Assembly (NCBI GenBank): GCA_000419545.1
Contig: ATTF01000005.1
Location: 1-62,865 of the forward strand
Direction: 5' to 3'
From: Candidatus Pelagibacter ubique HIMB058
GTDB taxonomy: Bacteria; Pseudomonadota; Alphaproteobacteria; Pelagibacterales; Pelagibacteraceae
DNA: 62,865 bases
This document shows positions 1-62,865 of the stretch, one piece after another (position 1 is the first letter of the stretch; each line of letters starts with the position of its first letter). The notes below the pieces were generated by a model. That model was not told where the DNA came from, did not search any database, and saw nothing but the letters and a program-made list of their open reading frames with translations. The position numbers were made by a program, and so were the translations under genes.

Positions 1-52
1 AAAATTTATAAAAAAATTTAATTTTGAATCAATTTTGTAAAATAATTTATGT

Positions 53-80
53 TTGACATGAATCTTTTAATAATTAATGT
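53..80 (+). promoter_or_regulatory. Candidate promoter of the basic micropeptide gene
   Basis: A perfect -35 hexamer TTGACA lies at 53-58. The expected -10 region (about 73-82) is AT-rich but has no good TATAAT match; the best 16-nt-spaced hexamer is TAATGT at 75-80. The distance to the start codon at 131 would leave an untranslated leader of about 40 nt. The -35 is convincing and the -10 is not. Confidence 0.35.
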
Positions 81-130
81 TTAATTAACAAACGAATCAT
101 TAAGATTTGTTTTAAAACAAGGGAGAAAAG

Positions 131-205
131 ATGGCTAAAAGAAGAAAAAAAGCTAAAAAGAAAACTAAAAAGAAAAAAGCTAAAAAAAGAAGAAAAAGAA
201 GATAG
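131..205 (+). CDS. 24-residue Lys/Arg micropeptide, possible nucleic-acid-binding protein
   Basis: This short ORF starts with ATG directly after a strong Shine-Dalgarno (AAGGGAG at 119-125, 5-nt spacing) and ends at TAG. The peptide begins MAKRRKKAKKK and holds 13 lysines, 6 arginines, 3 alanines, one threonine and the initial methionine, so 19 of 24 residues are basic. The gene has its own candidate TTGACA promoter and a hairpin terminator 15 nt after the stop, which makes a complete transcription unit and argues against chance. The composition resembles histone H1 or polyamine-like tails that bind DNA or RNA, and it resembles the N-terminal tail of the CarD protein encoded on the opposite strand just beyond the terminator. 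A function in nucleoid compaction or RNA binding is inference. I recognise no named family. The main alternative is a low-complexity chance ORF in A-rich DNA. Confidence 0.6.
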   Translation: MAKRRKKAKKKTKKKKAKKRRKRR

Positions 206-219
206 TTTTCTCTTTAACT

Positions 220-257
220 AAACGCCCTTTTTAATTTTTTAAAGAGGGCGTTTTTTT
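220..257 (+). terminator. Rho-independent terminator, likely bidirectional
   Basis: AAACGCCCT at 220-228 pairs with AGGGCGTTT at 244-252, with extra A/T pairs towards an AT-rich loop, and is followed by a T run at 251-257. On the minus strand the same stem is followed by a weaker T stretch. It separates the convergent micropeptide gene and the carD-like gene, whose stop codon lies at 256-258, and probably terminates both. Confidence 0.85.
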
Positions 258-939
258 ATTCTGCACTCTCTGAAATATTTGTTCTACCTAAGGCTTTATC
301 CATTTTCTTTTGAACTTCCTCAGGACTTGTTTTTAGTACTGCCTCAAATTCAGATTTTAGCCTTTCATAGGCTTTTTCAAATAATTGTCTTTCAGAGTAA
401 GATTGATCAGCTATGATATCTGTGTTCTTATTTAAATCTTTCACCACTTCGGCCAATTCATAGATTTTACCCGAGTTGATTTTTTGATCATACTCTTGAG
501 CACGTCTACTCCACATTGTTCTCTTTATTTTTGGCTTAGTTTTTAAAATAGAAACACATTTATTGATTTGATTAATAGAAGAAATTGGTCTTAATTTTGA
601 TTGTTGATTTATAGGAACAGTTAAAGTTAATTTTTCTTTTTCAACTAATATTTTATAAAATTGAATATCAATTTCTCCAATTTTTGCTTTTTCAATAGCT
701 GTGATTTTACCTACACCATGCTTTGGATAAACAACAAAATCTTTTAAATTATAAATACGTTTTTCTGTAGGCTGCTTTTTAACTTTTTTAATCTCTGGTT
801 TTTCATCAGGTCCAGGAATGCTATTTTTTTTCTCAATAGGTTTAGCTACAGTTTTAGCAGAATTCTTAATTGCTACTTTTTTTGCTTTTTTAGCTTTTTT
901 AGCTTTTTTTGTTTTTTTTACTTTTTTCTTTTTAGGCAT
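256..939 (-). CDS. carD: CarD family transcriptional regulator with poly-lysine N-terminal tail
   Basis: A 227-residue protein. Residues about 62-220 match the CarD/CdnL family: an RNA-polymerase-interacting Tudor-like domain (the FVVYPKHGVGKI segment near 68-79 is the hallmark) followed by a helical DNA-contacting domain (around MWSRRAQEYDQKINSG, 142-157). CarD/CdnL binds the RNA polymerase beta subunit and stabilises open promoter complexes, classically at rRNA promoters. Residues 1-21 are unusual because 14 of them are lysine, in KKAKKAKKAKK-type repeats, and a linker of about 40 residues follows. Family members are usually about 160-170 residues, so the extra length is this tail. The gene is last in the minus-strand operon helicase/terB-like/fdxA/carD, 3 nt after fdxA. 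The family call is secure; the tail's role in nucleic-acid binding is inferred. Confidence 0.93.
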   Translation of the reverse strand: MPKKKKVKKTKKAKKAKKAKKVAIKNSAKTVAKPIEKKNSIPGPDEKPEIKKVKKQPTEKRIYNLKDFVVYPKHGVGKITAIEKAKIGEIDIQFYKILVEKEKLTLTVPINQQSKLRPISSINQINKCVSILKTKPKIKRTMWSRRAQEYDQKINSGKIYELAEVVKDLNKNTDIIADQSYSERQLFEKAYERLKSEFEAVLKTSPEEVQKKMDKALGRTNISESAE

Positions 940-942
940 TTT

Positions 943-1284
943 TTATTTTCCTGGTTTATCTGAGAAGTGTTTATCGTATTTATCTTTAATTTCTCTAAAT
1001 TTTTCATGTTCGGCCATCGGCTCTTTTTTTTTTGAAATATTAGGCCATATTGCAGAAAACTTTTTATTAAGCAACAACCATTTTTCCATCCCTTTAACGC
1101 TTTCATCAGTATCAGCCTTTATGGCATCTATTGGACACTCGGGTTCACAAACTCCACAATCAATACATTCATCTGGATTGATCACTAGCATATTTTCACC
1201 CTCATAAAAGCAATCTACTGGACAAACCTCCACACAGTCCGTCAGCTTACATTTAATACATTCATCTTTTACAATATATGTCAT
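943..1284 (-). CDS. fdxA: 7Fe-type ferredoxin FdxA
   Basis: A 113-residue cytoplasmic electron carrier. Cysteines at 9, 12, 17, 21, 25, 40, 43, 46 and 50 reproduce the pattern of Azotobacter ferredoxin I. By analogy one [3Fe-4S] cluster is held by C9, C17 and C50, and one [4Fe-4S] cluster by C21, C40, C43 and C46. The [18 protein letters not shown] segment and the longer C-terminal helix after residue 60 are typical of alphaproteobacterial FdxA. The ATG overlaps the end of the TerB-like gene by 4 nt, and carD follows after 3 nt, so the genes are co-transcribed. The redox partner cannot be told from the sequence. The same helicase-to-carD order is familiar in alphaproteobacteria. Confidence 0.95.
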
Positions 1285-1670
1285 TTTGAATTTAGTAAGT
1301 TTAGTTTAATTTCAGCACACTCTTTATCAGAAAGATATATAAGTCCACAAATCCTTCTCATTAAATTTGATTCATATTGATCAACAGTATTATCAGATAT
1401 TAATACTTTCCAAAGATGTTCAATAATATCCTTTTTTATTTCTAATGAATTTTGTTTAATAATATTTGTATAATTAAGTAATTGATTAGAGTTTTTTTCT
1501 ATTTCTTCAGCCTTCTTTAAAATTTCATCTGAATTCTCATCTTTAAGGTAAGATTTTATAAATTCCTTAACTAGCTCTTTTTCATGGTCTGAATAATTCT
1601 CATCAATGCTGGCAGCATGCACTAATAATGCTGATATACCAATTACACTTTCTTTATCTAGCTTATTCAT
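1281..1670 (-). CDS. TerB-like (COG4103-type) conserved protein
   Basis: A 129-residue all-helical protein that resembles the TerB / COG4103 family in the pattern [20 protein letters not shown] (residues about 16-35) and the [21 protein letters not shown] segment split across about 93-114. Acidic residues in these two helical repeats are the positions that bind metal in TerB structures. The family is widespread in proteobacteria and its physiological role is unsettled; tellurite resistance is only a name inherited from plasmid TerB. The gene sits between the helicase (3 nt upstream) and fdxA (4-nt overlap), so translational coupling is likely. No signal peptide or membrane segment is visible. 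The family call is moderately sure and the function is unknown. Confidence 0.75.
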
Positions 1671-1673
1671 GAA

Positions 1674-4139
1674 TTATTTTATATTTAAAGCACGAAGTTT
1701 ATTAAATGGATTCTCTTTATTGTCAAACTTAAATAGCTTTTCTTTTTTCTTCTTTTCACCTTTAAAAATGTACGTATCTTCTTCTTTATCTTTCTTATAA
1801 TTCATATAATTCATTAATTTAAAGAAATTTTCTTTGGAACAACCTAATAAATTCATCATACTTGAGTTAATTTTAAATTTCCTATCTTTTGTACTATCTA
1901 TTATTTTAATAAATAATTTCTCTAAAATATCAATTCTTACAAAAAACTCTTTAAATTTCTCAAAACCACAGAGTAGTAAAAAGTTTCTTTCTAATTTTGC
2001 ATCAACTAAAAAATTTAATCCTGATTTAGGAATAGAATTTTTACCGGATAAGTTATGAAACAAATTCCATAAATTTATTCGAAATTCTACAGCTTTTGGT
2101 TTCAACATTTTAGGTAAGTAAATATGATATCTACCTATTTTAATTCCCATCCCCCATAATTTTTTTCTTTCTTCAGAAGGAATTAACTTAACAATTTTAT
2201 CAACTTCATTTCGTTTAACTACTCCATTTTTCTCGTAAAGTTGGAACACTAGTCCTCTTAAATACTGGTTATTAATTTTATGTTTTGTAAGCTTGATCAA
2301 ATCTCCCAAAACATCATTTATATAATTGTTTAACCATTTTGCTAAAAAATTAGTTAATTTCAATTTAGATGTTTCATCTAAAGAGTCGTCGGCAATTATA
2401 TCAAATTCTGGATTTAAGTAGTTGCTACCTTTTTTTAATCGAGCAATAGGATTATTTTTCCAAATAATTTTATTTTCATTGTTAATCGATAAATCTGTGT
2501 TACTTAAAATATTTTCCACTCTTTTTATTAATTCTTTTTCAACACCTTTTCTTGCCGCTTTTTTAATTGATTTAATATCTGTATCCAAAGTTTTTGATGT
2601 TACCTCTATTAAAAATTTTAAACCTTTTAATTCACCAATTAGCTGCCCATCTATATAAATCTTATCATCTTCATTGATTTCAGTATTAAAGACTAAATCT
2701 TGTTTAAGACTACGCGAGAGAATACTAATTTTTTTATCAATAAAACTTTTAGTTAATTCATCATGCAATTTATCTGAAAGTTTGTCTTCGATACTTTTTG
2801 TAAGCTGAACCCAATAATCTGAATTTTCTACCCAATTCTTTTTATTAGCAACATATGACCAAGTTCTAACATTAGATAATCTATGTGATAACAAATCTAC
2901 ATTCCCATGATCTTTTTCAAGACCTTTCAGTTGTTCTTTCATAAAAGTACTTGGAATTCTTTTTTTTCTTGTAGAAAGAAATTGGAACACTTTATCAATA
3001 ATATTAATATGTTGACCGTAAGCTTTTTTTTCAAAATCAGGTATCTGACAGCATTCCCAAAGTAACTCTAAATTTTTATGATAAATTATATTATTAGCAC
3101 CTTTTTTTAGAAAAAATCTTAATACACTTTCATCAAGAGAATCATTCGTTCTCAATAAATTTTTTTTATCAGGTCTAAGCTCGAGCGATGTAATTAGCTT
3201 TTCTGGGGTGCTAAAATTTAGGTTTGAATTTCTCCAATAAATTGATTTCGTGTTTGGTAATTGATGTTTCTCTATTTTTTCTATTTCATCTGAATTCAAA
3301 GTTTCACAGTCACCCGTAGTTCCAAATCCCCCATCATTTTTGTATCTTCCTGCTCGCCCTGCGATTTGAGACATTTCAATTAGATTAAGACGCCTAGTTT
3401 TTTTGCCATCAAATTTTTTTAAATTTGAGAAAAAGATTTCATTTATATCCATATTTAGTCCCATACCAATTGCATCTGTTGCGATTAAGTAATCTACATC
3501 TCCAGATTGATACAATCCTACTTGTGAGTTTCTGGTTTTAGGACTTAGGGAACCCATAATAACCGCAGCTCCTCCTTTTTGTCTTCTTACTAATTCTGCT
3601 ATTGCATAAACTTCTTCAATTGAAAAAGCTATTATTGCAACTTTACGATCTAAACGAGATATTTTTTTAATCCCAGAATAACTTAATTTTGAAAACCTCT
3701 CTTTTTTCTCAAACTCTACGCCTTCGACAAGTTCGTCAATTATGTTTTCCATAACTTGTGACCCTAAGAACATTGTCATTTTTGTTCCTCTAGACTCTAG
3801 CATTCTTTCGGTAAAGATATGACCCCGCTCCCTATCAGAACACATTTGTATTTCGTCAATTGCTATAAAGTCGACTTCTTTATTTTTAGGCATCGACTCA
3901 ACAGTACAAATGAAATAGGTAGCAGTGCTTGGGATAATTTTTTCTTCACCTGTTATTAAAGCTACTTTTTCTGCCCCAACTTTGTTTACACACTTGTCAT
4001 AAACTTCCCTTGCTAACAATCTTAAGGGTAAACCGAAAATACCTGAGTCAAATTCAAGCATTTTTTCTATTGCAACATGAGTTTTTCCCGTATTCGTAGG
4101 ACCTAGTAATGCAATTATTCTTCGAGATTGATTAGTCAT
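1674..4139 (-). CDS. Suv3-like ATP-dependent RNA helicase
   Basis: An 821-residue superfamily 2 helicase. Walker A GPTNTGKT lies at 13-20, the DEIQ motif II at 95-98 (in IDEIQMCSDRERGHIF), motif V as ATDAIGMGLN at 220-229, and motif VI QIAGRAGR at 258-265. These match the Suv3 branch, the mitochondrial degradosome helicase and its alphaproteobacterial relatives. The 550 residues beyond the helicase core are helical and lysine-rich and poorly recognisable by eye; Suv3 relatives carry accessory RNA-binding regions there. The likely role is 3'-5' RNA unwinding in RNA turnover. It is the first gene of the minus-strand operon leading to TerB-like, fdxA and carD, with a candidate promoter just upstream. 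Confidence 0.88.
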   Translation of the reverse strand: MTNQSRRIIALLGPTNTGKTHVAIEKMLEFDSGIFGLPLRLLAREVYDKCVNKVGAEKVALITGEEKIIPSTATYFICTVESMPKNKEVDFIAIDEIQMCSDRERGHIFTERMLESRGTKMTMFLGSQVMENIIDELVEGVEFEKKERFSKLSYSGIKKISRLDRKVAIIAFSIEEVYAIAELVRRQKGGAAVIMGSLSPKTRNSQVGLYQSGDVDYLIATDAIGMGLNMDINEIFFSNLKKFDGKKTRRLNLIEMSQIAGRAGRYKNDGGFGTTGDCETLNSDEIEKIEKHQLPNTKSIYWRNSNLNFSTPEKLITSLELRPDKKNLLRTNDSLDESVLRFFLKKGANNIIYHKNLELLWECCQIPDFEKKAYGQHINIIDKVFQFLSTRKKRIPSTFMKEQLKGLEKDHGNVDLLSHRLSNVRTWSYVANKKNWVENSDYWVQLTKSIEDKLSDKLHDELTKSFIDKKISILSRSLKQDLVFNTEINEDDKIYIDGQLIGELKGLKFLIEVTSKTLDTDIKSIKKAARKGVEKELIKRVENILSNTDLSINNENKIIWKNNPIARLKKGSNYLNPEFDIIADDSLDETSKLKLTNFLAKWLNNYINDVLGDLIKLTKHKINNQYLRGLVFQLYEKNGVVKRNEVDKIVKLIPSEERKKLWGMGIKIGRYHIYLPKMLKPKAVEFRINLWNLFHNLSGKNSIPKSGLNFLVDAKLERNFLLLCGFEKFKEFFVRIDILEKLFIKIIDSTKDRKFKINSSMMNLLGCSKENFFKLMNYMNYKKDKEEDTYIFKGEKKKKEKLFKFDNKENPFNKLRALNIK

Positions 4140-4165
4140 TTTTTGTGTTAGAAATTTTTATTTAT

Positions 4166-4193
4166 ACTATATGTAGACCTAAGTTGAGAACAA
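4166..4193 (-). promoter_or_regulatory. Candidate promoter for the helicase operon
   Basis: Read on the minus strand, TTGTTC (plus positions 188-193 of the 4000s, i.e. 4193-4188) is followed after 16 nt by TATAGT (4171-4166). The helicase ATG is at 4139, which leaves a short leader. The match is moderate. It shares a 157-bp divergent region with the aminotransferase promoter. Confidence 0.35.
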
Positions 4194-4251
4194 AATAAGA
4201 TTAAAACATGACCGAATCGTTTTGTCAAATGTTCCCATTTTCATAATTAAA

Positions 4252-4281
4252 TTGACTTTAAACATATAGTCCCCGTATAGA
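4252..4281 (+). promoter_or_regulatory. Candidate promoter for the aminotransferase gene
   Basis: TTGACT at 4252-4257 and TATAGA at 4276-4281 are separated by 18 nt. The predicted transcription start near 4288 would give a leader of only about 9 nt before the ATG at 4297, so the mRNA may be nearly leaderless; no Shine-Dalgarno is visible. Confidence 0.5.
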
Positions 4282-4296
4282 TAAAAAATAAGTTAA

Positions 4297-5535
4297 ATGT
4301 CATCAAACATTAAAAAAAGTATTCTAAAATTAAAAGAGTCTTCAACACTTGTTATTAACGAGAAATCAAAAGACTTGATCAATCAAGGAAAAAAAGTTTA
4401 TCAATTTGGATTTGGTCAGTCACCTTTTCCAGTTCCTGAAACAATTGTAGAGTCATTGAAAAATCATGCACATAGAAAAGAATATTTACCTATTCAAGGT
4501 TTAGTGAAATTAAGAGAAGTAATATCAAAGTATTTATTAAAAAAAACTGGAAATAATTATCCAAAAGAAAACATACTAATTACTCCAGGCTCTAAAGAAG
4601 CAATGCTTCTTATGCATATAGCATTTAAGGGAGAAATAATTATTCCAGCCCCAGGTTGGGTATCATATGAACCACAAGCTCAAATTGGTTCAAATAAAGT
4701 TCACTGGTTAGAAACAAAAAGATCAAATAATTGGTTTCCAACAGCTTTAGAGTTAGAAAAAAAGATTAAAAAAGTTGGAAAGAAAAAAAATATTATTTTT
4801 ATTTTGAATTCACCTAATAATCCTTCAGGTTCAGTTTGTAATAATCTAAAAGAAATAGCTAAGGTTGCAAAAAAATATAAACTAATTGTTTTGTCTGATG
4901 AAATTTATACTGATTTAACTTTCAAAGATGAATACAACTCGATTTCAAAATTTTACTCTGAATTTACCTTTATAACAGGAGGATTAAGTAAATGGTGTGG
5001 TGCTGGTGGTTGGAGGTTAGGCTTTCTTGCAGTTCCACCAAAATTAAAGAGCTTTTTAACAAGTTTAAAATCATTAGCCAGCGAGTCTTACTCAACAGTA
5101 AATACCCCAACTCAATATGCTGCGGTAGAAGCTTACGAGGGAAATTATGACGAATATAAAAATAAAGTTAAAGGAATATTAAATGCAGTAGGAAACTACG
5201 TTTATAATAATTTAAAATCTAATAAAGTTTTAATTAAACCTCCCCAAGGAGCTTTTTATTTAATGCCAGAATTTAAAAACACAAAATTTAAAAATTCATC
5301 AAAATTATGTGAAGCCATATTAAATGAAACCGGAGTTGCAATGTTACCTGGTTCAGATTTTGGTTTTAAGCCAAAAAGAATGTTAACTAGGTTAAGTTAT
5401 ACCGACTTTGATGGAAGCAAGTTTTATAATAACGTGAAAGACTATAATTCAATAGATGAAGATATGATTAAAGAATTTGCACCAAGTGTTGTAGAGGGTA
5501 TAACAAGGCTATCAAATTGGGCTAAAAATCTTTAA
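4297..5535 (+). CDS. PLP-dependent class I/II aminotransferase
   Basis: A 412-residue fold-type I aminotransferase. The pyridoxal phosphate lysine is K232 in the GGLSKWCGAGGWRLGF block, NSPNNPSG at 171-178 and SDEIY at 200-204 supply the cofactor-binding Asn, Asp and Tyr, and an Arg in RMLTRLSY near 370 should hold the substrate carboxylate. This is the layout of aspartate/aromatic-type aminotransferases. The exact amino donor cannot be read from the sequence, although aspartate or a related amino acid is the usual annotation. It has its own promoter candidate and lies 64 nt upstream of the TRAP binding protein gene on the same strand. That gene has its own promoter candidate, so a functional link with the transporter is possible but unproven. 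Confidence 0.88.
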   Translation: MSSNIKKSILKLKESSTLVINEKSKDLINQGKKVYQFGFGQSPFPVPETIVESLKNHAHRKEYLPIQGLVKLREVISKYLLKKTGNNYPKENILITPGSKEAMLLMHIAFKGEIIIPAPGWVSYEPQAQIGSNKVHWLETKRSNNWFPTALELEKKIKKVGKKKNIIFILNSPNNPSGSVCNNLKEIAKVAKKYKLIVLSDEIYTDLTFKDEYNSISKFYSEFTFITGGLSKWCGAGGWRLGFLAVPPKLKSFLTSLKSLASESYSTVNTPTQYAAVEAYEGNYDEYKNKVKGILNAVGNYVYNNLKSNKVLIKPPQGAFYLMPEFKNTKFKNSSKLCEAILNETGVAMLPGSDFGFKPKRMLTRLSYTDFDGSKFYNNVKDYNSIDEDMIKEFAPSVVEGITRLSNWAKNL

Positions 5536-5543
5536 GAATCTCT

Positions 5544-5572
5544 TTGACCTAAATCAATAAACATAGTTTAAT
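5544..5572 (+). promoter_or_regulatory. Candidate promoter for the TAXI binding-protein gene
   Basis: TTGACC at 5544-5549 and TTTAAT at 5567-5572 have the ideal 17-nt spacing. They lie wholly in the 64-bp gap after the aminotransferase gene and would start transcription near 5579, about 20 nt before the start codon. Confidence 0.5.
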
Positions 5573-5590
5573 TATTAAAAATAACAAAAC

Positions 5591-5596
5591 GGGGGA
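5591..5596 (+). promoter_or_regulatory. Strong ribosome binding site
   Basis: GGGGGA stands 3 nt before the ATG at 5600. Purine-rich sites this G-rich are rare in this window, where most starts lack a recognisable Shine-Dalgarno, and it suggests high expression of the binding protein. Confidence 0.55.
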
Positions 5597-5599
5597 AAT

Positions 5600-6595
5600 A
5601 TGAAAAAAATAATATCATCAATCTCAGCGTTTTTAGTGTTGTTTGCTTTTTCAGGCTCAATCGCTAAATCAGCAGAATTCTTTACTATAGGAACTGGTGG
5701 ACCTACTGGAGTATATTTCCAAACAGGTAACGCTATTTGTAAAATGTTACATAAATCAGCAATAAGTGCTGATCACGGTAGAAAAAAAGGTACAGCTAAA
5801 GCTTACAGATGTACGGCACCTTCAACAGGTGGATCTAACTATAATATAGGTCAGATCAAAGACGGAGAGTTTCAATTTGGTGTTGCTCAGTCTGACTGGC
5901 AATTTCATGCCTACAATGGTTCAAGCAAATGGGAAGGAAATCAGTTCAGTAATTTAAGAGCTGTATTCTCAGTACATAATGAGCCTTTCCAAATTTGGGC
6001 GAGTAAAAAATCAAAAATTAAAGATTTTAAAAGCTTGAAAGGAAAAGTTGTAAACATTGGTAACCCTGGTTCTGGTCAAAGAGGAACTATGGAAGAGTTA
6101 ATGAAAGCTCAAGGAGTTGATAACAGCTACTTTAAATCAGTAACTGAATTAACTTCTTCTGAACAAGTAAAAGCTCTTTGTGACGGTAAAATTGATGCAT
6201 TTGGTTATTCAGTAGGATTCCCGAATGGTGCAATGGAACAAGCAGCAACTTGTAAAGCTAAAGCTAGTCCAATTAATTTAACTGGATCACCAGTACAAGG
6301 ATTAATTGATGGAGCTGACTATTATGCTAAAGCAGTAATTCCTAAAGGAACTTACTCAAATCAGAAAAAAGATGCGACAACATTTGGTGTTAAAGCTACT
6401 GTTGTAACTTCAGCAGATGTTTCTGAAGAATTAGTATACTTAGTTACTAAGGCTGTAATGGAAAACTTTGATGATTTCAAAGCTCAGCATCCAGCATTTT
6501 CTTTCTTAAAAAAGGAAGATATGATTAAAGCTGGTTTGTCTGCTCCTTTACACCCAGGTGCTATTAAATACTACAAAGAAGCTGGATTAATGTAA
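5600..6595 (+). CDS. TAXI family TRAP transporter solute-binding protein
   Basis: A 331-residue periplasmic binding protein. Residues 1-25 form a signal peptide with cleavage predicted after AKSA. The mature protein opens with FFTIGTGGPTGVYFQTG, the hallmark of the TAXI (TRAP-associated extracytoplasmic immunogenic) family, and keeps the family's GNPGSGQRGTMEELM and FGYSVGFPNGAMEQ blocks. It captures a solute, in characterised cases glutamate or other carboxylates, and hands it to the fused permease encoded 77 nt downstream. The particular ligand cannot be assigned. It has a strong ribosome binding site, its own promoter candidate and a hairpin terminator directly after it, so it is probably made in excess over the membrane component, as periplasmic receptors usually are. 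Confidence 0.93.
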   Translation: MKKIISSISAFLVLFAFSGSIAKSAEFFTIGTGGPTGVYFQTGNAICKMLHKSAISADHGRKKGTAKAYRCTAPSTGGSNYNIGQIKDGEFQFGVAQSDWQFHAYNGSSKWEGNQFSNLRAVFSVHNEPFQIWASKKSKIKDFKSLKGKVVNIGNPGSGQRGTMEELMKAQGVDNSYFKSVTELTSSEQVKALCDGKIDAFGYSVGFPNGAMEQAATCKAKASPINLTGSPVQGLIDGADYYAKAVIPKGTYSNQKKDATTFGVKATVVTSADVSEELVYLVTKAVMENFDDFKAQHPAFSFLKKEDMIKAGLSAPLHPGAIKYYKEAGLM

Positions 6596-6620
6596 TTCAA
6601 CTTTAAAGTTTTATTATAAA

Positions 6621-6650
6621 AAGGCCCAATTTTTATTGGGCCTTTTTTTT
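6621..6650 (+). terminator. Intra-operon rho-independent terminator
   Basis: AAGGCCCAAT (6621-6630) pairs perfectly with ATTGGGCCTT (6634-6643) around a 3-nt loop and is followed by T residues up to 6650. It lies between the binding-protein and permease genes and should act as a partial terminator that lowers permease expression relative to the receptor. Confidence 0.85.
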
Positions 6651-6672
6651 TGATATAATATATCCTTCAAAA

Positions 6673-9000
6673 ATGAATCAAACTATCCAAGAAAAAATTA
6701 AAGATAAAATTCAGGAAGATATTTCTCCTACCCGTAATTTATCTGGTTTACACCTTAAAATAGTTTTTGGAATAGCTATTCTTTGGACTTTGTTTCAACT
6801 TTGGTACGCTTCACCGTTTCCTTTTTGGTTTAATTTTGGAATGTTTAAAGGATTACCAGCTCGAGCTATACACTTAGGTTTTGCTTTGACTTTAACTTTT
6901 TTAATCTTTCCAATTGCTAGAGGAAAAAAAATTTCAATAATTGATATTTTAATAAGTTTAGTAGCAGCTTTTTGTTGTTTGTATATTTATGTTTTCTATG
7001 ATGATCTTGTAAATAGGGGAGGAATACTTTTAGTAAAAGAAATCTTTGGCTTCAAGGTTCCTGTTGAATTGATTATTGGAGCAATCGGTATAATTATTTT
7101 ATTAGAAGCTACAAGAAGAGCTATTGGTTTACCTTTAGTTATTATAGCAATTTGTTTTTTGTTATTTTCTTATTTTGGAAAATATGCTCCTGATATTATT
7201 TCTCATGGAGGTCTTTCTCTTAAAAGACTAGTTGGATTTCAATGGTTTGATCAAGAGGCAATTTTTGGAATTCCAATTGGTGTTTCTGTAGATTTTATTT
7301 TTTTATTCGTTTTATTTGGTGCTTTACTTGAAACAGCAGGAGGTGGAAAATATTTTTTAGATTTAGCTTTCGCTATGGTTGGAAAAATGAGAGGAGGTCC
7401 TGCTAAAGCTGCAATACTTGGCTCAGGTATGACCGGGATGATTTCAGGCTCGTCGATTGCTAATACTGTAACAACAGGAACATTTACAATTCCTATAATG
7501 AAAAAGACAGGCTTTTCACAAGAGAAAGCAGGTGCAATAGAAGTTTCATCATCTGTTAATGGACAAATAATGCCTCCAGTAATGGGAGCTGCAGCTTTCG
7601 TTATGGCAAGTTTTATAGGTGTTACTTATTTTGAAGTGGTTAAGCATGCATTTCTTCCAGCAATCATTTCTTATATTGCTTTGTTTTATATTTCTCATCT
7701 TGAGGCTTTGAAGCTTGGCTTAAAAGGAATGCCTGAGAGCGACGTGCCACATTTAAAGAAAACTTTTTTATCAGGGCTTCACTATTTAATACCTATCGCA
7801 GTTTTAATTTTTCTACTTGTTTATATGAGATATACAGCAGCTTTCTCGATCTTTTATGCAACTGTCTCTTTAATTTTAGTAAACTTAATAAATAGACTTA
7901 TAAAAAACAGGGATTTTAAAACAGGCTTAATTGAATGGTATAATCAAACAATTGTTGGTTTCCAAAAAGGTGCAATAAACATGGTTGGTGTTGGTATCGC
8001 TATAGCAACCGCAGGCATAATTGTAGGTGCAGTTGGATCAACAGGACTTAGTACTAATTTAATTATTGTTATAGAGACGATTGCTAGAGATAACGTTATT
8101 GTCTTAATTTTGCTTACAATACTTCTTTGCTTACTATTGGGAATGGGGCTACCTACAACAGCAAATTATGTAGTTGTTGCATCTTTAATGGCTACGGTTT
8201 TGGTTGATGTTGGAAATGCGTCGGGATTTATCTTTCCATTAATCGCAGTGCATTTATTTGTTTTTTACTTTGGCTTAATGGCAGATGTAACACCTCCTGT
8301 GGGATTAGCATCCTATGCAGCAGCTGCAATATCAGGAGGAGATCCCTTGAGAACTGGATTACAAGCGATTTGGTATAGTTTGAGAACAGGAATTTTACCG
8401 ATAGTATTTTTATTTAATCACGAACTTCTTTTAATAGGTATTGAAAGTTTTTGGCAAGCTATTGTAGTTATAATAACATCTTTAATTGGTATTTTAGTTT
8501 TTACAGCTGCTACCCAAAGATGGTTCATCAACAAACTTAGATGGTATGAAATAATCACTTTTTTAATAATATCATTATCTTTCTTAGCTCCAGACTATGT
8601 TTTAGGAAAATTTTACCCTAAGTTTAACGAACAAAAGCTTTCTTCGAAAAATATTCAAAATTTAACTTTTGATCCTTCAAAGGAAGTCCACATAAAAGTT
8701 ACTCGGATCACAGAATACGGAGAAAGATATAAATTATTTGTTATTGATAAAGGTAAATTTGAAAATAAATTTAACCTAGAAGAGTATGGATTAACATTAG
8801 CAGATCAGAATGGCCAACTCACAGTTGAAAAATTAAATTGGAAAGGGGAAGCAAAAAAATCTGGCATGCAAATGGGTGATATCATTAGTAATTTTAAAAT
8901 TGAAAACCCTAAAAGACCAGATAAAACCATAGTTTATCCTTTTGCAGCTGTACTACTACTTATTTTTGGGTACTTAAATTATAAAAGAAAAAAAAAATAG
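6673..9000 (+). CDS. Fused TRAP transporter permease (small and large subunits) with DUF3394-like tail
   Basis: A 775-residue polytopic inner-membrane protein. The N-terminal part (about residues 25-160, with the LLEATRRAIGLPLVI segment) corresponds to the four-helix DctQ-like subunit. The central part corresponds to the twelve-helix DctM-like subunit, with GSGMTGMISGSSIANTVTTG near 250-270 and LGMGLPTTANYVV near 490-505. This 4TM+12TM fusion is the normal partner of TAXI binding proteins. The last 120 residues form a soluble segment with a PDZ-like stretch (WKGEAKKSGMQMGDIISN, about 722-739) and a final membrane helix with a KRKKK end, as in DUF3394-bearing TRAP permeases. Transport is expected to be sodium-coupled. 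The next gene starts 1 nt after the stop. Confidence 0.92.
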   Translation: MNQTIQEKIKDKIQEDISPTRNLSGLHLKIVFGIAILWTLFQLWYASPFPFWFNFGMFKGLPARAIHLGFALTLTFLIFPIARGKKISIIDILISLVAAFCCLYIYVFYDDLVNRGGILLVKEIFGFKVPVELIIGAIGIIILLEATRRAIGLPLVIIAICFLLFSYFGKYAPDIISHGGLSLKRLVGFQWFDQEAIFGIPIGVSVDFIFLFVLFGALLETAGGGKYFLDLAFAMVGKMRGGPAKAAILGSGMTGMISGSSIANTVTTGTFTIPIMKKTGFSQEKAGAIEVSSSVNGQIMPPVMGAAAFVMASFIGVTYFEVVKHAFLPAIISYIALFYISHLEALKLGLKGMPESDVPHLKKTFLSGLHYLIPIAVLIFLLVYMRYTAAFSIFYATVSLILVNLINRLIKNRDFKTGLIEWYNQTIVGFQKGAINMVGVGIAIATAGIIVGAVGSTGLSTNLIIVIETIARDNVIVLILLTILLCLLLGMGLPTTANYVVVASLMATVLVDVGNASGFIFPLIAVHLFVFYFGLMADVTPPVGLASYAAAAISGGDPLRTGLQAIWYSLRTGILPIVFLFNHELLLIGIESFWQAIVVIITSLIGILVFTAATQRWFINKLRWYEIITFLIISLSFLAPDYVLGKFYPKFNEQKLSSKNIQNLTFDPSKEVHIKVTRITEYGERYKLFVIDKGKFENKFNLEEYGLTLADQNGQLTVEKLNWKGEAKKSGMQMGDIISNFKIENPKRPDKTIVYPFAAVLLLIFGYLNYKRKKK

Positions 9001-9001
9001 A

Positions 9002-10327
9002 ATGAAAAAAAAATATTTCTTCGCACTGATAACTTTTTTTGTAATATTTATTTTGATACTCGGTACTATTACTAGTGGAAATTACGACAAACAAAATAGT
9101 TTAATTCTTCTTTTAAAAAAAGTAATTCCTTCTTCAGTAGCAAGAGATATTAGAGATAAAGTTTTTTATCTACCTCGTTTAATTAACAGAAACAAGTTTT
9201 TAGAGTTACAATTAGCAAAATATGAGCAGGGCCTCGAAGGAAAACTTTTTTTTGACCAAAAATTTGAAAAAGGTAATTTTAACTATCAAGTAAAAAAATT
9301 TTTCCTTCCATTTCACAGTCTTGATTTATCACTGGGTTGGCAAGCACAAGAAAATTCAAAAAGGGCTCATTATTTAGAAATTATGGATGACAAAGTTTTA
9401 GTAATGTCGGGAGAAGCAGAGACTATTTTTTTTAATAAAGAAAACTTAATGGAGAAAAAACTTAATCAAAAATACATTTCAAACAATCTTAAAAAGATTG
9501 TTGAAAAGAGAGGCAATGTTTTTGCTGGTGTGCGTGATCTTTTATTTTATGAAGACTTTATTTATACAAGCGTTGTAGAAATTACTCCAGAGGGAGGAAC
9601 AATAAATGTGTATCAAGCAAGAAAAAATTTTAATTTTTTGAATTTTTCAATTTTATTTGAAAATAAAGATATTTACGAGAAAGGTTATTCGCTACAAAGT
9701 GGGGGCAGGCTAGAAAAGTTTAAAGATAACAAAATTTTGTTAAGTATAGGTTTTTTCAACGAGCATGATCTAGCTCAAGACAATAATTCATTATTTGGTA
9801 AAATTATTTCTATAAACAAAAGTAATGGTGATTTTGAAATCTTATCTAAAGGTCACAGAAATCCACAAGGTTTATACTTTTGGGAAGACAAAAACATCAT
9901 CATAAATTCTGAGCACGGGCCAAAAGGTGGAGATGAAATCAATTTTAATAATTTGGATAAGTCTGGTGTAAAAAATTTTGGTTGGCCAATTTCATCATAT
10001 GGAGAGGCTTATTCAAAAAAAAAAAAAGAAATTTTTAAAAAAAAAGGATATTTAAAAAAATCACATTCTGAATTTGGTTTTGAAGAGCCATACAAGTATT
10101 TTAATCCGTCAATTGGAATAAGTGAAATAATTTTAAATAATGAAAACCTTTATGTTTCATCTTTACGAGCAGAATCTATTTATATTATTAATGTGAAAAA
10201 CCCTAATCAAATTATGAGACTCAAGTTAGATAATAGAATAAGAGATATTAAATATGATTTTGAAAATAAAACATTTTATTTGATTTTAGAAAACGTGCCT
10301 TCTTTTGGTTTTTTGAAATTATTATAA
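9002..10327 (+). CDS. Membrane-anchored PQQ sugar-dehydrogenase-like beta-propeller protein
   Basis: A 441-residue protein with one N-terminal membrane helix (about 5-24) and the rest presumably periplasmic. GHRNPQGL (284-291), EHGPKGGDEI (304-313) and NFGWP (325-329) are the signature blocks of soluble glucose dehydrogenase / YliI-type aldose dehydrogenases, six-bladed propellers that use pyrroloquinoline quinone. The blade carrying the catalytic base normally reads H-x-x-G-R-L; here the block is QSGGRL at 232-237, so glutamine seems to replace histidine. Activity and PQQ binding are therefore uncertain. The start lies 1 nt after the TRAP permease stop, so the genes are co-transcribed and the protein may modify or sense the transported solute. 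A 13-A run at 10015-10027 encodes a lysine cluster. The family call is good; the function is unproven. Confidence 0.78.
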   Translation: MKKKYFFALITFFVIFILILGTITSGNYDKQNSLILLLKKVIPSSVARDIRDKVFYLPRLINRNKFLELQLAKYEQGLEGKLFFDQKFEKGNFNYQVKKFFLPFHSLDLSLGWQAQENSKRAHYLEIMDDKVLVMSGEAETIFFNKENLMEKKLNQKYISNNLKKIVEKRGNVFAGVRDLLFYEDFIYTSVVEITPEGGTINVYQARKNFNFLNFSILFENKDIYEKGYSLQSGGRLEKFKDNKILLSIGFFNEHDLAQDNNSLFGKIISINKSNGDFEILSKGHRNPQGLYFWEDKNIIINSEHGPKGGDEINFNNLDKSGVKNFGWPISSYGEAYSKKKKEIFKKKGYLKKSHSEFGFEEPYKYFNPSIGISEIILNNENLYVSSLRAESIYIINVKNPNQIMRLKLDNRIRDIKYDFENKTFYLILENVPSFGFLKLL

Positions 10328-10711
10328 AATTTTCCAAGTACCAGAAGCAGAAACAATTATTTCTTTATCACTAGAAATTTTACAATTGATAAATACTAAA
10401 GTCTTTGTTTTTTTTAAAATTTCTACCTTGCCTTTTAGTTTATCACCTAACTTGCCTGCTGAAATAAATTTCACATCAAGATTAATAGTTACACATCTTC
10501 TATCACCAGCAACTCTATGTGCAGCCGTACCCATTCCAGTATCAGCAATTGTAGATAAAAAACCGCCGTGAGCAATTTTGCCAGTATTCAAATGCATTTC
10601 TTTTACTTCAACAATAAATTCGTAATGAGTTTCATTGATCTTTTTTAAATCAAGACCACCCAAATGTTTCATAAAACCTTTATTAGTTTCGTCCATAAAT
10701 TTTTTTATCAT
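10322..10711 (-). CDS. PaaI-like hotdog thioesterase
   Basis: A 129-residue single hotdog-fold protein of the PaaI/YbgC-related acyl-CoA thioesterase family. HGGFLSTIADTGMGTAAHR (residues 48-66) is the active-site helix, with D57 as the likely catalytic carboxylate. Such enzymes hydrolyse acyl- or aryl-CoA thioesters in the cytoplasm and relieve CoA sequestration; the substrate is not evident. It is the last gene of the minus-strand aceE-aceF-eamA-paaI run, and its start codon lies 29 nt inside the EamA gene. Its 3' end overlaps the convergent propeller gene by 6 nt. Confidence 0.85.
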   Translation of the reverse strand: MIKKFMDETNKGFMKHLGGLDLKKINETHYEFIVEVKEMHLNTGKIAHGGFLSTIADTGMGTAAHRVAGDRRCVTINLDVKFISAGKLGDKLKGKVEILKKTKTLVFINCKISSDKEIIVSASGTWKIL

Positions 10712-11585
10712 ATATTGGGGCTAGTTGTGAAAATATTACAGCAGCTAAAATAAATACTACTCCAGTTATTTTAATACCGGATAAATATTGATCTAAAATC
10801 AACCAACCGAAAATTGATGCAAAAACACCTTCTAGTGTAAAAATTATCGCTACAGGAGCAGGATTTAAATTTTGCTGGCTATAAACTTGCAACAAGAAAG
10901 CAATACCACTTGATAATATACCTGCATAAAGCATTTCTTTAGACTCTTTAAATAAATTAGACAAAGTAAGATCTTCAAAAATTAGAGCTGGTATAAAAGC
11001 AATTAAAGCACCAATTAAACATTGGCTCATGGCTATTGTAATTGGAAAGTTAAAAAATCTTACAAATTTTGAGATAAATACAATATGAAATGCCCAAAAA
11101 AATGCGTTAGAAATAGCAATACTATCACCTAATCTTACTGTAACATTTTTTATCTCAGTCAGAAGAAAAGATCCAACAAAACATATTAATATTGCTGGCC
11201 ATACGGACCAGTGTATTTTTTTTGCATAAAAGTAAATTGCAACTAAAGGTACAATTACAACATACAAGATAGTGAACATAGCTGTGTTAGCGACATCAGT
11301 ATACAAAAGTGCAAATTGCTGAAGAATATTTCCTACAGATAAAAGAAATCCGATAAACAAAGCGTAGAGCCAAACTTTTTTTTGATCAAAGTTCTTTTTT
11401 TTTATTTTTCCGTAATCAAATATTAAAAAAAAAGGTAATAATGTTAGAAAACCTAAGATTAATCTTCCGAATGTAAAACCGAATGGTCCTAAGAAATCCA
11501 TTCCCATGTCTTGAGCTACAAAAGCAGAACCCCAAATAATAGATACAGCTATGGCGCAAGAAAATGAAAAAAAAGTTTTATTCAT
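10683..11585 (-). CDS. EamA/DMT family transporter
   Basis: A 300-residue inner-membrane protein with about ten hydrophobic helices in two EamA repeats (roughly residues 8-140 and 150-285). The opening SIIWGSAFVAQDMG and the second-repeat FTLEGVFASIFGWLIL are typical of the drug/metabolite transporter superfamily, whose members mostly export amino acids or metabolites. The substrate cannot be inferred. It starts 2 nt after aceF on the same strand and overlaps the thioesterase gene by 29 nt, so it is expressed from the pyruvate dehydrogenase operon. Confidence 0.87.
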   Translation of the reverse strand: MNKTFFSFSCAIAVSIIWGSAFVAQDMGMDFLGPFGFTFGRLILGFLTLLPFFLIFDYGKIKKKNFDQKKVWLYALFIGFLLSVGNILQQFALLYTDVANTAMFTILYVVIVPLVAIYFYAKKIHWSVWPAILICFVGSFLLTEIKNVTVRLGDSIAISNAFFWAFHIVFISKFVRFFNFPITIAMSQCLIGALIAFIPALIFEDLTLSNLFKESKEMLYAGILSSGIAFLLQVYSQQNLNPAPVAIIFTLEGVFASIFGWLILDQYLSGIKITGVVFILAAVIFSQLAPIYDKKIYGRN

Positions 11586-11587
11586 AA

Positions 11588-12850
11588 TTATATAGCTAGC
11601 TTAAATGCAAAATCTTTGCCTAAGCATTTTCCAAGATATACACAAAACTTTGCTCCCTCAGCGCCATCGATTAATCTATGATCGTATGATAATGATATTG
11701 GAAGAATTTTTCTTGAAACAATTTTATTCTTAATTTTTACCAATCTATCAAAACTTTTGCCTACACCTAGAATAGCTACTTCAGGTGGATTAATAATAGG
11801 AGTAAAATGCGTGCCACCTATTCCTCCTAAGCTGGAAATCGTCATAGAGCCTCCAAAAAATTCCTTTTTATCAATTTTTAAATCTCTACATAACTGGCTT
11901 GTATTTTTAAGTTCTTCCCCAATTTTTTGAATGCTCATTTGGTCAACATCTCTTATTTTAGGAACCATCAATCCATGTGGTGTGTCCACTGCAAATCCAA
12001 TGTGGAAGTATTTTTTATAAATTACTTTATTTGAGTTTGGGTCTAAAGAAGCGTTAAAGTTAGGAAACTGTTTAAGAGCACTTACCAAAGCTTTTGCAAT
12101 AAAAGCAAGAGGAGTAACCTTAATTTTTTCTCCAGTATAGTAATCATATAATGTATTTCTAAATTGCTCCATTTCCGTAACATCAATTTCATCGTGTTGC
12201 GTTACGTGAGGTATTTCTGTCCAAGATCTTACAAGATGTGGTCCAGATAGTTTTTTTACTCTAGGAAGCTCTTCAATTTTTATCTCTCCAAATTCCTCAT
12301 GCTTGTATTCCTCAATATGTTTTGACGACTCTTTCTTTTGTATTTGTCCTTGATCAACCGAAACTTGTGATCTTATAAATTTTTTTACATCAGCATTTGA
12401 AACTCTGCCAGATCGTTGTGTGCCTGGTATTTTAGAAATATCAGCGCCAAGTTCACGAGCAAATTTTCTAACATTTGGACTAGCTGAACTTTTTCCACTA
12501 AGTGGCACGACAGGAGCAGGCGCTTGTTTTTCAATTGTGCTTTGTTTTATAACTTTTTGTGACTTAGGTTTTTGTTGCACTTCTTTTTTATCTTTTATTT
12601 CATTAGAAGAACTTTTTGTTTCAAGGGTTAAAATTATATCACCTTGATTAACTTTATCTCCGACTGAAATTTTTACCTCGTTAATTTTTCCCTCATGTGT
12701 GGATGGAACTTCTACACTCGACTTATCGCTTTCAAGCGTAATTAATGAGTCATTTTTTTTTACTATTTGACCTTTTTTTACAAGAACCTCGATTACCTCA
12801 ACATCCTTGAAATCACCCATATCTGGAATAGTAATTTTAGTTGTAGTCAT
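11588..12850 (-). CDS. aceF: Pyruvate dehydrogenase E2, dihydrolipoamide acetyltransferase
   Basis: A 420-residue E2 subunit that passes the acetyl group from lipoate to CoA. There is one lipoyl domain (residues 4-78, lipoyl lysine K43 in SDKSSVE), a charged linker, a peripheral-subunit-binding domain (about 123-160, starting SPNVRKFARELG) and a C-terminal catalytic domain that ends with H391xxxD395G in SYDHRLIDGAEG. E. coli AceF carries three lipoyl domains and 630 residues, so this is a minimal E2; a second lipoyl domain sits on the adjacent E1. The gene begins directly after the aceE stop. No E3 (lpd) gene is in the window. Confidence 0.96.
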   Translation of the reverse strand: MTTTKITIPDMGDFKDVEVIEVLVKKGQIVKKNDSLITLESDKSSVEVPSTHEGKINEVKISVGDKVNQGDIILTLETKSSSNEIKDKKEVQQKPKSQKVIKQSTIEKQAPAPVVPLSGKSSASPNVRKFARELGADISKIPGTQRSGRVSNADVKKFIRSQVSVDQGQIQKKESSKHIEEYKHEEFGEIKIEELPRVKKLSGPHLVRSWTEIPHVTQHDEIDVTEMEQFRNTLYDYYTGEKIKVTPLAFIAKALVSALKQFPNFNASLDPNSNKVIYKKYFHIGFAVDTPHGLMVPKIRDVDQMSIQKIGEELKNTSQLCRDLKIDKKEFFGGSMTISSLGGIGGTHFTPIINPPEVAILGVGKSFDRLVKIKNKIVSRKILPISLSYDHRLIDGAEGAKFCVYLGKCLGKDFAFKLAI

Positions 12851-15800
12851 TTATAATTTTGTTGGAAAAACTTTGTCTTTATCTATTTTAAATTTTTTCA
12901 TTGCTTTCTCTGCATCTTTTGAACCTATTAATTGTTCCTTAGCTAGAGCACTCAAAGTAAATGCAACGATATGTTCTTTATCAACCTCAAAAAATTTTCT
13001 TAAATTTTTTCTAGTATCACTTCTTCCGTATCCGTCTGTTCCAAAGGCATAAAATGATTTTTCAGTGTAAGGTCTGATTTGGTCAGCGAATGCTCTAGTG
13101 TAATCTGAGGCTGCAATAATTGGACCTTCCCTTTTATCCAAACATTTATTTACATAGGATTTTTTTGGCGCATCACTTGGATTTAAAAGATTTTGTCTTT
13201 CTGTTTCCATTCCATTTTTTCTGAGCTCATTAAAGCTTGTTACACTCCAAATATCAGCATCAATATTATAATCTTTTGATAAAATCTCTGAAGCAGCGAT
13301 TACTTCTCTTAAAATAGTTCCAGAGCCTAAAAGTTGAACTTTTGTTTTTCCAGTGCTCTTACCTTCTTTAAATAAATACATTCCTTTTAAAATTCCTTCA
13401 TCACAACCCTTAGGTTTTTCAGGATGTGAATAATTTTCGTTCATTGCAGTGATGTAGTAAAAAACATTTTCTTTCTTTTCATGCATTCTTCTCAAACCAT
13501 CTCTAAAAATTGTTGCCATTTCATATGCAAAAGTTGGATCGTAGCTAATACAGTTTGGGATATTAGATGCCAACAAATGACTGTGGCCATCTTGATGCTG
13601 AAGTCCTTCTCCAGCTAGTGTAGTTCTTCCCGCAGTTGCTCCAATTAAAAAACCTCTCGCTTGAGAATCACCAGCCGCCCAAGCTAGATCTCCAACTCTT
13701 TGAAAACCAAACATTGAATAAAATATATACACCGGGATCATTTCAAGGTCATGATTAGTGTATGAAGTACCTGCAGCTATCCATGAAGACATAGCACCTG
13801 ACTCGTTTATACCTTCTTCTAATACCTGGCCACTTTTATCTTCTCTGTATGAACTTAATTGCTCGGAATCCACAGGCTCATATTTTTGACCTTCGTGTGC
13901 ATAAATTCCGATTTTTTGGAAAAACCCTTCCATTCCAAAAGTTCTAGCTTCATCAGGTATTATTGGAACTAGCCTTGGAGCTACATTTTTATCTCGTAGC
14001 AAAGCAGTCATCATTCTTACTAAAGCCATAGTAGTCGACATTTCTTTGACACCAGTTGATTTCATAAAAGGTTCAAATATATCTTTCGGCGGTGTTTTTA
14101 TTTGTTTAGCAAAAGAGGACCTTTCTGGAATAAATCCTCCAAGTTTTAATCTTTTGTCTTTTAAATATTTTATTTCTTCAGAGTCCTCTTTTGGTTTGTA
14201 ATATTCAATATTTTTTACCTGTTTATCAGTTAGAGGAACTTTAAATCTGTCTCTATAATAAAGAAGATCTTCCTCATCCAATTTTTTTTGTTGGTGAGTA
14301 GTATTTACGCTTTCTCCTGTTTTTCCCATTCCATAACCTTTAATAGTTTTTGCAAGTATTACAGTTGGCGAACCTGTATTTTGCATAGCCGCTGCGTAAG
14401 CTGCATACACTTTATGAGGATCATGACCACCTCGGTTTAATCTCCAAATATCTTTATCTGTCATTGAAGAAACAAGTTCTTTAAGTTCAGGATATTTACC
14501 AAAAAAATTTTCTCTAACGTAAGAACCACCTTTTGCTTTGAAGGCCTGGTATTCACCATCAACACATTCGTTCATACGCTTTATTAATAAACCTGTTTTA
14601 TCTTTAGCTAAAAGTTGATCCCAATATGAACCCCATATTACTTTGATTACATTCCAGCCTGATCCTCTAAAACTTCCTTCGAGTTCTTGAATAATTTTAC
14701 TATTACCTCTAACTGGCCCATCTAATCTTTGCAGATTACAATTAACTACGAAAATTAAATTATCTAATTTTTCTCTTGCGGCTAATCCTATTGCACCTAG
14801 TGACTCAGGTTCATCCATTTCACCATCTCCCAGGAAGACCCAAATCTTTCTACCTTCATCTTTTACTAAACCCCTATTGATAAGATATTTAAGAAATCTT
14901 GCTTGATAGATTGCCATGATTGGACCAAGACCCATCGAAACAGTTGGGAACTGCCAAAAGTTCGGCATCAACCAAGGGTGAGGATAAGATGATAATCCTC
15001 CCTTGTTAACCTCTTGTCTAAACCCATCTAATTGTTTTGAAGTTAGCCTTCCCTCTAAAAAGGCTCTTGCGTACATGCCGGGAGCAGAGTGGCCTTGAAA
15101 ATATATAAGATCTCCACCAAATTTATTATTTTTAGCTCTCCAAAAATGATTCATCCCTACATCATACAAAGTTGCTGCAGAGGCAAATGTTCCGATATGA
15201 CCTCCTAATTCTGGACTTTTTTTATTTGCCTTTACTACCATTGCAGCAGCATTCCATCTTATGTAAGCTCTAATCTTCTTTTCAATATTTTGGTCTCCAG
15301 GAGATTTAATTTCTGCTTCAGGAGGAATAGTATTAATGTATGGCGTTGTTCTTGTATCAGGAAGTACTAAACCTGATTTATAAGCTTGATTAATAACCTT
15401 ATTTAATAAAAAGCTTGCTCTAGATGAACCGTCATTTTCAATAACTGAATTAAGAGACTCGATCCATTCATTAGTTTCAATAGGATCAATATCATCTTTA
15501 GAAGCTGGCTCAGCGAAGACTTTCTTTATTTCTCTTACAGATGCTGCATTATCATTAGATTTTTTAATTTCCTTTTCTACAATGGGCTTTGTTTTTTTTT
15601 CTTTTACAGGTTCCAGAGTAGCTTTGCCGTTATCAACTGTAGCTAAGATACTTCCCTCTGAGACCTTGTCTCCAATTTTAACTTTAAGATCTTTTATCTT
15701 ACCTGAGATCAAAGATGGAATTTCAACGCTAGACTTATCACTTTCAATAGTAACCACCGGGTCATTTTTATTAATTTGATCACCTGGTTTGACAAGCACT

Positions 15801-15859
15801 TCTATGACTTCAACATCTTTAAAATCCCCAATGTCCGGTACTGAAATATTCTGAGCCAT
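12851..15859 (-). CDS. aceE: Pyruvate dehydrogenase E1 (homodimeric) with N-terminal lipoyl domain
   Basis: From the ATG at 15859 the protein has 1002 residues. Residues 1-76 form a complete lipoyl domain (MAQNISVPDIGDFKDVEVIE, lipoyl lysine K42 in SDKSSVE) very like the one on the neighbouring E2. After an alanine/lysine-rich linker, the rest is the AceE-type thiamine-diphosphate decarboxylase, including the GDGEMDEPESLG cofactor motif. E. coli AceE has 887 residues, and the difference equals the lipoyl domain plus linker. The frame stays open to 15994, but the extra 45 residues are hydrophobic and unlike the family, and the lipoyl domain begins exactly at the chosen start. E1 oxidatively decarboxylates pyruvate and acetylates lipoate. 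It leads the aceE-aceF-eamA-paaI operon. Confidence 0.95.
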   Translation of the reverse strand: MAQNISVPDIGDFKDVEVIEVLVKPGDQINKNDPVVTIESDKSSVEIPSLISGKIKDLKVKIGDKVSEGSILATVDNGKATLEPVKEKKTKPIVEKEIKKSNDNAASVREIKKVFAEPASKDDIDPIETNEWIESLNSVIENDGSSRASFLLNKVINQAYKSGLVLPDTRTTPYINTIPPEAEIKSPGDQNIEKKIRAYIRWNAAAMVVKANKKSPELGGHIGTFASAATLYDVGMNHFWRAKNNKFGGDLIYFQGHSAPGMYARAFLEGRLTSKQLDGFRQEVNKGGLSSYPHPWLMPNFWQFPTVSMGLGPIMAIYQARFLKYLINRGLVKDEGRKIWVFLGDGEMDEPESLGAIGLAAREKLDNLIFVVNCNLQRLDGPVRGNSKIIQELEGSFRGSGWNVIKVIWGSYWDQLLAKDKTGLLIKRMNECVDGEYQAFKAKGGSYVRENFFGKYPELKELVSSMTDKDIWRLNRGGHDPHKVYAAYAAAMQNTGSPTVILAKTIKGYGMGKTGESVNTTHQQKKLDEEDLLYYRDRFKVPLTDKQVKNIEYYKPKEDSEEIKYLKDKRLKLGGFIPERSSFAKQIKTPPKDIFEPFMKSTGVKEMSTTMALVRMMTALLRDKNVAPRLVPIIPDEARTFGMEGFFQKIGIYAHEGQKYEPVDSEQLSSYREDKSGQVLEEGINESGAMSSWIAAGTSYTNHDLEMIPVYIFYSMFGFQRVGDLAWAAGDSQARGFLIGATAGRTTLAGEGLQHQDGHSHLLASNIPNCISYDPTFAYEMATIFRDGLRRMHEKKENVFYYITAMNENYSHPEKPKGCDEGILKGMYLFKEGKSTGKTKVQLLGSGTILREVIAASEILSKDYNIDADIWSVTSFNELRKNGMETERQNLLNPSDAPKKSYVNKCLDKREGPIIAASDYTRAFADQIRPYTEKSFYAFGTDGYGRSDTRKNLRKFFEVDKEHIVAFTLSALAKEQLIGSKDAEKAMKKFKIDKDKVFPTKL

Positions 15860-15920
15860 AATAGATATTATAAACTGGGAGGAACATATTAAAAAACAGT
15901 TTAATAATAAACATCTAAGA

Positions 15921-15926
15921 ATTATA
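15921..15926 (-). promoter_or_regulatory. Candidate -10 element of the aceE operon
   Basis: On the minus strand TATAAT is read from 15926 to 15921, preceded by TTTG. No convincing -35 is visible at the usual distance. The implied leader to the ATG at 15859 is about 55 nt. The rest of the 269-bp aceE/aacS divergent region holds no recognised gene, apart from a 16-codon ORF at 15995-16045 noted under findings. Confidence 0.3.
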
Positions 15927-16109
15927 CAAATTAGACTAATAAATTCTATTTTTGACACATTTTCCGCCATTTTTGGCCAAGGAGATTTAATCATATGACT
16001 TATGCGTTGGTTAATAAATTTTTTATTAAAAAGAAGAAATATTAAAACAAATAGAGCAGCTTTAGTTCAGAAAATTATTCTTAAAAAATATCTATTAAGA
16101 TAAAAAAAT

Positions 16110-16128
16110 AAAAGCTAAGTTAGCTTTT
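16110..16128 (+). promoter_or_regulatory. Inverted repeat abutting the aacS start codon
   Basis: AAAAGCTAA (16110-16118) and TTAGCTTTT (16120-16128) form a perfect 9-nt palindromic pair around a single G, immediately before the ATG at 16129. As RNA it could fold as a 7-bp hairpin with a 5-nt loop that covers the translation start; as DNA it could be an operator. No promoter or Shine-Dalgarno is obvious beside it. Confidence 0.35.
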
Positions 16129-18057
16129 ATGGAAAAATTTTTGTGGAAACCTTCTGATACAAAAAAAGAAGAGTCTCTTCTAGAAGATTTTTCAAAATTC
16201 ATAAATTTTAAATCCAACTATAATTTCAGAAAATTGTGGAAATGGTCAATTGAACATCCCGAAGAATTTTGGTCAAAATTCTGGGATTACTCGAAGATAA
16301 TAGGAAATAAAGGCAAAGAAATAATTAAATACAGCAAAACTTTTAACAAGACTAAATTTTTTCCAGATTCTAAATTAAATTATGCTGAAAATATTTTAAA
16401 GAAAAGGTCATCAGAAATCGCGATAAGTTTTTTATCTGAAAAAGGTTTTGAAGAAGAAATTTCTTGGGAGCAGCTTTACATTAAGGTCTGTAAATTTTCA
16501 GGTTATTTAAAATCTATAGGATTAAAAAAAGGTGACCGTGTTGCAGCTTATGTTCCGAATAAAATTGAAACTGTTATAAGTTTTTTAGCTTGTGCAAAAA
16601 ATGGAATTATTTGGTCTTCATGTTCTCCAGACTTTGGAATTCAAGGAGTTGTAGATAGATTCAAACAAATTGCACCGAGTATTTTAATCACTAGTGATCA
16701 TTATTTTTATAATGGTAAAAAAATTAATATCCTTGAAAAAGTTGAAAGTATTTTAAAACAAATTCCATCAATAAAAAAAACTTTAGTTTTTGCTTATAAT
16801 AAAGAAGAAGAGGTAAATTTTAAAAATTATCTAAACTTTGAAAAAGTTTTAGATCAGACCGAAGCAGACGAAAGCTTTGAGCGGTTTGAGTTCAATCATC
16901 CTATATATGTTCTTTTTTCAAGCGGCACTACAGGAAAACCTAAATGTATTACCCATGGAGCTGGAAATGTTTTAATTGAACACAACAAAGAATTCATGCT
17001 TCACTGCGATATAAGAGATAACGAGAAATTATTTTATTATACTACCACTGGGTGGATGATGTGGAATTGGTTAGTTGGAGGATTAGCTACTGGTTCTTCA
17101 ATATTTTTGTTTGACGGGGCACCTGTGTATCCAAAAATAGATATCCTTCTTGAGTATTGTCAAAATAAAAAAATTAATCTTTTTGGTGTAAGCGCTAAGT
17201 ATATAGATCATTTAAAGAATGAAAAATATAACAGTAAAAATTTAGATTTAACTTCAATTAAAATAATTACTTCAACAGGTTCTCCTTTAGCAGAGGAAAG
17301 CTTTAAGTATATCTATGATAATATAAAAAAAGATGTTCATCTTGCGTCTATTGCTGGAGGAACAGATTTAGTTGGTTGTCTGGTTTTAGGAAATCTTTTT
17401 TCAGATGTTTACATGGGAGAAATTCAAGGTCAAAGTTTGGGTATTGATGTAGATGTTTTCACTGATGATGGAAACAGTGTAAAAGATGGCGAGAAGGGAG
17501 AATTGGTAGTCAAAAAACCTTTTCCATCTATGCCTGTTAAGTTTTGGAGTGATGACAATGGGCAAAAATACCATAAAGCTTATTTCAATAGATTTAAAAA
17601 TATTTGGCATCATGGTGATTTCATTGAACGAACTATAAATAATGGATTTATTATGCGTGGTAGGTCCGATGCCACTCTTAATCCAGGGGGTGTAAGAATA
17701 GGAACAGCAGAAATTTACCAACAAGTAGAAGATATTGATTTCATTACCGAAGGATTGGTAGTTGGGCAAGATTATAAAGATGATGTAAGAATTATTCTTT
17801 TTATTACCACAAAAAACAATGAAGATTTAGATGATGAAAAAATAAAATCAATAAAAACAAAAATTAGAAAAAACTGTTCACCAAAACATGTTCCTTCAAT
17901 AATTATTAAGGTACCTGATATTCCTAGAACAAAAAGTGGTAAAATAGTTGAGTTAGCGGTTAAAAAAGTAATTCAGGGGGAAACAATCAATAATAAAGAG
18001 GCAATAGCTAATCCTGAGGCTTTAAAACACTTTGAGAATATTGATCAGCTAAAATAA
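16129..18057 (+). CDS. aacS: Acetoacetyl-CoA synthetase
   Basis: A 642-residue AMP-forming (ANL superfamily) ligase that activates acetoacetate with ATP and CoA. The N-terminal W-P-S-x-region and overall length match acetoacetate-CoA ligases rather than acetyl-CoA synthetases. The nucleotide loop SSGTTGKPKCITHG is at 264-277, GGTDLVGC lies near residue 410, and the catalytic lysine is K605 in TKSGK near the C-terminus. In this superfamily that lysine is the target of reversible acetylation. A thiolase and a histone-deacetylase-type gene lie convergently next to it, and the 3' ends overlap by 13 nt. Together synthetase and thiolase would turn acetoacetate into two acetyl-CoA. The start is supported by length and by the hairpin ending at the ATG. 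Confidence 0.92.
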   Translation: MEKFLWKPSDTKKEESLLEDFSKFINFKSNYNFRKLWKWSIEHPEEFWSKFWDYSKIIGNKGKEIIKYSKTFNKTKFFPDSKLNYAENILKKRSSEIAISFLSEKGFEEEISWEQLYIKVCKFSGYLKSIGLKKGDRVAAYVPNKIETVISFLACAKNGIIWSSCSPDFGIQGVVDRFKQIAPSILITSDHYFYNGKKINILEKVESILKQIPSIKKTLVFAYNKEEEVNFKNYLNFEKVLDQTEADESFERFEFNHPIYVLFSSGTTGKPKCITHGAGNVLIEHNKEFMLHCDIRDNEKLFYYTTTGWMMWNWLVGGLATGSSIFLFDGAPVYPKIDILLEYCQNKKINLFGVSAKYIDHLKNEKYNSKNLDLTSIKIITSTGSPLAEESFKYIYDNIKKDVHLASIAGGTDLVGCLVLGNLFSDVYMGEIQGQSLGIDVDVFTDDGNSVKDGEKGELVVKKPFPSMPVKFWSDDNGQKYHKAYFNRFKNIWHHGDFIERTINNGFIMRGRSDATLNPGGVRIGTAEIYQQVEDIDFITEGLVVGQDYKDDVRIILFITTKNNEDLDDEKIKSIKTKIRKNCSPKHVPSIIIKVPDIPRTKSGKIVELAVKKVIQGETINNKEAIANPEALKHFENIDQLK

Positions 18058-18941
18058 TTTGCACAATTTTTATGTAACATTGAATGAAGCTCAATAAGTT
18101 TTTCAAAACTTTTATTATAGCCCCCTCCTAACACGCCGCATAAAGGAGTATTTTTAGAATAAAAATTTTCAATTACTATTTGATCTCTTTTATTAACACC
18201 TTCATCGGTAATTTTAAGCTTACCTAAACGATCCTCAAAATGAATATCAACTCCAGCAACATAAAACACAAAATCATATTTATTTTTGATAAGTTCTTTC
18301 AAATTTTTATGTAAAATATTTAAATATTCCTCGTCTTCCATTCCATCTTTAAGATCTATATCAATATCACTCTTCGATTTTTTTGCTGGGTAATTTGAAG
18401 CACAATGCATACTAAATGTTAGAACATCTTTATCATTTTTGAATATCTCTGAATTTCCGTTACCTTGGTGTACATCTAAGTCTATAATTAGAATTTTTTT
18501 TGCATATCTTTTATTTTTTAAATAATTAGCTGCTACAGCGACATCATTAAATACACAGTATCCAGCCCCTGAATCAAAAGTAGCATGATGGCTACCGCCA
18601 GCTGTGTTACATGCAAGTTTGGACGTGATAGCAAGTTTGCTAGCTAGAACAGTTCCACCAGTTGCAACAAAAGATCTCCTCACAACACTATCATTAATTG
18701 GGAAACCTATTTTTTTCTGCGCCGCAATACTTAGAGTTTTATTTTTAATATCATTTATATATTTTAAAGAGTGAGAAGTTTTCAATGTTTCAACAGAACA
18801 TTCTTTGGGGACATGAAATTTTTGAACTACATTAGTTTTTAAAAGATACTTTGCAAGAGCGCCAAATTTTTTAATAGGAAACTTATTATCATCATTAATT
18901 TTGGCTACATAGTCAGGGTGATTAACGATAGGTAACTCCAT
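18045..18941 (-). CDS. Histone deacetylase superfamily protein (AcuC/HDAC-like)
   Basis: A 298-residue zinc hydrolase of the arginase/deacetylase fold. HH at 118-119 (in GGSHHATFDSGAGYCVFND), the zinc ligands D156 and H158 in DLDVHQGNG, D232 in AGVDIH and the GGGY block near the C-terminus form the complete HDAC active site. Bacterial members remove acetyl groups from protein lysines (AcuC acting on acetyl-CoA synthetase), polyamines or small amides. The start MELPIVNHPDYV fits the family and lies 11 nt after the thiolase stop; the frame is open to 18998, but that would overlap the thiolase. Its neighbour across convergent ends is an AMP-forming synthetase with an intact target lysine, which makes that enzyme a candidate substrate (inference). 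Confidence 0.9.
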   Translation of the reverse strand: MELPIVNHPDYVAKINDDNKFPIKKFGALAKYLLKTNVVQKFHVPKECSVETLKTSHSLKYINDIKNKTLSIAAQKKIGFPINDSVVRRSFVATGGTVLASKLAITSKLACNTAGGSHHATFDSGAGYCVFNDVAVAANYLKNKRYAKKILIIDLDVHQGNGNSEIFKNDKDVLTFSMHCASNYPAKKSKSDIDIDLKDGMEDEEYLNILHKNLKELIKNKYDFVFYVAGVDIHFEDRLGKLKITDEGVNKRDQIVIENFYSKNTPLCGVLGGGYNKSFEKLIELHSMLHKNCANYFS

Positions 18942-18952
18942 TGATAAATAAA

Positions 18953-20125
18953 TTATCTTTCCACACACATTGCAATACCCATACCCCCGCCTATGCAAAG
19001 CGTTGCCAAACCTTTTTTGACATTTCTTTTCATCATCTCATGTATGAGAGTAACTAATATTCTTGTGCCTGATGCACCGATTGGATGACCTAAGGCAATA
19101 GCACCACCATTTACATTTACTTTTTCAATTGGAATAGACAATGTTTTTACAACAGCAATACCTTGAGCCGCAAAAGCTTCATTAATTTCAAAAAGATCGA
19201 CATCTTTTAATGTCCAACCAGCCAACTCCAAAGCTTTTTTAATAGAAGGAATTGGCCCTGTTCCCATTAAAGCTGGATCAACACCACAGCTAGCCCAAGA
19301 CTTTATTGATACTAATTTTTTTAATTTCCTTCTTTCTGCCTCTGTCCTGGCTATCAAAGTGACAGCAGCTGCTCCATCATTAATACCTGACGCATTTCCA
19401 GCTGTTACAGTTCCATTTTTTTTAAATACTGGTTTTAATTTTAATAGAGCATCTAGATTAATTCCTTCTCTTGGATGTTCGTCTTTGCTGAAATTAATTT
19501 CTGATTTTTCAGATTTTATTTTGAAATTAATTATTTCTTCTTTAAATCTATTTTCTTTCTGGGCTTTTAAAGCTTTTTCTTGAGACTCAAGAGCAAATTT
19601 ATCCTGCTCTTCTCTTGTGATTTGAAATTTTTCGGCTACATTTTCGGCTGTAACACCCATGTGATACCCATTAAAGATATCCCATAGTCCGTCTCTTATC
19701 ATTGTGTCTACAAGTTCTGCATCACCTAATTTTTTTCCGTTACGAAGTTGAATAGCATGGGGAGCTAATGACATGTTTTCTTGGCCACCTGCTATCAATA
19801 TTTTTGAGTTACCTGCTTTTATGCTTTGAAAGCCCGATACAATTGAGCGTAAGCCAGAACCACATACTTGATTAACAGTGTAGGCAGGTTTTTCTTTCGG
19901 TATTCCAGACTTCATTGCTGCCTGTCTAGCAGGATTTTGACCACTGCCAGCTGTCAGCACTTGCCCTACTATAACTTCATCAATATCACTACTATCTAAA
20001 TTTGAATCTTTGATTACACTTGAAATAACAGCTGAACCAAGTTCCTCTGCTTTAATTTTTTTAAGAGACTTACCCATAGATCCTACTGCGGTCCTTAAAG
20101 CAGATATTATGTAAACATCATCCAT
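18953..20125 (-). CDS. atoB: Acetyl-CoA acetyltransferase (thiolase)
   Basis: A 390-residue biosynthetic/degradative thiolase that interconverts two acetyl-CoA and acetoacetyl-CoA. The nucleophile is C88 in VNQVCGSGLRS, the active-site histidine is H347 in GGAIALGHPIGASG, and the second cysteine is C377 in CIGGGMG. Length and motifs match PhaA/AtoB. No PHB synthase or acetoacetyl-CoA reductase is nearby. The neighbouring acetoacetyl-CoA synthetase instead suggests use of acetoacetate. It is transcribed ahead of the deacetylase gene with a gap of 11 nt, so the two are probably one transcript. Confidence 0.93.
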   Translation of the reverse strand: MDDVYIISALRTAVGSMGKSLKKIKAEELGSAVISSVIKDSNLDSSDIDEVIVGQVLTAGSGQNPARQAAMKSGIPKEKPAYTVNQVCGSGLRSIVSGFQSIKAGNSKILIAGGQENMSLAPHAIQLRNGKKLGDAELVDTMIRDGLWDIFNGYHMGVTAENVAEKFQITREEQDKFALESQEKALKAQKENRFKEEIINFKIKSEKSEINFSKDEHPREGINLDALLKLKPVFKKNGTVTAGNASGINDGAAAVTLIARTEAERRKLKKLVSIKSWASCGVDPALMGTGPIPSIKKALELAGWTLKDVDLFEINEAFAAQGIAVVKTLSIPIEKVNVNGGAIALGHPIGASGTRILVTLIHEMMKRNVKKGLATLCIGGGMGIAMCVER

Positions 20126-20143
20126 TAAAACAAATTTATATTT

Positions 20144-21463
20144 TTAATTTATTTTTTCAATAAAATTATTTTTTCTCACTATCCCAATTAGAATACCCAT
20201 AATTAAAAAAATGTAAGTTGAATTGCCAGTGGTAAAAAAACTTCCTGTACTTTTTAAAGGAAAAATTTCCACAATAAACAAAAAGACAAAAGGTATTATT
20301 AAATTATCTTTACTTAAATTTGAATTTAGAAAATATTTTTTTATGAATGAAAGATAGATTATATTAAAAAGAACACATAAAATAAGAATCATTCCAATAA
20401 TACCTGTTTCAGTTAAAATTTCTAAGTAGTAGTTATGTGGATGCATATTACAAATAAACTTGGAATCTTTTTTTATTCCCGGTCTCTTATGACAATAGTA
20501 TCTGAAGTTTTTAACACCTCCGCCTATATATTTATTCATAAGCCATGTTTGATAAAAAGTAGAAAATTCTTTTAAATATTGGGGTGACTTATCATCAAAA
20601 AAATTTTTATTAATCACAAAAACGCTAATTTTTGAAACTTGATTGTAAAAATTATGAAAATTATTTCTTACTTGTTCATTAGCTTGAAATAGGATGCTAA
20701 AAATTAAAGAAAAAATTATCAAAAAAGGTAAGAAAAATTTTCTTGTTTGTTTTTGAAATATTAAAATTAAAATTATTGCAAATAAAAACATAATTGTAGG
20801 CATTCTATTTCCTGACAAAATTAAAGCAGTAAAAAAAATTATAAATAAAATAGGGATTATAAATTTGTAAAATTTTTTAAAATTAAATTCAGAAAAGAAA
20901 ACAGGCAGTAAAAAAAAAGCAAATAAGGAAAAACGCTGAATATAACCACCTGCAATTAACTCATCTCCAAAAGGACCTGAGAGTTTTCTACCGGTGCTAA
21001 CGAAACCAAATATGTCTTTACCATTTAAAAACTGATAGAAAATATCAAAAGATACAAACAATACTGAGACGGTGCTAAAAATAAAAAAAATTTTAAGATT
21101 AACTACATCTTTTTCAATTAAAAACCTTAATACAAAGTAGAGCAAAAGATATCTAAAAAAAAAAATTGATTTAATAATTGTAGAAAAATTTCCTTTCCAA
21201 GACAGATTTTCAGAAAAGAAATAATAATCATTAATAATTGCAGTAATTAAAATTAAAGTGAAATAAGCTAAAATTAATTTGTCTAAAAAATAAAAATTAA
21301 TCTTAAATAAATTATTTTTGAAAATGATTAATGTAGAAATTATCAATAAAATTATATTGATATTAATAATCATGTTCCCTGCTATAAAACTGATCGGAAA
21401 AAAAGCGAGTAATAAACTAAGGTAATTTTCTTTGGTTAGGGTTATTCTAGAAATAAAAGACAT
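20144..21463 (-). CDS. O-antigen ligase-like polytopic membrane protein
   Basis: A 439-residue inner-membrane protein with about eleven hydrophobic segments. The WaaL/Wzy_C family hallmark is visible: a large periplasmic loop followed by MHPHNYYLEILTETGIIG (residues 340-357), which contains the HxHN..E pattern of O-antigen ligases. Such proteins transfer undecaprenyl-linked glycan to lipid A core; Wzy polymerases share the fold, so ligase versus polymerase cannot be settled. The gene ends 18 nt from the thiolase start on the same strand and is divergent from tRNA-Arg. Base composition is even more AT-rich than the metabolic neighbours, as is usual for surface-glycan genes. Confidence 0.8.
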   Translation of the reverse strand: MSFISRITLTKENYLSLLLAFFPISFIAGNMIININIILLIISTLIIFKNNLFKINFYFLDKLILAYFTLILITAIINDYYFFSENLSWKGNFSTIIKSIFFFRYLLLYFVLRFLIEKDVVNLKIFFIFSTVSVLFVSFDIFYQFLNGKDIFGFVSTGRKLSGPFGDELIAGGYIQRFSLFAFFLLPVFFSEFNFKKFYKFIIPILFIIFFTALILSGNRMPTIMFLFAIILILIFQKQTRKFFLPFLIIFSLIFSILFQANEQVRNNFHNFYNQVSKISVFVINKNFFDDKSPQYLKEFSTFYQTWLMNKYIGGGVKNFRYYCHKRPGIKKDSKFICNMHPHNYYLEILTETGIIGMILILCVLFNIIYLSFIKKYFLNSNLSKDNLIIPFVFLFIVEIFPLKSTGSFFTTGNSTYIFLIMGILIGIVRKNNFIEKIN

Positions 21464-21534
21464 TTTAAATTTGATATGGATATTATTTAAATAATAGAAT
21501 ATTTTAAATTTAGAAAAATTAAAATCATTAAATT

Positions 21535-21611
21535 GCGCTTGTAGCTCAACTGGATAGAGCGCTTGGCTACGGACCAGGAGGTTCTGGGTTCAAATCCTAG
21601 CAAGCGCACCA
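21535..21611 (+). tRNA. tRNA-Arg (anticodon ACG)
   Basis: A full cloverleaf can be drawn: acceptor GCGCTTG/CAAGCGC, D arm GCTC/GAGC, anticodon stem CTTGG/CCAGG with loop CTACGGA, T stem CTGGG/CCTAG with loop TTCAAAT, discriminator A and an encoded CCA at 21609-21611. The anticodon ACG (deaminated to ICG) reads CGU, CGC and CGA. It stands alone between polysaccharide genes. Confidence 0.97.
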
Positions 21612-21686
21612 ATTAAGCCTCAAATATTTTAATAATTAGGATTAATTGAAATAAATTAAGAAAAAATGTATTTAAATTTATAATTA

Positions 21687-22478
21687 ATGATTTTCAAAAA
21701 AATAAGATCTCTAGTAGGAAGACTTTTTTCAGAAAACCAACAAATGATAATCATTCTTTGGTTATCACAAATATTTTGGAATTTAAGGAAGTATTTTTTA
21801 GGAGTTGAAATTATATATCCTCCAGAATTCTTAGATAATTGGAAAGCGATAAAGAAAAAATCTTCACAAGACAAAGAGAGAAATTTTACTGTTTATCAGC
21901 TAATAAAATTACATAATAAGTTATTTTCTGGCAGACAAACAAATATAATAGAATTTGGCACAGACCGTGGTGGCGCGTTAACTACTATTGCAAAATTTAT
22001 TAAAGAAAATTCGAACATTTATTCTGTTGATAGCTTTGGATTTCATGCGAATGAAATTAAAAAGAACGTGTCTAAATATGATGAGCATTATCATGGAAAG
22101 TACTTACCATTTACAATAAAAACTAGATTTAAAAATTTTAGTCACACAGAAATGACAGAGACAATAAATGAAATTTTATTAAAAAAAAATTCAAAGTTAG
22201 AGACTATAGTTGGATATTTTCCAAAATTAAAAAAAGAAGATATGAATAAGATTAATAATATAAAGTTTAGTTTTGTTCATTTAGACTTTGATCTTTATCA
22301 ATCAACTTTAGATACATTTAATTTTATCAAAAGCAGATTAGAAAAAAATGCTATTGTTTTATTCGATGATTATAATTTAATAAATCAAGAAGGTGTTAAA
22401 AAAGCAGTAGCAGATCTCAAGATAGATTTAGATAAAGGCATTCAAACACAAAGTGGACAATTAATTCTTTTTAACTAA
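21687..22478 (+). CDS. TylF-like class I SAM-dependent methyltransferase
   Basis: A 263-residue protein that resembles the macrocin-O-methyltransferase (TylF/MycF) family. IIEFGTDRGGALTTIA (about 91-106) is the SAM-binding glycine-rich loop, and FVHLDFDLYQSTLDTF (about 197-212) followed by IVLFDDYN (about 225-232) supplies the metal-binding aspartates expected in this family. Members methylate hydroxyls on sugars, which fits the glycan genes around it. The first 40 residues hold an amphipathic or hydrophobic helix, possibly a membrane contact. It starts 75 nt after tRNA-Arg on the same strand, and its 3' end overlaps the convergent GT39-like gene by 18 nt. Confidence 0.75.
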   Translation: MIFKKIRSLVGRLFSENQQMIIILWLSQIFWNLRKYFLGVEIIYPPEFLDNWKAIKKKSSQDKERNFTVYQLIKLHNKLFSGRQTNIIEFGTDRGGALTTIAKFIKENSNIYSVDSFGFHANEIKKNVSKYDEHYHGKYLPFTIKTRFKNFSHTEMTETINEILLKKNSKLETIVGYFPKLKKEDMNKINNIKFSFVHLDFDLYQSTLDTFNFIKSRLEKNAIVLFDDYNLINQEGVKKAVADLKIDLDKGIQTQSGQLILFN

Positions 22479-23714
22479 AAGTGAAAATAAATTTTGCAAA
22501 CAACATAAACTAAAAATTATTTGCATCGGTAAAATATACACCTTATATCTCGGAAGAATTGCAAAACATGCATAAACGAAAACAAGAATTAAAGTAATTA
22601 ATATTAAGTAATTTAATCTAAAATTATTTTTTTTATATAAAATAAATCCAAAAATTGATAAAATTGAAACTATCAGGTTAGGAACTATATGAAAAAAATT
22701 ATAATAGTTTTTTTGCGAAGAGTTTAAGTCAATAAAGTAGAAAGAAAACAATCTTTTAAAAAATAATTTAAAGTATTTTACAGGGTCTTCATAAATATAA
22801 ATTAAAGCTTGATCTAAATATATTTTATCCTCATTTAATCTATAGAATTTATCTTTTTTCACCTCTCTCAATTTCAATTTAAGCTGATTAGACTCATCTG
22901 TATATTTTTGTTCTTCGCCTTTGGGATTACTATTCTGAAATCCTTCAATTTTAGTTTCAGGATTATAAGCTTTCCACAAATTATACCCTAACCCAGAGTG
23001 TACAATTAATTTATCAAATGCCATGTAATTTCTTATTATATATGGCGAAACAGTTATTAAACTAATAAGTAAAATTATAAATATATTTCTTATTTTTAGA
23101 AACTTGAAACCCAATATAAAGATAAGTGTAAAAATATATACCAAGATAAAGTCGCGGCTAGTAAGAATTAACAAACCAGAAACTACTCCTAGAATTAAAT
23201 CGTTAGATTTTTGTTTAGAGATTATTTTTAAAACTAAATAGAGAAATAGAATTGAAAGAAATAAATGAATAGTAATTGATGATATTTGACTTGAGGAATA
23301 AACAATAATGGGAAAAATACAAAAAATAATTGATCCAATTATTGCCAAATTATATTCAAATAAATTTTTTAGGATCTTAAAAAAAATTACAGAAGTGAAA
23401 GATGAAACTATAACTTGTGATATGATAACAGATTTAACTAAGTCTTCACCAATACCAAATAAAAATGTATGAAGATAAATATAGTAAGCATATAAAGGCG
23501 GCATCCAAAGGTTAGGTAAAAAAAGATCGCCAAATCGTATTAATGATAAGGAGTTATGATAATAAAGATTTTCTACTAGTATTAACCATTCGTTTACTAA
23601 AACTTTATCACTGTAAAAGTATGATATAATCGATCTACAGAACAAGCTAATTAAAAATATTACTAAACTAGCCGTTAGGGAGCTTTTGGATATATTATTT
23701 TTCAAAATTATCAA
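22461..23714 (-). CDS. GT39/ArnT-like membrane glycosyltransferase
   Basis: A 417-residue protein with about ten membrane helices. The first loop after helix one (SDKVLVNEWLILVENLYYHN, about 35-54) and the PPLYAYYIYLHTFLFG segment (near 72-87) are the pattern of lipid-phosphate-sugar-dependent transferases of the GT39/PMT_2 group, which include ArnT-type glycosyltransferases. It probably moves a sugar from a polyprenyl phosphate donor to an envelope acceptor on the periplasmic face; donor and acceptor are not evident. It overlaps the upstream epimerase gene by 20 nt and is the last gene of that minus-strand trio. Confidence 0.7.
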   Translation of the reverse strand: MIILKNNISKSSLTASLVIFLISLFCRSIISYFYSDKVLVNEWLILVENLYYHNSLSLIRFGDLFLPNLWMPPLYAYYIYLHTFLFGIGEDLVKSVIISQVIVSSFTSVIFFKILKNLFEYNLAIIGSIIFCIFPIIVYSSSQISSITIHLFLSILFLYLVLKIISKQKSNDLILGVVSGLLILTSRDFILVYIFTLIFILGFKFLKIRNIFIILLISLITVSPYIIRNYMAFDKLIVHSGLGYNLWKAYNPETKIEGFQNSNPKGEEQKYTDESNQLKLKLREVKKDKFYRLNEDKIYLDQALIYIYEDPVKYFKLFFKRLFSFYFIDLNSSQKNYYNFFHIVPNLIVSILSIFGFILYKKNNFRLNYLILITLILVFVYACFAILPRYKVYILPMQIIFSLCCLQNLFSLLVKKN

Positions 23715-24747
23715 TTAATTCATGTAATATTTTTTTAGTAGAATAAATTTGTTTCCATTTTGGATAATGTTTCTTAAATTTTTTCATATCCGAGACGTAC
23801 CAGATGTGATCACCTATTCTATTTTTTTTTATTAATTTTTTCCTTATTTCTTTACCTGTATAATCTTCTAAAATATTCAATGCTTCTATTATGGAACAAT
23901 TAGAAAAACGTCCTCCACCAGTATTATAAATCTCACCATATCTTGGTTTTTTAAAGAACTGCCAAAAACAACTCACTAAATCATTACTGTGAATATTATC
24001 TCTTACTTGCTTTCCTTTATAACCAATTAAATTGTAAGTATTTAATTTTAAAGATGATTTTACTAAAAAGGATAAAAACCCGTGTAATTTAGCTCCTGAA
24101 TGATTTGGACCAGTTATGCATCCTGCCCGAAAGCATGCAGTTTTTAAACCTACGTTCACACCATATTCTTGCACAATTAAGTCTGCATATGATTTCGAAG
24201 TTCCAAAAAAACTATGTGTACAATCATCAATAGACATAGACTCATCAATTCCGTTTTTAAATTTGTGACTATTTTTAATTTCCCATCTGGTAGATTTTTC
24301 AACTAGCGGAAGTTTATTGGGATTATCTCCGTAAACTTTATTTGTTGACATAAAAATGAAAGGTGCGTCTGGACAATAAATTTTAGTTAGTTCTAAAAGA
24401 TTTAAAGTTCCTTTTGCATTAATTTCAAAATCAATAAAAGCTTTATTTTTTGCCCAATCGTGGGATGGTTGAGCTGCACAATGGATAATGACTGAAATTT
24501 TCTTTTTAAATTTGTTGAAAATTTTTTTAAGAGAATCGTAATTTCTTATATCTACGTTATAATGTTTATAATTTTTAATTTCTTTTTTTAATTTAGATTT
24601 TACCCAAGATACATCTCCATCTTTTCCAAAAAAAAATTTCCTAGCATTATTGTCAATTCCAAGTATCTGAAAACCTTTTTTAGAAAAAAAAAGGGATGAC
24701 TCAGAACCAACCAGACCACAAGAACCTGTTATTAATGCTAAACTCAT
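23695..24747 (-). CDS. NAD-dependent nucleotide-sugar epimerase, CDP-paratose 2-epimerase-like (first paralogue)
   Basis: A 350-residue extended short-chain dehydrogenase. The Rossmann loop TGSCGLVGS is at 7-15, and GIDNNARKFFFGKDG, FRAGCITGPNHSGAKLHGF and KQVRDNIHSNDLV match the group annotated as CDP-paratose 2-epimerases (TyvE/RfbE-like). The catalytic YxxxK motif reads F181-G-T-S-K185, with phenylalanine in place of the proton-transferring tyrosine. From memory many members of this subgroup share that change, so the enzyme may use another mechanism or group. It overlaps the second epimerase by 4 nt upstream and the GT39-like gene by 20 nt downstream, so the three are one operon for a modified surface sugar. 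Confidence 0.78.
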   Translation of the reverse strand: MSLALITGSCGLVGSESSLFFSKKGFQILGIDNNARKFFFGKDGDVSWVKSKLKKEIKNYKHYNVDIRNYDSLKKIFNKFKKKISVIIHCAAQPSHDWAKNKAFIDFEINAKGTLNLLELTKIYCPDAPFIFMSTNKVYGDNPNKLPLVEKSTRWEIKNSHKFKNGIDESMSIDDCTHSFFGTSKSYADLIVQEYGVNVGLKTACFRAGCITGPNHSGAKLHGFLSFLVKSSLKLNTYNLIGYKGKQVRDNIHSNDLVSCFWQFFKKPRYGEIYNTGGGRFSNCSIIEALNILEDYTGKEIRKKLIKKNRIGDHIWYVSDMKKFKKHYPKWKQIYSTKKILHELIDNFEK

Positions 24748-25772
24748 TTAAAATATTTATGTACCATTTTATTTTTTATTAACCAATTATAAATATCTTT
24801 AATAATTTGATCTATGCTTTTGCCGGGTTTCCATTTATAAAATTTTTTTATCTTACTGTTATTTGTTACATAATAAGGAATATCAAAATTTGAAGTTTTT
24901 GAAATACTTCCAATTTTGATTTTATGTTTAGTTATTTTCTCACATTTTGCTGTAAGATTTTTCAGAGAAATAGCATTCAGTGGTCCTCCACCGATGTTAA
25001 AGGTTTCATTATAAATTTCTTTAAATTTTAATATTTGTAAGTAGATTATATTGCTTACATCATCAATATGAATTACATCTCTCACTTGATTACCTTTCCC
25101 GCCAAAGCCTATGTAAGATAATTTCATTTTATTTATATGTCTTGCTACCCATAATGGAACAAAACCTTGGTCTTGTTTGCCAAATTGCCACGGACCAGCA
25201 ATTACTCCAAATCTATTTATAATAAATTTTAATTTGTTAACAAAAAAAAATTCTTTGATTAACTTTTCTGAGGCAAATTTAGTAAAGCCATAAAGTGAAC
25301 TTGCAGAGTCAGTGGGAAATTTTTCATCAATTTTTTTTTTAATTTTTAGAGATTTTTTTAAATTTGAATTTTTAATTATTTTTCTTAGATTGTAGATGGA
25401 ATAAACTCTACTTGAAGACAAAAAAATTATATTTGCTCGATCCTTGTCACACTTTTTTAAAATGTTAAAAGTCCCCACTAAATTAGTATTGAAAACTCTA
25501 TCAGGCTCTTTTTTTGATATCTCAATTGCTGGTTCTGCACAACAATCAATAACCAAATCAAATTTTGGCAATAATTTAATCTTTTTATAATTTTCAATGT
25601 TAATTTTATAATTTTTAATTTTTGACTTAATAAGACGTTTTTTATTTTCTAGAGAACCTTCACGTAAAAGGCTATCAAGGCTTGAAATCTTAACATTTTT
25701 TATTTTTTTCTTTAGATAAATAGCTAAATTTGATCCTACAAATCCGCATCCGCCTGTAATAAGTATTTTCAT
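24744..25772 (-). CDS. NAD-dependent nucleotide-sugar epimerase/dehydratase (second paralogue)
   Basis: A 342-residue extended SDR protein. ITGGCGFVGSN (5-15) binds NAD, Y161-G-F-T-K165 is the intact catalytic YxxxK pair, and the DQGFVPLWVA, GNQVRDVIHIDDV and NIGGGPLNAISL blocks resemble TyvE-type CDP-tyvelose/paratose epimerases and their relatives. It is the first gene of a three-gene minus-strand operon, 43 bp from the divergent GT2 gene. It differs from its downstream neighbour in sequence and keeps the catalytic tyrosine, so the two may perform successive steps on one nucleotide sugar. The substrate is not determinable. Confidence 0.8.
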   Translation of the reverse strand: MKILITGGCGFVGSNLAIYLKKKIKNVKISSLDSLLREGSLENKKRLIKSKIKNYKINIENYKKIKLLPKFDLVIDCCAEPAIEISKKEPDRVFNTNLVGTFNILKKCDKDRANIIFLSSSRVYSIYNLRKIIKNSNLKKSLKIKKKIDEKFPTDSASSLYGFTKFASEKLIKEFFFVNKLKFIINRFGVIAGPWQFGKQDQGFVPLWVARHINKMKLSYIGFGGKGNQVRDVIHIDDVSNIIYLQILKFKEIYNETFNIGGGPLNAISLKNLTAKCEKITKHKIKIGSISKTSNFDIPYYVTNNSKIKKFYKWKPGKSIDQIIKDIYNWLIKNKMVHKYFK

Positions 25773-25815
25773 TATAAATTAAATATCTTACTAATAAGTA
25801 AAAATAAACTAACTT

Positions 25816-26529
25816 ATGCTTTCGATAATAGTACCAGTTCGCAATGAATCAAATATTATTTCAGATGTTTTTAACTATTTTTTAAATGGTCTTAAAGATG
25901 TTGATTATGAGGTACTATTAATTAACGATTTTAGTAGTGACGACACTTTAGATAAAGCGGAAAATTTAGCTAAAAAATTTAAAAATTTCAAAGTACTTAA
26001 TAATAAAAAAAGAGGCTTGGGGGGAGCAATAAATCTTGGAATATTAAATGCATCAGGAAAAAATATAGCAATTATGATGGCTGATCAATCTGATGATATA
26101 AATGATTTAATTAAATATAATGAATTAATGAATACAGGAAACTATGATGCAGTTTTAGGATCAAGATTTACGAAGTATTCAAAAATAATTGATTATCCTT
26201 TTCAAAAACTTATACTTAATAGAATTTTTAATTTTTTTGTAAGTTTAATTTTTTGGAACAAATACAATGACTATACTAATGCTTTTAAAATTTATAAAAA
26301 AAATGTGCTTTTAGAAGTTATGCCGATCATATCAGAAAGCTTTAACGTTTTTTTAGAAATTCCATTAAAAGTTATTTCACGTAATTACAATTATAAAATA
26401 ACTAGTATAAATTGGATGGGAAGAAAAAAAGGGGAGTCAAAATTTAGAATAAAAGAATTAAGATCTAAATATTTGTTTACATTAATTTATTGTTTTATAG
26501 AAAAAAATTTATTAAATATAAAAAAATGA
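25816..26529 (+). CDS. Glycosyltransferase family 2
   Basis: A 237-residue GT-A fold transferase. MLSIIVPVRNES at the N-terminus, LLINDFSSDDT (34-44) with the nucleotide-binding aspartate, RGLGGAINLGI (68-78) and MMADQSDD near 95-102 (the DxD-type metal site) match the dolichyl-phosphate-mannose-synthase-like branch of GT2. It lacks the C-terminal membrane helices of some relatives, so it is probably a peripheral inner-membrane enzyme that makes a polyprenyl-phosphate-linked sugar. That product would be the donor type needed by the nearby GT39-like transferase (inference). Confidence 0.85.
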   Translation: MLSIIVPVRNESNIISDVFNYFLNGLKDVDYEVLLINDFSSDDTLDKAENLAKKFKNFKVLNNKKRGLGGAINLGILNASGKNIAIMMADQSDDINDLIKYNELMNTGNYDAVLGSRFTKYSKIIDYPFQKLILNRIFNFFVSLIFWNKYNDYTNAFKIYKKNVLLEVMPIISESFNVFLEIPLKVISRNYNYKITSINWMGRKKGESKFRIKELRSKYLFTLIYCFIEKNLLNIKK

Positions 26530-26621
26530 AAATTTTAACAAATTTATCTCTACAAAAGTCAGTAATAGTTTTCTTTGTATTAGTATTGATTATATTAATT
26601 AGTTTATCATTAATATTATAA
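26526..26621 (+). CDS. Possible 31-residue single-pass membrane peptide
   Basis: An ATG overlaps the GT2 stop in the ATGA arrangement (26526-26529), and the frame runs 31 codons to TAA at 26619-26621. The peptide starts MKILTNLSLQKS and continues as one unbroken hydrophobic helix of about 19 residues ending SLIL. Coupled translation with the glycosyltransferase is plausible and could supply a membrane anchor for it. It overlaps the convergent uppP gene by 6 nt. I recognise no family, and chance hydrophobic ORFs are common in T-rich DNA. Confidence 0.35.
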   Translation: MKILTNLSLQKSVIVFFVLVLIILISLSLIL

Positions 26622-27371
26622 ATAAGCTAAAGTAAGAAGAATAATTCCTAATAAAAGCCTATAATAAACAAATGCATTTAAGCTGAATTTGTTGAGATAT
26701 TTTAAAAAATATTTGATTGTTATAAGAGAGAAGAAAAAAGCAGAGATTATTGCAAAAATATTTAATTTAGCAAAATCTTGATTTTCAGAAAAAATAATAT
26801 TGTTTAATCCAAAAATAGAAACAGCCCCCAAGACAGGTATAGATATTAAAAAAGATATTTTTGCTGAGCCGACTCTTTCAAACCCTAAAAATCTAGCAGC
26901 TGTAATAGCTATTCCTGACCTACTTACCCCTGGTATCAATGCTAAAATTTGTAGAAATCCAATAAAAATTGCTGATTTTAAACTAAAATTTTTTTCAATA
27001 GTTTTTTCAGTTTTGAATTTGTCGCTTATAAACAATAAAATACCAAAAATTAAAGTTGTCCACGCAATAGTTGCAATATTTCTTATCTTTTCAATAAAAT
27101 TTGTTTCAACTAAAATAACTCCAACTAACATTACTGGAATAGACGAGATAATTATTTTTAAAAAAAGAATTTTATCTTTATAGAAATTAATGATGTCTTT
27201 ATAGAAATAAACTATAACAGCAATAAATGAACCTAAGTGTAAACTCACATCAATTGATAAACCCTTTTCAAGCTCTAGATAGTCAGAAGCAATGATTAAA
27301 TGCGAGGAAGAGCTAACAGGTAAAAACTCTGCTATTCCTTGAATTAAAGATAAGATAAAAATTTCAATCAC
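26616..27371 (-). CDS. uppP: Undecaprenyl-diphosphatase UppP (BacA)
   Basis: A 251-residue inner-membrane protein with about seven or eight helices. QGIAEFLPVSSSSHLI (11-26, with E15 and H24) and the later PGVSRSG block are the two active-site signatures of BacA/UppP. It dephosphorylates undecaprenyl diphosphate so the carrier lipid can be reused for peptidoglycan and O-antigen synthesis, and confers bacitracin resistance when overexpressed. Its place beside polysaccharide genes fits this role. The product is slightly shorter than E. coli UppP (273). Confidence 0.94.
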   Translation of the reverse strand: MIEIFILSLIQGIAEFLPVSSSSHLIIASDYLELEKGLSIDVSLHLGSFIAVIVYFYKDIINFYKDKILFLKIIISSIPVMLVGVILVETNFIEKIRNIATIAWTTLIFGILLFISDKFKTEKTIEKNFSLKSAIFIGFLQILALIPGVSRSGIAITAARFLGFERVGSAKISFLISIPVLGAVSIFGLNNIIFSENQDFAKLNIFAIISAFFFSLITIKYFLKYLNKFSLNAFVYYRLLLGIILLTLAYL

Positions 27372-27418
27372 TTTTCAAAAAATAAAATTAAAGATTGTTT
27401 TTTTATTGGCAATATTTA

Positions 27419-27437
27419 ATGCATATCAGGTATGCAT
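27419..27437 (+). promoter_or_regulatory. Perfect inverted repeat upstream of gltD, candidate operator
   Basis: ATGCATA (27419-27425) and TATGCAT (27431-27437) flank TCAGG in the 165-bp divergent region between uppP and gltD. The symmetry and spacing suit a dimeric regulator. A TTGACC (27485-27490) lies about 50 bp downstream as a possible -35 of gltD, but the -10 is poor. No T run follows, so a terminator is unlikely. Confidence 0.4.
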
Positions 27438-27536
27438 AAAATAACTATAATTTTTAAGGTTTTTTATAATAAAGGTAATTAATGTTGACCTTTAATAACT
27501 ATCATTAACTCTATTCTTGCCTTATTTAGATCATCC

Positions 27537-28982
27537 ATGACAAAAAAAATGCTTCAATTTGTTGACCTCAAACAGGAAACACCTGAAAAAAGAAGTACAT
27601 CAAAAAGAAAAGGTGATTTTAATGAGATCTATAAAGAATACATAACAAATAAAGCAACAGATCAATCAAGTAGATGTTCTCAATGCGGAGTTCCTTTTTG
27701 TCAAATACATTGTCCGCTGAGCAATAATATCCCAGATTGGTTGAAGCTAACTGCAGAGGGCCGTCTAAAAGAAGCCTATGAAGTGTCTCAAAGCACGAAT
27801 AATATGCCAGAGGTATGTGGAAGAATTTGCCCTCAAGATAGGTTATGTGAAGGGAATTGTGTTATTGAACAATCAGGCCATGGGACCGTCACTATTGGAT
27901 CTATAGAAAAATATATAACAGATACAGCTTGGGATAAGGGCTGGGTAAAACCTTTTAAGGTTAAAAGAGAACTAAAACAAACAGTCGGAATTATAGGTGC
28001 TGGTCCAGCAGGAATGGCTTCCGCTGAAGAATTAAGAAAATTAGGTTATCAAGTAACAATTTATGATAGGTACGATAGGCCAGGTGGTCTCTTAATTTAT
28101 GGTATTCCAAACTTTAAATTAGAGAAATTTGTCGTTGAAAGAAGAACAAAATTATTAAAAGAAACTGGCATAAAATTTGTTCAAAACTTTGAGGTTGGAA
28201 AAGATAAAACTTTATATGAACTTAAAGAAAAACATGATGCGATACTAATTTCAACAGGGGTTTATAAAGCTAGAGAAATAGATATACCAGGTCATAATCT
28301 TCAAAATATCTTTCCAGCGATGGATTTTTTAACTGCTTCTAATAGAAAAGGTTTGGGCGACAGAGTAAAATTATTTGATGATGGTACTTTGAATGCAGAA
28401 GGAAAAAATATTGTTGTAATTGGTGGGGGTGATACAGCAATGGATTGTGTAAGAACATCAATTAGACAAAAAGCTAAATCAGTAAAATGTTTATACAGGC
28501 GTGATCGAGAAAATATGCCAGGATCAGCAAGAGAAGTAGGGAATGCAATTGAAGAAGGAGTAGAATTTGTTTGGTTAACAAGTCCAAAAAGTTTTATTGG
28601 AACAAATAAAGTTGAAGCAGTTGAAGTAAATAAAATGAAATTAGGTGAACCGGACTCATCAGGCAGAAGAAGACCTGAAATTGATAAAGGATCAGAATAT
28701 AAGATCCCAGCAGATCTTGTGATTAAATCTTTAGGATTTGATCCTGAAAATTTACCTAAGTTATTTGATGCTAAAGAGCTAGTCGTATCTCAGTGGGGGA
28801 CTTTAAAAATTGATTTAAAATCGATGCAAACAAATTTAGATGGAGTGTTTGCAGCTGGAGATATTGTGAGAGGAGCTTCACTTGTGGTATGGGCAATCAG
28901 AGATGGCCGTGATGCTGCTACACAAATTGATAAATATTTACAAGATAAAGAGAACAAAAACAAATCTGAAGTGGCTGCATAA
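27537..28982 (+). CDS. gltD: Glutamate synthase (NADPH) small subunit
   Basis: A 481-residue FAD-binding flavoprotein that feeds electrons from NADPH to GltB. Cysteines 47, 50, 55 and 59 and cysteines 94, 98, 104 and 108 are the iron-sulfur ligands of the N-terminal domain. GAGPAGM (154-160) starts the FAD Rossmann fold, GGGDTAMDC near 300 starts the NAD(P)H fold, and AAGDIVRG near the C-terminus closes the FAD site. The length matches E. coli GltD. It precedes gltB by 5 nt, with gltD first rather than second as in E. coli. Together they convert 2-oxoglutarate and glutamine to two glutamates, the main ammonium assimilation step with glutamine synthetase. Confidence 0.96.
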   Translation: MTKKMLQFVDLKQETPEKRSTSKRKGDFNEIYKEYITNKATDQSSRCSQCGVPFCQIHCPLSNNIPDWLKLTAEGRLKEAYEVSQSTNNMPEVCGRICPQDRLCEGNCVIEQSGHGTVTIGSIEKYITDTAWDKGWVKPFKVKRELKQTVGIIGAGPAGMASAEELRKLGYQVTIYDRYDRPGGLLIYGIPNFKLEKFVVERRTKLLKETGIKFVQNFEVGKDKTLYELKEKHDAILISTGVYKAREIDIPGHNLQNIFPAMDFLTASNRKGLGDRVKLFDDGTLNAEGKNIVVIGGGDTAMDCVRTSIRQKAKSVKCLYRRDRENMPGSAREVGNAIEEGVEFVWLTSPKSFIGTNKVEAVEVNKMKLGEPDSSGRRRPEIDKGSEYKIPADLVIKSLGFDPENLPKLFDAKELVVSQWGTLKIDLKSMQTNLDGVFAAGDIVRGASLVVWAIRDGRDAATQIDKYLQDKENKNKSEVAA

Positions 28983-28987
28983 TTAAA

Positions 28988-31900
28988 ATGAATAATTACA
29001 AAAAAAATAAAAAAATTTTAGAGAAAAGTTTTAATTACTCTCCAGACATGGAACATGACGCATGTGGCGTTGGATTGATCGCATCTACAAATGGAAAAAA
29101 ATCAAGAAAAATTGTTGAATACGGGATTGAGGCGCTCAAAGCTATTTGGCATAGAGGAGCTGTAGACGCAGATGGAAAATCTGGTGATGGAGCAGGAATT
29201 CAAATAGAAATAGCGCCTGATTTTTTTAAAGAAAAAATATCAGCTACTGGGCACACTCTTGATGAAAGTAAAAGAATTTGTGTGGGAATGGTTTTTCTTC
29301 CAAGAACAGATTACTTTGAACAAGAAAAATGCAGAGAGATTATTGAGTCAGCTCTATTAGATGAAAATTATTATATATATGGCTGGAGACAAGTGCCAAT
29401 TAACTCTAGTGTATTAGGTAAAACAGCTGATCAAAATCGTCCAGAAATCGCTCAAGTAATGTTTAAGAAAAATGAGTCATTGCAAACCAATGATCTTGAA
29501 AGAGATTTATTTGAGACAAGAAAAAAAATTGAAAAAGTTGCTAGGAATAAACAAATTAAGGACTTTTATATTTGTTCATTTAGCTCAAGATCTATTGTTT
29601 ATAAAGGTATGTTTTTAGCTGAAATGCTATCTGAGTTTTACCCTGATCTTAATGATGAAAAACTAACTTCAAGATTTGCAATTTTTCACCAAAGATACTC
29701 CACTAATACCTTCCCTAGTTGGGATCTAGCTCAACCTTTCAGAACCTTAGCTCACAACGGTGAAATTAATACAGTTAAGGGGAATATAAATTGGATGAAA
29801 ATTCATGAGCAAGATATGTCAAGTCTACTTTTTAAAGATGTTAAAAATTTAAAACCAGTTATCCGAAGCTCTTCTGATTCAGGTGCTCTCGATAATGTTT
29901 TTGAACTTTTAACTCACTCAGGAAAATTAGCACCATTAATCAAACTGATGATGATCCCAGACTCTTGGTCAAAAAGAAGTAAAACTGTTCCAAAAAACCA
30001 TCAAGATTTATTTAATTTCCTCAACAGCACTATAGAACCATGGGATGGTCCGGCTGCTATTTGCGCAACTGACGCCAAATGGGTTTTAGCTTCTTCAGAC
30101 AGAAATGGATTAAGGCCCCTAAGGTATTCGATTACCTCTGATGATTTATTTTTTGCTGGATCAGAAACTGGAATGATTAAAATTTCAGAAGATAAAATTA
30201 TTGAGAAAGGAAAACTTGGCCCAGGTCAAATAATAGCTATTGATTTAAAAAAAGGAAAATTATTCAAAGATAAAGAAATTAAAGATCTTTTAGCTAAAGA
30301 TTATAAAAAATATAATAAGCAAATAATAGATTTAGAAAAAAAAATTTCATCTGATGATGAAAAACCAAATTTTTTAAGTGAAGAACTAAGAAAGCGCCAG
30401 TACTTGTCTGGATTAAGTATTGAGGATTTAGAGTTAATACTTCATCCAATGGCTGAAGAAGGAAAAGAAGCATCAGGGTCAATGGGCGATGATACTCCTG
30501 TCGCAGTTTTATCAAGTCATTTTAGACCTGTCTCACATTATTTTAGGCAAAACTTTAGTCAAGTAACTAACCCTCCAATAGACTCATTGAGAGAAAATAA
30601 AGTAATGAGTTTAAAAACAAGATTTGGAAATCTAGGTAATATTTTAGATTTTGATAATCTTACAGAGGAAAATATTTATGTTTTAGATAGTCCAGTACTT
30701 ACTAACTCGCAATTTAAAAAATTTAAAAAATTTTTTGCAAAAAAAGTTAAAGTTATCGACTGTACTTTTGATATTGAAAAAACCCTCAAAGAAAGAATTG
30801 AGTTAATTAGAGAAGAAGCAGAAACAGCTGTCAGACAAGGAAGCACTTGCTTAGTTTTATCTGATAAAAATATATCAAACAAAAAAGCAAGCATACCAAG
30901 CATATTAACTGTGGGAGCAGTTCACTCACACTTGGTAAAGCACGGTCTAAGAGGTTATTGTTCTTTGAATATCGAATGTTCCGATGCAATGGATACACAC
31001 TCATTTGCAATTTTAATAGGAGTTGGAGCTACAACTGTAAATCCTTATTTGGCAATAGACAGTATTTACCAAAGATTTGAAAAAAAATTATTTGGAAAGT
31101 CAGACTTTAAAACATGTGTAAATAAATTTAAAAAATCAATTGATGCTGGCCTTTTAAAGATCATGTCCAAGATGGGGATATCAGTAATCAGTTCTTATAG
31201 GGGCGGATGTAATTTCGAAGCAGTTGGCTTAAGTAGAGCAATAGTATCGGACTATTTTCCTGGCATGTCTTCAAGAATTTCAGGAATTGGGATTATTGGA
31301 ATTGAGAGAAAGATTAAAGAACTTCATGAAAAATTTAATACTAAAAATGTTTTTACCTTACCTATTGGTGGTTTGTATAGATTTAGAAAAAGTGGCGAGG
31401 ACCATCAGTATCAAGGAAAATTAATCCATTTGTTACAAAGCGCTGTGGGCAGTGGTTCTTATGAATTATATAAAAAGTATTCAGCTGGAATACATAACTT
31501 ACCTCCTATCAATTTAAGAGATCTACTAGAATTTAAAAAAAAGAGAAAACCTATTAGCGTTGATGAAGTAGAGCCAATTGAGGAGATATTAAAAAGATTT
31601 GGCAGCGGGAGCATGTCCCATGGAGCATTATCAGCTGAGGCTCATGAAACCCTAGCTATGGGTATGAATAGAATTAAAGGAGCTTCTTGTAGTGGAGAAG
31701 GCGGAGAAGATGCTAAAAGATTTAAAACTTTACCTAATGGAGATAGTGCAAACTCAAGAGTTAAACAAATTGCATCTGCTAGATTTGGCGTGACTGTTGA
31801 TTATTTAAATAATGCTAACGAAATAGAAATCAAAATTGCTCAAGGAGCAAAACCAGGTGAAGGAGGACAACTTCCAGGTTTTAAAGTTACCGAAGAAATA

Positions 31901-33484
31901 GCAAGATTAAGACATTCAACGCCAGGAGTTACATTAATATCTCCTCCTCCACACCACGATATTTACTCGATAGAAGATTTGGCACAACTTATCTACGATT
32001 TAAAACAAATTAATCCTGGTGCTAGAGTGGGAGTTAAATTAGTTGCATCAACTGGAATAGGAACAATTGCAGCAGGAGTTGCTAAGGCAAAAGCTGATAT
32101 CATTTTAATTTCTGGTCATTCAGGTGGAACTGGTGCTAGCCCTCAAACGAGCATTAAATATGCAGGTATACCATGGGAGATGGGTTTAACAGAAGCTAAT
32201 CAAATTCTTACCTTAAACAATTTAAGACATAATGTTACCTTAAGAACTGATGGTGGACTAAAAACTGGTCGAGATATAGTAATGGCTGCTATGATGGGAG
32301 CTGAAGAGTATGGCATGGGAACCTCTTCTTTAGTTGCAATGGGATGTATCATGGTAAGACAATGTCATTCAAATACATGTCCAGTTGGAGTTTGTAGTCA
32401 GGATGAAGCTTTACGTGAAAAATTTACAGGCACACCGGAGAAAGTTGTAAATCTATTTAAATTTGCCGCAACTGAAGTTAGAGAAATTCTTGCCTCTCTA
32501 GGTTTTAAGTCAATTAATGAAATTATCGGAAGAACAGATTTATTAACTCAAGTAAACAAGGGCGCATCAAATTTAGATGATTTAGATTTAAATCCTTTAT
32601 TAGTTCAAGCAGACCCAGGTGAAAATCTACGATATTGTAAAGATAAACATATTAATAAAGTTCCAGACACTTTAGATGAAAAGATTTGGTCTGATATAAA
32701 AGATAAAATTAAGACTGAGTCAGAGAACGAATTCAATTACGAAATTGAAAATACGTCAAGATCTGTTGGAACAAGGTTATCTCATCATATATATAAAAAA
32801 TTTGGCAACAACAAATTAGAAGAAAATACAGTTCATATAAAACTAGAGGGATCCGCGGGACAGTCTCTTGGTGCTTTTTTAACTAAAGGGATTAAACTTA
32901 CAGTCGAAGGTGATTGTAATGATTATGTTGGGAAAGGATTGTCTGGAGGGACTATCGTTGTATATCCTTCTTCTAAGAGTTCTTTAGTTTCTAATGAAAA
33001 TACAATTATTGGAAATACAGTTCTTTATGGAGCAACTTCAGGAAAGTTGTTTGCATCAGGACAAGCCGGAGAGAGATTTGCAGTTAGAAACTCTGGAAGC
33101 TTTTCAGTAGTAGAAGGATGTGGAGCTCATGGCTGTGAATATATGACCGGAGGAACAGCCATAATATTAGGAGAAGTAGGTGATAATTTTGGAGCAGGTA
33201 TGACAGGGGGAATGGCCTTTGTTTATGATAAAAAAAATACCTTTGAAAATTTTGCTAATCCAGCTTCAATAATTTGGCAAGAAATTGAAACAGATTATTG
33301 GAAGTCTTTTTTAAAAGAAAGCTTGAATATATTTGTCAAAGAAACAAACTCGAAAATAGGAAAAAGCATATTGAATAATTATAAAGATGAACTTAAAAAT
33401 TTTAAACAAATTTGCCCTATTGAGATGTTAGACAAATTAAAAAATCCTATAAGCTTAAAAACTAGCGTTAAGAAAGCAAGTTAA
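28988..33484 (+). CDS. gltB: Glutamate synthase (NADPH) large subunit
   Basis: A 1498-residue enzyme with the full glutamate synthase order. The class II glutamine amidotransferase domain has its nucleophile C26 in MEHDACGVG, exposed after removal of a 25-residue propeptide. A central domain follows, then the FMN-binding synthase barrel (HGALSAEAHETLAMGMNR, LISPPPHHDIYSIEDL, SGHSGGTGASP), a [3Fe-4S] site within RQCHSNTCPVGVC, and the C-terminal beta-helix with GGTIVVYP and GCGAHGCEYMTGG. Ammonia from glutamine is channelled to 2-oxoglutarate. It lies 5 nt after gltD, and an SDR gene begins on the very next base after its stop. Confidence 0.97.
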   Translation: MNNYKKNKKILEKSFNYSPDMEHDACGVGLIASTNGKKSRKIVEYGIEALKAIWHRGAVDADGKSGDGAGIQIEIAPDFFKEKISATGHTLDESKRICVGMVFLPRTDYFEQEKCREIIESALLDENYYIYGWRQVPINSSVLGKTADQNRPEIAQVMFKKNESLQTNDLERDLFETRKKIEKVARNKQIKDFYICSFSSRSIVYKGMFLAEMLSEFYPDLNDEKLTSRFAIFHQRYSTNTFPSWDLAQPFRTLAHNGEINTVKGNINWMKIHEQDMSSLLFKDVKNLKPVIRSSSDSGALDNVFELLTHSGKLAPLIKLMMIPDSWSKRSKTVPKNHQDLFNFLNSTIEPWDGPAAICATDAKWVLASSDRNGLRPLRYSITSDDLFFAGSETGMIKISEDKIIEKGKLGPGQIIAIDLKKGKLFKDKEIKDLLAKDYKKYNKQIIDLEKKISSDDEKPNFLSEELRKRQYLSGLSIEDLELILHPMAEEGKEASGSMGDDTPVAVLSSHFRPVSHYFRQNFSQVTNPPIDSLRENKVMSLKTRFGNLGNILDFDNLTEENIYVLDSPVLTNSQFKKFKKFFAKKVKVIDCTFDIEKTLKERIELIREEAETAVRQGSTCLVLSDKNISNKKASIPSILTVGAVHSHLVKHGLRGYCSLNIECSDAMDTHSFAILIGVGATTVNPYLAIDSIYQRFEKKLFGKSDFKTCVNKFKKSIDAGLLKIMSKMGISVISSYRGGCNFEAVGLSRAIVSDYFPGMSSRISGIGIIGIERKIKELHEKFNTKNVFTLPIGGLYRFRKSGEDHQYQGKLIHLLQSAVGSGSYELYKKYSAGIHNLPPINLRDLLEFKKKRKPISVDEVEPIEEILKRFGSGSMSHGALSAEAHETLAMGMNRIKGASCSGEGGEDAKRFKTLPNGDSANSRVKQIASARFGVTVDYLNNANEIEIKIAQGAKPGEGGQLPGFKVTEEIARLRHSTPGVTLISPPPHHDIYSIEDLAQLIYDLKQINPGARVGVKLVASTGIGTIAAGVAKAKADIILISGHSGGTGASPQTSIKYAGIPWEMGLTEANQILTLNNLRHNVTLRTDGGLKTGRDIVMAAMMGAEEYGMGTSSLVAMGCIMVRQCHSNTCPVGVCSQDEALREKFTGTPEKVVNLFKFAATEVREILASLGFKSINEIIGRTDLLTQVNKGASNLDDLDLNPLLVQADPGENLRYCKDKHINKVPDTLDEKIWSDIKDKIKTESENEFNYEIENTSRSVGTRLSHHIYKKFGNNKLEENTVHIKLEGSAGQSLGAFLTKGIKLTVEGDCNDYVGKGLSGGTIVVYPSSKSSLVSNENTIIGNTVLYGATSGKLFASGQAGERFAVRNSGSFSVVEGCGAHGCEYMTGGTAIILGEVGDNFGAGMTGGMAFVYDKKNTFENFANPASIIWQEIETDYWKSFLKESLNIFVKETNSKIGKSILNNYKDELKNFKQICPIEMLDKLKNPISLKTSVKKAS

Positions 33485-34360
33485 ATGAACACTATAAAAG
33501 TTTTTTGCTTTGGATTTGGCCAAGTTGCAAAACATTTTGTAAAAAAAATAATCAGCCAAAACCTGACTTTAGAATTGAGTGTAACTTCAAGACAAGAGAC
33601 TCATAAAGAAGTTTTTGAAGGGATAAGTTTTACTTCTTACGAATTTGAAAATAATAAGTTTGATGAAAATATTAATTTAAAAATAAAAGAAGCAGATTAT
33701 ATTTTGGTTTCTGTTCCTCCAATTTCTGGCGAAGATATAGTAATTAAGAATTTTAAAGACTCTTTAAAAACCGTAAAAGCGAAATGGATAACTTATTTGT
33801 CTGCTACAAGTGTGTATGGAGATCATAACGGTGAATGGGTTAATGAAAAAAGTGAAACAAAACCTTCGACTTTGAATGGCAAAAATAGATTACAAGCAGA
33901 AAATGATTGGCGAGTATTTTCAAAAGAGAATAATCTACCTTTACAAATTTTTAGACTGTCTGGAATTTATTCAAAACAAAATAATATTCTAAAAAGACTT
34001 AAAACTGGTCAAGCAAAAATTATAAAAAAAGAAAAACATTTTTTTTCAAGAATTCACGTTGAAGATATCGCTAATATTTTATTTTTTTCTTTAAAAAAAT
34101 TTAAAACAAATGAGATTTTTAATATTTCTGATGATCAGCCAGCATCCCAAGAAGAAGTAGCCGTATATGGTGCTTTATTACTAAAAATGAATAAACCAAA
34201 TCCTTTAAAGGTAGAGGATTTAGAAGAAGGAATGTTAAAAGATTTTTATAAAGAGTCAAAAAAAGTTGATAACAAAAAAATAAAAAATTTTTTTAATTAT
34301 CAATTTATTTATCCAAGCTACAAAGAGGGTTTAGATAATATTGTTAACGATTTTATTTAA
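33485..34360 (+). CDS. NAD(P)-binding SDR family protein (YeeZ-like)
   Basis: A 291-residue atypical extended SDR. KVFCFGFGQVAKHFVKK (5-21) is a Rossmann loop, and LSATSVYGDHNGEWVNE (about 107-123) and the later FSRIHVEDIANILF block match the YeeZ-type oxidoreductase/epimerase-like group. The usual YxxxK lysine is not clear: the equivalent stretch reads NGKNRLQAE, so catalytic function is doubtful or altered. The ATG follows the gltB stop with no gap, so it is co-expressed with glutamate synthase. Its 3' end overlaps the convergent hydrolase by 30 nt. The substrate is unknown. Confidence 0.7.
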   Translation: MNTIKVFCFGFGQVAKHFVKKIISQNLTLELSVTSRQETHKEVFEGISFTSYEFENNKFDENINLKIKEADYILVSVPPISGEDIVIKNFKDSLKTVKAKWITYLSATSVYGDHNGEWVNEKSETKPSTLNGKNRLQAENDWRVFSKENNLPLQIFRLSGIYSKQNNILKRLKTGQAKIIKKEKHFFSRIHVEDIANILFFSLKKFKTNEIFNISDDQPASQEEVAVYGALLLKMNKPNPLKVEDLEEGMLKDFYKESKKVDNKKIKNFFNYQFIYPSYKEGLDNIVNDFI

Positions 34361-35086
34361 TGATCTTATAATTATTTTTAACTGTTTTGTGTTAGATAAG
34401 CTATGATCTCCATTTTTAACTACTATTAATTTTTTTTTAGCTTTGCTAAAAACTGACAAAACATATCTAGAGAATTTTACTGGGACGACTTCATCTTTTT
34501 TTCCATGTATCATTGTAACGTGAATTTTAGAATTAATTTTTTTATTTAAAATTTTATTTTTTCTTCCATCTTTTATTAATTGATAAGTAATTGGATATTC
34601 ATATTTTCCACTTTTAATAAACGTTTTGCCTTTAGTAACTAATTCAGATTTGATTTTATTATTAAACTTATTCCACATTAATCTTGTTAAAAATTCAGGC
34701 GCAGAACCTATTCCAATAAATCCTAGAATTTGCTTCTTGAAGTATTTAAAAAGATTAAGGCTGATCCATGATCCCATACTTGAACCAACCAAAATAAAAT
34801 TATTTTTTTTAACTATTTTCTTTATTCCAGTTTTTGCGTCATTCGTCCATTTACTGATATTGCCATCAGTAAAATTACCAGACGATTTTCCATGACCCGA
34901 ATACTCAAGCGCTAAAAAACCTAACTTATTTTTTTTTGCAAAGTGAAGAAGCGTTTGAGGTTTTTTTCCCTCAATATCAGACATGAATCCATGTAAAAAA
35001 ACAATATAAAGTTTTTTTTTAAAGTAATTATCAATAAATCTCAGTTTTTTTGACTTTGATAATTTTAAATTTTTGAATTTTTTCAT
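34331..35086 (-). CDS. Alpha/beta hydrolase
   Basis: A 251-residue cytoplasmic hydrolase. The oxyanion-hole HGF is at 32-34, the nucleophile elbow is GSSMGS with S103, the acid lies in HGKKDEVVP (about 195-203) and the histidine in GDHSL (about 230). These form a complete catalytic triad of the serine-esterase type, close to palmitoyl-thioesterase/carboxylesterase-like hydrolases with the SGHGKSSG segment. The substrate is not identifiable. It is a single gene on the minus strand, convergent with the SDR gene and 36 bp from the divergent glycosyltransferase. Confidence 0.85.
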   Translation of the reverse strand: MKKFKNLKLSKSKKLRFIDNYFKKKLYIVFLHGFMSDIEGKKPQTLLHFAKKNKLGFLALEYSGHGKSSGNFTDGNISKWTNDAKTGIKKIVKKNNFILVGSSMGSWISLNLFKYFKKQILGFIGIGSAPEFLTRLMWNKFNNKIKSELVTKGKTFIKSGKYEYPITYQLIKDGRKNKILNKKINSKIHVTMIHGKKDEVVPVKFSRYVLSVFSKAKKKLIVVKNGDHSLSNTKQLKIIIRSLNKIVNNII

Positions 35087-35122
35087 ATTAAAATATTTAA
35101 GTGCTATTATATAACAACTAGC

Positions 35123-36280
35123 ATGACTACTAAATTAAATGTTCTTCAAGTTATACCAAAGCTTGGTTATGGTGGAGCCGAAACAGGTTGCTATGACATT
35201 GCTCATTTTTTATCAGAAAATGATTGTGGTTCATTTTTAGCTACTTCTGGTGGAGAGCTAATCAAATTCATCAAAAAGGATAAAGTGAGATTAATTAGAC
35301 TACCTGTTCATTCAAAAAATCCTATTTTAATTTTGTTTAATACTTTAGTTTTAGTTATTTATATTTTTTTATTTAAAATTAATATCATCCATGCGAGAAG
35401 TCGCGCACCAGCTTGGTCGTGCTACTTTGCTTCGCTCATAACAAGAAGATCATTTGTTACAACATTTCATGGAACTTATAATTTTAAAAGCAACATAAAA
35501 AAATTTTACAATAGCATTATGCTTAGAGCAAAATTAACTATTGCAGGGTCTAATTTTATATTTAGTCACATTAATGAAAATTATGGGGAGTATTTAAGCA
35601 AAGAAAAAAAACTTAGAGTAATTTTTAGAGGCATAAACGTAGATTATTTTAATCCAAAAAATATATCAGTTCTTAAACAAGAAAAACTAAAGCAAGAGTG
35701 GGATTTATCTTCTAATAAATTTACAATTCTTTTACCAGGAAGACTGACATATTGGAAAGGACAAGAAAAGTTTATCGAGTCATTAAATATTTTAATTGAG
35801 GATTATAATATAACTAATTTTCAAGCAGTAATACTTGGATCAGATCAAGGAAGGAAAGTTTATTCGAAAAAATTAATTAATCTTGTTCAAAGATACCGAC
35901 TGAACAAGAAAATAAAATTTATTCAACACTGTAAGGAGATGCCATTAGCTTACTCACTAGCAGATGTCGTGGTATCAGCTTCAATTGAGCCAGAAGCTTT
36001 TGGTAGAGTTTCAGTAGAGGCCCAAGCAATGGGTAAACCGATTGTTGCAAGTAATATAGGAGGATCAAAAGAAACTATAATCAATAAAAAAACTGGTTTT
36101 TTGTATAAGCACGATGATCCAAGAGAACTTGCTAAAATTTTAAATACTGTTATTCAATTATCAGTGGATGATTTAAAATTTATGGGTAATGAAGGCAGAA
36201 AAAATGTTACGAAAAAATTTGATGTTGAAACAATGTGCCAATCTAATTTAAAAGAATATAAAAGATTAATTAAAAATTAA
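35123..36280 (+). CDS. Glycosyltransferase family 4 (group 1)
   Basis: A 385-residue GT-B fold transferase. The N-terminal acceptor domain has [18 protein letters not shown] (10-27), a hydrophobic patch near residues 70-90 may touch the membrane, and the C-terminal donor domain carries [17 protein letters not shown] (about 203-219) and [18 protein letters not shown] (about 292-309) with the E-x7-E motif. This is the lipopolysaccharide-type glycosyltransferase family. Its stop overlaps the thrS start by 1 nt (TAATG), so an envelope gene is translationally coupled to a translation operon. Confidence 0.88.
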
Positions 36281-38199
36281 TGCCCCAAATTCAACTATTA
36301 GATGGAAAAAAAATAGAATTTAAAAATTCTATTACAGGCTTTGATTTAACAAAGAAAATTAGCAAGTCCTTAGAAAAAGTTGCTTTAATCATGGAAGTTG
36401 ATGGTAACTTAAAAGATTTAAGTCATAATATAACTAAAGATGCAAAGGTAAGAATCATAACTCCAAAAGATAAAGAAGGTTTAGAGGTAATAAGGCATGA
36501 TGCTGCGCATATAATGGCAATGGCTGTTCAAGAATTATTTCCAGGCACGCAGGTAACAATAGGCCCCGTTATCGAAAATGGTTTTTATTATGACTTTGCA
36601 AGAAAAGAACCTTTCACAAGTGATGATTTAAAGAAAATTGAAAAAAAAATGTCAGAAATTATTGATAGGGATGTAAAAACCAAAAGAGAGGTTTGGAAAA
36701 GAAATGAGGCTATTAAACATTTTAAAAAAATTGGAGAAAAGTACAAAGCTGAAATTATAGAGAGCATACCTGAAAATGAGGAATTATCAGTATATCATCA
36801 TGGAGATACATGGCATGATTTGTGTAGGGGGCCACATTTAGCTTCATCTGGAAAAATAGGAAAAGCATTTAAATTAACAAAAGTATCAGGAGCCTATTGG
36901 AGAGGCGATTCAAATAATGAAATGCTTCAAAGAATTTATGGAACGTGTTGGGCCTCTAAAAAAGAACTCGATGATTATTTGCATAGATTAGAAGAAGCTG
37001 AAAAAAGGGATCATAGAAAACTAGGAAAAGAGATGGATCTTTTTCATTTCAGAGAAGAAAGTCCTGGTTCAGTTTTTTGGCATGAAAAAGGTTGGCTATT
37101 ATTTCAAAGATTAGTTGAGTACATGAGAGCTAAACAAAGACTCGCTGGATACAAAGAAATTAATACGCCCGAATTGCTAGATAAAACATTGTGGGAAAAA
37201 TCAGGTCACTGGGACAAATTTGGAGAACATATGTTTACATCTGAAACTCCAGACGAAAAAACATTTGCTGTAAAACCTATGAATTGTCCAGGTTGCGTTC
37301 AAGTTTTTAATCAAGGTTTAAAAAGTTATAGAGACTTACCACTAAAATTATCTGAATTTGGAAAAGTTCATAGATACGAACCATCTGGTGCGTTGCATGG
37401 ACTTTTAAGAGTTCGGGCTTTTACCCAAGATGATGCACATATATTTTGCACTGAAGATCAAATAACACAAGAGTCATTATCAGTCACAAATTTAATTTTA
37501 GAAATTTATAAAAATTTAGGTTTTGAAAATGTAATATTAAAATATTCTGATAGGCCTGAAAAACGCGTGGGCGATGACAGTGTTTGGGATAAATCTGAAG
37601 CAGCACTTCTTTCTGCTATTAAGCAATCAAAACTTGAGTACACAATAAATAAAGGTGAAGGAGCATTTTACGGACCTAAAATAGAATTTGTTTTAAGAGA
37701 TGCCATCGGGAGAGATTGGCAATGTGGTACTTTACAAGTAGATTTAAATTTACCGAATAGATTAGGTGCATCCTATGTTGCTAAGGATGGTAATAAAAAA
37801 GTTCCTGTAATGTTACATAGAGCATTGTTTGGTTCTTTAGAAAGATTTATTGGTATCCTAATTGAAAACTATGCCGGAAAATTACCTTTCTGGCTTTCTC
37901 CATCACAAGCAGTTGTATGTCCTATAGCTGAAGAGAATAATGAATATGTAAAAAAGTTGTTTGAAGATCTATTTAAAGAAGGTATAAAATGTGAAATGGA
38001 TTTAAGAAATGAGAAGATAAATTATAAAGTAAGAGAACATTCACTTGCAAAGGTTCCATTTATATTAGTATGTGGTAAAAAAGAAGTTGCAGAAAATACA
38101 GTCACAGTCAGAAAATTAGGTTCAGACAAACAAGAAGTTATGAAGAGAGATGATTTAATAAAAGATATGCTTTCCTTAAATAAGTTACCATTAAACTAA
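36280..38199 (+). CDS. thrS: Threonyl-tRNA synthetase
   Basis: A 639-residue class II aminoacyl-tRNA synthetase. A TGS domain (1-62) is followed by the threonyl/alanyl editing domain ([17 protein letters not shown], around 73-89), the catalytic core with zinc ligand C336 in MNCPGC and the motif 2 and motif 3 arginines, and the anticodon-binding domain (from about 540). The length equals that of the E. coli enzyme (642). It starts 1 nt inside the preceding glycosyltransferase gene and is followed without a gap by infC, in the same order as in E. coli. No thrS operator-like leader exists, because the upstream gene abuts it. Confidence 0.97.
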
Positions 38200-38745
38200 G
38201 TGTCAAACTTTAAACCAAACTACTTTCAAAGAAGAAGCAAACCTCAAGGCCCTAGAGCTAATGAAAGAATAAGAGCTTTAGATGTCCAAGTTATTGGAAG
38301 TGACGGAGGAAATTTAGGTGCAATGCCACTAAAACAAGCTATCGAACTAGCAAAACAAGAAAGTTTAGACTTAATAGAGATTTCTCCAAATGCAAACCCA
38401 CCTGTATGCAAGATTATGGATATGGGTAAATATAAGTACGATCAACAAAAGAAAGCTAATCAAGCTAAGAAAAAACAAAAAACAGTTTCTTTAAAAGAAA
38501 TAAAATTAAGACCTGGGACAGAAACCCATGATTATAATTTTAAAATAAAAAATGCTAAGAAATTTATTACAAAAGGAAATAAAGTAAAATTTACAGTTAA
38601 ATTTAAAGGTAGAGAGATGCAACACACAGACCTTGGTAAAGAATTGATGGATAAGATAATAGAGGAAACTAAGGATGTCGCTAAGGTAGAAAGCAAGCCA
38701 AAATTTGAAGGTCGTCAAATGGTGATGATTATTCAACCTCTGTAA
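38200..38745 (+). CDS. infC: Translation initiation factor IF-3
   Basis: A 181-residue IF-3 with an N-terminal domain (about 15-85, [17 protein letters not shown]), a lysine-rich linker helix ([12 protein letters not shown]) and a C-terminal domain (about 95-181, [17 protein letters not shown]) that binds the 30S platform. It prevents subunit joining and proofreads start codons. The gene begins with GTG immediately after the thrS stop; no ATG gives a complete N-terminal domain. A non-AUG start is notable because E. coli infC uses AUU for IF-3 autocontrol, and GUG could permit a weaker form of that. rpmI follows. Confidence 0.95.
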
Positions 38746-38804
38746 ATCAACAATTATTGCGACTTGTAAAGATTTATTTAAGCATATATAAGTCCGAAAT
38801 ATTT

Positions 38805-39011
38805 ATGCCAAAACTTAAGACAAAAAGCTCAGCAAAAAAAAGATTTAGATTTACTGCTTCAGGAAAAATTAAGATGCCTCAAGCTGGTAAGAGACACGGC
38901 ATGATCAAACGAACTAATTCACAAATTAGAAAACAAAGAGGCACTACTATTATGACCAAGCAAGATTCAAAGATAGTCAAATCGTATATGCCATATAACT
39001 TAAGAGGATAG
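38805..39011 (+). CDS. rpmI: 50S ribosomal protein L35
   Basis: A 68-residue basic protein beginning [14 protein letters not shown], the universal bL35 start. The [20 protein letters not shown] segment is also conserved. The frame is open 16 codons further upstream to a TTG at 38757, but those residues are not part of L35, so the ATG at 38805 is chosen. The gene lies between infC and rplT, as in most bacteria. In E. coli, L20 represses rpmI-rplT translation through the rpmI leader; I cannot draw a convincing equivalent in the 59-nt gap here. Confidence 0.96.
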
Positions 39012-39012
39012 T

Positions 39013-39369
39013 ATGGCTAGAACAAAACGAGGCGTAGTAAGTAGAGCAAAACATAATAAAGTTCTTAAGGCAGTTAAAGGTCAAAGAGGTAGAAGAAAAA
39101 ATACTATTCGTATAGCGCGTCAAGCAATGGAAAAAGCTATGCAATATGCTTATAGAGATAGAAAAGCTAAAAAGAGAGAATTTAGATCTTTATGGATCCA
39201 AAGAATTAACGCTGGTGTACGCGCCGAAGGTTTAACTTATGCAAAATTTATCAATGGTTTGGCTAAATCAAAAATTAAACTAGATAGAAAAGTTCTAGCA
39301 GAGCTTGCTTACAATAATCCTGAAGTCTTTAAATCAGTAGTGAAAAAGGTTCAATCCTCCCTAGCTTAA
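39013..39369 (+). CDS. rplT: 50S ribosomal protein L20
   Basis: A 118-residue protein with the conserved start [19 protein letters not shown] and the [20 protein letters not shown] block that binds 23S rRNA. It is essential for early 50S assembly, and in other bacteria it is the autogenous repressor of its own operon. It starts 1 nt after the rpmI stop. pheS follows after 48 nt that contain only AT-rich sequence without a clear promoter. Confidence 0.97.
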
Positions 39370-39417
39370 AAGGGTCTTTGATTTAATCTCAACTTAATAT
39401 AAAAAATCAATAGCCTA

Positions 39418-40485
39418 ATGAGTGTTTTAGATAAAATAAGTTCTGTATTTAATGCAAAGATAGATACTGTTAAAACAAAAGAGGATCTTCAAAATATTAA
39501 AACAGAATTTTTTGGAAAAAATGGTCAAATTACCCTTCAGTTCAAATCTCTAGGATCTTTAGATCCAGAAAAAAGAAAAGAATTTGCTTCAAATTTAAAT
39601 AAGATTAAAGACGATCTAACAAATCAATTAGAGCAAAAAAATATAGAGATTGAAACAAATGAAATAAATGAAAAACTGAAAAATGAAAAAGTTGATGTTA
39701 CTTTGCCAATTAGACCTGAACGCCAAGGAAAAATTCATCCAGTTTCACAAGTTATAGATGAAATATCATCTATTTTTTCAGAAATAGGCTTTTCAGTTGC
39801 TGAAGGGCCTGATGTTGAGACAGAATATAATAATTTTACAGCATTAAATACACCTGAAGAGCATCCTGCAAGGGATATGCATGATACTTTTTATTTAGAA
39901 GAAAATAAAAAACTGTTGTTAAGAACACATACTTCACCAGTTCAAATTAGAACAATGTTGTCAAGCAAACCACCATTTAAAATAATAGTACCAGGAAGAA
40001 CTTATAGATGTGATAGTGATCAAACTCATGCTCCAATGTTCCACCAGCTAGAAGGTTTACACATAGATAAAGGCATCACAATGGGACACCTTAAAGGTTG
40101 CCTAGATTATTTTATAAAAGAGTTTTTCGAAGTTAAAAATGTAAAAATGAGATTTAGACCTAGTCATTTTCCTTTTACCGAGCCATCAGCGGAAGTTGAT
40201 ATTGGATACAAAATTGAAAAAGGAAAGATTGTTATTGGAGAAGGGGATAAATGGTTAGAAATTTTAGGATGTGGAATGGTTCATCCTAATGTTTTAAAAA
40301 ACGTAAAAATAGATACAAAAAAATATCAAGGATTTGCTTTCGGAATAGGTATCGATCGTTTAGCAATGTTAAAATATGGAATAAATGATTTAAGAGCTTT
40401 CTTTGAAGCAGATTATAGATGGTTAAGCCATTTTGGATTTGATCCATTAGATGTTCCAACTAATTATAGAGGATTGAGTAAATGA
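39418..40485 (+). CDS. pheS: Phenylalanyl-tRNA synthetase alpha subunit
   Basis: A 355-residue class II catalytic subunit. An N-terminal coiled coil (about 1-85) that contacts tRNA is followed by the catalytic domain from [17 protein letters not shown]. Motif 2 lies in [20 protein letters not shown], and [12 protein letters not shown] and [18 protein letters not shown] (motif 3) complete the active site. With PheT it forms the (alpha-beta)2 enzyme. The stop overlaps the pheT start by 4 nt (ATGA). Confidence 0.97.
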
Positions 40486-42884
40486 TAATCACAATTCCTT
40501 GGCTTAAAGAGCATCTTAAAACATCAGCTAAAGAAAATGAGATCATTGATCGTCTTACAAATATTGGACTTGAAGTCGAAGGTGTAAAAGAGAACTCTGG
40601 AGAGTTGGGTAAGTTTAAGATTGCAAAAGTATTAAAAGCAGAAAAACATCCTAATGCTGATAAGTTAAAAGTTTGTGATGTTACTATCGGAGGGAAAGAG
40701 ATTTTAAAAGTTGTATGTGGAGCTCCAAATGCTAGAGAAGGTTTGATAACAATTTATGCACCTCCTGGAGCTATAATTCCTAAAACTAATTTTGAATTAA
40801 AGGTAGCTAAAATAAGAGGCGTTGAATCGAAAGGGATGCTTTGCTCCGAAAGTGAACTTAATTTATCTGAGGAAAGTGAGGGGATTATCGAACTTAATAA
40901 TAAAGAGAAAGAGATAGGAAAAAGCTATTTTAAAAGTAGCTCACAAAAAGCTATAGATATTTCTATAACTCCTAACCGTGCTGATTGTTTAGGTGTTAGA
41001 GGAATTGCAAGAGATCTTTCATCTGCAGGAGTTGGAAAATTAATACCCATAAATAGAAAGAAAATTAAACAAAATACAAAACACCAAATTAAAACATCCA
41101 TTACAAAAGAAAAAAATCAAGGATGCGATATATTCGGAAGCTGTTACATTAAAAACATTACTAATAAAGAAAGTCCTGAATGGCTTAAAAATAAATTAAT
41201 CGCACTTGGTCTAAAACCTATCTCCGCTGTAGTTGATATAACTAATTATGTAATGTTTGACCTTAATAGACCATTACATGCCTATGATGCAGATAAAATT
41301 AACAAAGAAATTATAGTTAGAAACGCTAAAGAAGGCGAAATTTTTGAGGCACTAGATAATAAAAAATATAAATTAAAAAAAGATATGTGTGTCATCTCTG
41401 ATAAATCTGGCATTCTCGGGCTAGGTGGAATAATTGGAGGAACATCAACCTCTACCGAATTAGATACAAAAAATATACTTTTAGAAGCTGCTTATTTCAA
41501 ACCATCTTCAATAAGAAAAACAGCTAGAGTCCTTAATATAAATACAGACGCTAAGTTTAGATTTGAAAGAGGAATTGATCCTAACTCGATAAAAGAAGGG
41601 TTAGAACTTGCGACTGAACTAATTTTAAAAATTTGCGGAGGGGAAGCTAGTAAGTTTCAAATTAGCGGAAAGACGCACCAAAAAAATAAGATAATTAACT
41701 TTCAAGTAGAAAAATTTGAAAAACTAATTGGTATTTCAATCACCACTAAAGAAATTGATAAAATTTTATCTTCTCTAGGTTTTAAATGTAAAAAAGGTCA
41801 AAAAGCTATTAAAGTGGAAGTGCCAAGCTGGAGGCCAGATGTGAGTTTAGACGAGGATTTGATTGAGGAGCTAATTCGGATCAAAGGATTTAATAATATA
41901 AAATTAATCGAACCAAGTAAAAACAGAACCCAAGATACTCTCAACTTTAAGCAAAAACTTTTCCATTTGTCACAGAGATCCTTGGCATCAAAAGGCTATA
42001 TGGAAATAGTTACGTGGTCTTTCACAGACTCAAAGATTGATAAACAATTTTCTAAAGGTGAAAAAGAAATCTCAATATACAATCCAATTTCGTCTGATCT
42101 TGATGTTCTAAGACGTTCAATTTTTTCTAATTTGGCTATTTACCTTAAAAAAAATCAAGACAGAGGATACGAAGACTTATCTTTATTTGAAATTGGTCCA
42201 ACATTTTTTGGAAAAAATCCAGGTGAGCAACAGATTGTTGTTGGCGGTTTAAAATCTGGAAAAATAAATAGAAAGAGTTGGCTAGACAAAGAAAGAAATA
42301 TAGATGTTTTTGATATAAAAAGTGATGCTATTAAAACCTTGGTTGAACTTGGAATAGAAGAAAAAAATCTTTTTGTAAGCGATAATACAAAGCACAGTTA
42401 TCATCCAGGTAGATCGGGATCGATAACATTAAAATCAGAAAAAGGACCTCATCTAGCTTATTTTGGAGAGATACATCCTGCGATTATTAAGAACCTAGAT
42501 TGTAAAGATAAAAATATTTTTGGATTTGAAATATTTTTAAAAAATATCCCTAAACCAAACAAAAAATTGAGACAAAGCAAAAAAAGCTTTCAAGCTTCAG
42601 ATTATCAGAAATCAGAAAGAGATTTTGCTTTCGTGATGGATAAAATTTTTAAAATTGGAGTCCTAGAGAAAATTATTAGAGAAGTCGATGAAAATTTAAT
42701 TCAAAATGTATCTACTTTTGATGTGTTTGAGGGAGAAAATATTCCAAAAGGAAAAAAATCAGTTGCAGTTAATGTAACTTTACAAGCTATCGATAAAACT
42801 CTTTCAGAAAATGATTTAGATGAAATCAGTAAAAAAATTATTGATACTGTAAGCCAAAAGACTGGCGCTAAAATTAGATCCTAA
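40482..42884 (+). CDS. pheT: Phenylalanyl-tRNA synthetase beta subunit
   Basis: An 800-residue subunit with the expected domain order: an EMAP-like tRNA-binding OB fold (about 40-150, [21 protein letters not shown]), B3/B4 editing domain (about 215-390, [21 protein letters not shown]), B5 domain, catalytic-like core, and a C-terminal anticodon-binding FDX-ACB domain (about 705-800, [11 protein letters not shown]). It edits mischarged Tyr-tRNA(Phe). The size matches the E. coli protein (795). It is coupled to pheS by a 4-nt overlap and to lepA by TAATG. Confidence 0.97.
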
Positions 42885-44692
42885 TGTCAGATATAAAAAG
42901 AATACGTAATTTCTCTATTATTGCGCATATAGATCACGGTAAATCAACTATTGCCGATCGAATTATTCATAAATGTGGTGGTTTGAGTGACAGAGAAATG
43001 AAACAACAAGTCCTAGACTCAATGGATATCGAGAGAGAGAGAGGAATAACAATCAAAGCACAAACAGTTAAACTAAATTATAAAGCTAAAGACGGAAAAG
43101 ATTATATTTTGAATATTATTGATACACCAGGTCATGTGGATTTTGGTTATGAAGTAAGCAGGTCCTTGTCAGCATGTGAGGGTTCATTACTAATTGTTGA
43201 TAGTACTCAAGGAGTAGAAGCGCAGACATTAGCTAATGTATATCAGGCTTTAGAAATTAATCATGAAGTAATACCAATTTTAAACAAAATTGATTTGCCA
43301 GCTTCAGATATCGAAAAGACTAAAACTGAGATTGAAGATGTAGTTGGGATAGAAACAACTAATGCAATTTCTTGTTCTGGTAAAACAGGTGAAGGGATTG
43401 ATGATATTTTAGAAGCAATAATAAATAAATTACCTCCACCAGTGGGAAGCCTTGAGGAAAAATTAAAATGTTTACTAGTTGATAGCTGGTATGACAGCTA
43501 CTTAGGCGTCGTCATATTAGTTAGAGTAATAAATGGTAAATTAAAAAAAAATATGAAAATAAAATTAATGTCTAATGACAAAGAATACTTAGTAGAGAAA
43601 GTTGGTGTTTTTACTCCTAAACCAAATGACATTCCCGAGTTAAATTCAGGAGAAATTGGTTTTATAATTACCGGCATTAAGTCTCTTTCTGAAACTAAAG
43701 TCGGCGATACAATATGCGATGTAGCAAATCCAATTGAAACACCTTTACCAGGATTTAAACCAAGTAAACCAGTAGTTTTTTGTGGACTTTTTCCAGTCGA
43801 TAGCTCTGAGTACCAAAAATTAAAAGATGGATTAGCAAAGTTAAAATTAAATGATGCAAGTTTTTCTTATGAACCAGAATCATCCAGCGCACTAGGCTTA
43901 GGATTTAGATGTGGTTTTTTAGGATTACTTCATCTTGAAATTATAACTGAAAGATTAGAGAGAGAGTTTGATGTAAATCTAATAACAACCACACCTGGTG
44001 TAATTTATAAAGTTCACACAACTAAAGGAGAAGTTTTAGATCTACAAAATCCTTCTAATATGCCAGATCCTTCTCAGATAGAAAAAATAGAGGAGCCTTG
44101 GATCAAATCTACAATAATAACTCCAGATGAGTATTTAGGATCAATTATAAAAATATGTCAGGATAAGAGAGGTGTTCAAACAAACTTAAGTTATTCGGGA
44201 AAGAGGGCTGTTTTATCTTACGATCTTCCACTTAATGAAGTAGTTTTTGATTTTAATGATAAGCTTAAATCAATGTCTAGTGGGTATGCTAGCTTTGATT
44301 ATGAAATTTCAGGATATCGGGAAGGTGACTTAGTAAAACTTGGAATACTAGTTAATACAGAACCGGTTGATGCATTAGCCATGATTATTCATAAAGATTT
44401 TGCTCAATCAACAGGACGTCAAGTCTGTGAAAAATTAAAAGATTTAATACCAAGACATAATTTTATGATACCTGTTCAAGCAGCCATTGGAGGCAAGATA
44501 GTTGCAAGAGAGTCTATTAAAGGGTTTAAAAAAGATGTTCTTACTAAAATTCATGGAGGAGGAGCTACTGATCGAAAGAGAAAACTTTTAGAAAAGCAAA
44601 AAAAAGGAAAAGCAAGGTCAAAACAATTTGGGAAAGTAGAAATTCCTCAGGAAGCCTTTATAGGAGTGCTTAAAATAAATAAAGAGTCTTAA
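42884..44692 (+). CDS. lepA: Elongation factor 4 (LepA)
   Basis: A 602-residue translational GTPase. G1 AHIDHGKST (14-22), G3 [15 protein letters not shown] near 77-91, and G4 NKIDLP near 132-137 are intact. Domains II, III and V follow, and the LepA-specific C-terminal domain ends with [22 protein letters not shown]4 acts on ribosomes during initiation/biogenesis and back-translocation, especially under ionic stress. It has a 1-nt TAATG overlap with both pheT upstream and the glycosyltransferase downstream. Confidence 0.97.
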
Positions 44693-45714
44693 TGAAAAAA
44701 AAATTATTTATTTTTTCAAATGAAAGTATTTTGTCACATGAAGGAAAATTTTTTTGTGATAATATTGACCTCAAAACAACACCAGAGGGACTAAATAAAA
44801 AATTTGAGATTAATTTATTTGGTAGAAAAACAAAAAAAAATAGATCCCATGAAATTAAAATAAAAAAGACAAAAATATTTACTAATATTTTTTCCTATAT
44901 TTCATCCGTTATTAAATCTACAAAACAAGAAGATGCTAAATATCTAATTATATCTATTTCACCTTATACTTTTATTGTTTCTATTTTTTTAAGAATGTTT
45001 GGGAAGAAACCAATAGTTTATTTAAGAAGTGATGGTTTTGGTGAATACAAATCTATTCTTGGTAAAATTGGTCCAGCTATTTACTACATAATGTTTAGTA
45101 TAACATGCTCCATATCAAATTTAATCAGTTGTAGAGATTATATTCTTAGAGGAAAAAAAGGAAAAATAATTAACCCTTCACAATTAGATTCAACATGGTT
45201 GAGACAGCCTAAAAATACTGAAGTTAGAAACTTTAAACTTTTATATGTAGGAAGATTTAAAGTTGAAAAAGGAATTTTTTCTTTAATAGATTTAATCAAA
45301 AATAAAAAAGATATTTCTCTCACTATTGTGGGTGCTGAGAAAGGTATTTCGCACAATTTAAATCAAAGTAATGTCAAAATTTTTCAACAACAAAGCAATA
45401 AATTAAAACTCATAAAATACTATGATGACAATAATATTTTTATTTTACCATCGTTTACAGAGGGACATCCGATGGTTTTGCTTGAAGCTTTAGCTAGAAG
45501 GAGACCTGTAATAATTTTCGATGATATTCTGCATGTCATTGGAGATAAAAAAGGAATTTTTGTCTCTAAACGAAATTTTGTAAATTTACTTGGAACGCTT
45601 AACCATATTAAAAAGAATTATAAAAAGATCCAAAGTGACATGAGAAAAAATAAACTTCCAACAAATAAAGAGTTTATAGATAAACTCGGAAGATTAATTG
45701 ATGATTATAATTAG
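44692..45714 (+). CDS. Glycosyltransferase (GT4-like)
   Basis: A 340-residue protein of probable GT-B fold. The donor-binding half shows [20 protein letters not shown] (about 184-203), [27 protein letters not shown] split around 243-269 with the conserved E-G-x-P and E residues, and a short C-terminal helix. A hydrophobic stretch in the N-terminal half (about 90-150) suggests membrane association. The acceptor is unknown. It is the last protein gene of the thrS-lepA transcript, overlaps lepA by 1 nt, and its TAG stop provides the first base of tRNA-Ser. Confidence 0.8.
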
Positions 45715-45803
45715 GAGAGGTGGCCGAGTGGTTGAAGGCGCACGCTTGGAAAGCGTGTAAACGGGAAACCGTTTCGAGGGTTCGAATCCCTCTCTCTCCG
45801 CCA
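45714..45803 (+). tRNA. tRNA-Ser (anticodon GGA)
   Basis: A 90-nt class II tRNA. The acceptor GGAGAGG pairs with TCTCTCC (one G-U), the anticodon stem CACGC/GCGTG encloses TTGGAAA with anticodon GGA, a long variable arm (about AAACGGGAAACCGTTTC) forms its own stem, the T stem GAGGG/CCCTC encloses TTCGAAT, and discriminator G is followed by an encoded CCA at 45801-45803. It reads UCC and UCU. Its first base is the last base of the preceding glycosyltransferase stop codon. Confidence 0.97.
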
Positions 45804-45869
45804 GTTAAATATCCACATACAACTAATAAGAGTCTTAAGTTAATCAGCCGAATCAAATAATTTATATTT

Positions 45870-45909
45870 AAGGGCAGCGGAGGGAGACTGAAGCTGCCTT
45901 TGCTTTTAG
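45870..45909 (+). terminator. Probable terminator after tRNA-Ser
   Basis: GGCAGC (45873-45878) pairs with GCTGCC (45893-45898), extended by A/T and G-T pairs to about nine pairs, with a purine-rich 14-nt loop and a T-rich tail (TTTGCTTTT). It lies between tRNA-Ser and the convergent NlpC/P60 gene, and is most likely the end of the thrS-lepA-tRNA transcript. The loop is larger than in typical terminators. Confidence 0.5.
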
Positions 45910-46646
45910 AGCCTAACAATCTTTATTACTTTTAAATTTGCGGTTCTCTCAATTCTTTTAATAGTCTGGTTTATATCCATGATAACTGTTTTTTTCATTG
46001 GCCCATAAGCGTGAATAAGTTTTTTGTTTGTAAGAGCTAATGCCACATGACCCTTCCAATAAATAATGTCATTCTTTTTAATATTTGAAAGTCTTACCTT
46101 TTTTTTGAAATATTTTACTTGATCTTTTGCATCTCTAGGACAAAACTTATTATTAAAGTTTAAAAATACCTGTATTAAGGCTGAGCAATCGACACCTTTG
46201 AACGATTTTCCACCCCATTTATATTTGATATTTTTAAACATAGTAATTTTCTTAAAAGGATTTTTTTCTTTAAATGAGTTTTTTTTTACGTCATTTTTAC
46301 TTACCCAACCTTTTGAAAATTTTAAAAATTTTCCTTTATTTTCAGTAACTTTAATCTTTGATCCAAAAGATAACTCATGTAATTTCTTTTTTTTATTCGG
46401 ATGTTTATAGACTTTAGCATTTAAAACATGAATTTTGTGAGTTGGTTTTAAAAAGTTAGTAAATTTTTTACTTTGAATAAATCCTTTATAACCATCCTCT
46501 TTTATCTTAACTCTTAACCAATTTTTAGTTTTTTTTGATATTGAAAATGACTCACCAAAAATCATTTGTGTCACAACTTCAGATTTTTTTGAGGGTTTTT
46601 TATAAAGATTTATTACAGATAAATTATTTGTAAAATATTTAGTCAT
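45906..46646 (-). CDS. NlpC/P60 family peptidase with two SH3 domains (YkfC-like)
   Basis: A 246-residue cysteine peptidase. Two bacterial SH3-like domains (about 8-62 and 70-120) precede the NlpC/P60 domain, in which C154 (GVDCSAL), H200 (WKGHVAL) and H212 (LIHAYGP) supply the catalytic Cys-His-polar triad. No signal peptide or membrane segment is present, so the enzyme should be cytoplasmic. That fits a YkfC-type role: cutting the gamma-D-Glu-diaminopimelate bond of imported cell-wall peptides. Its start overlaps the 3' end of ampG, the muropeptide importer gene, by 8 nt. The two are therefore probably one recycling unit (inference from context plus domain order). Confidence 0.85.
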
Positions 46647-48012
46647 TTAATTTTAGTTTGTCTTTGATCAAATAAAGAAATATTAGAGAGGGCACCACCA
46701 TTATAGCTGTGATGATAAAAAATATTCCCCAGTCTCCATTTAACCAATCTACCAAGGCTCCAGAACTTGCTGCTAAAGTCGTTCTTCCAGCTGTACCAAT
46801 TGAGGCAAGGAGAGCATATTGTGTTGCTGTGTAAGTTCTATCAACTAACATTGATATAAAAGCAACAAAGGCAACTGTTGCAAAAGCCGCCGCCATATCA
46901 TCAAATATAACTGCAATAGCAAATAATAGCTCAGATTTTCCTGACCAAGCTAATAAAGAAAATAGAAGATTTGTTGATGCCATTAATATTCCAGACACAA
47001 ACATTGCTTTAATAACACCTGAGCGAATTGCAAATAGTCCTCCTAAAAGTGTGAAAATTACAGTTGTTACCCAACCCAAACCTTTAGAGTAAAGCGCTAT
47101 ATCTGTTTTTGTGAATCCTATTTCTTTATAGAAAATTACTGACATTCTCCCTAAGAATGCTTCTCCTATTTTGAAAAGAAAAACAAAACCTAAAATTGCT
47201 ATTGCAATATTAAAGCCATTTTTTTTAAAAAAACTTATTACTGGACCAATTATAGTTCCTGTTAGCCAAGCGATAATTTTTGTCATCAAATTTGAAGATC
47301 CTAATTTATCTTCAATCATTTTATCCGTTCGTATTTGATTTTCTGTTCTTGCTGCTGGTTGAGGTTCATTAATAAACATCAAACCTATGTTGCACGCAAT
47401 TATTAATATCCCTAAAATTAAAAATGTAACTTGCCAATAATTTTCAAAACCAATCTTTTGAAAGAACTCTGCGGCACTAAGAGCAACTACACCGCCCAAT
47501 TTATAACCTGTCCACCAACCAACCACAGCCATCGCTGCACCGGCTTGCATTGATTTACCTTCGTGCTCGCCTATTTGTTCGATCCTTAATGCATCAACAG
47601 TGATATCTTGAGTTGCAGAGGCAATAGCTATGATTAAACCAATACTTATAACTAAAGCTAAATTTGTTGTTGGATTTATTAAACTCCAACAAATTAAACT
47701 TATTAAAATTACAGTTTGCATTGAAATTATCCAGCCACGTCTATGACCAACCTTACTCGTAAGCCAAGGAATTCTTACTCTGTCAATTATTGGAGCCCAT
47801 AAATAATTAAAAGCATATACTGCAAAAATTAAACCTGCCCAACCAATCGTGCTTCTACTTAACCCATCCTCTTTTAACCAGAGGCTTAAACTACTTCCAA
47901 TTATTACCCAAGGAAATCCACTAATAGCTCCAAGTAATAATATTTTGATCATTCTTTTATCAAAATAAACTTTGAAAGTTTCTGCTAGAGTTTGTTTTTT
48001 ATAAATTTCCAT
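46639..48012 (-). CDS. ampG: AmpG-like muropeptide permease (MFS)
   Basis: A 457-residue polytopic protein with about twelve to fourteen helices. ILLLGAISGFPWVIIGSSLS split near 28-48, VYAFNYLWAPIIDRV (about 65-79), GHRRGWI (about 88-94) and ATQDITVDALRIEQ (about 138-151) are the AmpG/PAT signature blocks of the major facilitator superfamily. AmpG imports GlcNAc-anhydroMurNAc peptides released from peptidoglycan. It is followed by the cytoplasmic NlpC/P60 peptidase (8-nt overlap) and preceded by trkH (3-nt gap) on the same strand. Confidence 0.9.
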   Translation of the reverse strand: MEIYKKQTLAETFKVYFDKRMIKILLLGAISGFPWVIIGSSLSLWLKEDGLSRSTIGWAGLIFAVYAFNYLWAPIIDRVRIPWLTSKVGHRRGWIISMQTVILISLICWSLINPTTNLALVISIGLIIAIASATQDITVDALRIEQIGEHEGKSMQAGAAMAVVGWWTGYKLGGVVALSAAEFFQKIGFENYWQVTFLILGILIIACNIGLMFINEPQPAARTENQIRTDKMIEDKLGSSNLMTKIIAWLTGTIIGPVISFFKKNGFNIAIAILGFVFLFKIGEAFLGRMSVIFYKEIGFTKTDIALYSKGLGWVTTVIFTLLGGLFAIRSGVIKAMFVSGILMASTNLLFSLLAWSGKSELLFAIAVIFDDMAAAFATVAFVAFISMLVDRTYTATQYALLASIGTAGRTTLAASSGALVDWLNGDWGIFFIITAIMVVPSLIFLYLIKDKLKLND

Positions 48013-48015
48013 AAT

Positions 48016-49464
48016 CTAATTTCTCCAAAAAGACGGAAAGAAAAGAACAAGTACAGCAAATAATTCTAATCTACCAAGTAACATACCTGCGGCCAATATC
48101 CATTTAGATAGGGCGGGTAAATCTTTATAATTTCCATCTGGTCCAATAATTTCACCTAACCCTGGACCAACATTGGATATTGAACTTGCGGCACCAGATA
48201 TTGAGGTTACAAAATCTAATCCAGAAATAGAGAGAAGCATTGCGATAATTAAGAAGATAAACAAAAATGAGAAAATAAAAATAATTACAGATTTAATAAA
48301 ATCATCAGAAATTTTATGATTATTATATTTTGTTATGATTACACTATTTGGTGAAATCAGTTTTTTAATTTGATTTTTTAAAAATATTAATAACATTTGA
48401 AGTCTAAATATTTTAATTCCACAAGCTGTCGATCCAGCACATCCTCCAATAAACATAAGGAATAAAAAGAATATTAAAGAAAACTTTCCCCATAATCCAA
48501 AATCATCTGTAACATATCCTGTGCCTGATAGAATTGAAACAACATTAAAAGACGAAACTCTTATTTTATCAAAAAAATTACCCTCATAGTTTATAAACAA
48601 AAGATACAAAAACATTATTATTACTGAAATTCCCAGAAGGTAAATAAAACCCTTAATTTGCACATCTTGAAAAAAAATTTTTTTGTTTCCCTGTGAAAAC
48701 TTTAAATATGAGATAAAAGGTATGCTACCCAAAATAATAAATATACTTGCTATTATTTCAATGTTAGAATTTTTAAAAAACCCTATAGATTCATTGTGTG
48801 TTGAAAATCCACCTGTCGCTATAGTTGTCATTGCATGGCAAACACTATCAAAAATCGACATACCAAAAATCCAATAAAAAAAACCACAAAGTAGAGTTAA
48901 AATTAAATAAGTTGAAATTATAATTGCAGCCACTTCAATAGTTCTAGGTAAAATTTTCTCAGTACTATCAGGACCTTCCATTTTAAATAACTGCATTCCA
49001 CCAACCTTCAATAAGGGTAAAATTGTAATTGCCATAACTACAATACCTATTCCACCTAACCATTGCATTATCGCTCTCCACAACAAAATACTTTTTGGGC
49101 TGTTATCTAAATCACTTATTATAGTTGCACCTGTTGTTGTTATTCCAGACATGCTTTCAAAAAAAGCATCGCTGAAAGAGTAAGTTTGAGTAGCTAGAAT
49201 AAACGGTAGGCTACCGAAAATTGCAACCATAATCCAAGCAAGAGTTGAAAATAAAAATGTTTGTCTTAAGTTTAATTTAAAATCTTTTTCAAGGTTTGCT
49301 AAAACACATAAAATTCCAATAAAAACTGTCACAAATGCAGAAGATATAAAACTATGGCTGTTCTCATTATATATAATTTGCATTGAATAAGGAGCCAGCA
49401 TAGAAATACCAAGAACAATGAGCAGTATTCCAATTAGAAAAAAGACTGTTTTGTTAGAAGCCAT
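48016..49464 (-). CDS. trkH: TrkH family potassium uptake protein
   Basis: A 482-residue inner-membrane channel subunit. Four pore-type repeats can be recognised from their glycine-bearing loops: GITTTGATI (about 127-135), ATGGFSTH (about 216-223), SGTGYVTDD (about 315-323) and SNVGPGLGEI near 435-444. These form the K+ selectivity filter in TrkH/KtrB proteins. TrkH needs a cytoplasmic TrkA gating subunit, which is not in the window. It is the first gene of the trkH-ampG-nlpC run and is divergent from lysK by 92 bp. Confidence 0.93.
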   Translation of the reverse strand: MASNKTVFFLIGILLIVLGISMLAPYSMQIIYNENSHSFISSAFVTVFIGILCVLANLEKDFKLNLRQTFLFSTLAWIMVAIFGSLPFILATQTYSFSDAFFESMSGITTTGATIISDLDNSPKSILLWRAIMQWLGGIGIVVMAITILPLLKVGGMQLFKMEGPDSTEKILPRTIEVAAIIISTYLILTLLCGFFYWIFGMSIFDSVCHAMTTIATGGFSTHNESIGFFKNSNIEIIASIFIILGSIPFISYLKFSQGNKKIFFQDVQIKGFIYLLGISVIIMFLYLLFINYEGNFFDKIRVSSFNVVSILSGTGYVTDDFGLWGKFSLIFFLFLMFIGGCAGSTACGIKIFRLQMLLIFLKNQIKKLISPNSVIITKYNNHKISDDFIKSVIIFIFSFLFIFLIIAMLLSISGLDFVTSISGAASSISNVGPGLGEIIGPDGNYKDLPALSKWILAAGMLLGRLELFAVLVLFFPSFWRN

Positions 49465-49556
49465 TAAAATCAGATTATTTAAATAGTTTTAAAATTCAAC
49501 TTAATACGACTTAATTATAACTGTATTTTACACATAAAATTTAATAAACCGTTATT

Positions 49557-51125
49557 ATGCTGGATAAGAACTTAATTCAATCAACTTCCTCTTGGCCTTT
49601 TGTAGAAGTAAGAAAGTTAATAAAAGAAAGAAAAGATATAATAAAGAAAAAGGGTAAAATAACCTTTCAAACTGGATATGGTCCAAGCGGACTACCTCAT
49701 ATTGGTACTTTCGGAGAGGTAGCAAGAACTACAATGATGATTAATGCACTTAATCACATTGATAAAATAAATCACGAACTGATAACTTTTTCTGATGATA
49801 TGGATGGGTTAAGAAAAGTTCCTGACAATATTCCTAATGATCAAGTTTTAAAAGATAATCTTGGAAAACCTTTAACAAATATTCCAGATCCATTTCAAAA
49901 ATTTAACAGCTTTGGAGAGCACAATAATGAAATGTTGAAACAATTTTTAAATAAATTTAATTTTAAATTTATTTTTAAAAGTTCAACAGAAAACTATAAA
50001 AAAGGTATTTTTAATAAATCACTTATAAGGGTCGCAGAAAAATACGAAGAAGTGATGAATATCATTTTACCCACTCTGCGAGACGAAAGAAAAAAAACAT
50101 ACTCTCCATTCTTACCAATCTGTCCAAAAACAGGTAAAGTATTAGAAATTCCTTTACTAGAAATAGATAAGAAAACAGGTAAGGCTGTGTTTGATAATAA
50201 CGGAGAAAAAATTGAAACAAGTATTTTAGATGGAAAATCTAAACTTCAATGGAAAGTTGATTGGGCCATGAGATGGTTTACTTTTGATGTTGATTTTGAA
50301 ATGTATGGCAAAGATTTAACTGAGAGCGCTATTTTATCAAATAAAATTTGTAAAACACTTGGAAAAACTCCTCCTAATGGTTTTGCATACGAACTTTTTT
50401 TAGACGAAAAAGGAGAAAAAATTTCAAAGTCTAAAGGTAATGGAATTTCTATTGAGCAATGGCTTAGATATGCTTCACCTGAGAGCTTGTCTTTATATAT
50501 GTATCCAAATCCAAAAAGAGCAAAAAAGCTTTACGCGGAGGTAGTACCCAAAACAGTTGATGAATATTTAACATCTATTGAGAAATACCCAAGTCAAAAT
50601 GAAAAAGACCAAATTTTAAATCCAGTTTGGCATGTACATAATGGGAAGCCACCAGCTGAAAAAATTGTGATGCCTTTTTCAATGCTATTAAATCTAGTTG
50701 GGTCAAGCAATGCGGACAATAAAAAAATTTTGTGGAAATTTATAAATAGATTTTATAAAGAAATAAAACCTGAAAATTATCCAATTTTGGATGGTTTAAC
50801 AGATTATGCTATAAATTATTTTAAAGATAAAGTTGAACCAAATAAAAAATTTAAAAGACCTTCCTCGAATGAGAAGAAAGCTTTAGAAAATCTTGTTTTA
50901 AAATTATCTAATATTAAGCAAAATTTAAAACCAGAGGAAATTCAAACGATAGTTTATGCCACAGGTAAAGAAAATGGATATGAAAATAACTTAAGAGAGT
51001 GGTTTAAATTAATTTATGAAGTTGTGTTTGGTGAAGAAAATGGACCTAGAATGGGTTACTTTGTCAGCTTCTTTGGTTTGAAAGAGACAATTGAATTAAT
51101 GCAAGATAAAATAAAAAATAATTAA
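49557..51125 (+). CDS. lysK: Lysyl-tRNA synthetase, class I
   Basis: A 522-residue class I enzyme. The HIGH-equivalent motif is HIGT at 48-51 within GYGPSGLPHIGTFGEVART, and the KMSKS-equivalent is KISKS at 288-292. A helical anticodon-binding region occupies the C-terminal part. Most bacteria use the unrelated class II LysRS; the class I form is the archaeal type and is also typical of alphaproteobacteria and spirochaetes. It charges tRNA(Lys), and in this lysine-rich proteome it is presumably in heavy demand. Its stop overlaps the pyrD start by 1 nt (TAATG). Confidence 0.96.
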   Translation: MLDKNLIQSTSSWPFVEVRKLIKERKDIIKKKGKITFQTGYGPSGLPHIGTFGEVARTTMMINALNHIDKINHELITFSDDMDGLRKVPDNIPNDQVLKDNLGKPLTNIPDPFQKFNSFGEHNNEMLKQFLNKFNFKFIFKSSTENYKKGIFNKSLIRVAEKYEEVMNIILPTLRDERKKTYSPFLPICPKTGKVLEIPLLEIDKKTGKAVFDNNGEKIETSILDGKSKLQWKVDWAMRWFTFDVDFEMYGKDLTESAILSNKICKTLGKTPPNGFAYELFLDEKGEKISKSKGNGISIEQWLRYASPESLSLYMYPNPKRAKKLYAEVVPKTVDEYLTSIEKYPSQNEKDQILNPVWHVHNGKPPAEKIVMPFSMLLNLVGSSNADNKKILWKFINRFYKEIKPENYPILDGLTDYAINYFKDKVEPNKKFKRPSSNEKKALENLVLKLSNIKQNLKPEEIQTIVYATGKENGYENNLREWFKLIYEVVFGEENGPRMGYFVSFFGLKETIELMQDKIKNN

Positions 51126-52171
51126 TGTTCTCAATTTTAAGACCTTATATATTTTCATTAGATCCAGAAGTAGCTCACGATTTAGCTATAAAATCATTAA
51201 AAGCCAACTTCCTTCCTAAAAGTTTTTTTAGTGTGGAAAATGAGGAAATGCTTGAGACAAGTCTTTTAGGAAAAACAATTTCAAACCCAATAGGTTTAGC
51301 TGCAGGATTTGATAAAAGCGCTGAAGTTTATAATTCTCTTTTTAAATTTGGTTTTGGTTTTGTTGAAGTGGGGACTGTTACTCCAAAACAGCAGTTAGGT
51401 AATCCTAAACCAAGAATATTTAGACTTGAAAAAGATCAAGCACTTATAAACCGTCTTGGATTTAATAATCACGGTTCAGAAACTGTTTCAAAACGAATAT
51501 CAAATAATTTTCCAGATGGATTTTTAGGTATTAATATTGGACCTAATAAAGATACAAAAAATAAGGCTGATGATTACTATATTTGCCTCTCAAGACTTGC
51601 ATCTTATGCAGGGTATATTACAATTAATATTTCTTCCCCAAATACTGAAGGTCTAAGAAACTTTCACGACCAAGAAGAAATGAAAAAACTTTTATCAGGA
51701 ATAAATAAAGTTATTCAAGAAAAAAAAATAAACTGTCCGATAGCGCTTAAAATATCACCAGATATAAATGATAATGAAATTAGCAGAATAGTTGATTTGG
51801 TAATTAGCCATAAAATACAAGGAATAGTAGTTTCTAATACAACAGATAGTAATCGTGATAACCTCTCAGATATTAAAAAACATGAAACTGGAGGGCTATC
51901 TGGACAACCACTAAAAGATATTTCTACAAATTTAATTAAAAAATTCTATAAAGAAACCAAGGGCAAAATTAAGATAATAGGTGTTGGGGGAGTGGATTCT
52001 GGAAAAAGTGCTTATGAAAAAATAACAGCAGGTGCTGATGCAATTCAACTATATACAGGTATGGTTTATAAAGGACCTGGCATAGTTAAAGAAATAAAGA
52101 AAGAATTAATATCAATTTTAAAAAAAGAAAATCTGAAAAATATAAGTGAGGCGGTTGGAATTAACGCTTGA
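51125..52171 (+). CDS. pyrD: Dihydroorotate dehydrogenase (quinone), class 2
   Basis: A 348-residue FMN enzyme that oxidises dihydroorotate to orotate in pyrimidine synthesis and donates electrons to quinone. The N-terminal helical segment (1-40, LRPYIFSLDPEVAHDLAIK) is the membrane-associating quinone tunnel that marks class 2. NPIGLAAGFDKSAEVY (about 55-70), NISSPNTEGLR (about 175-185) with the catalytic serine, and GVGGVDSGKSAYEKITAGAD (about 283-302) line the FMN site. It is coupled to lysK by TAATG. The -35 of the rpmB promoter overlaps its stop codon. Confidence 0.96.
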   Translation: MFSILRPYIFSLDPEVAHDLAIKSLKANFLPKSFFSVENEEMLETSLLGKTISNPIGLAAGFDKSAEVYNSLFKFGFGFVEVGTVTPKQQLGNPKPRIFRLEKDQALINRLGFNNHGSETVSKRISNNFPDGFLGINIGPNKDTKNKADDYYICLSRLASYAGYITINISSPNTEGLRNFHDQEEMKKLLSGINKVIQEKKINCPIALKISPDINDNEISRIVDLVISHKIQGIVVSNTTDSNRDNLSDIKKHETGGLSGQPLKDISTNLIKKFYKETKGKIKIIGVGGVDSGKSAYEKITAGADAIQLYTGMVYKGPGIVKEIKKELISILKKENLKNISEAVGINA

Positions 52172-52198
52172 CCCCACTGTTCACAAGAATTATATAAT
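52168..52198 (+). promoter_or_regulatory. Strong candidate promoter of rpmB
   Basis: TTGACC at 52168-52173 and TATATA at 52191-52196 have exactly 17-nt spacing; TATAAT also reads at 52193-52198. The -35 contains the pyrD stop codon TGA (52169-52171). Transcription would start near 52203, about 10 nt before the rpmB ATG. Confidence 0.65.
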
Positions 52199-52212
52199 CT
52201 CTGGAAAAAATT

Positions 52213-52491
52213 ATGTCTAAAAGATGTGAATTAACAGGAAAGTCACCTTTAAAAGGTCATAACGTAAGCCACGCAAAAAATAAAACTAAAAGAAGATTCT
52301 TACCTAATTTGAAGAAGGTCACTTTTAGAAGCGATATCTTAAAAAAAGATATAAAATTAAATGTAGCTAACGCGGCGTTAAGAACTGTAGATTTCAAAGG
52401 CGGCATAGACAAATTTTTATTATCTGCAAAGAACGCTAAATTATCAAAAAAAGTAAAAAAAATTAAAGCATCTATTTCAGCAAAATCATAA
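52213..52491 (+). CDS. rpmB: 50S ribosomal protein L28
   Basis: A 92-residue basic protein. MSKRCELTGKSPLKGHNVSH is the conserved bL28 start and TKRRFLPNLKKVTF the second block; the lysine-rich C-terminal tail is typical of alphaproteobacterial L28. It is a late-assembling large-subunit protein. It has its own promoter candidate starting at the pyrD stop, and yhhQ follows after 7 nt, so the two are probably co-transcribed. The usual partner rpmG (L33) is not adjacent. Confidence 0.96.
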   Translation: MSKRCELTGKSPLKGHNVSHAKNKTKRRFLPNLKKVTFRSDILKKDIKLNVANAALRTVDFKGGIDKFLLSAKNAKLSKKVKKIKASISAKS

Positions 52492-52498
52492 TTCAATA

Positions 52499-53074
52499 AT
52501 GAATTTATTTTACAAACTCTCTTTTCTAATGGGTTTGATTGTAGTCCTTTCAAACTATTTAGTTCAGTTACCGATTCAATACTTTGGATTAAATGAAATC
52601 TTAACTTATGGTGCTTTTAGTTACCCGATCACTTTTTTAATTACAGATCTAGCTAACCGCGCCTATGGAAAATTGGTAGCAAGAAAAGTTGTGTATGTAG
52701 GATTTGTTATTGGACTTCTTTTAACATTATTTGTATCGACCAATTTTGCAGATATTATTTCTATTAGAATTGCGGTTGGTTCTGGAGTTGCATTTTTTAT
52801 TGCTCAAAACCTAGATGTTCAAGTATTTGATTCTTTAAGAAAAAAAATATGGTACATAGCTCCTCTTACATCATCAGTGATTGGATCCGTAACTGATACT
52901 TTTCTATTTTTTTCAATTGCTTTTTACGCAACAGGAATACCTTGGGTGACTTTAGCTTTTGGAGATTTAGCCGTTAAGTTATTTATAGCGCTGGCAATGT
53001 TAATTCCATTTAGATTATTAATTTATAAAATAAAAGATTTTTCGGAAAGTTCAGTTTCAGAAATAAAGAATTAG
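52499..53074 (+). CDS. yhhQ: Queuosine precursor transporter (VUT family)
   Basis: A 191-residue inner-membrane protein with about six helices. [20 protein letters not shown] split near 33-52, [18 protein letters not shown] (about 51-68) and the [19 protein letters not shown] segment (about 108-126) match YhhQ/QueT-like transporters that import queuine precursors such as preQ0 or preQ1 for tRNA modification. It suggests salvage of 7-deazaguanine rather than, or in addition to, de novo synthesis; whether other queuosine genes exist cannot be told here. The 3' end overlaps the convergent cobT by 4 nt. Confidence 0.88.
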
Positions 53075-54870
53075 TGAATAGTTTTTTTATTCTTTTCGAC
53101 AAATAGGTCAGTTAGCTGATTAATCATTACATCACCTAAATCCTGAACATCTGTAATTTTGACGGCTTGATTATAGTATCTTGTAACATCATGACCAATA
53201 CCGATAGCTAACAATTCAATATTTGTTTTATTTTCAATCCATTTGACTGTTTTTTTAAGATTAGACTCTAGATAGTCGCTAGTATTCGTTGATAAAGTAG
53301 AGTCATCCACTGGAGCTCCATCTGAGATAACCATAAGAATTTTTCTTTCTTCTTTTCTTCTATTCATTTTATTATATGCCCATTTAAGTGCTTCACCATC
53401 GATGTTTTCTTTTAATAAACCCTCTTTTAACATCAGCCCCATATTATTTTTAGCCTGTCTCCAAGGCGTGTCTGCTGATTTGTAAATAATGTGTCTGAGA
53501 TCATTCAATCTTCCTGGTAAAGTAGGTTTATCATTCTTCATCCATTTTTCTCTAGAGGATCCTCCCTTCCAATGTTTTGTTGTAAAGCCGAGTATTTCTA
53601 CTTTAACTGCACATCTTTCTAATGTTCTAGAAAGTATATCGGCACAAATGGCCGCTACTGAAATAGGTTTACCCCTCATTGAACCGGAGTTATCAATTAA
53701 AATTGTTACTAACGTATCTTTAAACTCAATATCTTTTTCTTTTTTAAAAGATAAAGAATTATATGGATCCATAATTATTCTTGGTAATTTCGAGGTATCT
53801 AATAAACCTTCTTCAAGATCGAAATTCCAAGATCTATTTTGTTTAGCTAAAAGTTTTCTTTGTAATTTGTTAGCAAGCTTAGAAATAAAATTTTTAAGTT
53901 GCAATAATTGTTGATCTAAATTTTTCCTTAGTCTCGTTAGCTCTTCAGCATTTTCCAATTCTTCAGCTTTTATAATTTCGTCAAATTCGTCAGTATAGGT
54001 TTTATAATTTATATCTCCTAAAGCACTTTTTCCTTTTTTTCTTAAATCCGGTTGAGAACTGTCTTCTATTTCTACATCTTCTTCAGCTTGATCTGAGTCT
54101 TTGGCCTCATTTTCCAGATCTGGCATTCCAGAGTCTATAGACATCTCTTCTTGTTTATCCTCTTTCTCTTTTGCCTGTTTTTCCTGGTTGTCAGGTTTAT
54201 TTTGCTTATCGTCATTATTTTGTTCATCATCTTTCTTTTCTTCCTCATCTAAATTTTCATCAAGATTCATATTTGCGATGAGTTCAGAAATAAGGGCATT
54301 AAATTTTTCTTGATTCAAAGTGAAGTCATTTAATTGACCAATCTTATCTTTAAATTTCTCGTTTAAATCTTTTTTATATGATTTTAGTTTTTTATCGATT
54401 TGACTATTATTCTCAAAATCAAGAAATTTTGTTCTTAAATAGTTTTCAAAAGACTCAACAATTTTATCTTCACTACTTTTAAGATCTAAGCCATTTACCC
54501 TCTCTTGATAAAAAGTTTCAATATTGTTTTTTACTCCTTTAAAATAGCTAGTTCCAATTTTTTCACATCTAATTTTTTCTGAAATTTTATATAGCTGCTT
54601 AGATATATTTCCATCGGGTTCATATTGTTTAAATGTTTTAGAGTCTGAGAATCTATGTCTCAAGGATTTTGAGTCTGCTAAAGCTCTTATTTGATTAAAA
54701 TTAAATTTGTTATTAATTGAACTTAGCTCTGGGAGCCTTATTGAATTTTTACTGGATTTAGAGGTATCATTACCAAAAGAAACTTCGATTTTTTCTGAAT
54801 TAGATAATGACTTTACTGTAGAACTTATCGCAGTTTTAAAGTCAGCTATTTTTTCTTTTTTATTTTCCAC
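53071..54870 (-). CDS. cobT: CobT-like cobaltochelatase subunit (VWA protein)
   Basis: About 599 residues. The N-terminal region resembles CobT ([11 protein letters not shown]...EVSFGND), a long acidic and low-complexity middle segment follows (around 215-280), and the C-terminal von Willebrand A domain has the MIDAS motif DNSGS near residue 393. CobT acts with the AAA+ partner CobS, like MoxR-VWA or magnesium-chelatase BchI-BchD pairs, to drive metal insertion by CobN. The start is uncertain: the frame is open to TTG at 54915 and GTG at 54912 inside cobS, but GTG at 54870, 1 nt beyond the cobS stop, best fits family N-termini. No cobN or other cobalamin gene is in the window. Confidence 0.88.
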
Positions 54871-54871
54871 T

Positions 54872-55849
54872 TTATAAAGTGATATTGATAGATGACTCTG
54901 GTAAGTCTTCACCAAAACATCTCTGATAGTACTCAGAAATTATTTTTTTTTCTAGTTCATCGCACTTATTTAAGAATGTAATTCTAAAAGCGTAACCTTG
55001 ATCTTTAAATATGCCTGTATTTTCTGCCCAATGCAAAACTGTACGAGGACTCATTACAGTTGAGATATCACCATTAATGAAACCTTTTCTTGTTAGATCA
55101 GCAACCTTAATCATATTTGATAAAAGTTCTTTTCCTTCTTTGTTATTTAAATTTTTATTTTTCGCTAAAACTATTTCTAATTCTCTTTCAAAAGGAAGAT
55201 AGTTTAAAGTTGAAACAATATTCCATCTATCCATCTGACCTTGATTAATTTGCTGAGTACCATGGTACAAACCAGTTGTATCTCCAAGACCGACAGTGTT
55301 AGTAGTTGCAAAGATTCTAAAAAAATCATGTTGTTCTAAAACTTTATTTTTATCTAATAAAGTAAAATTACCTTCGCTTTCTAAAACTCTTTGAATTACA
55401 AACATTACATCTGGTCTCCCAGCATCATATTCATCAAAAACAAGTGCAACTGGATTTTGTATCGACCAAGGCAAAATCCCCTCTTTAAATTCCGTTATTT
55501 GTTTTCCATCTTTTAAAACAATTGCGTCTTTACCAATCAAATCAATTCTGCTGATATGGCTATCTAAATTAACTCTTACACATGGCCAGTTTAATCTTGC
55601 TGCCACTTGTTCAATATGTGTAGATTTGCCTGTTCCATGATAACCTTGAATTAAAACTCGTTTATTGAAAGAAAACCCAGCAAGAATTGCCAAAGTTGTA
55701 TCCTTATCAAATTTATAGTCATTATCTATCTTAGGAATATATTCATTTTTTTTTGAAAAAGCTGCTACCTGCATATCACTTTCAAACCCAAATGTTTGTT
55801 TCACTGATAATTTTATGTCAGGTTTTTGTATAAATTCTTGTGAGCTCAT
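54872..55849 (-). CDS. cobS: CobS-like AAA+ ATPase
   Basis: A 325-residue MoxR-type AAA+ protein. Walker A is GYHGTGKS at 69-76, Walker B ALVFDEYD with D139-E140, and sensor/arginine-finger regions lie in [16 protein letters not shown] and [10 protein letters not shown]. The N-terminal [12 protein letters not shown] resembles Rhizobium/Pseudomonas CobS. CobS hydrolyses ATP and with CobT remodels the cobaltochelatase CobN in aerobic B12 synthesis. It is coupled to the dnaJ-like gene by a 4-nt overlap and abuts cobT, an arrangement conserved in alphaproteobacteria even apart from B12 genes. Confidence 0.92.
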
Positions 55850-56361
55850 TTTTTTCCTAAAGTTTTTTTTAGATGGCTATAAGCCAAAGTAATTTTTTTT
55901 AATTTTTCTTCAAATTTTTTACTTCCTTGGTTCTTATCAGGATGGTATTTTTTTACAAGTTCTTTAAACTTAAAGTGTATTTGCTCCCATTTTGCTTCAT
56001 CATTTAATTCCATTACTTGTAAAGCATCTTTATCTTGCTGAGAAATTTTTGTCTTTTTAAAATCTCTAAAATTAGAACTTTTAAAAATATTTAATTTATC
56101 ATCAAGAGCATTGTTCCATAGAATATTAAAAAAATTATCTGAAGAACCAAAAGTTTTAGTAGACTTATGCCAAGTTAAATCAGACTTAATAAAAAATTCT
56201 ATTTCTTGATCATTCATGTTCTCAAAGTAATTCCAATTTTTATTAAATATTTTAATATGATTAAGACACAGCAGTCGGTATTTTTTACTGTTATCCTTTT
56301 CCACTGGAGCTTTGTAAGATCCAGTTTCTTTACAATTTTCCCAATCACAAATTATTTTCAT
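55846..56361 (-). CDS. J-domain (DnaJ-like) protein
   Basis: A 171-residue protein whose C-terminal 60 residues are a J domain: helix [13 protein letters not shown], the HPD triad in YHPDKNQGS (about 138-146) and helix [16 protein letters not shown]. The N-terminal 100 residues carry a short cysteine-containing segment ([10 protein letters not shown], 5-14; LCLNH, about 31-35) that could bind zinc. J domains stimulate DnaK ATPase, so the N-terminal part presumably brings a client. The gene is the first of the trio with cobS and cobT, which suggests a chaperone-assisted CobST complex. It is divergent from bolA by only 30 bp. Confidence 0.88.
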
Positions 56362-56391
56362 TTAATTTATCTATATAGTAAAATATTAATT

Positions 56392-56649
56392 ATGAATAAT
56401 TTTTTTGACGATATTATTGCTAAATTAAAAAAAGAAATAGAGATTGAAAAAATAGAGATTGTTGATAATTCACATAAACATGCTAAACATAAATCGTTTT
56501 CACCTGATAAATTTCATCTACACCTAAAAATTAGATCTTTGTATTTAAATTCACTTTCAAGAGTAACAGCTCAAAAAGAAGTAATGAGAGTTTTAAAAGA
56601 TGAACTTTCAAATAAAATACATGCTTTGGAAATTAGTATTGAGCAATAG
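56392..56649 (+). CDS. bolA: BolA family protein
   Basis: An 85-residue protein with the BolA alpha-beta fold. The IEIVDNSHKHAKHK segment (about 21-34) holds the conserved histidines, and DKFHLHLKIRSLYLNSLSRVTAQKEVMRVL is split across about 39-68. The C-terminal HALEISI is also typical. BolA proteins pair with monothiol glutaredoxins in iron-sulfur cluster handling and stress response. The chosen ATG at 56392 is the first methionine of the domain; the open frame continues upstream into the divergent dnaJ-like gene without family resemblance. The 3' end overlaps the convergent aroB by 17 nt. Confidence 0.9.
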   Translation: MNNFFDDIIAKLKKEIEIEKIEIVDNSHKHAKHKSFSPDKFHLHLKIRSLYLNSLSRVTAQKEVMRVLKDELSNKIHALEISIEQ

Positions 56650-57745
56650 CTTGAGTAATACCTCTTAAATGTTTTAAAGATATTTTATTTTGATTTGATA
56701 AAGTTGTTTTACCAATATGGTTCAACAAAATAAAATTTATTCTTCCATCATTATTTTTTTTATCATTCTTTAAGAATGGTAGAAGTTTATCAATTTCCTT
56801 TTTATTAGAATATTTATTATAAGTGTAATCTAAATTGTTTTGAATATAAATATTTTTAATTTCATTTAATGTTTTACTTGAACATAATTTTTTATAAACT
56901 GAAAATTTACTAGCCAATATCATACCAGATAAAACTGCTTCTCCATGAGTAGATTTTTTTGAATAATTATTTTTGACTTCAATTGCGTGAGCAAAAGTAT
57001 GGCCGAAATTTAAAGTCATTCTTAAATTCTTCTCATTGGTATCTCGACTAACAAAAAACATTTTTATTTGGCAGCTCTTTTTAATTGCATAGATTAATTC
57101 TCTTTTTTTTTTATCTAAAATTAACTTTGTATTCTTTTTTAACCAGTTAAAAAAAATTTTATCTTTTATAATTGAGTGTTTTAAAATTTCAGCATAGCCA
57201 CAAATCATTTGTTTTCTCGGTAATGATTCTAAAAATGTAGTGTCAATTAATACTAATTTAGGTTGATAAAACGATCCTATTAAATTTTTTCCGTGTCTTG
57301 AATTAACTCCAGTTTTTCCACCAATAGAGGAGTCTACTTGTGCTAACAAAGTCGTTGGAATATTAATAAAATTAATTCCTCTTTTATAAATACTAGCAAC
57401 AAAAGAAGCCACATCACCAGTGATACCTCCACCAAAACCAATTATCAAATCTGAACGGTTTAAATTTTTTGACAATAAAATATTTAATAAAGAATAAGTT
57501 TTATTTAGTGATTTATTTTTTTCATTAGCTATAAATGGTAAAATAAAAACCTCGTAACCCTTCAATTTTTTTTTTAGTAATTGTTTAAATTTTGAGGGTA
57601 TATTTTTATCTATTATTACACCTATTTTTTTTGTTTCAGGACATAAAGTTTTAATTTTATTTGGTAATAAGTTAATTGAATTTTCGCCAATAAATATTGA
57701 ATATTTTTCTGACTTATTTTGAAACTTAATTTCTTGATTTTTCAT
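56633..57745 (-). CDS. aroB: 3-Dehydroquinate synthase
   Basis: A 370-residue NAD- and metal-dependent enzyme that cyclises DAHP to 3-dehydroquinate, the second shikimate step. GFGGGITGDVASFVASIYKRG is split across about 104-124, SSIGGKTGVN lies near 138-147, and the zinc-binding region includes LNFGHTFAHAIE (about 246-257) and KSTHGEAVLSGM (about 265-276). It overlaps the upstream aroK by 20 nt, the classic aroK-aroB pairing. Confidence 0.95.
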   Translation of the reverse strand: MKNQEIKFQNKSEKYSIFIGENSINLLPNKIKTLCPETKKIGVIIDKNIPSKFKQLLKKKLKGYEVFILPFIANEKNKSLNKTYSLLNILLSKNLNRSDLIIGFGGGITGDVASFVASIYKRGINFINIPTTLLAQVDSSIGGKTGVNSRHGKNLIGSFYQPKLVLIDTTFLESLPRKQMICGYAEILKHSIIKDKIFFNWLKKNTKLILDKKKRELIYAIKKSCQIKMFFVSRDTNEKNLRMTLNFGHTFAHAIEVKNNYSKKSTHGEAVLSGMILASKFSVYKKLCSSKTLNEIKNIYIQNNLDYTYNKYSNKKEIDKLLPFLKNDKKNNDGRINFILLNHIGKTTLSNQNKISLKHLRGITQAIAQY

Positions 57746-58241
57746 AAAATTTTAAAATTTTTTCAATAATTTGTTTTAAAGTTAATGTTTTGCACTTAAT
57801 TCGATAATCAGCTTTAGTATAAAATTTTTTTCTCACAAAATAAATTTTTTTAATCGAGTCTTGAGTTTTTTCCTTTCCAATAACAGGCCGATTTTTACTT
57901 TTTTTTAATCTTTTTATTAATATTTCTATTGGAACATCTAACCAAAAACTTATAGAATTTTTTTTTGAGTATTGTCTTATAGTTGAATTTAAAAAAGCTC
58001 CACCCCCAAGAGAAATAACAGAATTATTTTTTTTTAATTCCATTATTGTTAGTTGCTTCTCAATTTTTCTAAAATAATTTTCTCCCTTATTCTTAAAAAT
58101 TGAGCTGATAGACTCGCCCTCTTGTTTTTCGATAATTTTGTCTACGTCTACGAAAGCATAATTTAATTTTTTCGCTAGTCTTTTACCAATAGTAGTTTTA
58201 CCCACACCCATCATACCAGTTAAAGTAAGGTTTTTTTCCAT
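57726..58241 (-). CDS. aroK: Shikimate kinase
   Basis: A 171-residue P-loop kinase that phosphorylates shikimate. Walker A is GMMGVGKTT at 9-17, VDVDKIIEKQEG (31-42) binds shikimate via the aspartate, VISLGGGAFLN near 75-85 is the conserved GGG block, and the lid segment contains RPVIGKEK near 118-125. Length is typical. It precedes aroB with a 20-nt overlap, so translation is likely coupled. It diverges from the small membrane protein gene across 72 bp. Confidence 0.94.
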   Translation of the reverse strand: MEKNLTLTGMMGVGKTTIGKRLAKKLNYAFVDVDKIIEKQEGESISSIFKNKGENYFRKIEKQLTIMELKKNNSVISLGGGAFLNSTIRQYSKKNSISFWLDVPIEILIKRLKKSKNRPVIGKEKTQDSIKKIYFVRKKFYTKADYRIKCKTLTLKQIIEKILKFYEKSRN

Positions 58242-58313
58242 TTTACTTAATTTTTACGATTTGATTTTTCATAATTATGTCTTATTTATTGAGTTTAAAT
58301 AATTTCAAAAAGT

Positions 58314-58493
58314 ATGCAACTTAAATACAATAGACAACCAAAAATTGGAAATACACTATTTAGAATTCTAGTCAAATTAGTTTTAGTGATTGTAGTTTTA
58401 GTTTTTGCAATTTTCTTAATTGAAAAGATTAAATTTCCTAGTCCAGAAAAAAAATTTAAAATCGATGTAACTAATGAAATTAAAAAGCTTTAA
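58314..58493 (+). CDS. Small single-pass membrane protein of unknown function
   Basis: A 59-residue ORF from ATG at 58314. A basic N-terminus (MQLKYNRQPKIGNT) precedes one hydrophobic helix (about 15-36, rich in Val, Leu and Ile), then a short charged tail with FPSPEKKFKID. The topology is probably N-in with the tail in the periplasm. The last 20 nt overlap the start of the next gene in another frame, so the two are probably translated together. I recognise no family. The amphipathic layout, lack of internal low complexity and coupling make it more likely real than not. Confidence 0.65.
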   Translation: MQLKYNRQPKIGNTLFRILVKLVLVIVVLVFAIFLIEKIKFPSPEKKFKIDVTNEIKKL

Positions 58494-60207
58494 ATATTTA
58501 ATAGGCTTATTAATATTCATTTTATCCTCACCTTTACTAGGTGAAGAAAAAATTGATATTTGGAAAAATAATACAAAGAAAAATATTGAACCTTCCAATT
58601 CTTCAACACAAGCAGTTCAGGAAAATGACAACACAAAAGCAGCTAACATTATTGAAAGTCCTACAAAAATTCAAATAGAAGAAAATAAAAAAATAATTGC
58701 AGCAAAAGAAAATATTTACGGAATTTTTGAGCCTGCAAACTACGATTTAAATTTAAATATGTGGTCAAACACTAAAGCTGATGATTTAAGATCGAGCTTG
58801 AAAAGATTAGAAAAAATTAAACTTTCAAAATCATCTGAAGAAATTTTAGAAATTATATTATTTTCATTCTCTTATCCGCCACCAGGAATGAGTGAAAAAG
58901 AATTTGTAAATTTAAAGATAGATTGGTTAATTAAAAATGAAAAGACAGATTTAATAGAGAGCTTTTTAAAACAAAACCAAGAATTTGAAAGTAAAAGTAA
59001 AGCAGTACAATATTTGGTTGATAAAAATATTGCTAACGCAAATATCAAAGAAGGTTGTGATAAAATTAAATTTATTGACGCAAAGATCAAAGATCCATAT
59101 CTAGAGAAATTCAAAATTTATTGTCTAGTATTTAATAAAAAAAATTCAGAAGCGCAATTATTGCTAGATCTTTTGCGTGAACAAAACCTATCAGATAAAT
59201 TCTATGACAGCAGAATTAATTTTCTTTTAGGACTTACGGAAAAAACCGATAATAAAATAGATGATAAAAATCTTTTGAATTTTTACCTCTCAAGCGTGAC
59301 AACATCAGATTTTATTTACAAACCATCCTCGAAAACAAAACCAGAAATTTGGAAATATTTGAATGCAGCAAATTTGATAAAATTCGATGAAGTAAATGAT
59401 AAAGAAAGACTTAAAGAATTAGAAATTGCTGCAAATAATAATAAATTAGATAAAAAAACAATCTTTGAATTTTACAGACAAATTCCTTTTAATCTTAATA
59501 ATTTAATTAATGCTAAAAATACTTATCAAACTTTTGATGAAACGGATGCTAGAGCATTAATATATCAAAAATACTTACTATCTGAGACGAATGAAAATAA
59601 AATAGATTACCTGTTTATTCTTGAAGATTTATTCAAAAAATCTAATTTAATAAATGTTTATTCAGAATTTTTGAGTGAAACAATTAAAGAAATCGGGATA
59701 GAAAACCTACCAGAAAGATATCAAGAAACAGCTCAAAGTAGAATTATTTCTAATGATAATCTTGTCCAAGGAAAAATTAAATATAATGATAAAATTTTAC
59801 ATCAATCAAAAATATTGAAATATTTTGTTGAAGAAGAAAATAAAAAAAAGGTGCAAAAAGATATTGATAAAATCTTTAAAAAAGTTGTAAAAAATAAAAA
59901 ATATTTCATATCTGCTAAAGATCTAGCTCTTGCCGATGCATTGATTAAAGATGGATTTTCTTTACCAGTAAATTTTAAATACGATGAGCTATCAAAAAAG
60001 TACGAAGTTCCAGATAATTTATTAAAACTGATTGATAACGAACAAAAAGCATTCTTAACTTTAAAAATTGTTGAAATTATTGGAGAAGATGAAATTCACC
60101 AACTTGACCCAGAAACAATATATTTTGTAACGAACCTTTTGAATAAGATGAGTTTATATACTATTAGAAACAAAGTAATAGTTTCAGCTTTACCAGAGAG
60201 AGCATAA
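58474..60207 (+). CDS. Secreted helical-repeat protein of unknown function
   Basis: A 577-residue protein. Residues 1-23 form a signal peptide (MKLKSFKYLIGLLIFILSSP, cleavage probably after LLG). A Ser/Asn/Gln-rich spacer follows to about residue 75, and then about 500 residues of predicted alpha helices with no obvious enzyme motif. The spacing of helices, with repeated leucine/isoleucine and aromatic positions, suggests an alpha-solenoid scaffold in the periplasm. The SFSYPPPGMSEKEF segment near 132-145 is the most distinctive block. It overlaps the small membrane protein upstream by 20 nt and lies 7 nt before def. It is probably a partner of that membrane protein; no function can be assigned. 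Confidence 0.8.
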   Translation: MKLKSFKYLIGLLIFILSSPLLGEEKIDIWKNNTKKNIEPSNSSTQAVQENDNTKAANIIESPTKIQIEENKKIIAAKENIYGIFEPANYDLNLNMWSNTKADDLRSSLKRLEKIKLSKSSEEILEIILFSFSYPPPGMSEKEFVNLKIDWLIKNEKTDLIESFLKQNQEFESKSKAVQYLVDKNIANANIKEGCDKIKFIDAKIKDPYLEKFKIYCLVFNKKNSEAQLLLDLLREQNLSDKFYDSRINFLLGLTEKTDNKIDDKNLLNFYLSSVTTSDFIYKPSSKTKPEIWKYLNAANLIKFDEVNDKERLKELEIAANNNKLDKKTIFEFYRQIPFNLNNLINAKNTYQTFDETDARALIYQKYLLSETNENKIDYLFILEDLFKKSNLINVYSEFLSETIKEIGIENLPERYQETAQSRIISNDNLVQGKIKYNDKILHQSKILKYFVEEENKKKVQKDIDKIFKKVVKNKKYFISAKDLALADALIKDGFSLPVNFKYDELSKKYEVPDNLLKLIDNEQKAFLTLKIVEIIGEDEIHQLDPETIYFVTNLLNKMSLYTIRNKVIVSALPERA

Positions 60208-60214
60208 GACTTAA

Positions 60215-60739
60215 ATGTCTATAAGAAATATAATTATTGAACCTGATCCTATCCTAAGAAAAAAAAGTACGACAGTAGAAACTGTAGACGATAGTACAAG
60301 AAAACTTTTAGATGATATGTTGCAGACTATGTATAATGCTCCGGGTATTGGTCTAGCTGCTGTTCAGATAGGTGTTTTAAAACGTATTTTAGTTATCGAT
60401 GTTTCTAAAAAAGAGGAGGAAAAAAAACCCCTTTTTCTAATCAATCCTGAAATTAAACTTAAATCAAAAAAAACTTCATTATATGAGGAGGGATGTTTAT
60501 CTCTTCCAGGTTATTTTGCTGAAATTGAGAGACCCGCAGAATGCATTGTTGAATTTATTGATTATTATGGAAAAAAAAAAGAACTTAAAGCAGACGGCTT
60601 ACTCTCAACTTGCATCCAACATGAAATTGATCATTTAAATGGTGTTTTGTTTATAGATTATTTATCAAAACTTAAAAGAGATATGATAATAAAAAAATTA
60701 ACAAAACAAAAAAAATCGCTAGATAAAACGGTTCTATAA
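60215..60739 (+). CDS. def: Peptide deformylase
   Basis: A 174-residue metalloenzyme that removes the formyl group from nascent proteins. Motif 1 GIGLAAVQIG (44-53), motif 2 EEGCLSLP (91-98) with metal ligand C94, and motif 3 QHEIDH with H136, E137 and H140 are all intact. It stands 7 nt after the secreted-protein gene and 5 nt before fmt, in the common def-fmt arrangement. Confidence 0.97.
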   Translation: MSIRNIIIEPDPILRKKSTTVETVDDSTRKLLDDMLQTMYNAPGIGLAAVQIGVLKRILVIDVSKKEEEKKPLFLINPEIKLKSKKTSLYEEGCLSLPGYFAEIERPAECIVEFIDYYGKKKELKADGLLSTCIQHEIDHLNGVLFIDYLSKLKRDMIIKKLTKQKKSLDKTVL

Positions 60740-60744
60740 AATTC

Positions 60745-61662
60745 ATGTCATATAAAATTTTATTTATGGGGACTCCAGAATTCTCTGTTCCTATTTTAAA
60801 AAAATTACATTTTGAGCACAAAATAATTGGCGTTATTACTCAGCCGCCAAAGAAAAAATCTAGGGGACAAAAGTTATTAAAATCGCCAGTTCATTTAGAA
60901 GCAGAAAAATTAAAAATACCTGTTAGATATCCTGATAATTTAAAAAGTAATACAGAGTTAGATTATATTAAAAACGCAGAAATTGATTTTGTGGTTGTTG
61001 TAGCATATGGACAAATTATTCCAGATAGTTTTCTAAATATAAAAAATTTAATCTTTTTAAACATTCACGCTTCTCTTCTTCCAAGGTGGAGAGGCGCTGC
61101 ACCAATTCAAAGATCCATAATGGAAATGGATACAGAAACAGGTATATCAATTATGAAAATTATTCCAAAATTAGACGCCGGACCTTTTATGCTTCAAGAA
61201 AAAATTAGCATAAACGAAGGAGATAACTTTTCATTATTAAGTAAAAAACTTTCTGAAATAGGAGCAAATCTAATTGTAGAAGCTTTAAGTTTATTCAAAA
61301 AAAATGAGGTAAACTTTATCAATCAAGATGAAAAAAATGTGACATATGCAAAAAAAATTAACAAAAGAGAAGCAAAAATAAATTGGAATAAGCCTGCGAA
61401 GAAAATAATAGCTGAAATAAATGGATTAAATCCTTTTCCTGGAGCTTGGTTTGAGCATGAGGGCAACAGAATAAAAATTATTGAAGCAGAAAAATCTGAG
61501 CACTCTGGAGGGGAAGGGGAAGTCTTAACTGATGATTTAATCATTGGGTGTAAAGAAAAATCGATAAAAATTAAATTTATTCAAAAAGAAGGAAAAAAAA
61601 TTTTACAGACAAATAATTTTTTGACTGGTTATAAAATTAAAAAAGGAGAAATACTCTCCTAA
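60745..61662 (+). CDS. fmt: Methionyl-tRNA formyltransferase
   Basis: A 305-residue enzyme that formylates initiator Met-tRNA with 10-formyl-tetrahydrofolate. The N-terminal Rossmann domain starts ILFMGTPEFSVPIL, LNIHASLLPRWRGAAPIQ (about 109-126) holds the catalytic Asn, His and following Asp, and the C-terminal OB-like domain includes LNPFPGAWFE (about 230-239). It lies between def and truA and overlaps truA by 1 nt (TAATG). Confidence 0.96.
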   Translation: MSYKILFMGTPEFSVPILKKLHFEHKIIGVITQPPKKKSRGQKLLKSPVHLEAEKLKIPVRYPDNLKSNTELDYIKNAEIDFVVVVAYGQIIPDSFLNIKNLIFLNIHASLLPRWRGAAPIQRSIMEMDTETGISIMKIIPKLDAGPFMLQEKISINEGDNFSLLSKKLSEIGANLIVEALSLFKKNEVNFINQDEKNVTYAKKINKREAKINWNKPAKKIIAEINGLNPFPGAWFEHEGNRIKIIEAEKSEHSGGEGEVLTDDLIIGCKEKSIKIKFIQKEGKKILQTNNFLTGYKIKKGEILS

Positions 61663-62402
61663 TGTTCAATTATCAAATTATTGTCGAATATCTTGGTTCT
61701 AATTATGTTGGTTGGCAATATCAAAAAAATGGAGTTTCAATCCAATCATTAATTGAAAAAGGCTTAAGCAAAGTTTTAAAGTCAAAAGTTAAGATAAATG
61801 GTTCTGGCAGAACTGACGCCGGTGTACATGCTATAGGACAAAGTGCGAATTTTTTTAGTGAAAAAAAAATTATTAATAAATTTCAATTTTTAAACTCAAC
61901 GAATTTTTTTCTAAAAGATACTGATATTTCTATAATTGATTTAAAAAAGAAGAAAAAAGATTTTCATGCAAGACATTCTGCAAAAAAAAAAAATTACAAA
62001 TACATTATTATGAATAGAGAAACTCATTCTCCAATTTTTAAAAAAAGGTCTTGGCAAATTAAAAAGAAATTAAACTTATTTAAAATGAAAAAGGGAATTA
62101 AATTTTTTTTGGGTACTCATAATTTTTCTGCTATGAGATCCTCTTCTTGCACAGCTAAAAGTCCTATAAGAACTATTTCTAAAGCTCATATTAAAAAAAA
62201 GAATGATCGTATAGTATTAACTTTTCAATCAAGATCTTTTCTTCAAAAGCAAGTGAGATCCATGGTGGGCTGTTTAAAATACGTTGGTGAGGGTAAGTGG
62301 AAACCTGAAAAAATAAGGTTTGTAATTAATTCAAAAAAAAGAAATTTATGTGCACCTCCTGCTCCTCCAGATGGACTGTATTTGGAAAAAGTATTCTATT
62401 AA
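61662..62402 (+). CDS. truA: tRNA pseudouridine(38-40) synthase TruA
   Basis: A 246-residue pseudouridine synthase that modifies positions 38-40 of the anticodon arm. The catalytic aspartate is D52 in GRTDAGVHA, and YLGSNYVGWQYQKNG near 10-24 and FLQKQVRSMVG near 197-207 are the other family blocks. A 12-A run at 61982-61993 encodes a lysine cluster in the middle. It starts 1 nt inside fmt and overlaps the convergent glycosyltransferase by 4 nt. Confidence 0.95.
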   Translation: MFNYQIIVEYLGSNYVGWQYQKNGVSIQSLIEKGLSKVLKSKVKINGSGRTDAGVHAIGQSANFFSEKKIINKFQFLNSTNFFLKDTDISIIDLKKKKKDFHARHSAKKKNYKYIIMNRETHSPIFKKRSWQIKKKLNLFKMKKGIKFFLGTHNFSAMRSSSCTAKSPIRTISKAHIKKKNDRIVLTFQSRSFLQKQVRSMVGCLKYVGEGKWKPEKIRFVINSKKRNLCAPPAPPDGLYLEKVFY

Positions 62403-62865
62403 ATTTTAATTATTTTAAGATACGATCGATCAATTTTTTCTTGTGAAAAATCTTTTAGAAGTTTTTTTGAATTTTTTCTTAATTTATTAGAAATTGTTTT
62501 ATTATCTTTTAGTGTTTCTAATTTTTTAACAAATTCCTTATTATTAATATAAGTTAATACGCTGTCACTAAAATTTACCGCCACTTTTTTCGAGCTAATC
62601 ACTGGTAAACCATAAGACATATAAGTTAAAACTTTTCCCTGAATACCTGTTGCTATTCTTAAATTAGCCAAACCACAAATTGATCCTTTTATAAATTTAT
62701 CCAATTTTTTTTTAGGACCTAAACAATTTATACTTTTGTTTAGAGATAAGAAGAACTTATCGTAATTTTTAATTTCTCCAATGATTTCTAGTTTCATTAA
62801 CGGAAATTTATATTTTATTTTTGGCAGAATATTTTTTATAAAATCTTTTACTGCCAGGTAATTTG
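62399..62865 (-). CDS. Glycosyltransferase, C-terminal part (5' end beyond the window)
   Basis: The frame is open from the TAA at 62399 to the window edge, so at least 155 residues of a longer protein are present; the methionine at 62797 is internal. Residues just before it (KNILPKIKYKFPLM) and after it (KLEIIGEIKN) form the usual beta-strand and linker of the GT-B donor domain. The GIQGKVLTYMSYGLPVIS block with its E/Q-x-K-pattern, followed by a helical tail ending SYLKIIKI, matches GT1/GT4-type C-termini. Donor and acceptor are unknown. It converges on truA with a 4-nt overlap. Confidence 0.78.
   Translation of the reverse strand, partial: NYLAVKDFIKNILPKIKYKFPLMKLEIIGEIKNYDKFFLSLNKSINCLGPKKKLDKFIKGSICGLANLRIATGIQGKVLTYMSYGLPVISSKKVAVNFSDSVLTYINNKEFVKKLETLKDNKTISNKLRKNSKKLLKDFSQEKIDRSYLKIIKI

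Follow-up and report, generated by a model that had tools for sequence, protein, structure and literature searches.

A Pelagibacterales gene beside carD for a very basic short peptide, probably a reduced histone-H1-like protein, with proposed GcrA/CcrM control

When considering what a minute and extremely basic bacterial protein might do, the described systems closest to it offer a useful starting point. The Lys/Ala/Pro-repeat, H1-like tail of AlgP binds DNA, and AlgP, with this tail, organises polyphosphate granules (PMC9239181). Some ribosomal peptides are similarly small and basic: bS22 of Borrelia, formerly unannotated, is 61% Lys/Arg, and eL41 is one helix of 24 residues (PMC10618245). 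As to the control of such genes, the published GcrA consensus is YGAKTCK (PMC7987155). A search of the literature on Pelagibacter for H1-like or small basic proteins found nothing relevant. Here we argue that SAR11 bacteria possess a gene that is to be compared with all of these systems.

The window, that is, the whole stretch of 62,865 nucleotides analysed here, comes from Candidatus Pelagibacter ubique HIMB058 and starts at a contig end of this SAR11-type genome of 1.1 Mb. On its forward strand, positions 131-205 (ATG at 131, TAG at 203-205) form an open reading frame, kept as coding sequence in relatives, for the 24-residue product MAKRRKKAKKKTKKKKAKKRRKRR; re-reading of the coordinates confirmed the earlier note's count of 19 Lys or Arg among the 24 residues, the remainder including only 3 alanines and no proline. 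This Lys+Arg content (79%) compares with 52% for the next best of the mini-ORFs in the 62.9 kb window. When positions 61-260 were shuffled with dinucleotides preserved, ORFs of 20 codons or more starting with ATG arose in 6% of 2000 shuffles, and in none did such an ORF reach 70% Lys/Arg. The signals that had been described around the ORF are all in place, namely the Shine-Dalgarno sequence GGGAG (121-125, +), 5 nt upstream of the ATG and present in nearly all relatives, the -35-like TTGACA (53-58, +), and an intrinsic terminator (220-257, +) identified by terminator scan and RNA fold. The 15-pair stem-loop of this terminator (220-253) begins 14 nt past the stop codon and is followed by a T run; its CGCCC...GGGCG hairpin is conserved in the alignment of the window's genus. 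The proposed dedicated transcription unit is supported: this is a monocistronic, conserved small gene with its own promoter element, Shine-Dalgarno sequence and terminator. The terminator extends into the end of the convergent carD (256-939, -; Pfam CarD_C and CarD_TRCF_RID), whose product has a Lys-rich N-terminal tail. Since the hairpin between the two genes (window 200-258, -) has its T run solely on the + strand side, carD transcripts may run antisense through the small gene.

Comparison with related sequences confirms that 131-205 is a genuine, overlooked small protein gene, conservation being the deciding evidence. The expectation that relatives would carry a conserved basic ORF near carD, with the same ribosome-binding site and terminator, was borne out: the ORF, Shine-Dalgarno sequence, TTGACA, leader and terminator are present in 29 of 29 same-genus loci aligned around carD. 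The gene was also found in every one of the 77 carD loci that were readable among 80 named Pelagibacteraceae records, and in the sister-family loci, save one (L055) whose contig has only the end of the gene. Altogether, 134 intact copies (126 distinct) of 20-91 aa were collected, none of them frameshifted; a broken ORF with a kept hairpin, which would have spoken against coding, was sought and occurs in no collected locus. The ORF lengths (20-37, 58 and 76-91 aa) change exclusively in frame, and the spacers in the leader (18-29 nt) and between stop and terminator (mostly 15-33 nt) both vary irrespective of threes. Such preservation of the frame in so A-rich a sequence would be hard to obtain other than by coding. 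In pairs of equal-length copies, the differences at codon positions 1, 2 and 3 number 390, 653 and 1144, and codons with a single change are synonymous in 858 cases vs 378 non-synonymous ones, figures that are descriptive, the pairs being phylogenetically non-independent.

A strict leader-plus-Shine-Dalgarno pattern, which misses genera with a variant leader, matched 219 of 296 Pelagibacterales genomes, with a single match in each genome among the matches listed, and its reversed control gave no match. Joint loss of the small gene and carD can be rejected: the carD-less genomes point to assembly gaps, because 16 of these 17 are also without fdxA and in the remaining one fdxA is cut by the contig end. 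Assemblies often break less than a few hundred bases from the locus (G000:C5:1; L012, L019, L026, L029, L031), and these breaks, together with the locus-less genomes without fdxA, make the region around the small gene seem difficult to assemble. Virus-borne copies were likewise discarded as a possibility, since none of the 76 pattern matches in viral contigs has a basic ORF behind it. In other alphaproteobacteria, the carD-adjacent place was free of the gene in all of the 37 loci, of 40, with a readable carD, and the leader pattern occurs outside the order at chance level only. As far as these genomes indicate, Pelagibacterales alone have the gene at this place. Judged by sequence inspection only, carD in other alphaproteobacteria often precedes an apparent rpoH, and the gene upstream of the small gene in relatives resembles an AMP-binding long-chain acyl-CoA synthetase (L058 4398-5324, -; L033 4-1182, +).

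The length of the product follows a gradient through the order. In the sister family, whose CarD is 46-50% identical, the slot is taken by a Lys/Ala/Pro-repeat protein of 76-91 aa, such as MEELKVIFAKARKKAKKKAAPKKKRKAAKRKPAKKKAAPKKKK...RKKRR, the gene for which shares the convergent place, the TTGACA and the ACGAATC leader and has a strong Shine-Dalgarno sequence. These long forms contain AAPKKK/KPAKKK repeats, have a histone-H1-like composition and differ from the short peptide in their N-terminus. Within the family to which the window belongs, deep genera encode forms of 31-58 aa with KPAKK/AAPKK pieces (PAKK motifs), the large Pelagibacter-type genus mostly forms of 22-35 aa, and the window's genus forms of 20-25 aa; the repeats of KPAA and AAPKK type, present in the sister-family orthologs and partly in the deep genera, are absent from the window peptide. 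Within the family, both termini of the peptide (M[AP]K[KR]RKKA ... KRRRR) show good conservation, its middle differs in length even among members of one genus, and Ala is the sole conserved non-basic residue of the short peptides. Because of the gradient from 76-91 through 31-58 to 20-25 aa, we take the window peptide to be, most probably, a shortened ortholog of a Lys/Ala/Pro-repeat protein resembling histone H1, a likeness that rests on synteny, the shared leader and the length gradient, given that low-complexity sequence cannot prove homology. Searches of Pfam, NCBIfam and PDB gave no match for the short or the long forms, the HMMER filters being weak for biased sequence. In the sister family and the deep genera (L051, L052, L053, L054, L057, L064-L066), an upstream CCC, CGC or CTCC can pair with the Shine-Dalgarno sequence (CCC..GGG, CGC..GCG, CTCC..GGAG), which suggests a translational control that would be absent from the window's genus.

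A free Lys/Arg polycation would bind nucleic acid by charge and so might help to condense the nucleoid (or RNA) or form a coat on it. Such a condensing role had been proposed for the peptide before; the long H1-like orthologs of the sister family make it likelier, although we still infer it. The chief rival, which we deem unlikely, is a ribosomal peptide of the bS22/eL41/mS38 type, that is, a very basic short helix lodged in a pocket of the small-subunit rRNA, a kind of product that annotation often misses. The size and charge match those of bS22 and eL41, and the well-conserved ends and strong Shine-Dalgarno sequence would suit such a product; however, Pfam and PDB sequence searches return no match to this type, the short peptides conserve no non-basic residue save Ala, and a fixed rRNA pocket would hardly accept a peptide the middle of which varies within a genus and the sister-family form of which, with another N-terminus, reaches 76-91 aa.

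Less probable still is that the peptide serves some other polyanion, for instance polyphosphate, or tunes CarD or RNA polymerase rather than acting on the nucleoid. The precedent of AlgP and its polyphosphate granules and the fact that, throughout the order, the gene always lies next to carD speak for this possibility, but nothing specific supports it, and the two genes are convergent and have separate signals. For the same reasons, the joint action with CarD on RNA polymerase that the earlier note envisaged found no support: the association amounts to synteny, CarD occurs outside the order without the small gene at this place, and a partnership is unsupported beyond the neighbourhood. At the DNA level, the ORF is similar to the beginning of carD (78% over 76 nt) because both encode Lys-rich stretches, and a shared derivation from a CarD tail is possible. 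The Lys-rich N-terminal extension of CarD, variable in length, occurs throughout SAR11 (window 818-939, -; L051-L057) and in the sister family is up to about 110 aa long; in other alphaproteobacteria (loci L160-L199), many of the CarD proteins have Lys/Ala/Pro-rich tails of H1-like composition.

The region upstream of the ORF contains an element beyond those described earlier, the invariant CGAATC with its GATTYGT partner, situated between the promoter and the ribosome-binding site. TTGAC is present in 112 of 112 unique promoters, 33-36 nt upstream of CGAATC. A consensus scan called no sigma-70 promoter at the small gene because the TTGACA is not accompanied by a TATAAT-like -10; a possible weak -10 is TAATGT (75-80, +), conserved as TAATGT/TAAAGT in the genus alignment. 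If so, transcription would start at about 86-89, and CGAATC, given the usual sigma-70 spacing, would lie a few bases from that point at most. The site itself, CGAATC(A/G) at 93-99 (+), is of the GANTC (CcrM) type and recurs in 136 of 136 leader matches (CGAATCA in 135, CGAATCG in 1). CGAATC is able to pair with GATTYGT as a 5' hairpin; in the window, RNA folding yields the stem-loop AAACGAATC-ATTAA-GATTTGTTT (90-112, +) at the predicted mRNA 5' end, and the left arm is paired in the predicted fold of 101 of 106 leaders. Covariation hardly exceeds that of shuffles, since the leader core does not vary, and was rejected as proof of the hairpin. The GANTC site might owe its invariance to a role as an arm of the RNA hairpin instead of as a site on DNA. 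However, in several deep genera the predicted hairpin is shifted and CGAA unpaired while CGAATC is unchanged, and in the alignment of the window's genus the partner arm has lost its GANTC and the first arm has kept its own, all of which favours recognition of CGAATC itself, as far as folds and alignments can indicate.

The hairpin also bears on the idea, very improbable in our judgement, that the functional product is the transcript, as a small or dual-function RNA, with no more than an incidental ORF. The 5' hairpin and terminator, a fold z-score of -3.8 and the strongly conserved leader would agree with it, but not so the third-position bias, the synonymous excess, the frame kept through changes of length and the constant place of the Shine-Dalgarno sequence. 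A known RNA family was rejected, as all ten Rfam matches are sub-threshold, none reaching its gathering score; the table of GC-rich intergenic regions and the lesser motifs in the published set of structured RNAs of P. ubique do not name the locus. Scarcely credible is a Lys/Arg-codon leader peptide that controls the terminator as an attenuator, notwithstanding its runs of Lys and Arg codons with a terminator close behind: the terminator enters the convergent carD, no same-strand gene follows (the next substantial + strand gene starts at 4297), the gene order is contrary in every locus read, and orthologs are as long as 91 aa.

The reverse complement of CGAATC(A/G), YGATTCG, fits the GcrA consensus, and the same genome encodes GcrA (PF07750, 134 bits in a profile search) and a CcrM-type RAMA-domain protein (PF18755, 55.7 bits, in a 360-codon frame); cell-cycle control of the small gene via GcrA is hence plausible. 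Specifically, the GANTC near the transcription start, presumably methylated by CcrM and read by GcrA, would probably govern transcription of the gene, so that synthesis of the peptide would be linked to the passage of the replication fork. GANTC is found 99 times in the window vs about 169 expected from base composition, several other split palindromes being nearly as scarce. A search of the genome for the promoter layout TTGAC-N33-38-GANTC gave 13 occurrences vs 39 for the control, and no regulon was found. Taken together, we consider it reasonably probable that this Pelagibacterales gene encodes a reduced H1-like ortholog, a nucleic-acid-condensing peptide, the synthesis of which is probably timed by GcrA and CcrM. 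The bolder proposal, that SAR11 has streamlined an H1-like protein to a protamine-like minimum of 20-25 residues, almost all Lys or Arg, and gates its synthesis by CcrM methylation and GcrA when the locus is replicated, is tentative and rather doubtful as a whole.

SAR11 bacteria are among the most numerous bacterial groups in the sea. Genes this short mostly fall below the reporting length of common gene finders, and trypsin fragments such a peptide, which makes it hard to see in ordinary proteomics. The small gene would encode one of the shortest polycations known from a chromosome, its length gradient making visible a path of evolution from a longer H1-like form, and the invariant GANTC site offers a directly testable way into cell-cycle control for a streamlined genome.

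With bS22, eL41 and mS38, the SAR11 peptide shares its tiny size, a Lys/Arg content above 60% and the lack of annotation; unlike them, it has no family match, varies in length and has sister-family orthologs of 76-91 aa, and its gene is not at this locus in other alphaproteobacteria. Like the GcrA/CcrM-controlled promoters of Caulobacter, the SAR11 gene has a GANTC site near its promoter that fits YGAKTCK in a genome encoding both regulators, whereas no regulon with its promoter layout was found in the genome. The short length and nearly pure basic composition recall protamines and protamine-like DNA condensers, but the window peptide is Lys-rich rather than Arg-rich and bacterial, and the comparison is one of composition; the H1-like comparison with chlamydial Hc1/Hc2 is by analogy only. 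The tail of AlgP sits behind an N-terminal helical domain, whereas the window peptide, at 24 aa, differs from the H1-like proteins AlgP and PhaF in having no proline, N-terminal domain, repeats or profile match. Nevertheless, the SAR11 product is likewise a polycation, here free-standing, and its sister-family orthologs share with the C-terminal domains of AlgP and PhaF the Lys/Ala/Pro repeats, the H1-like composition and the varying repeat number.
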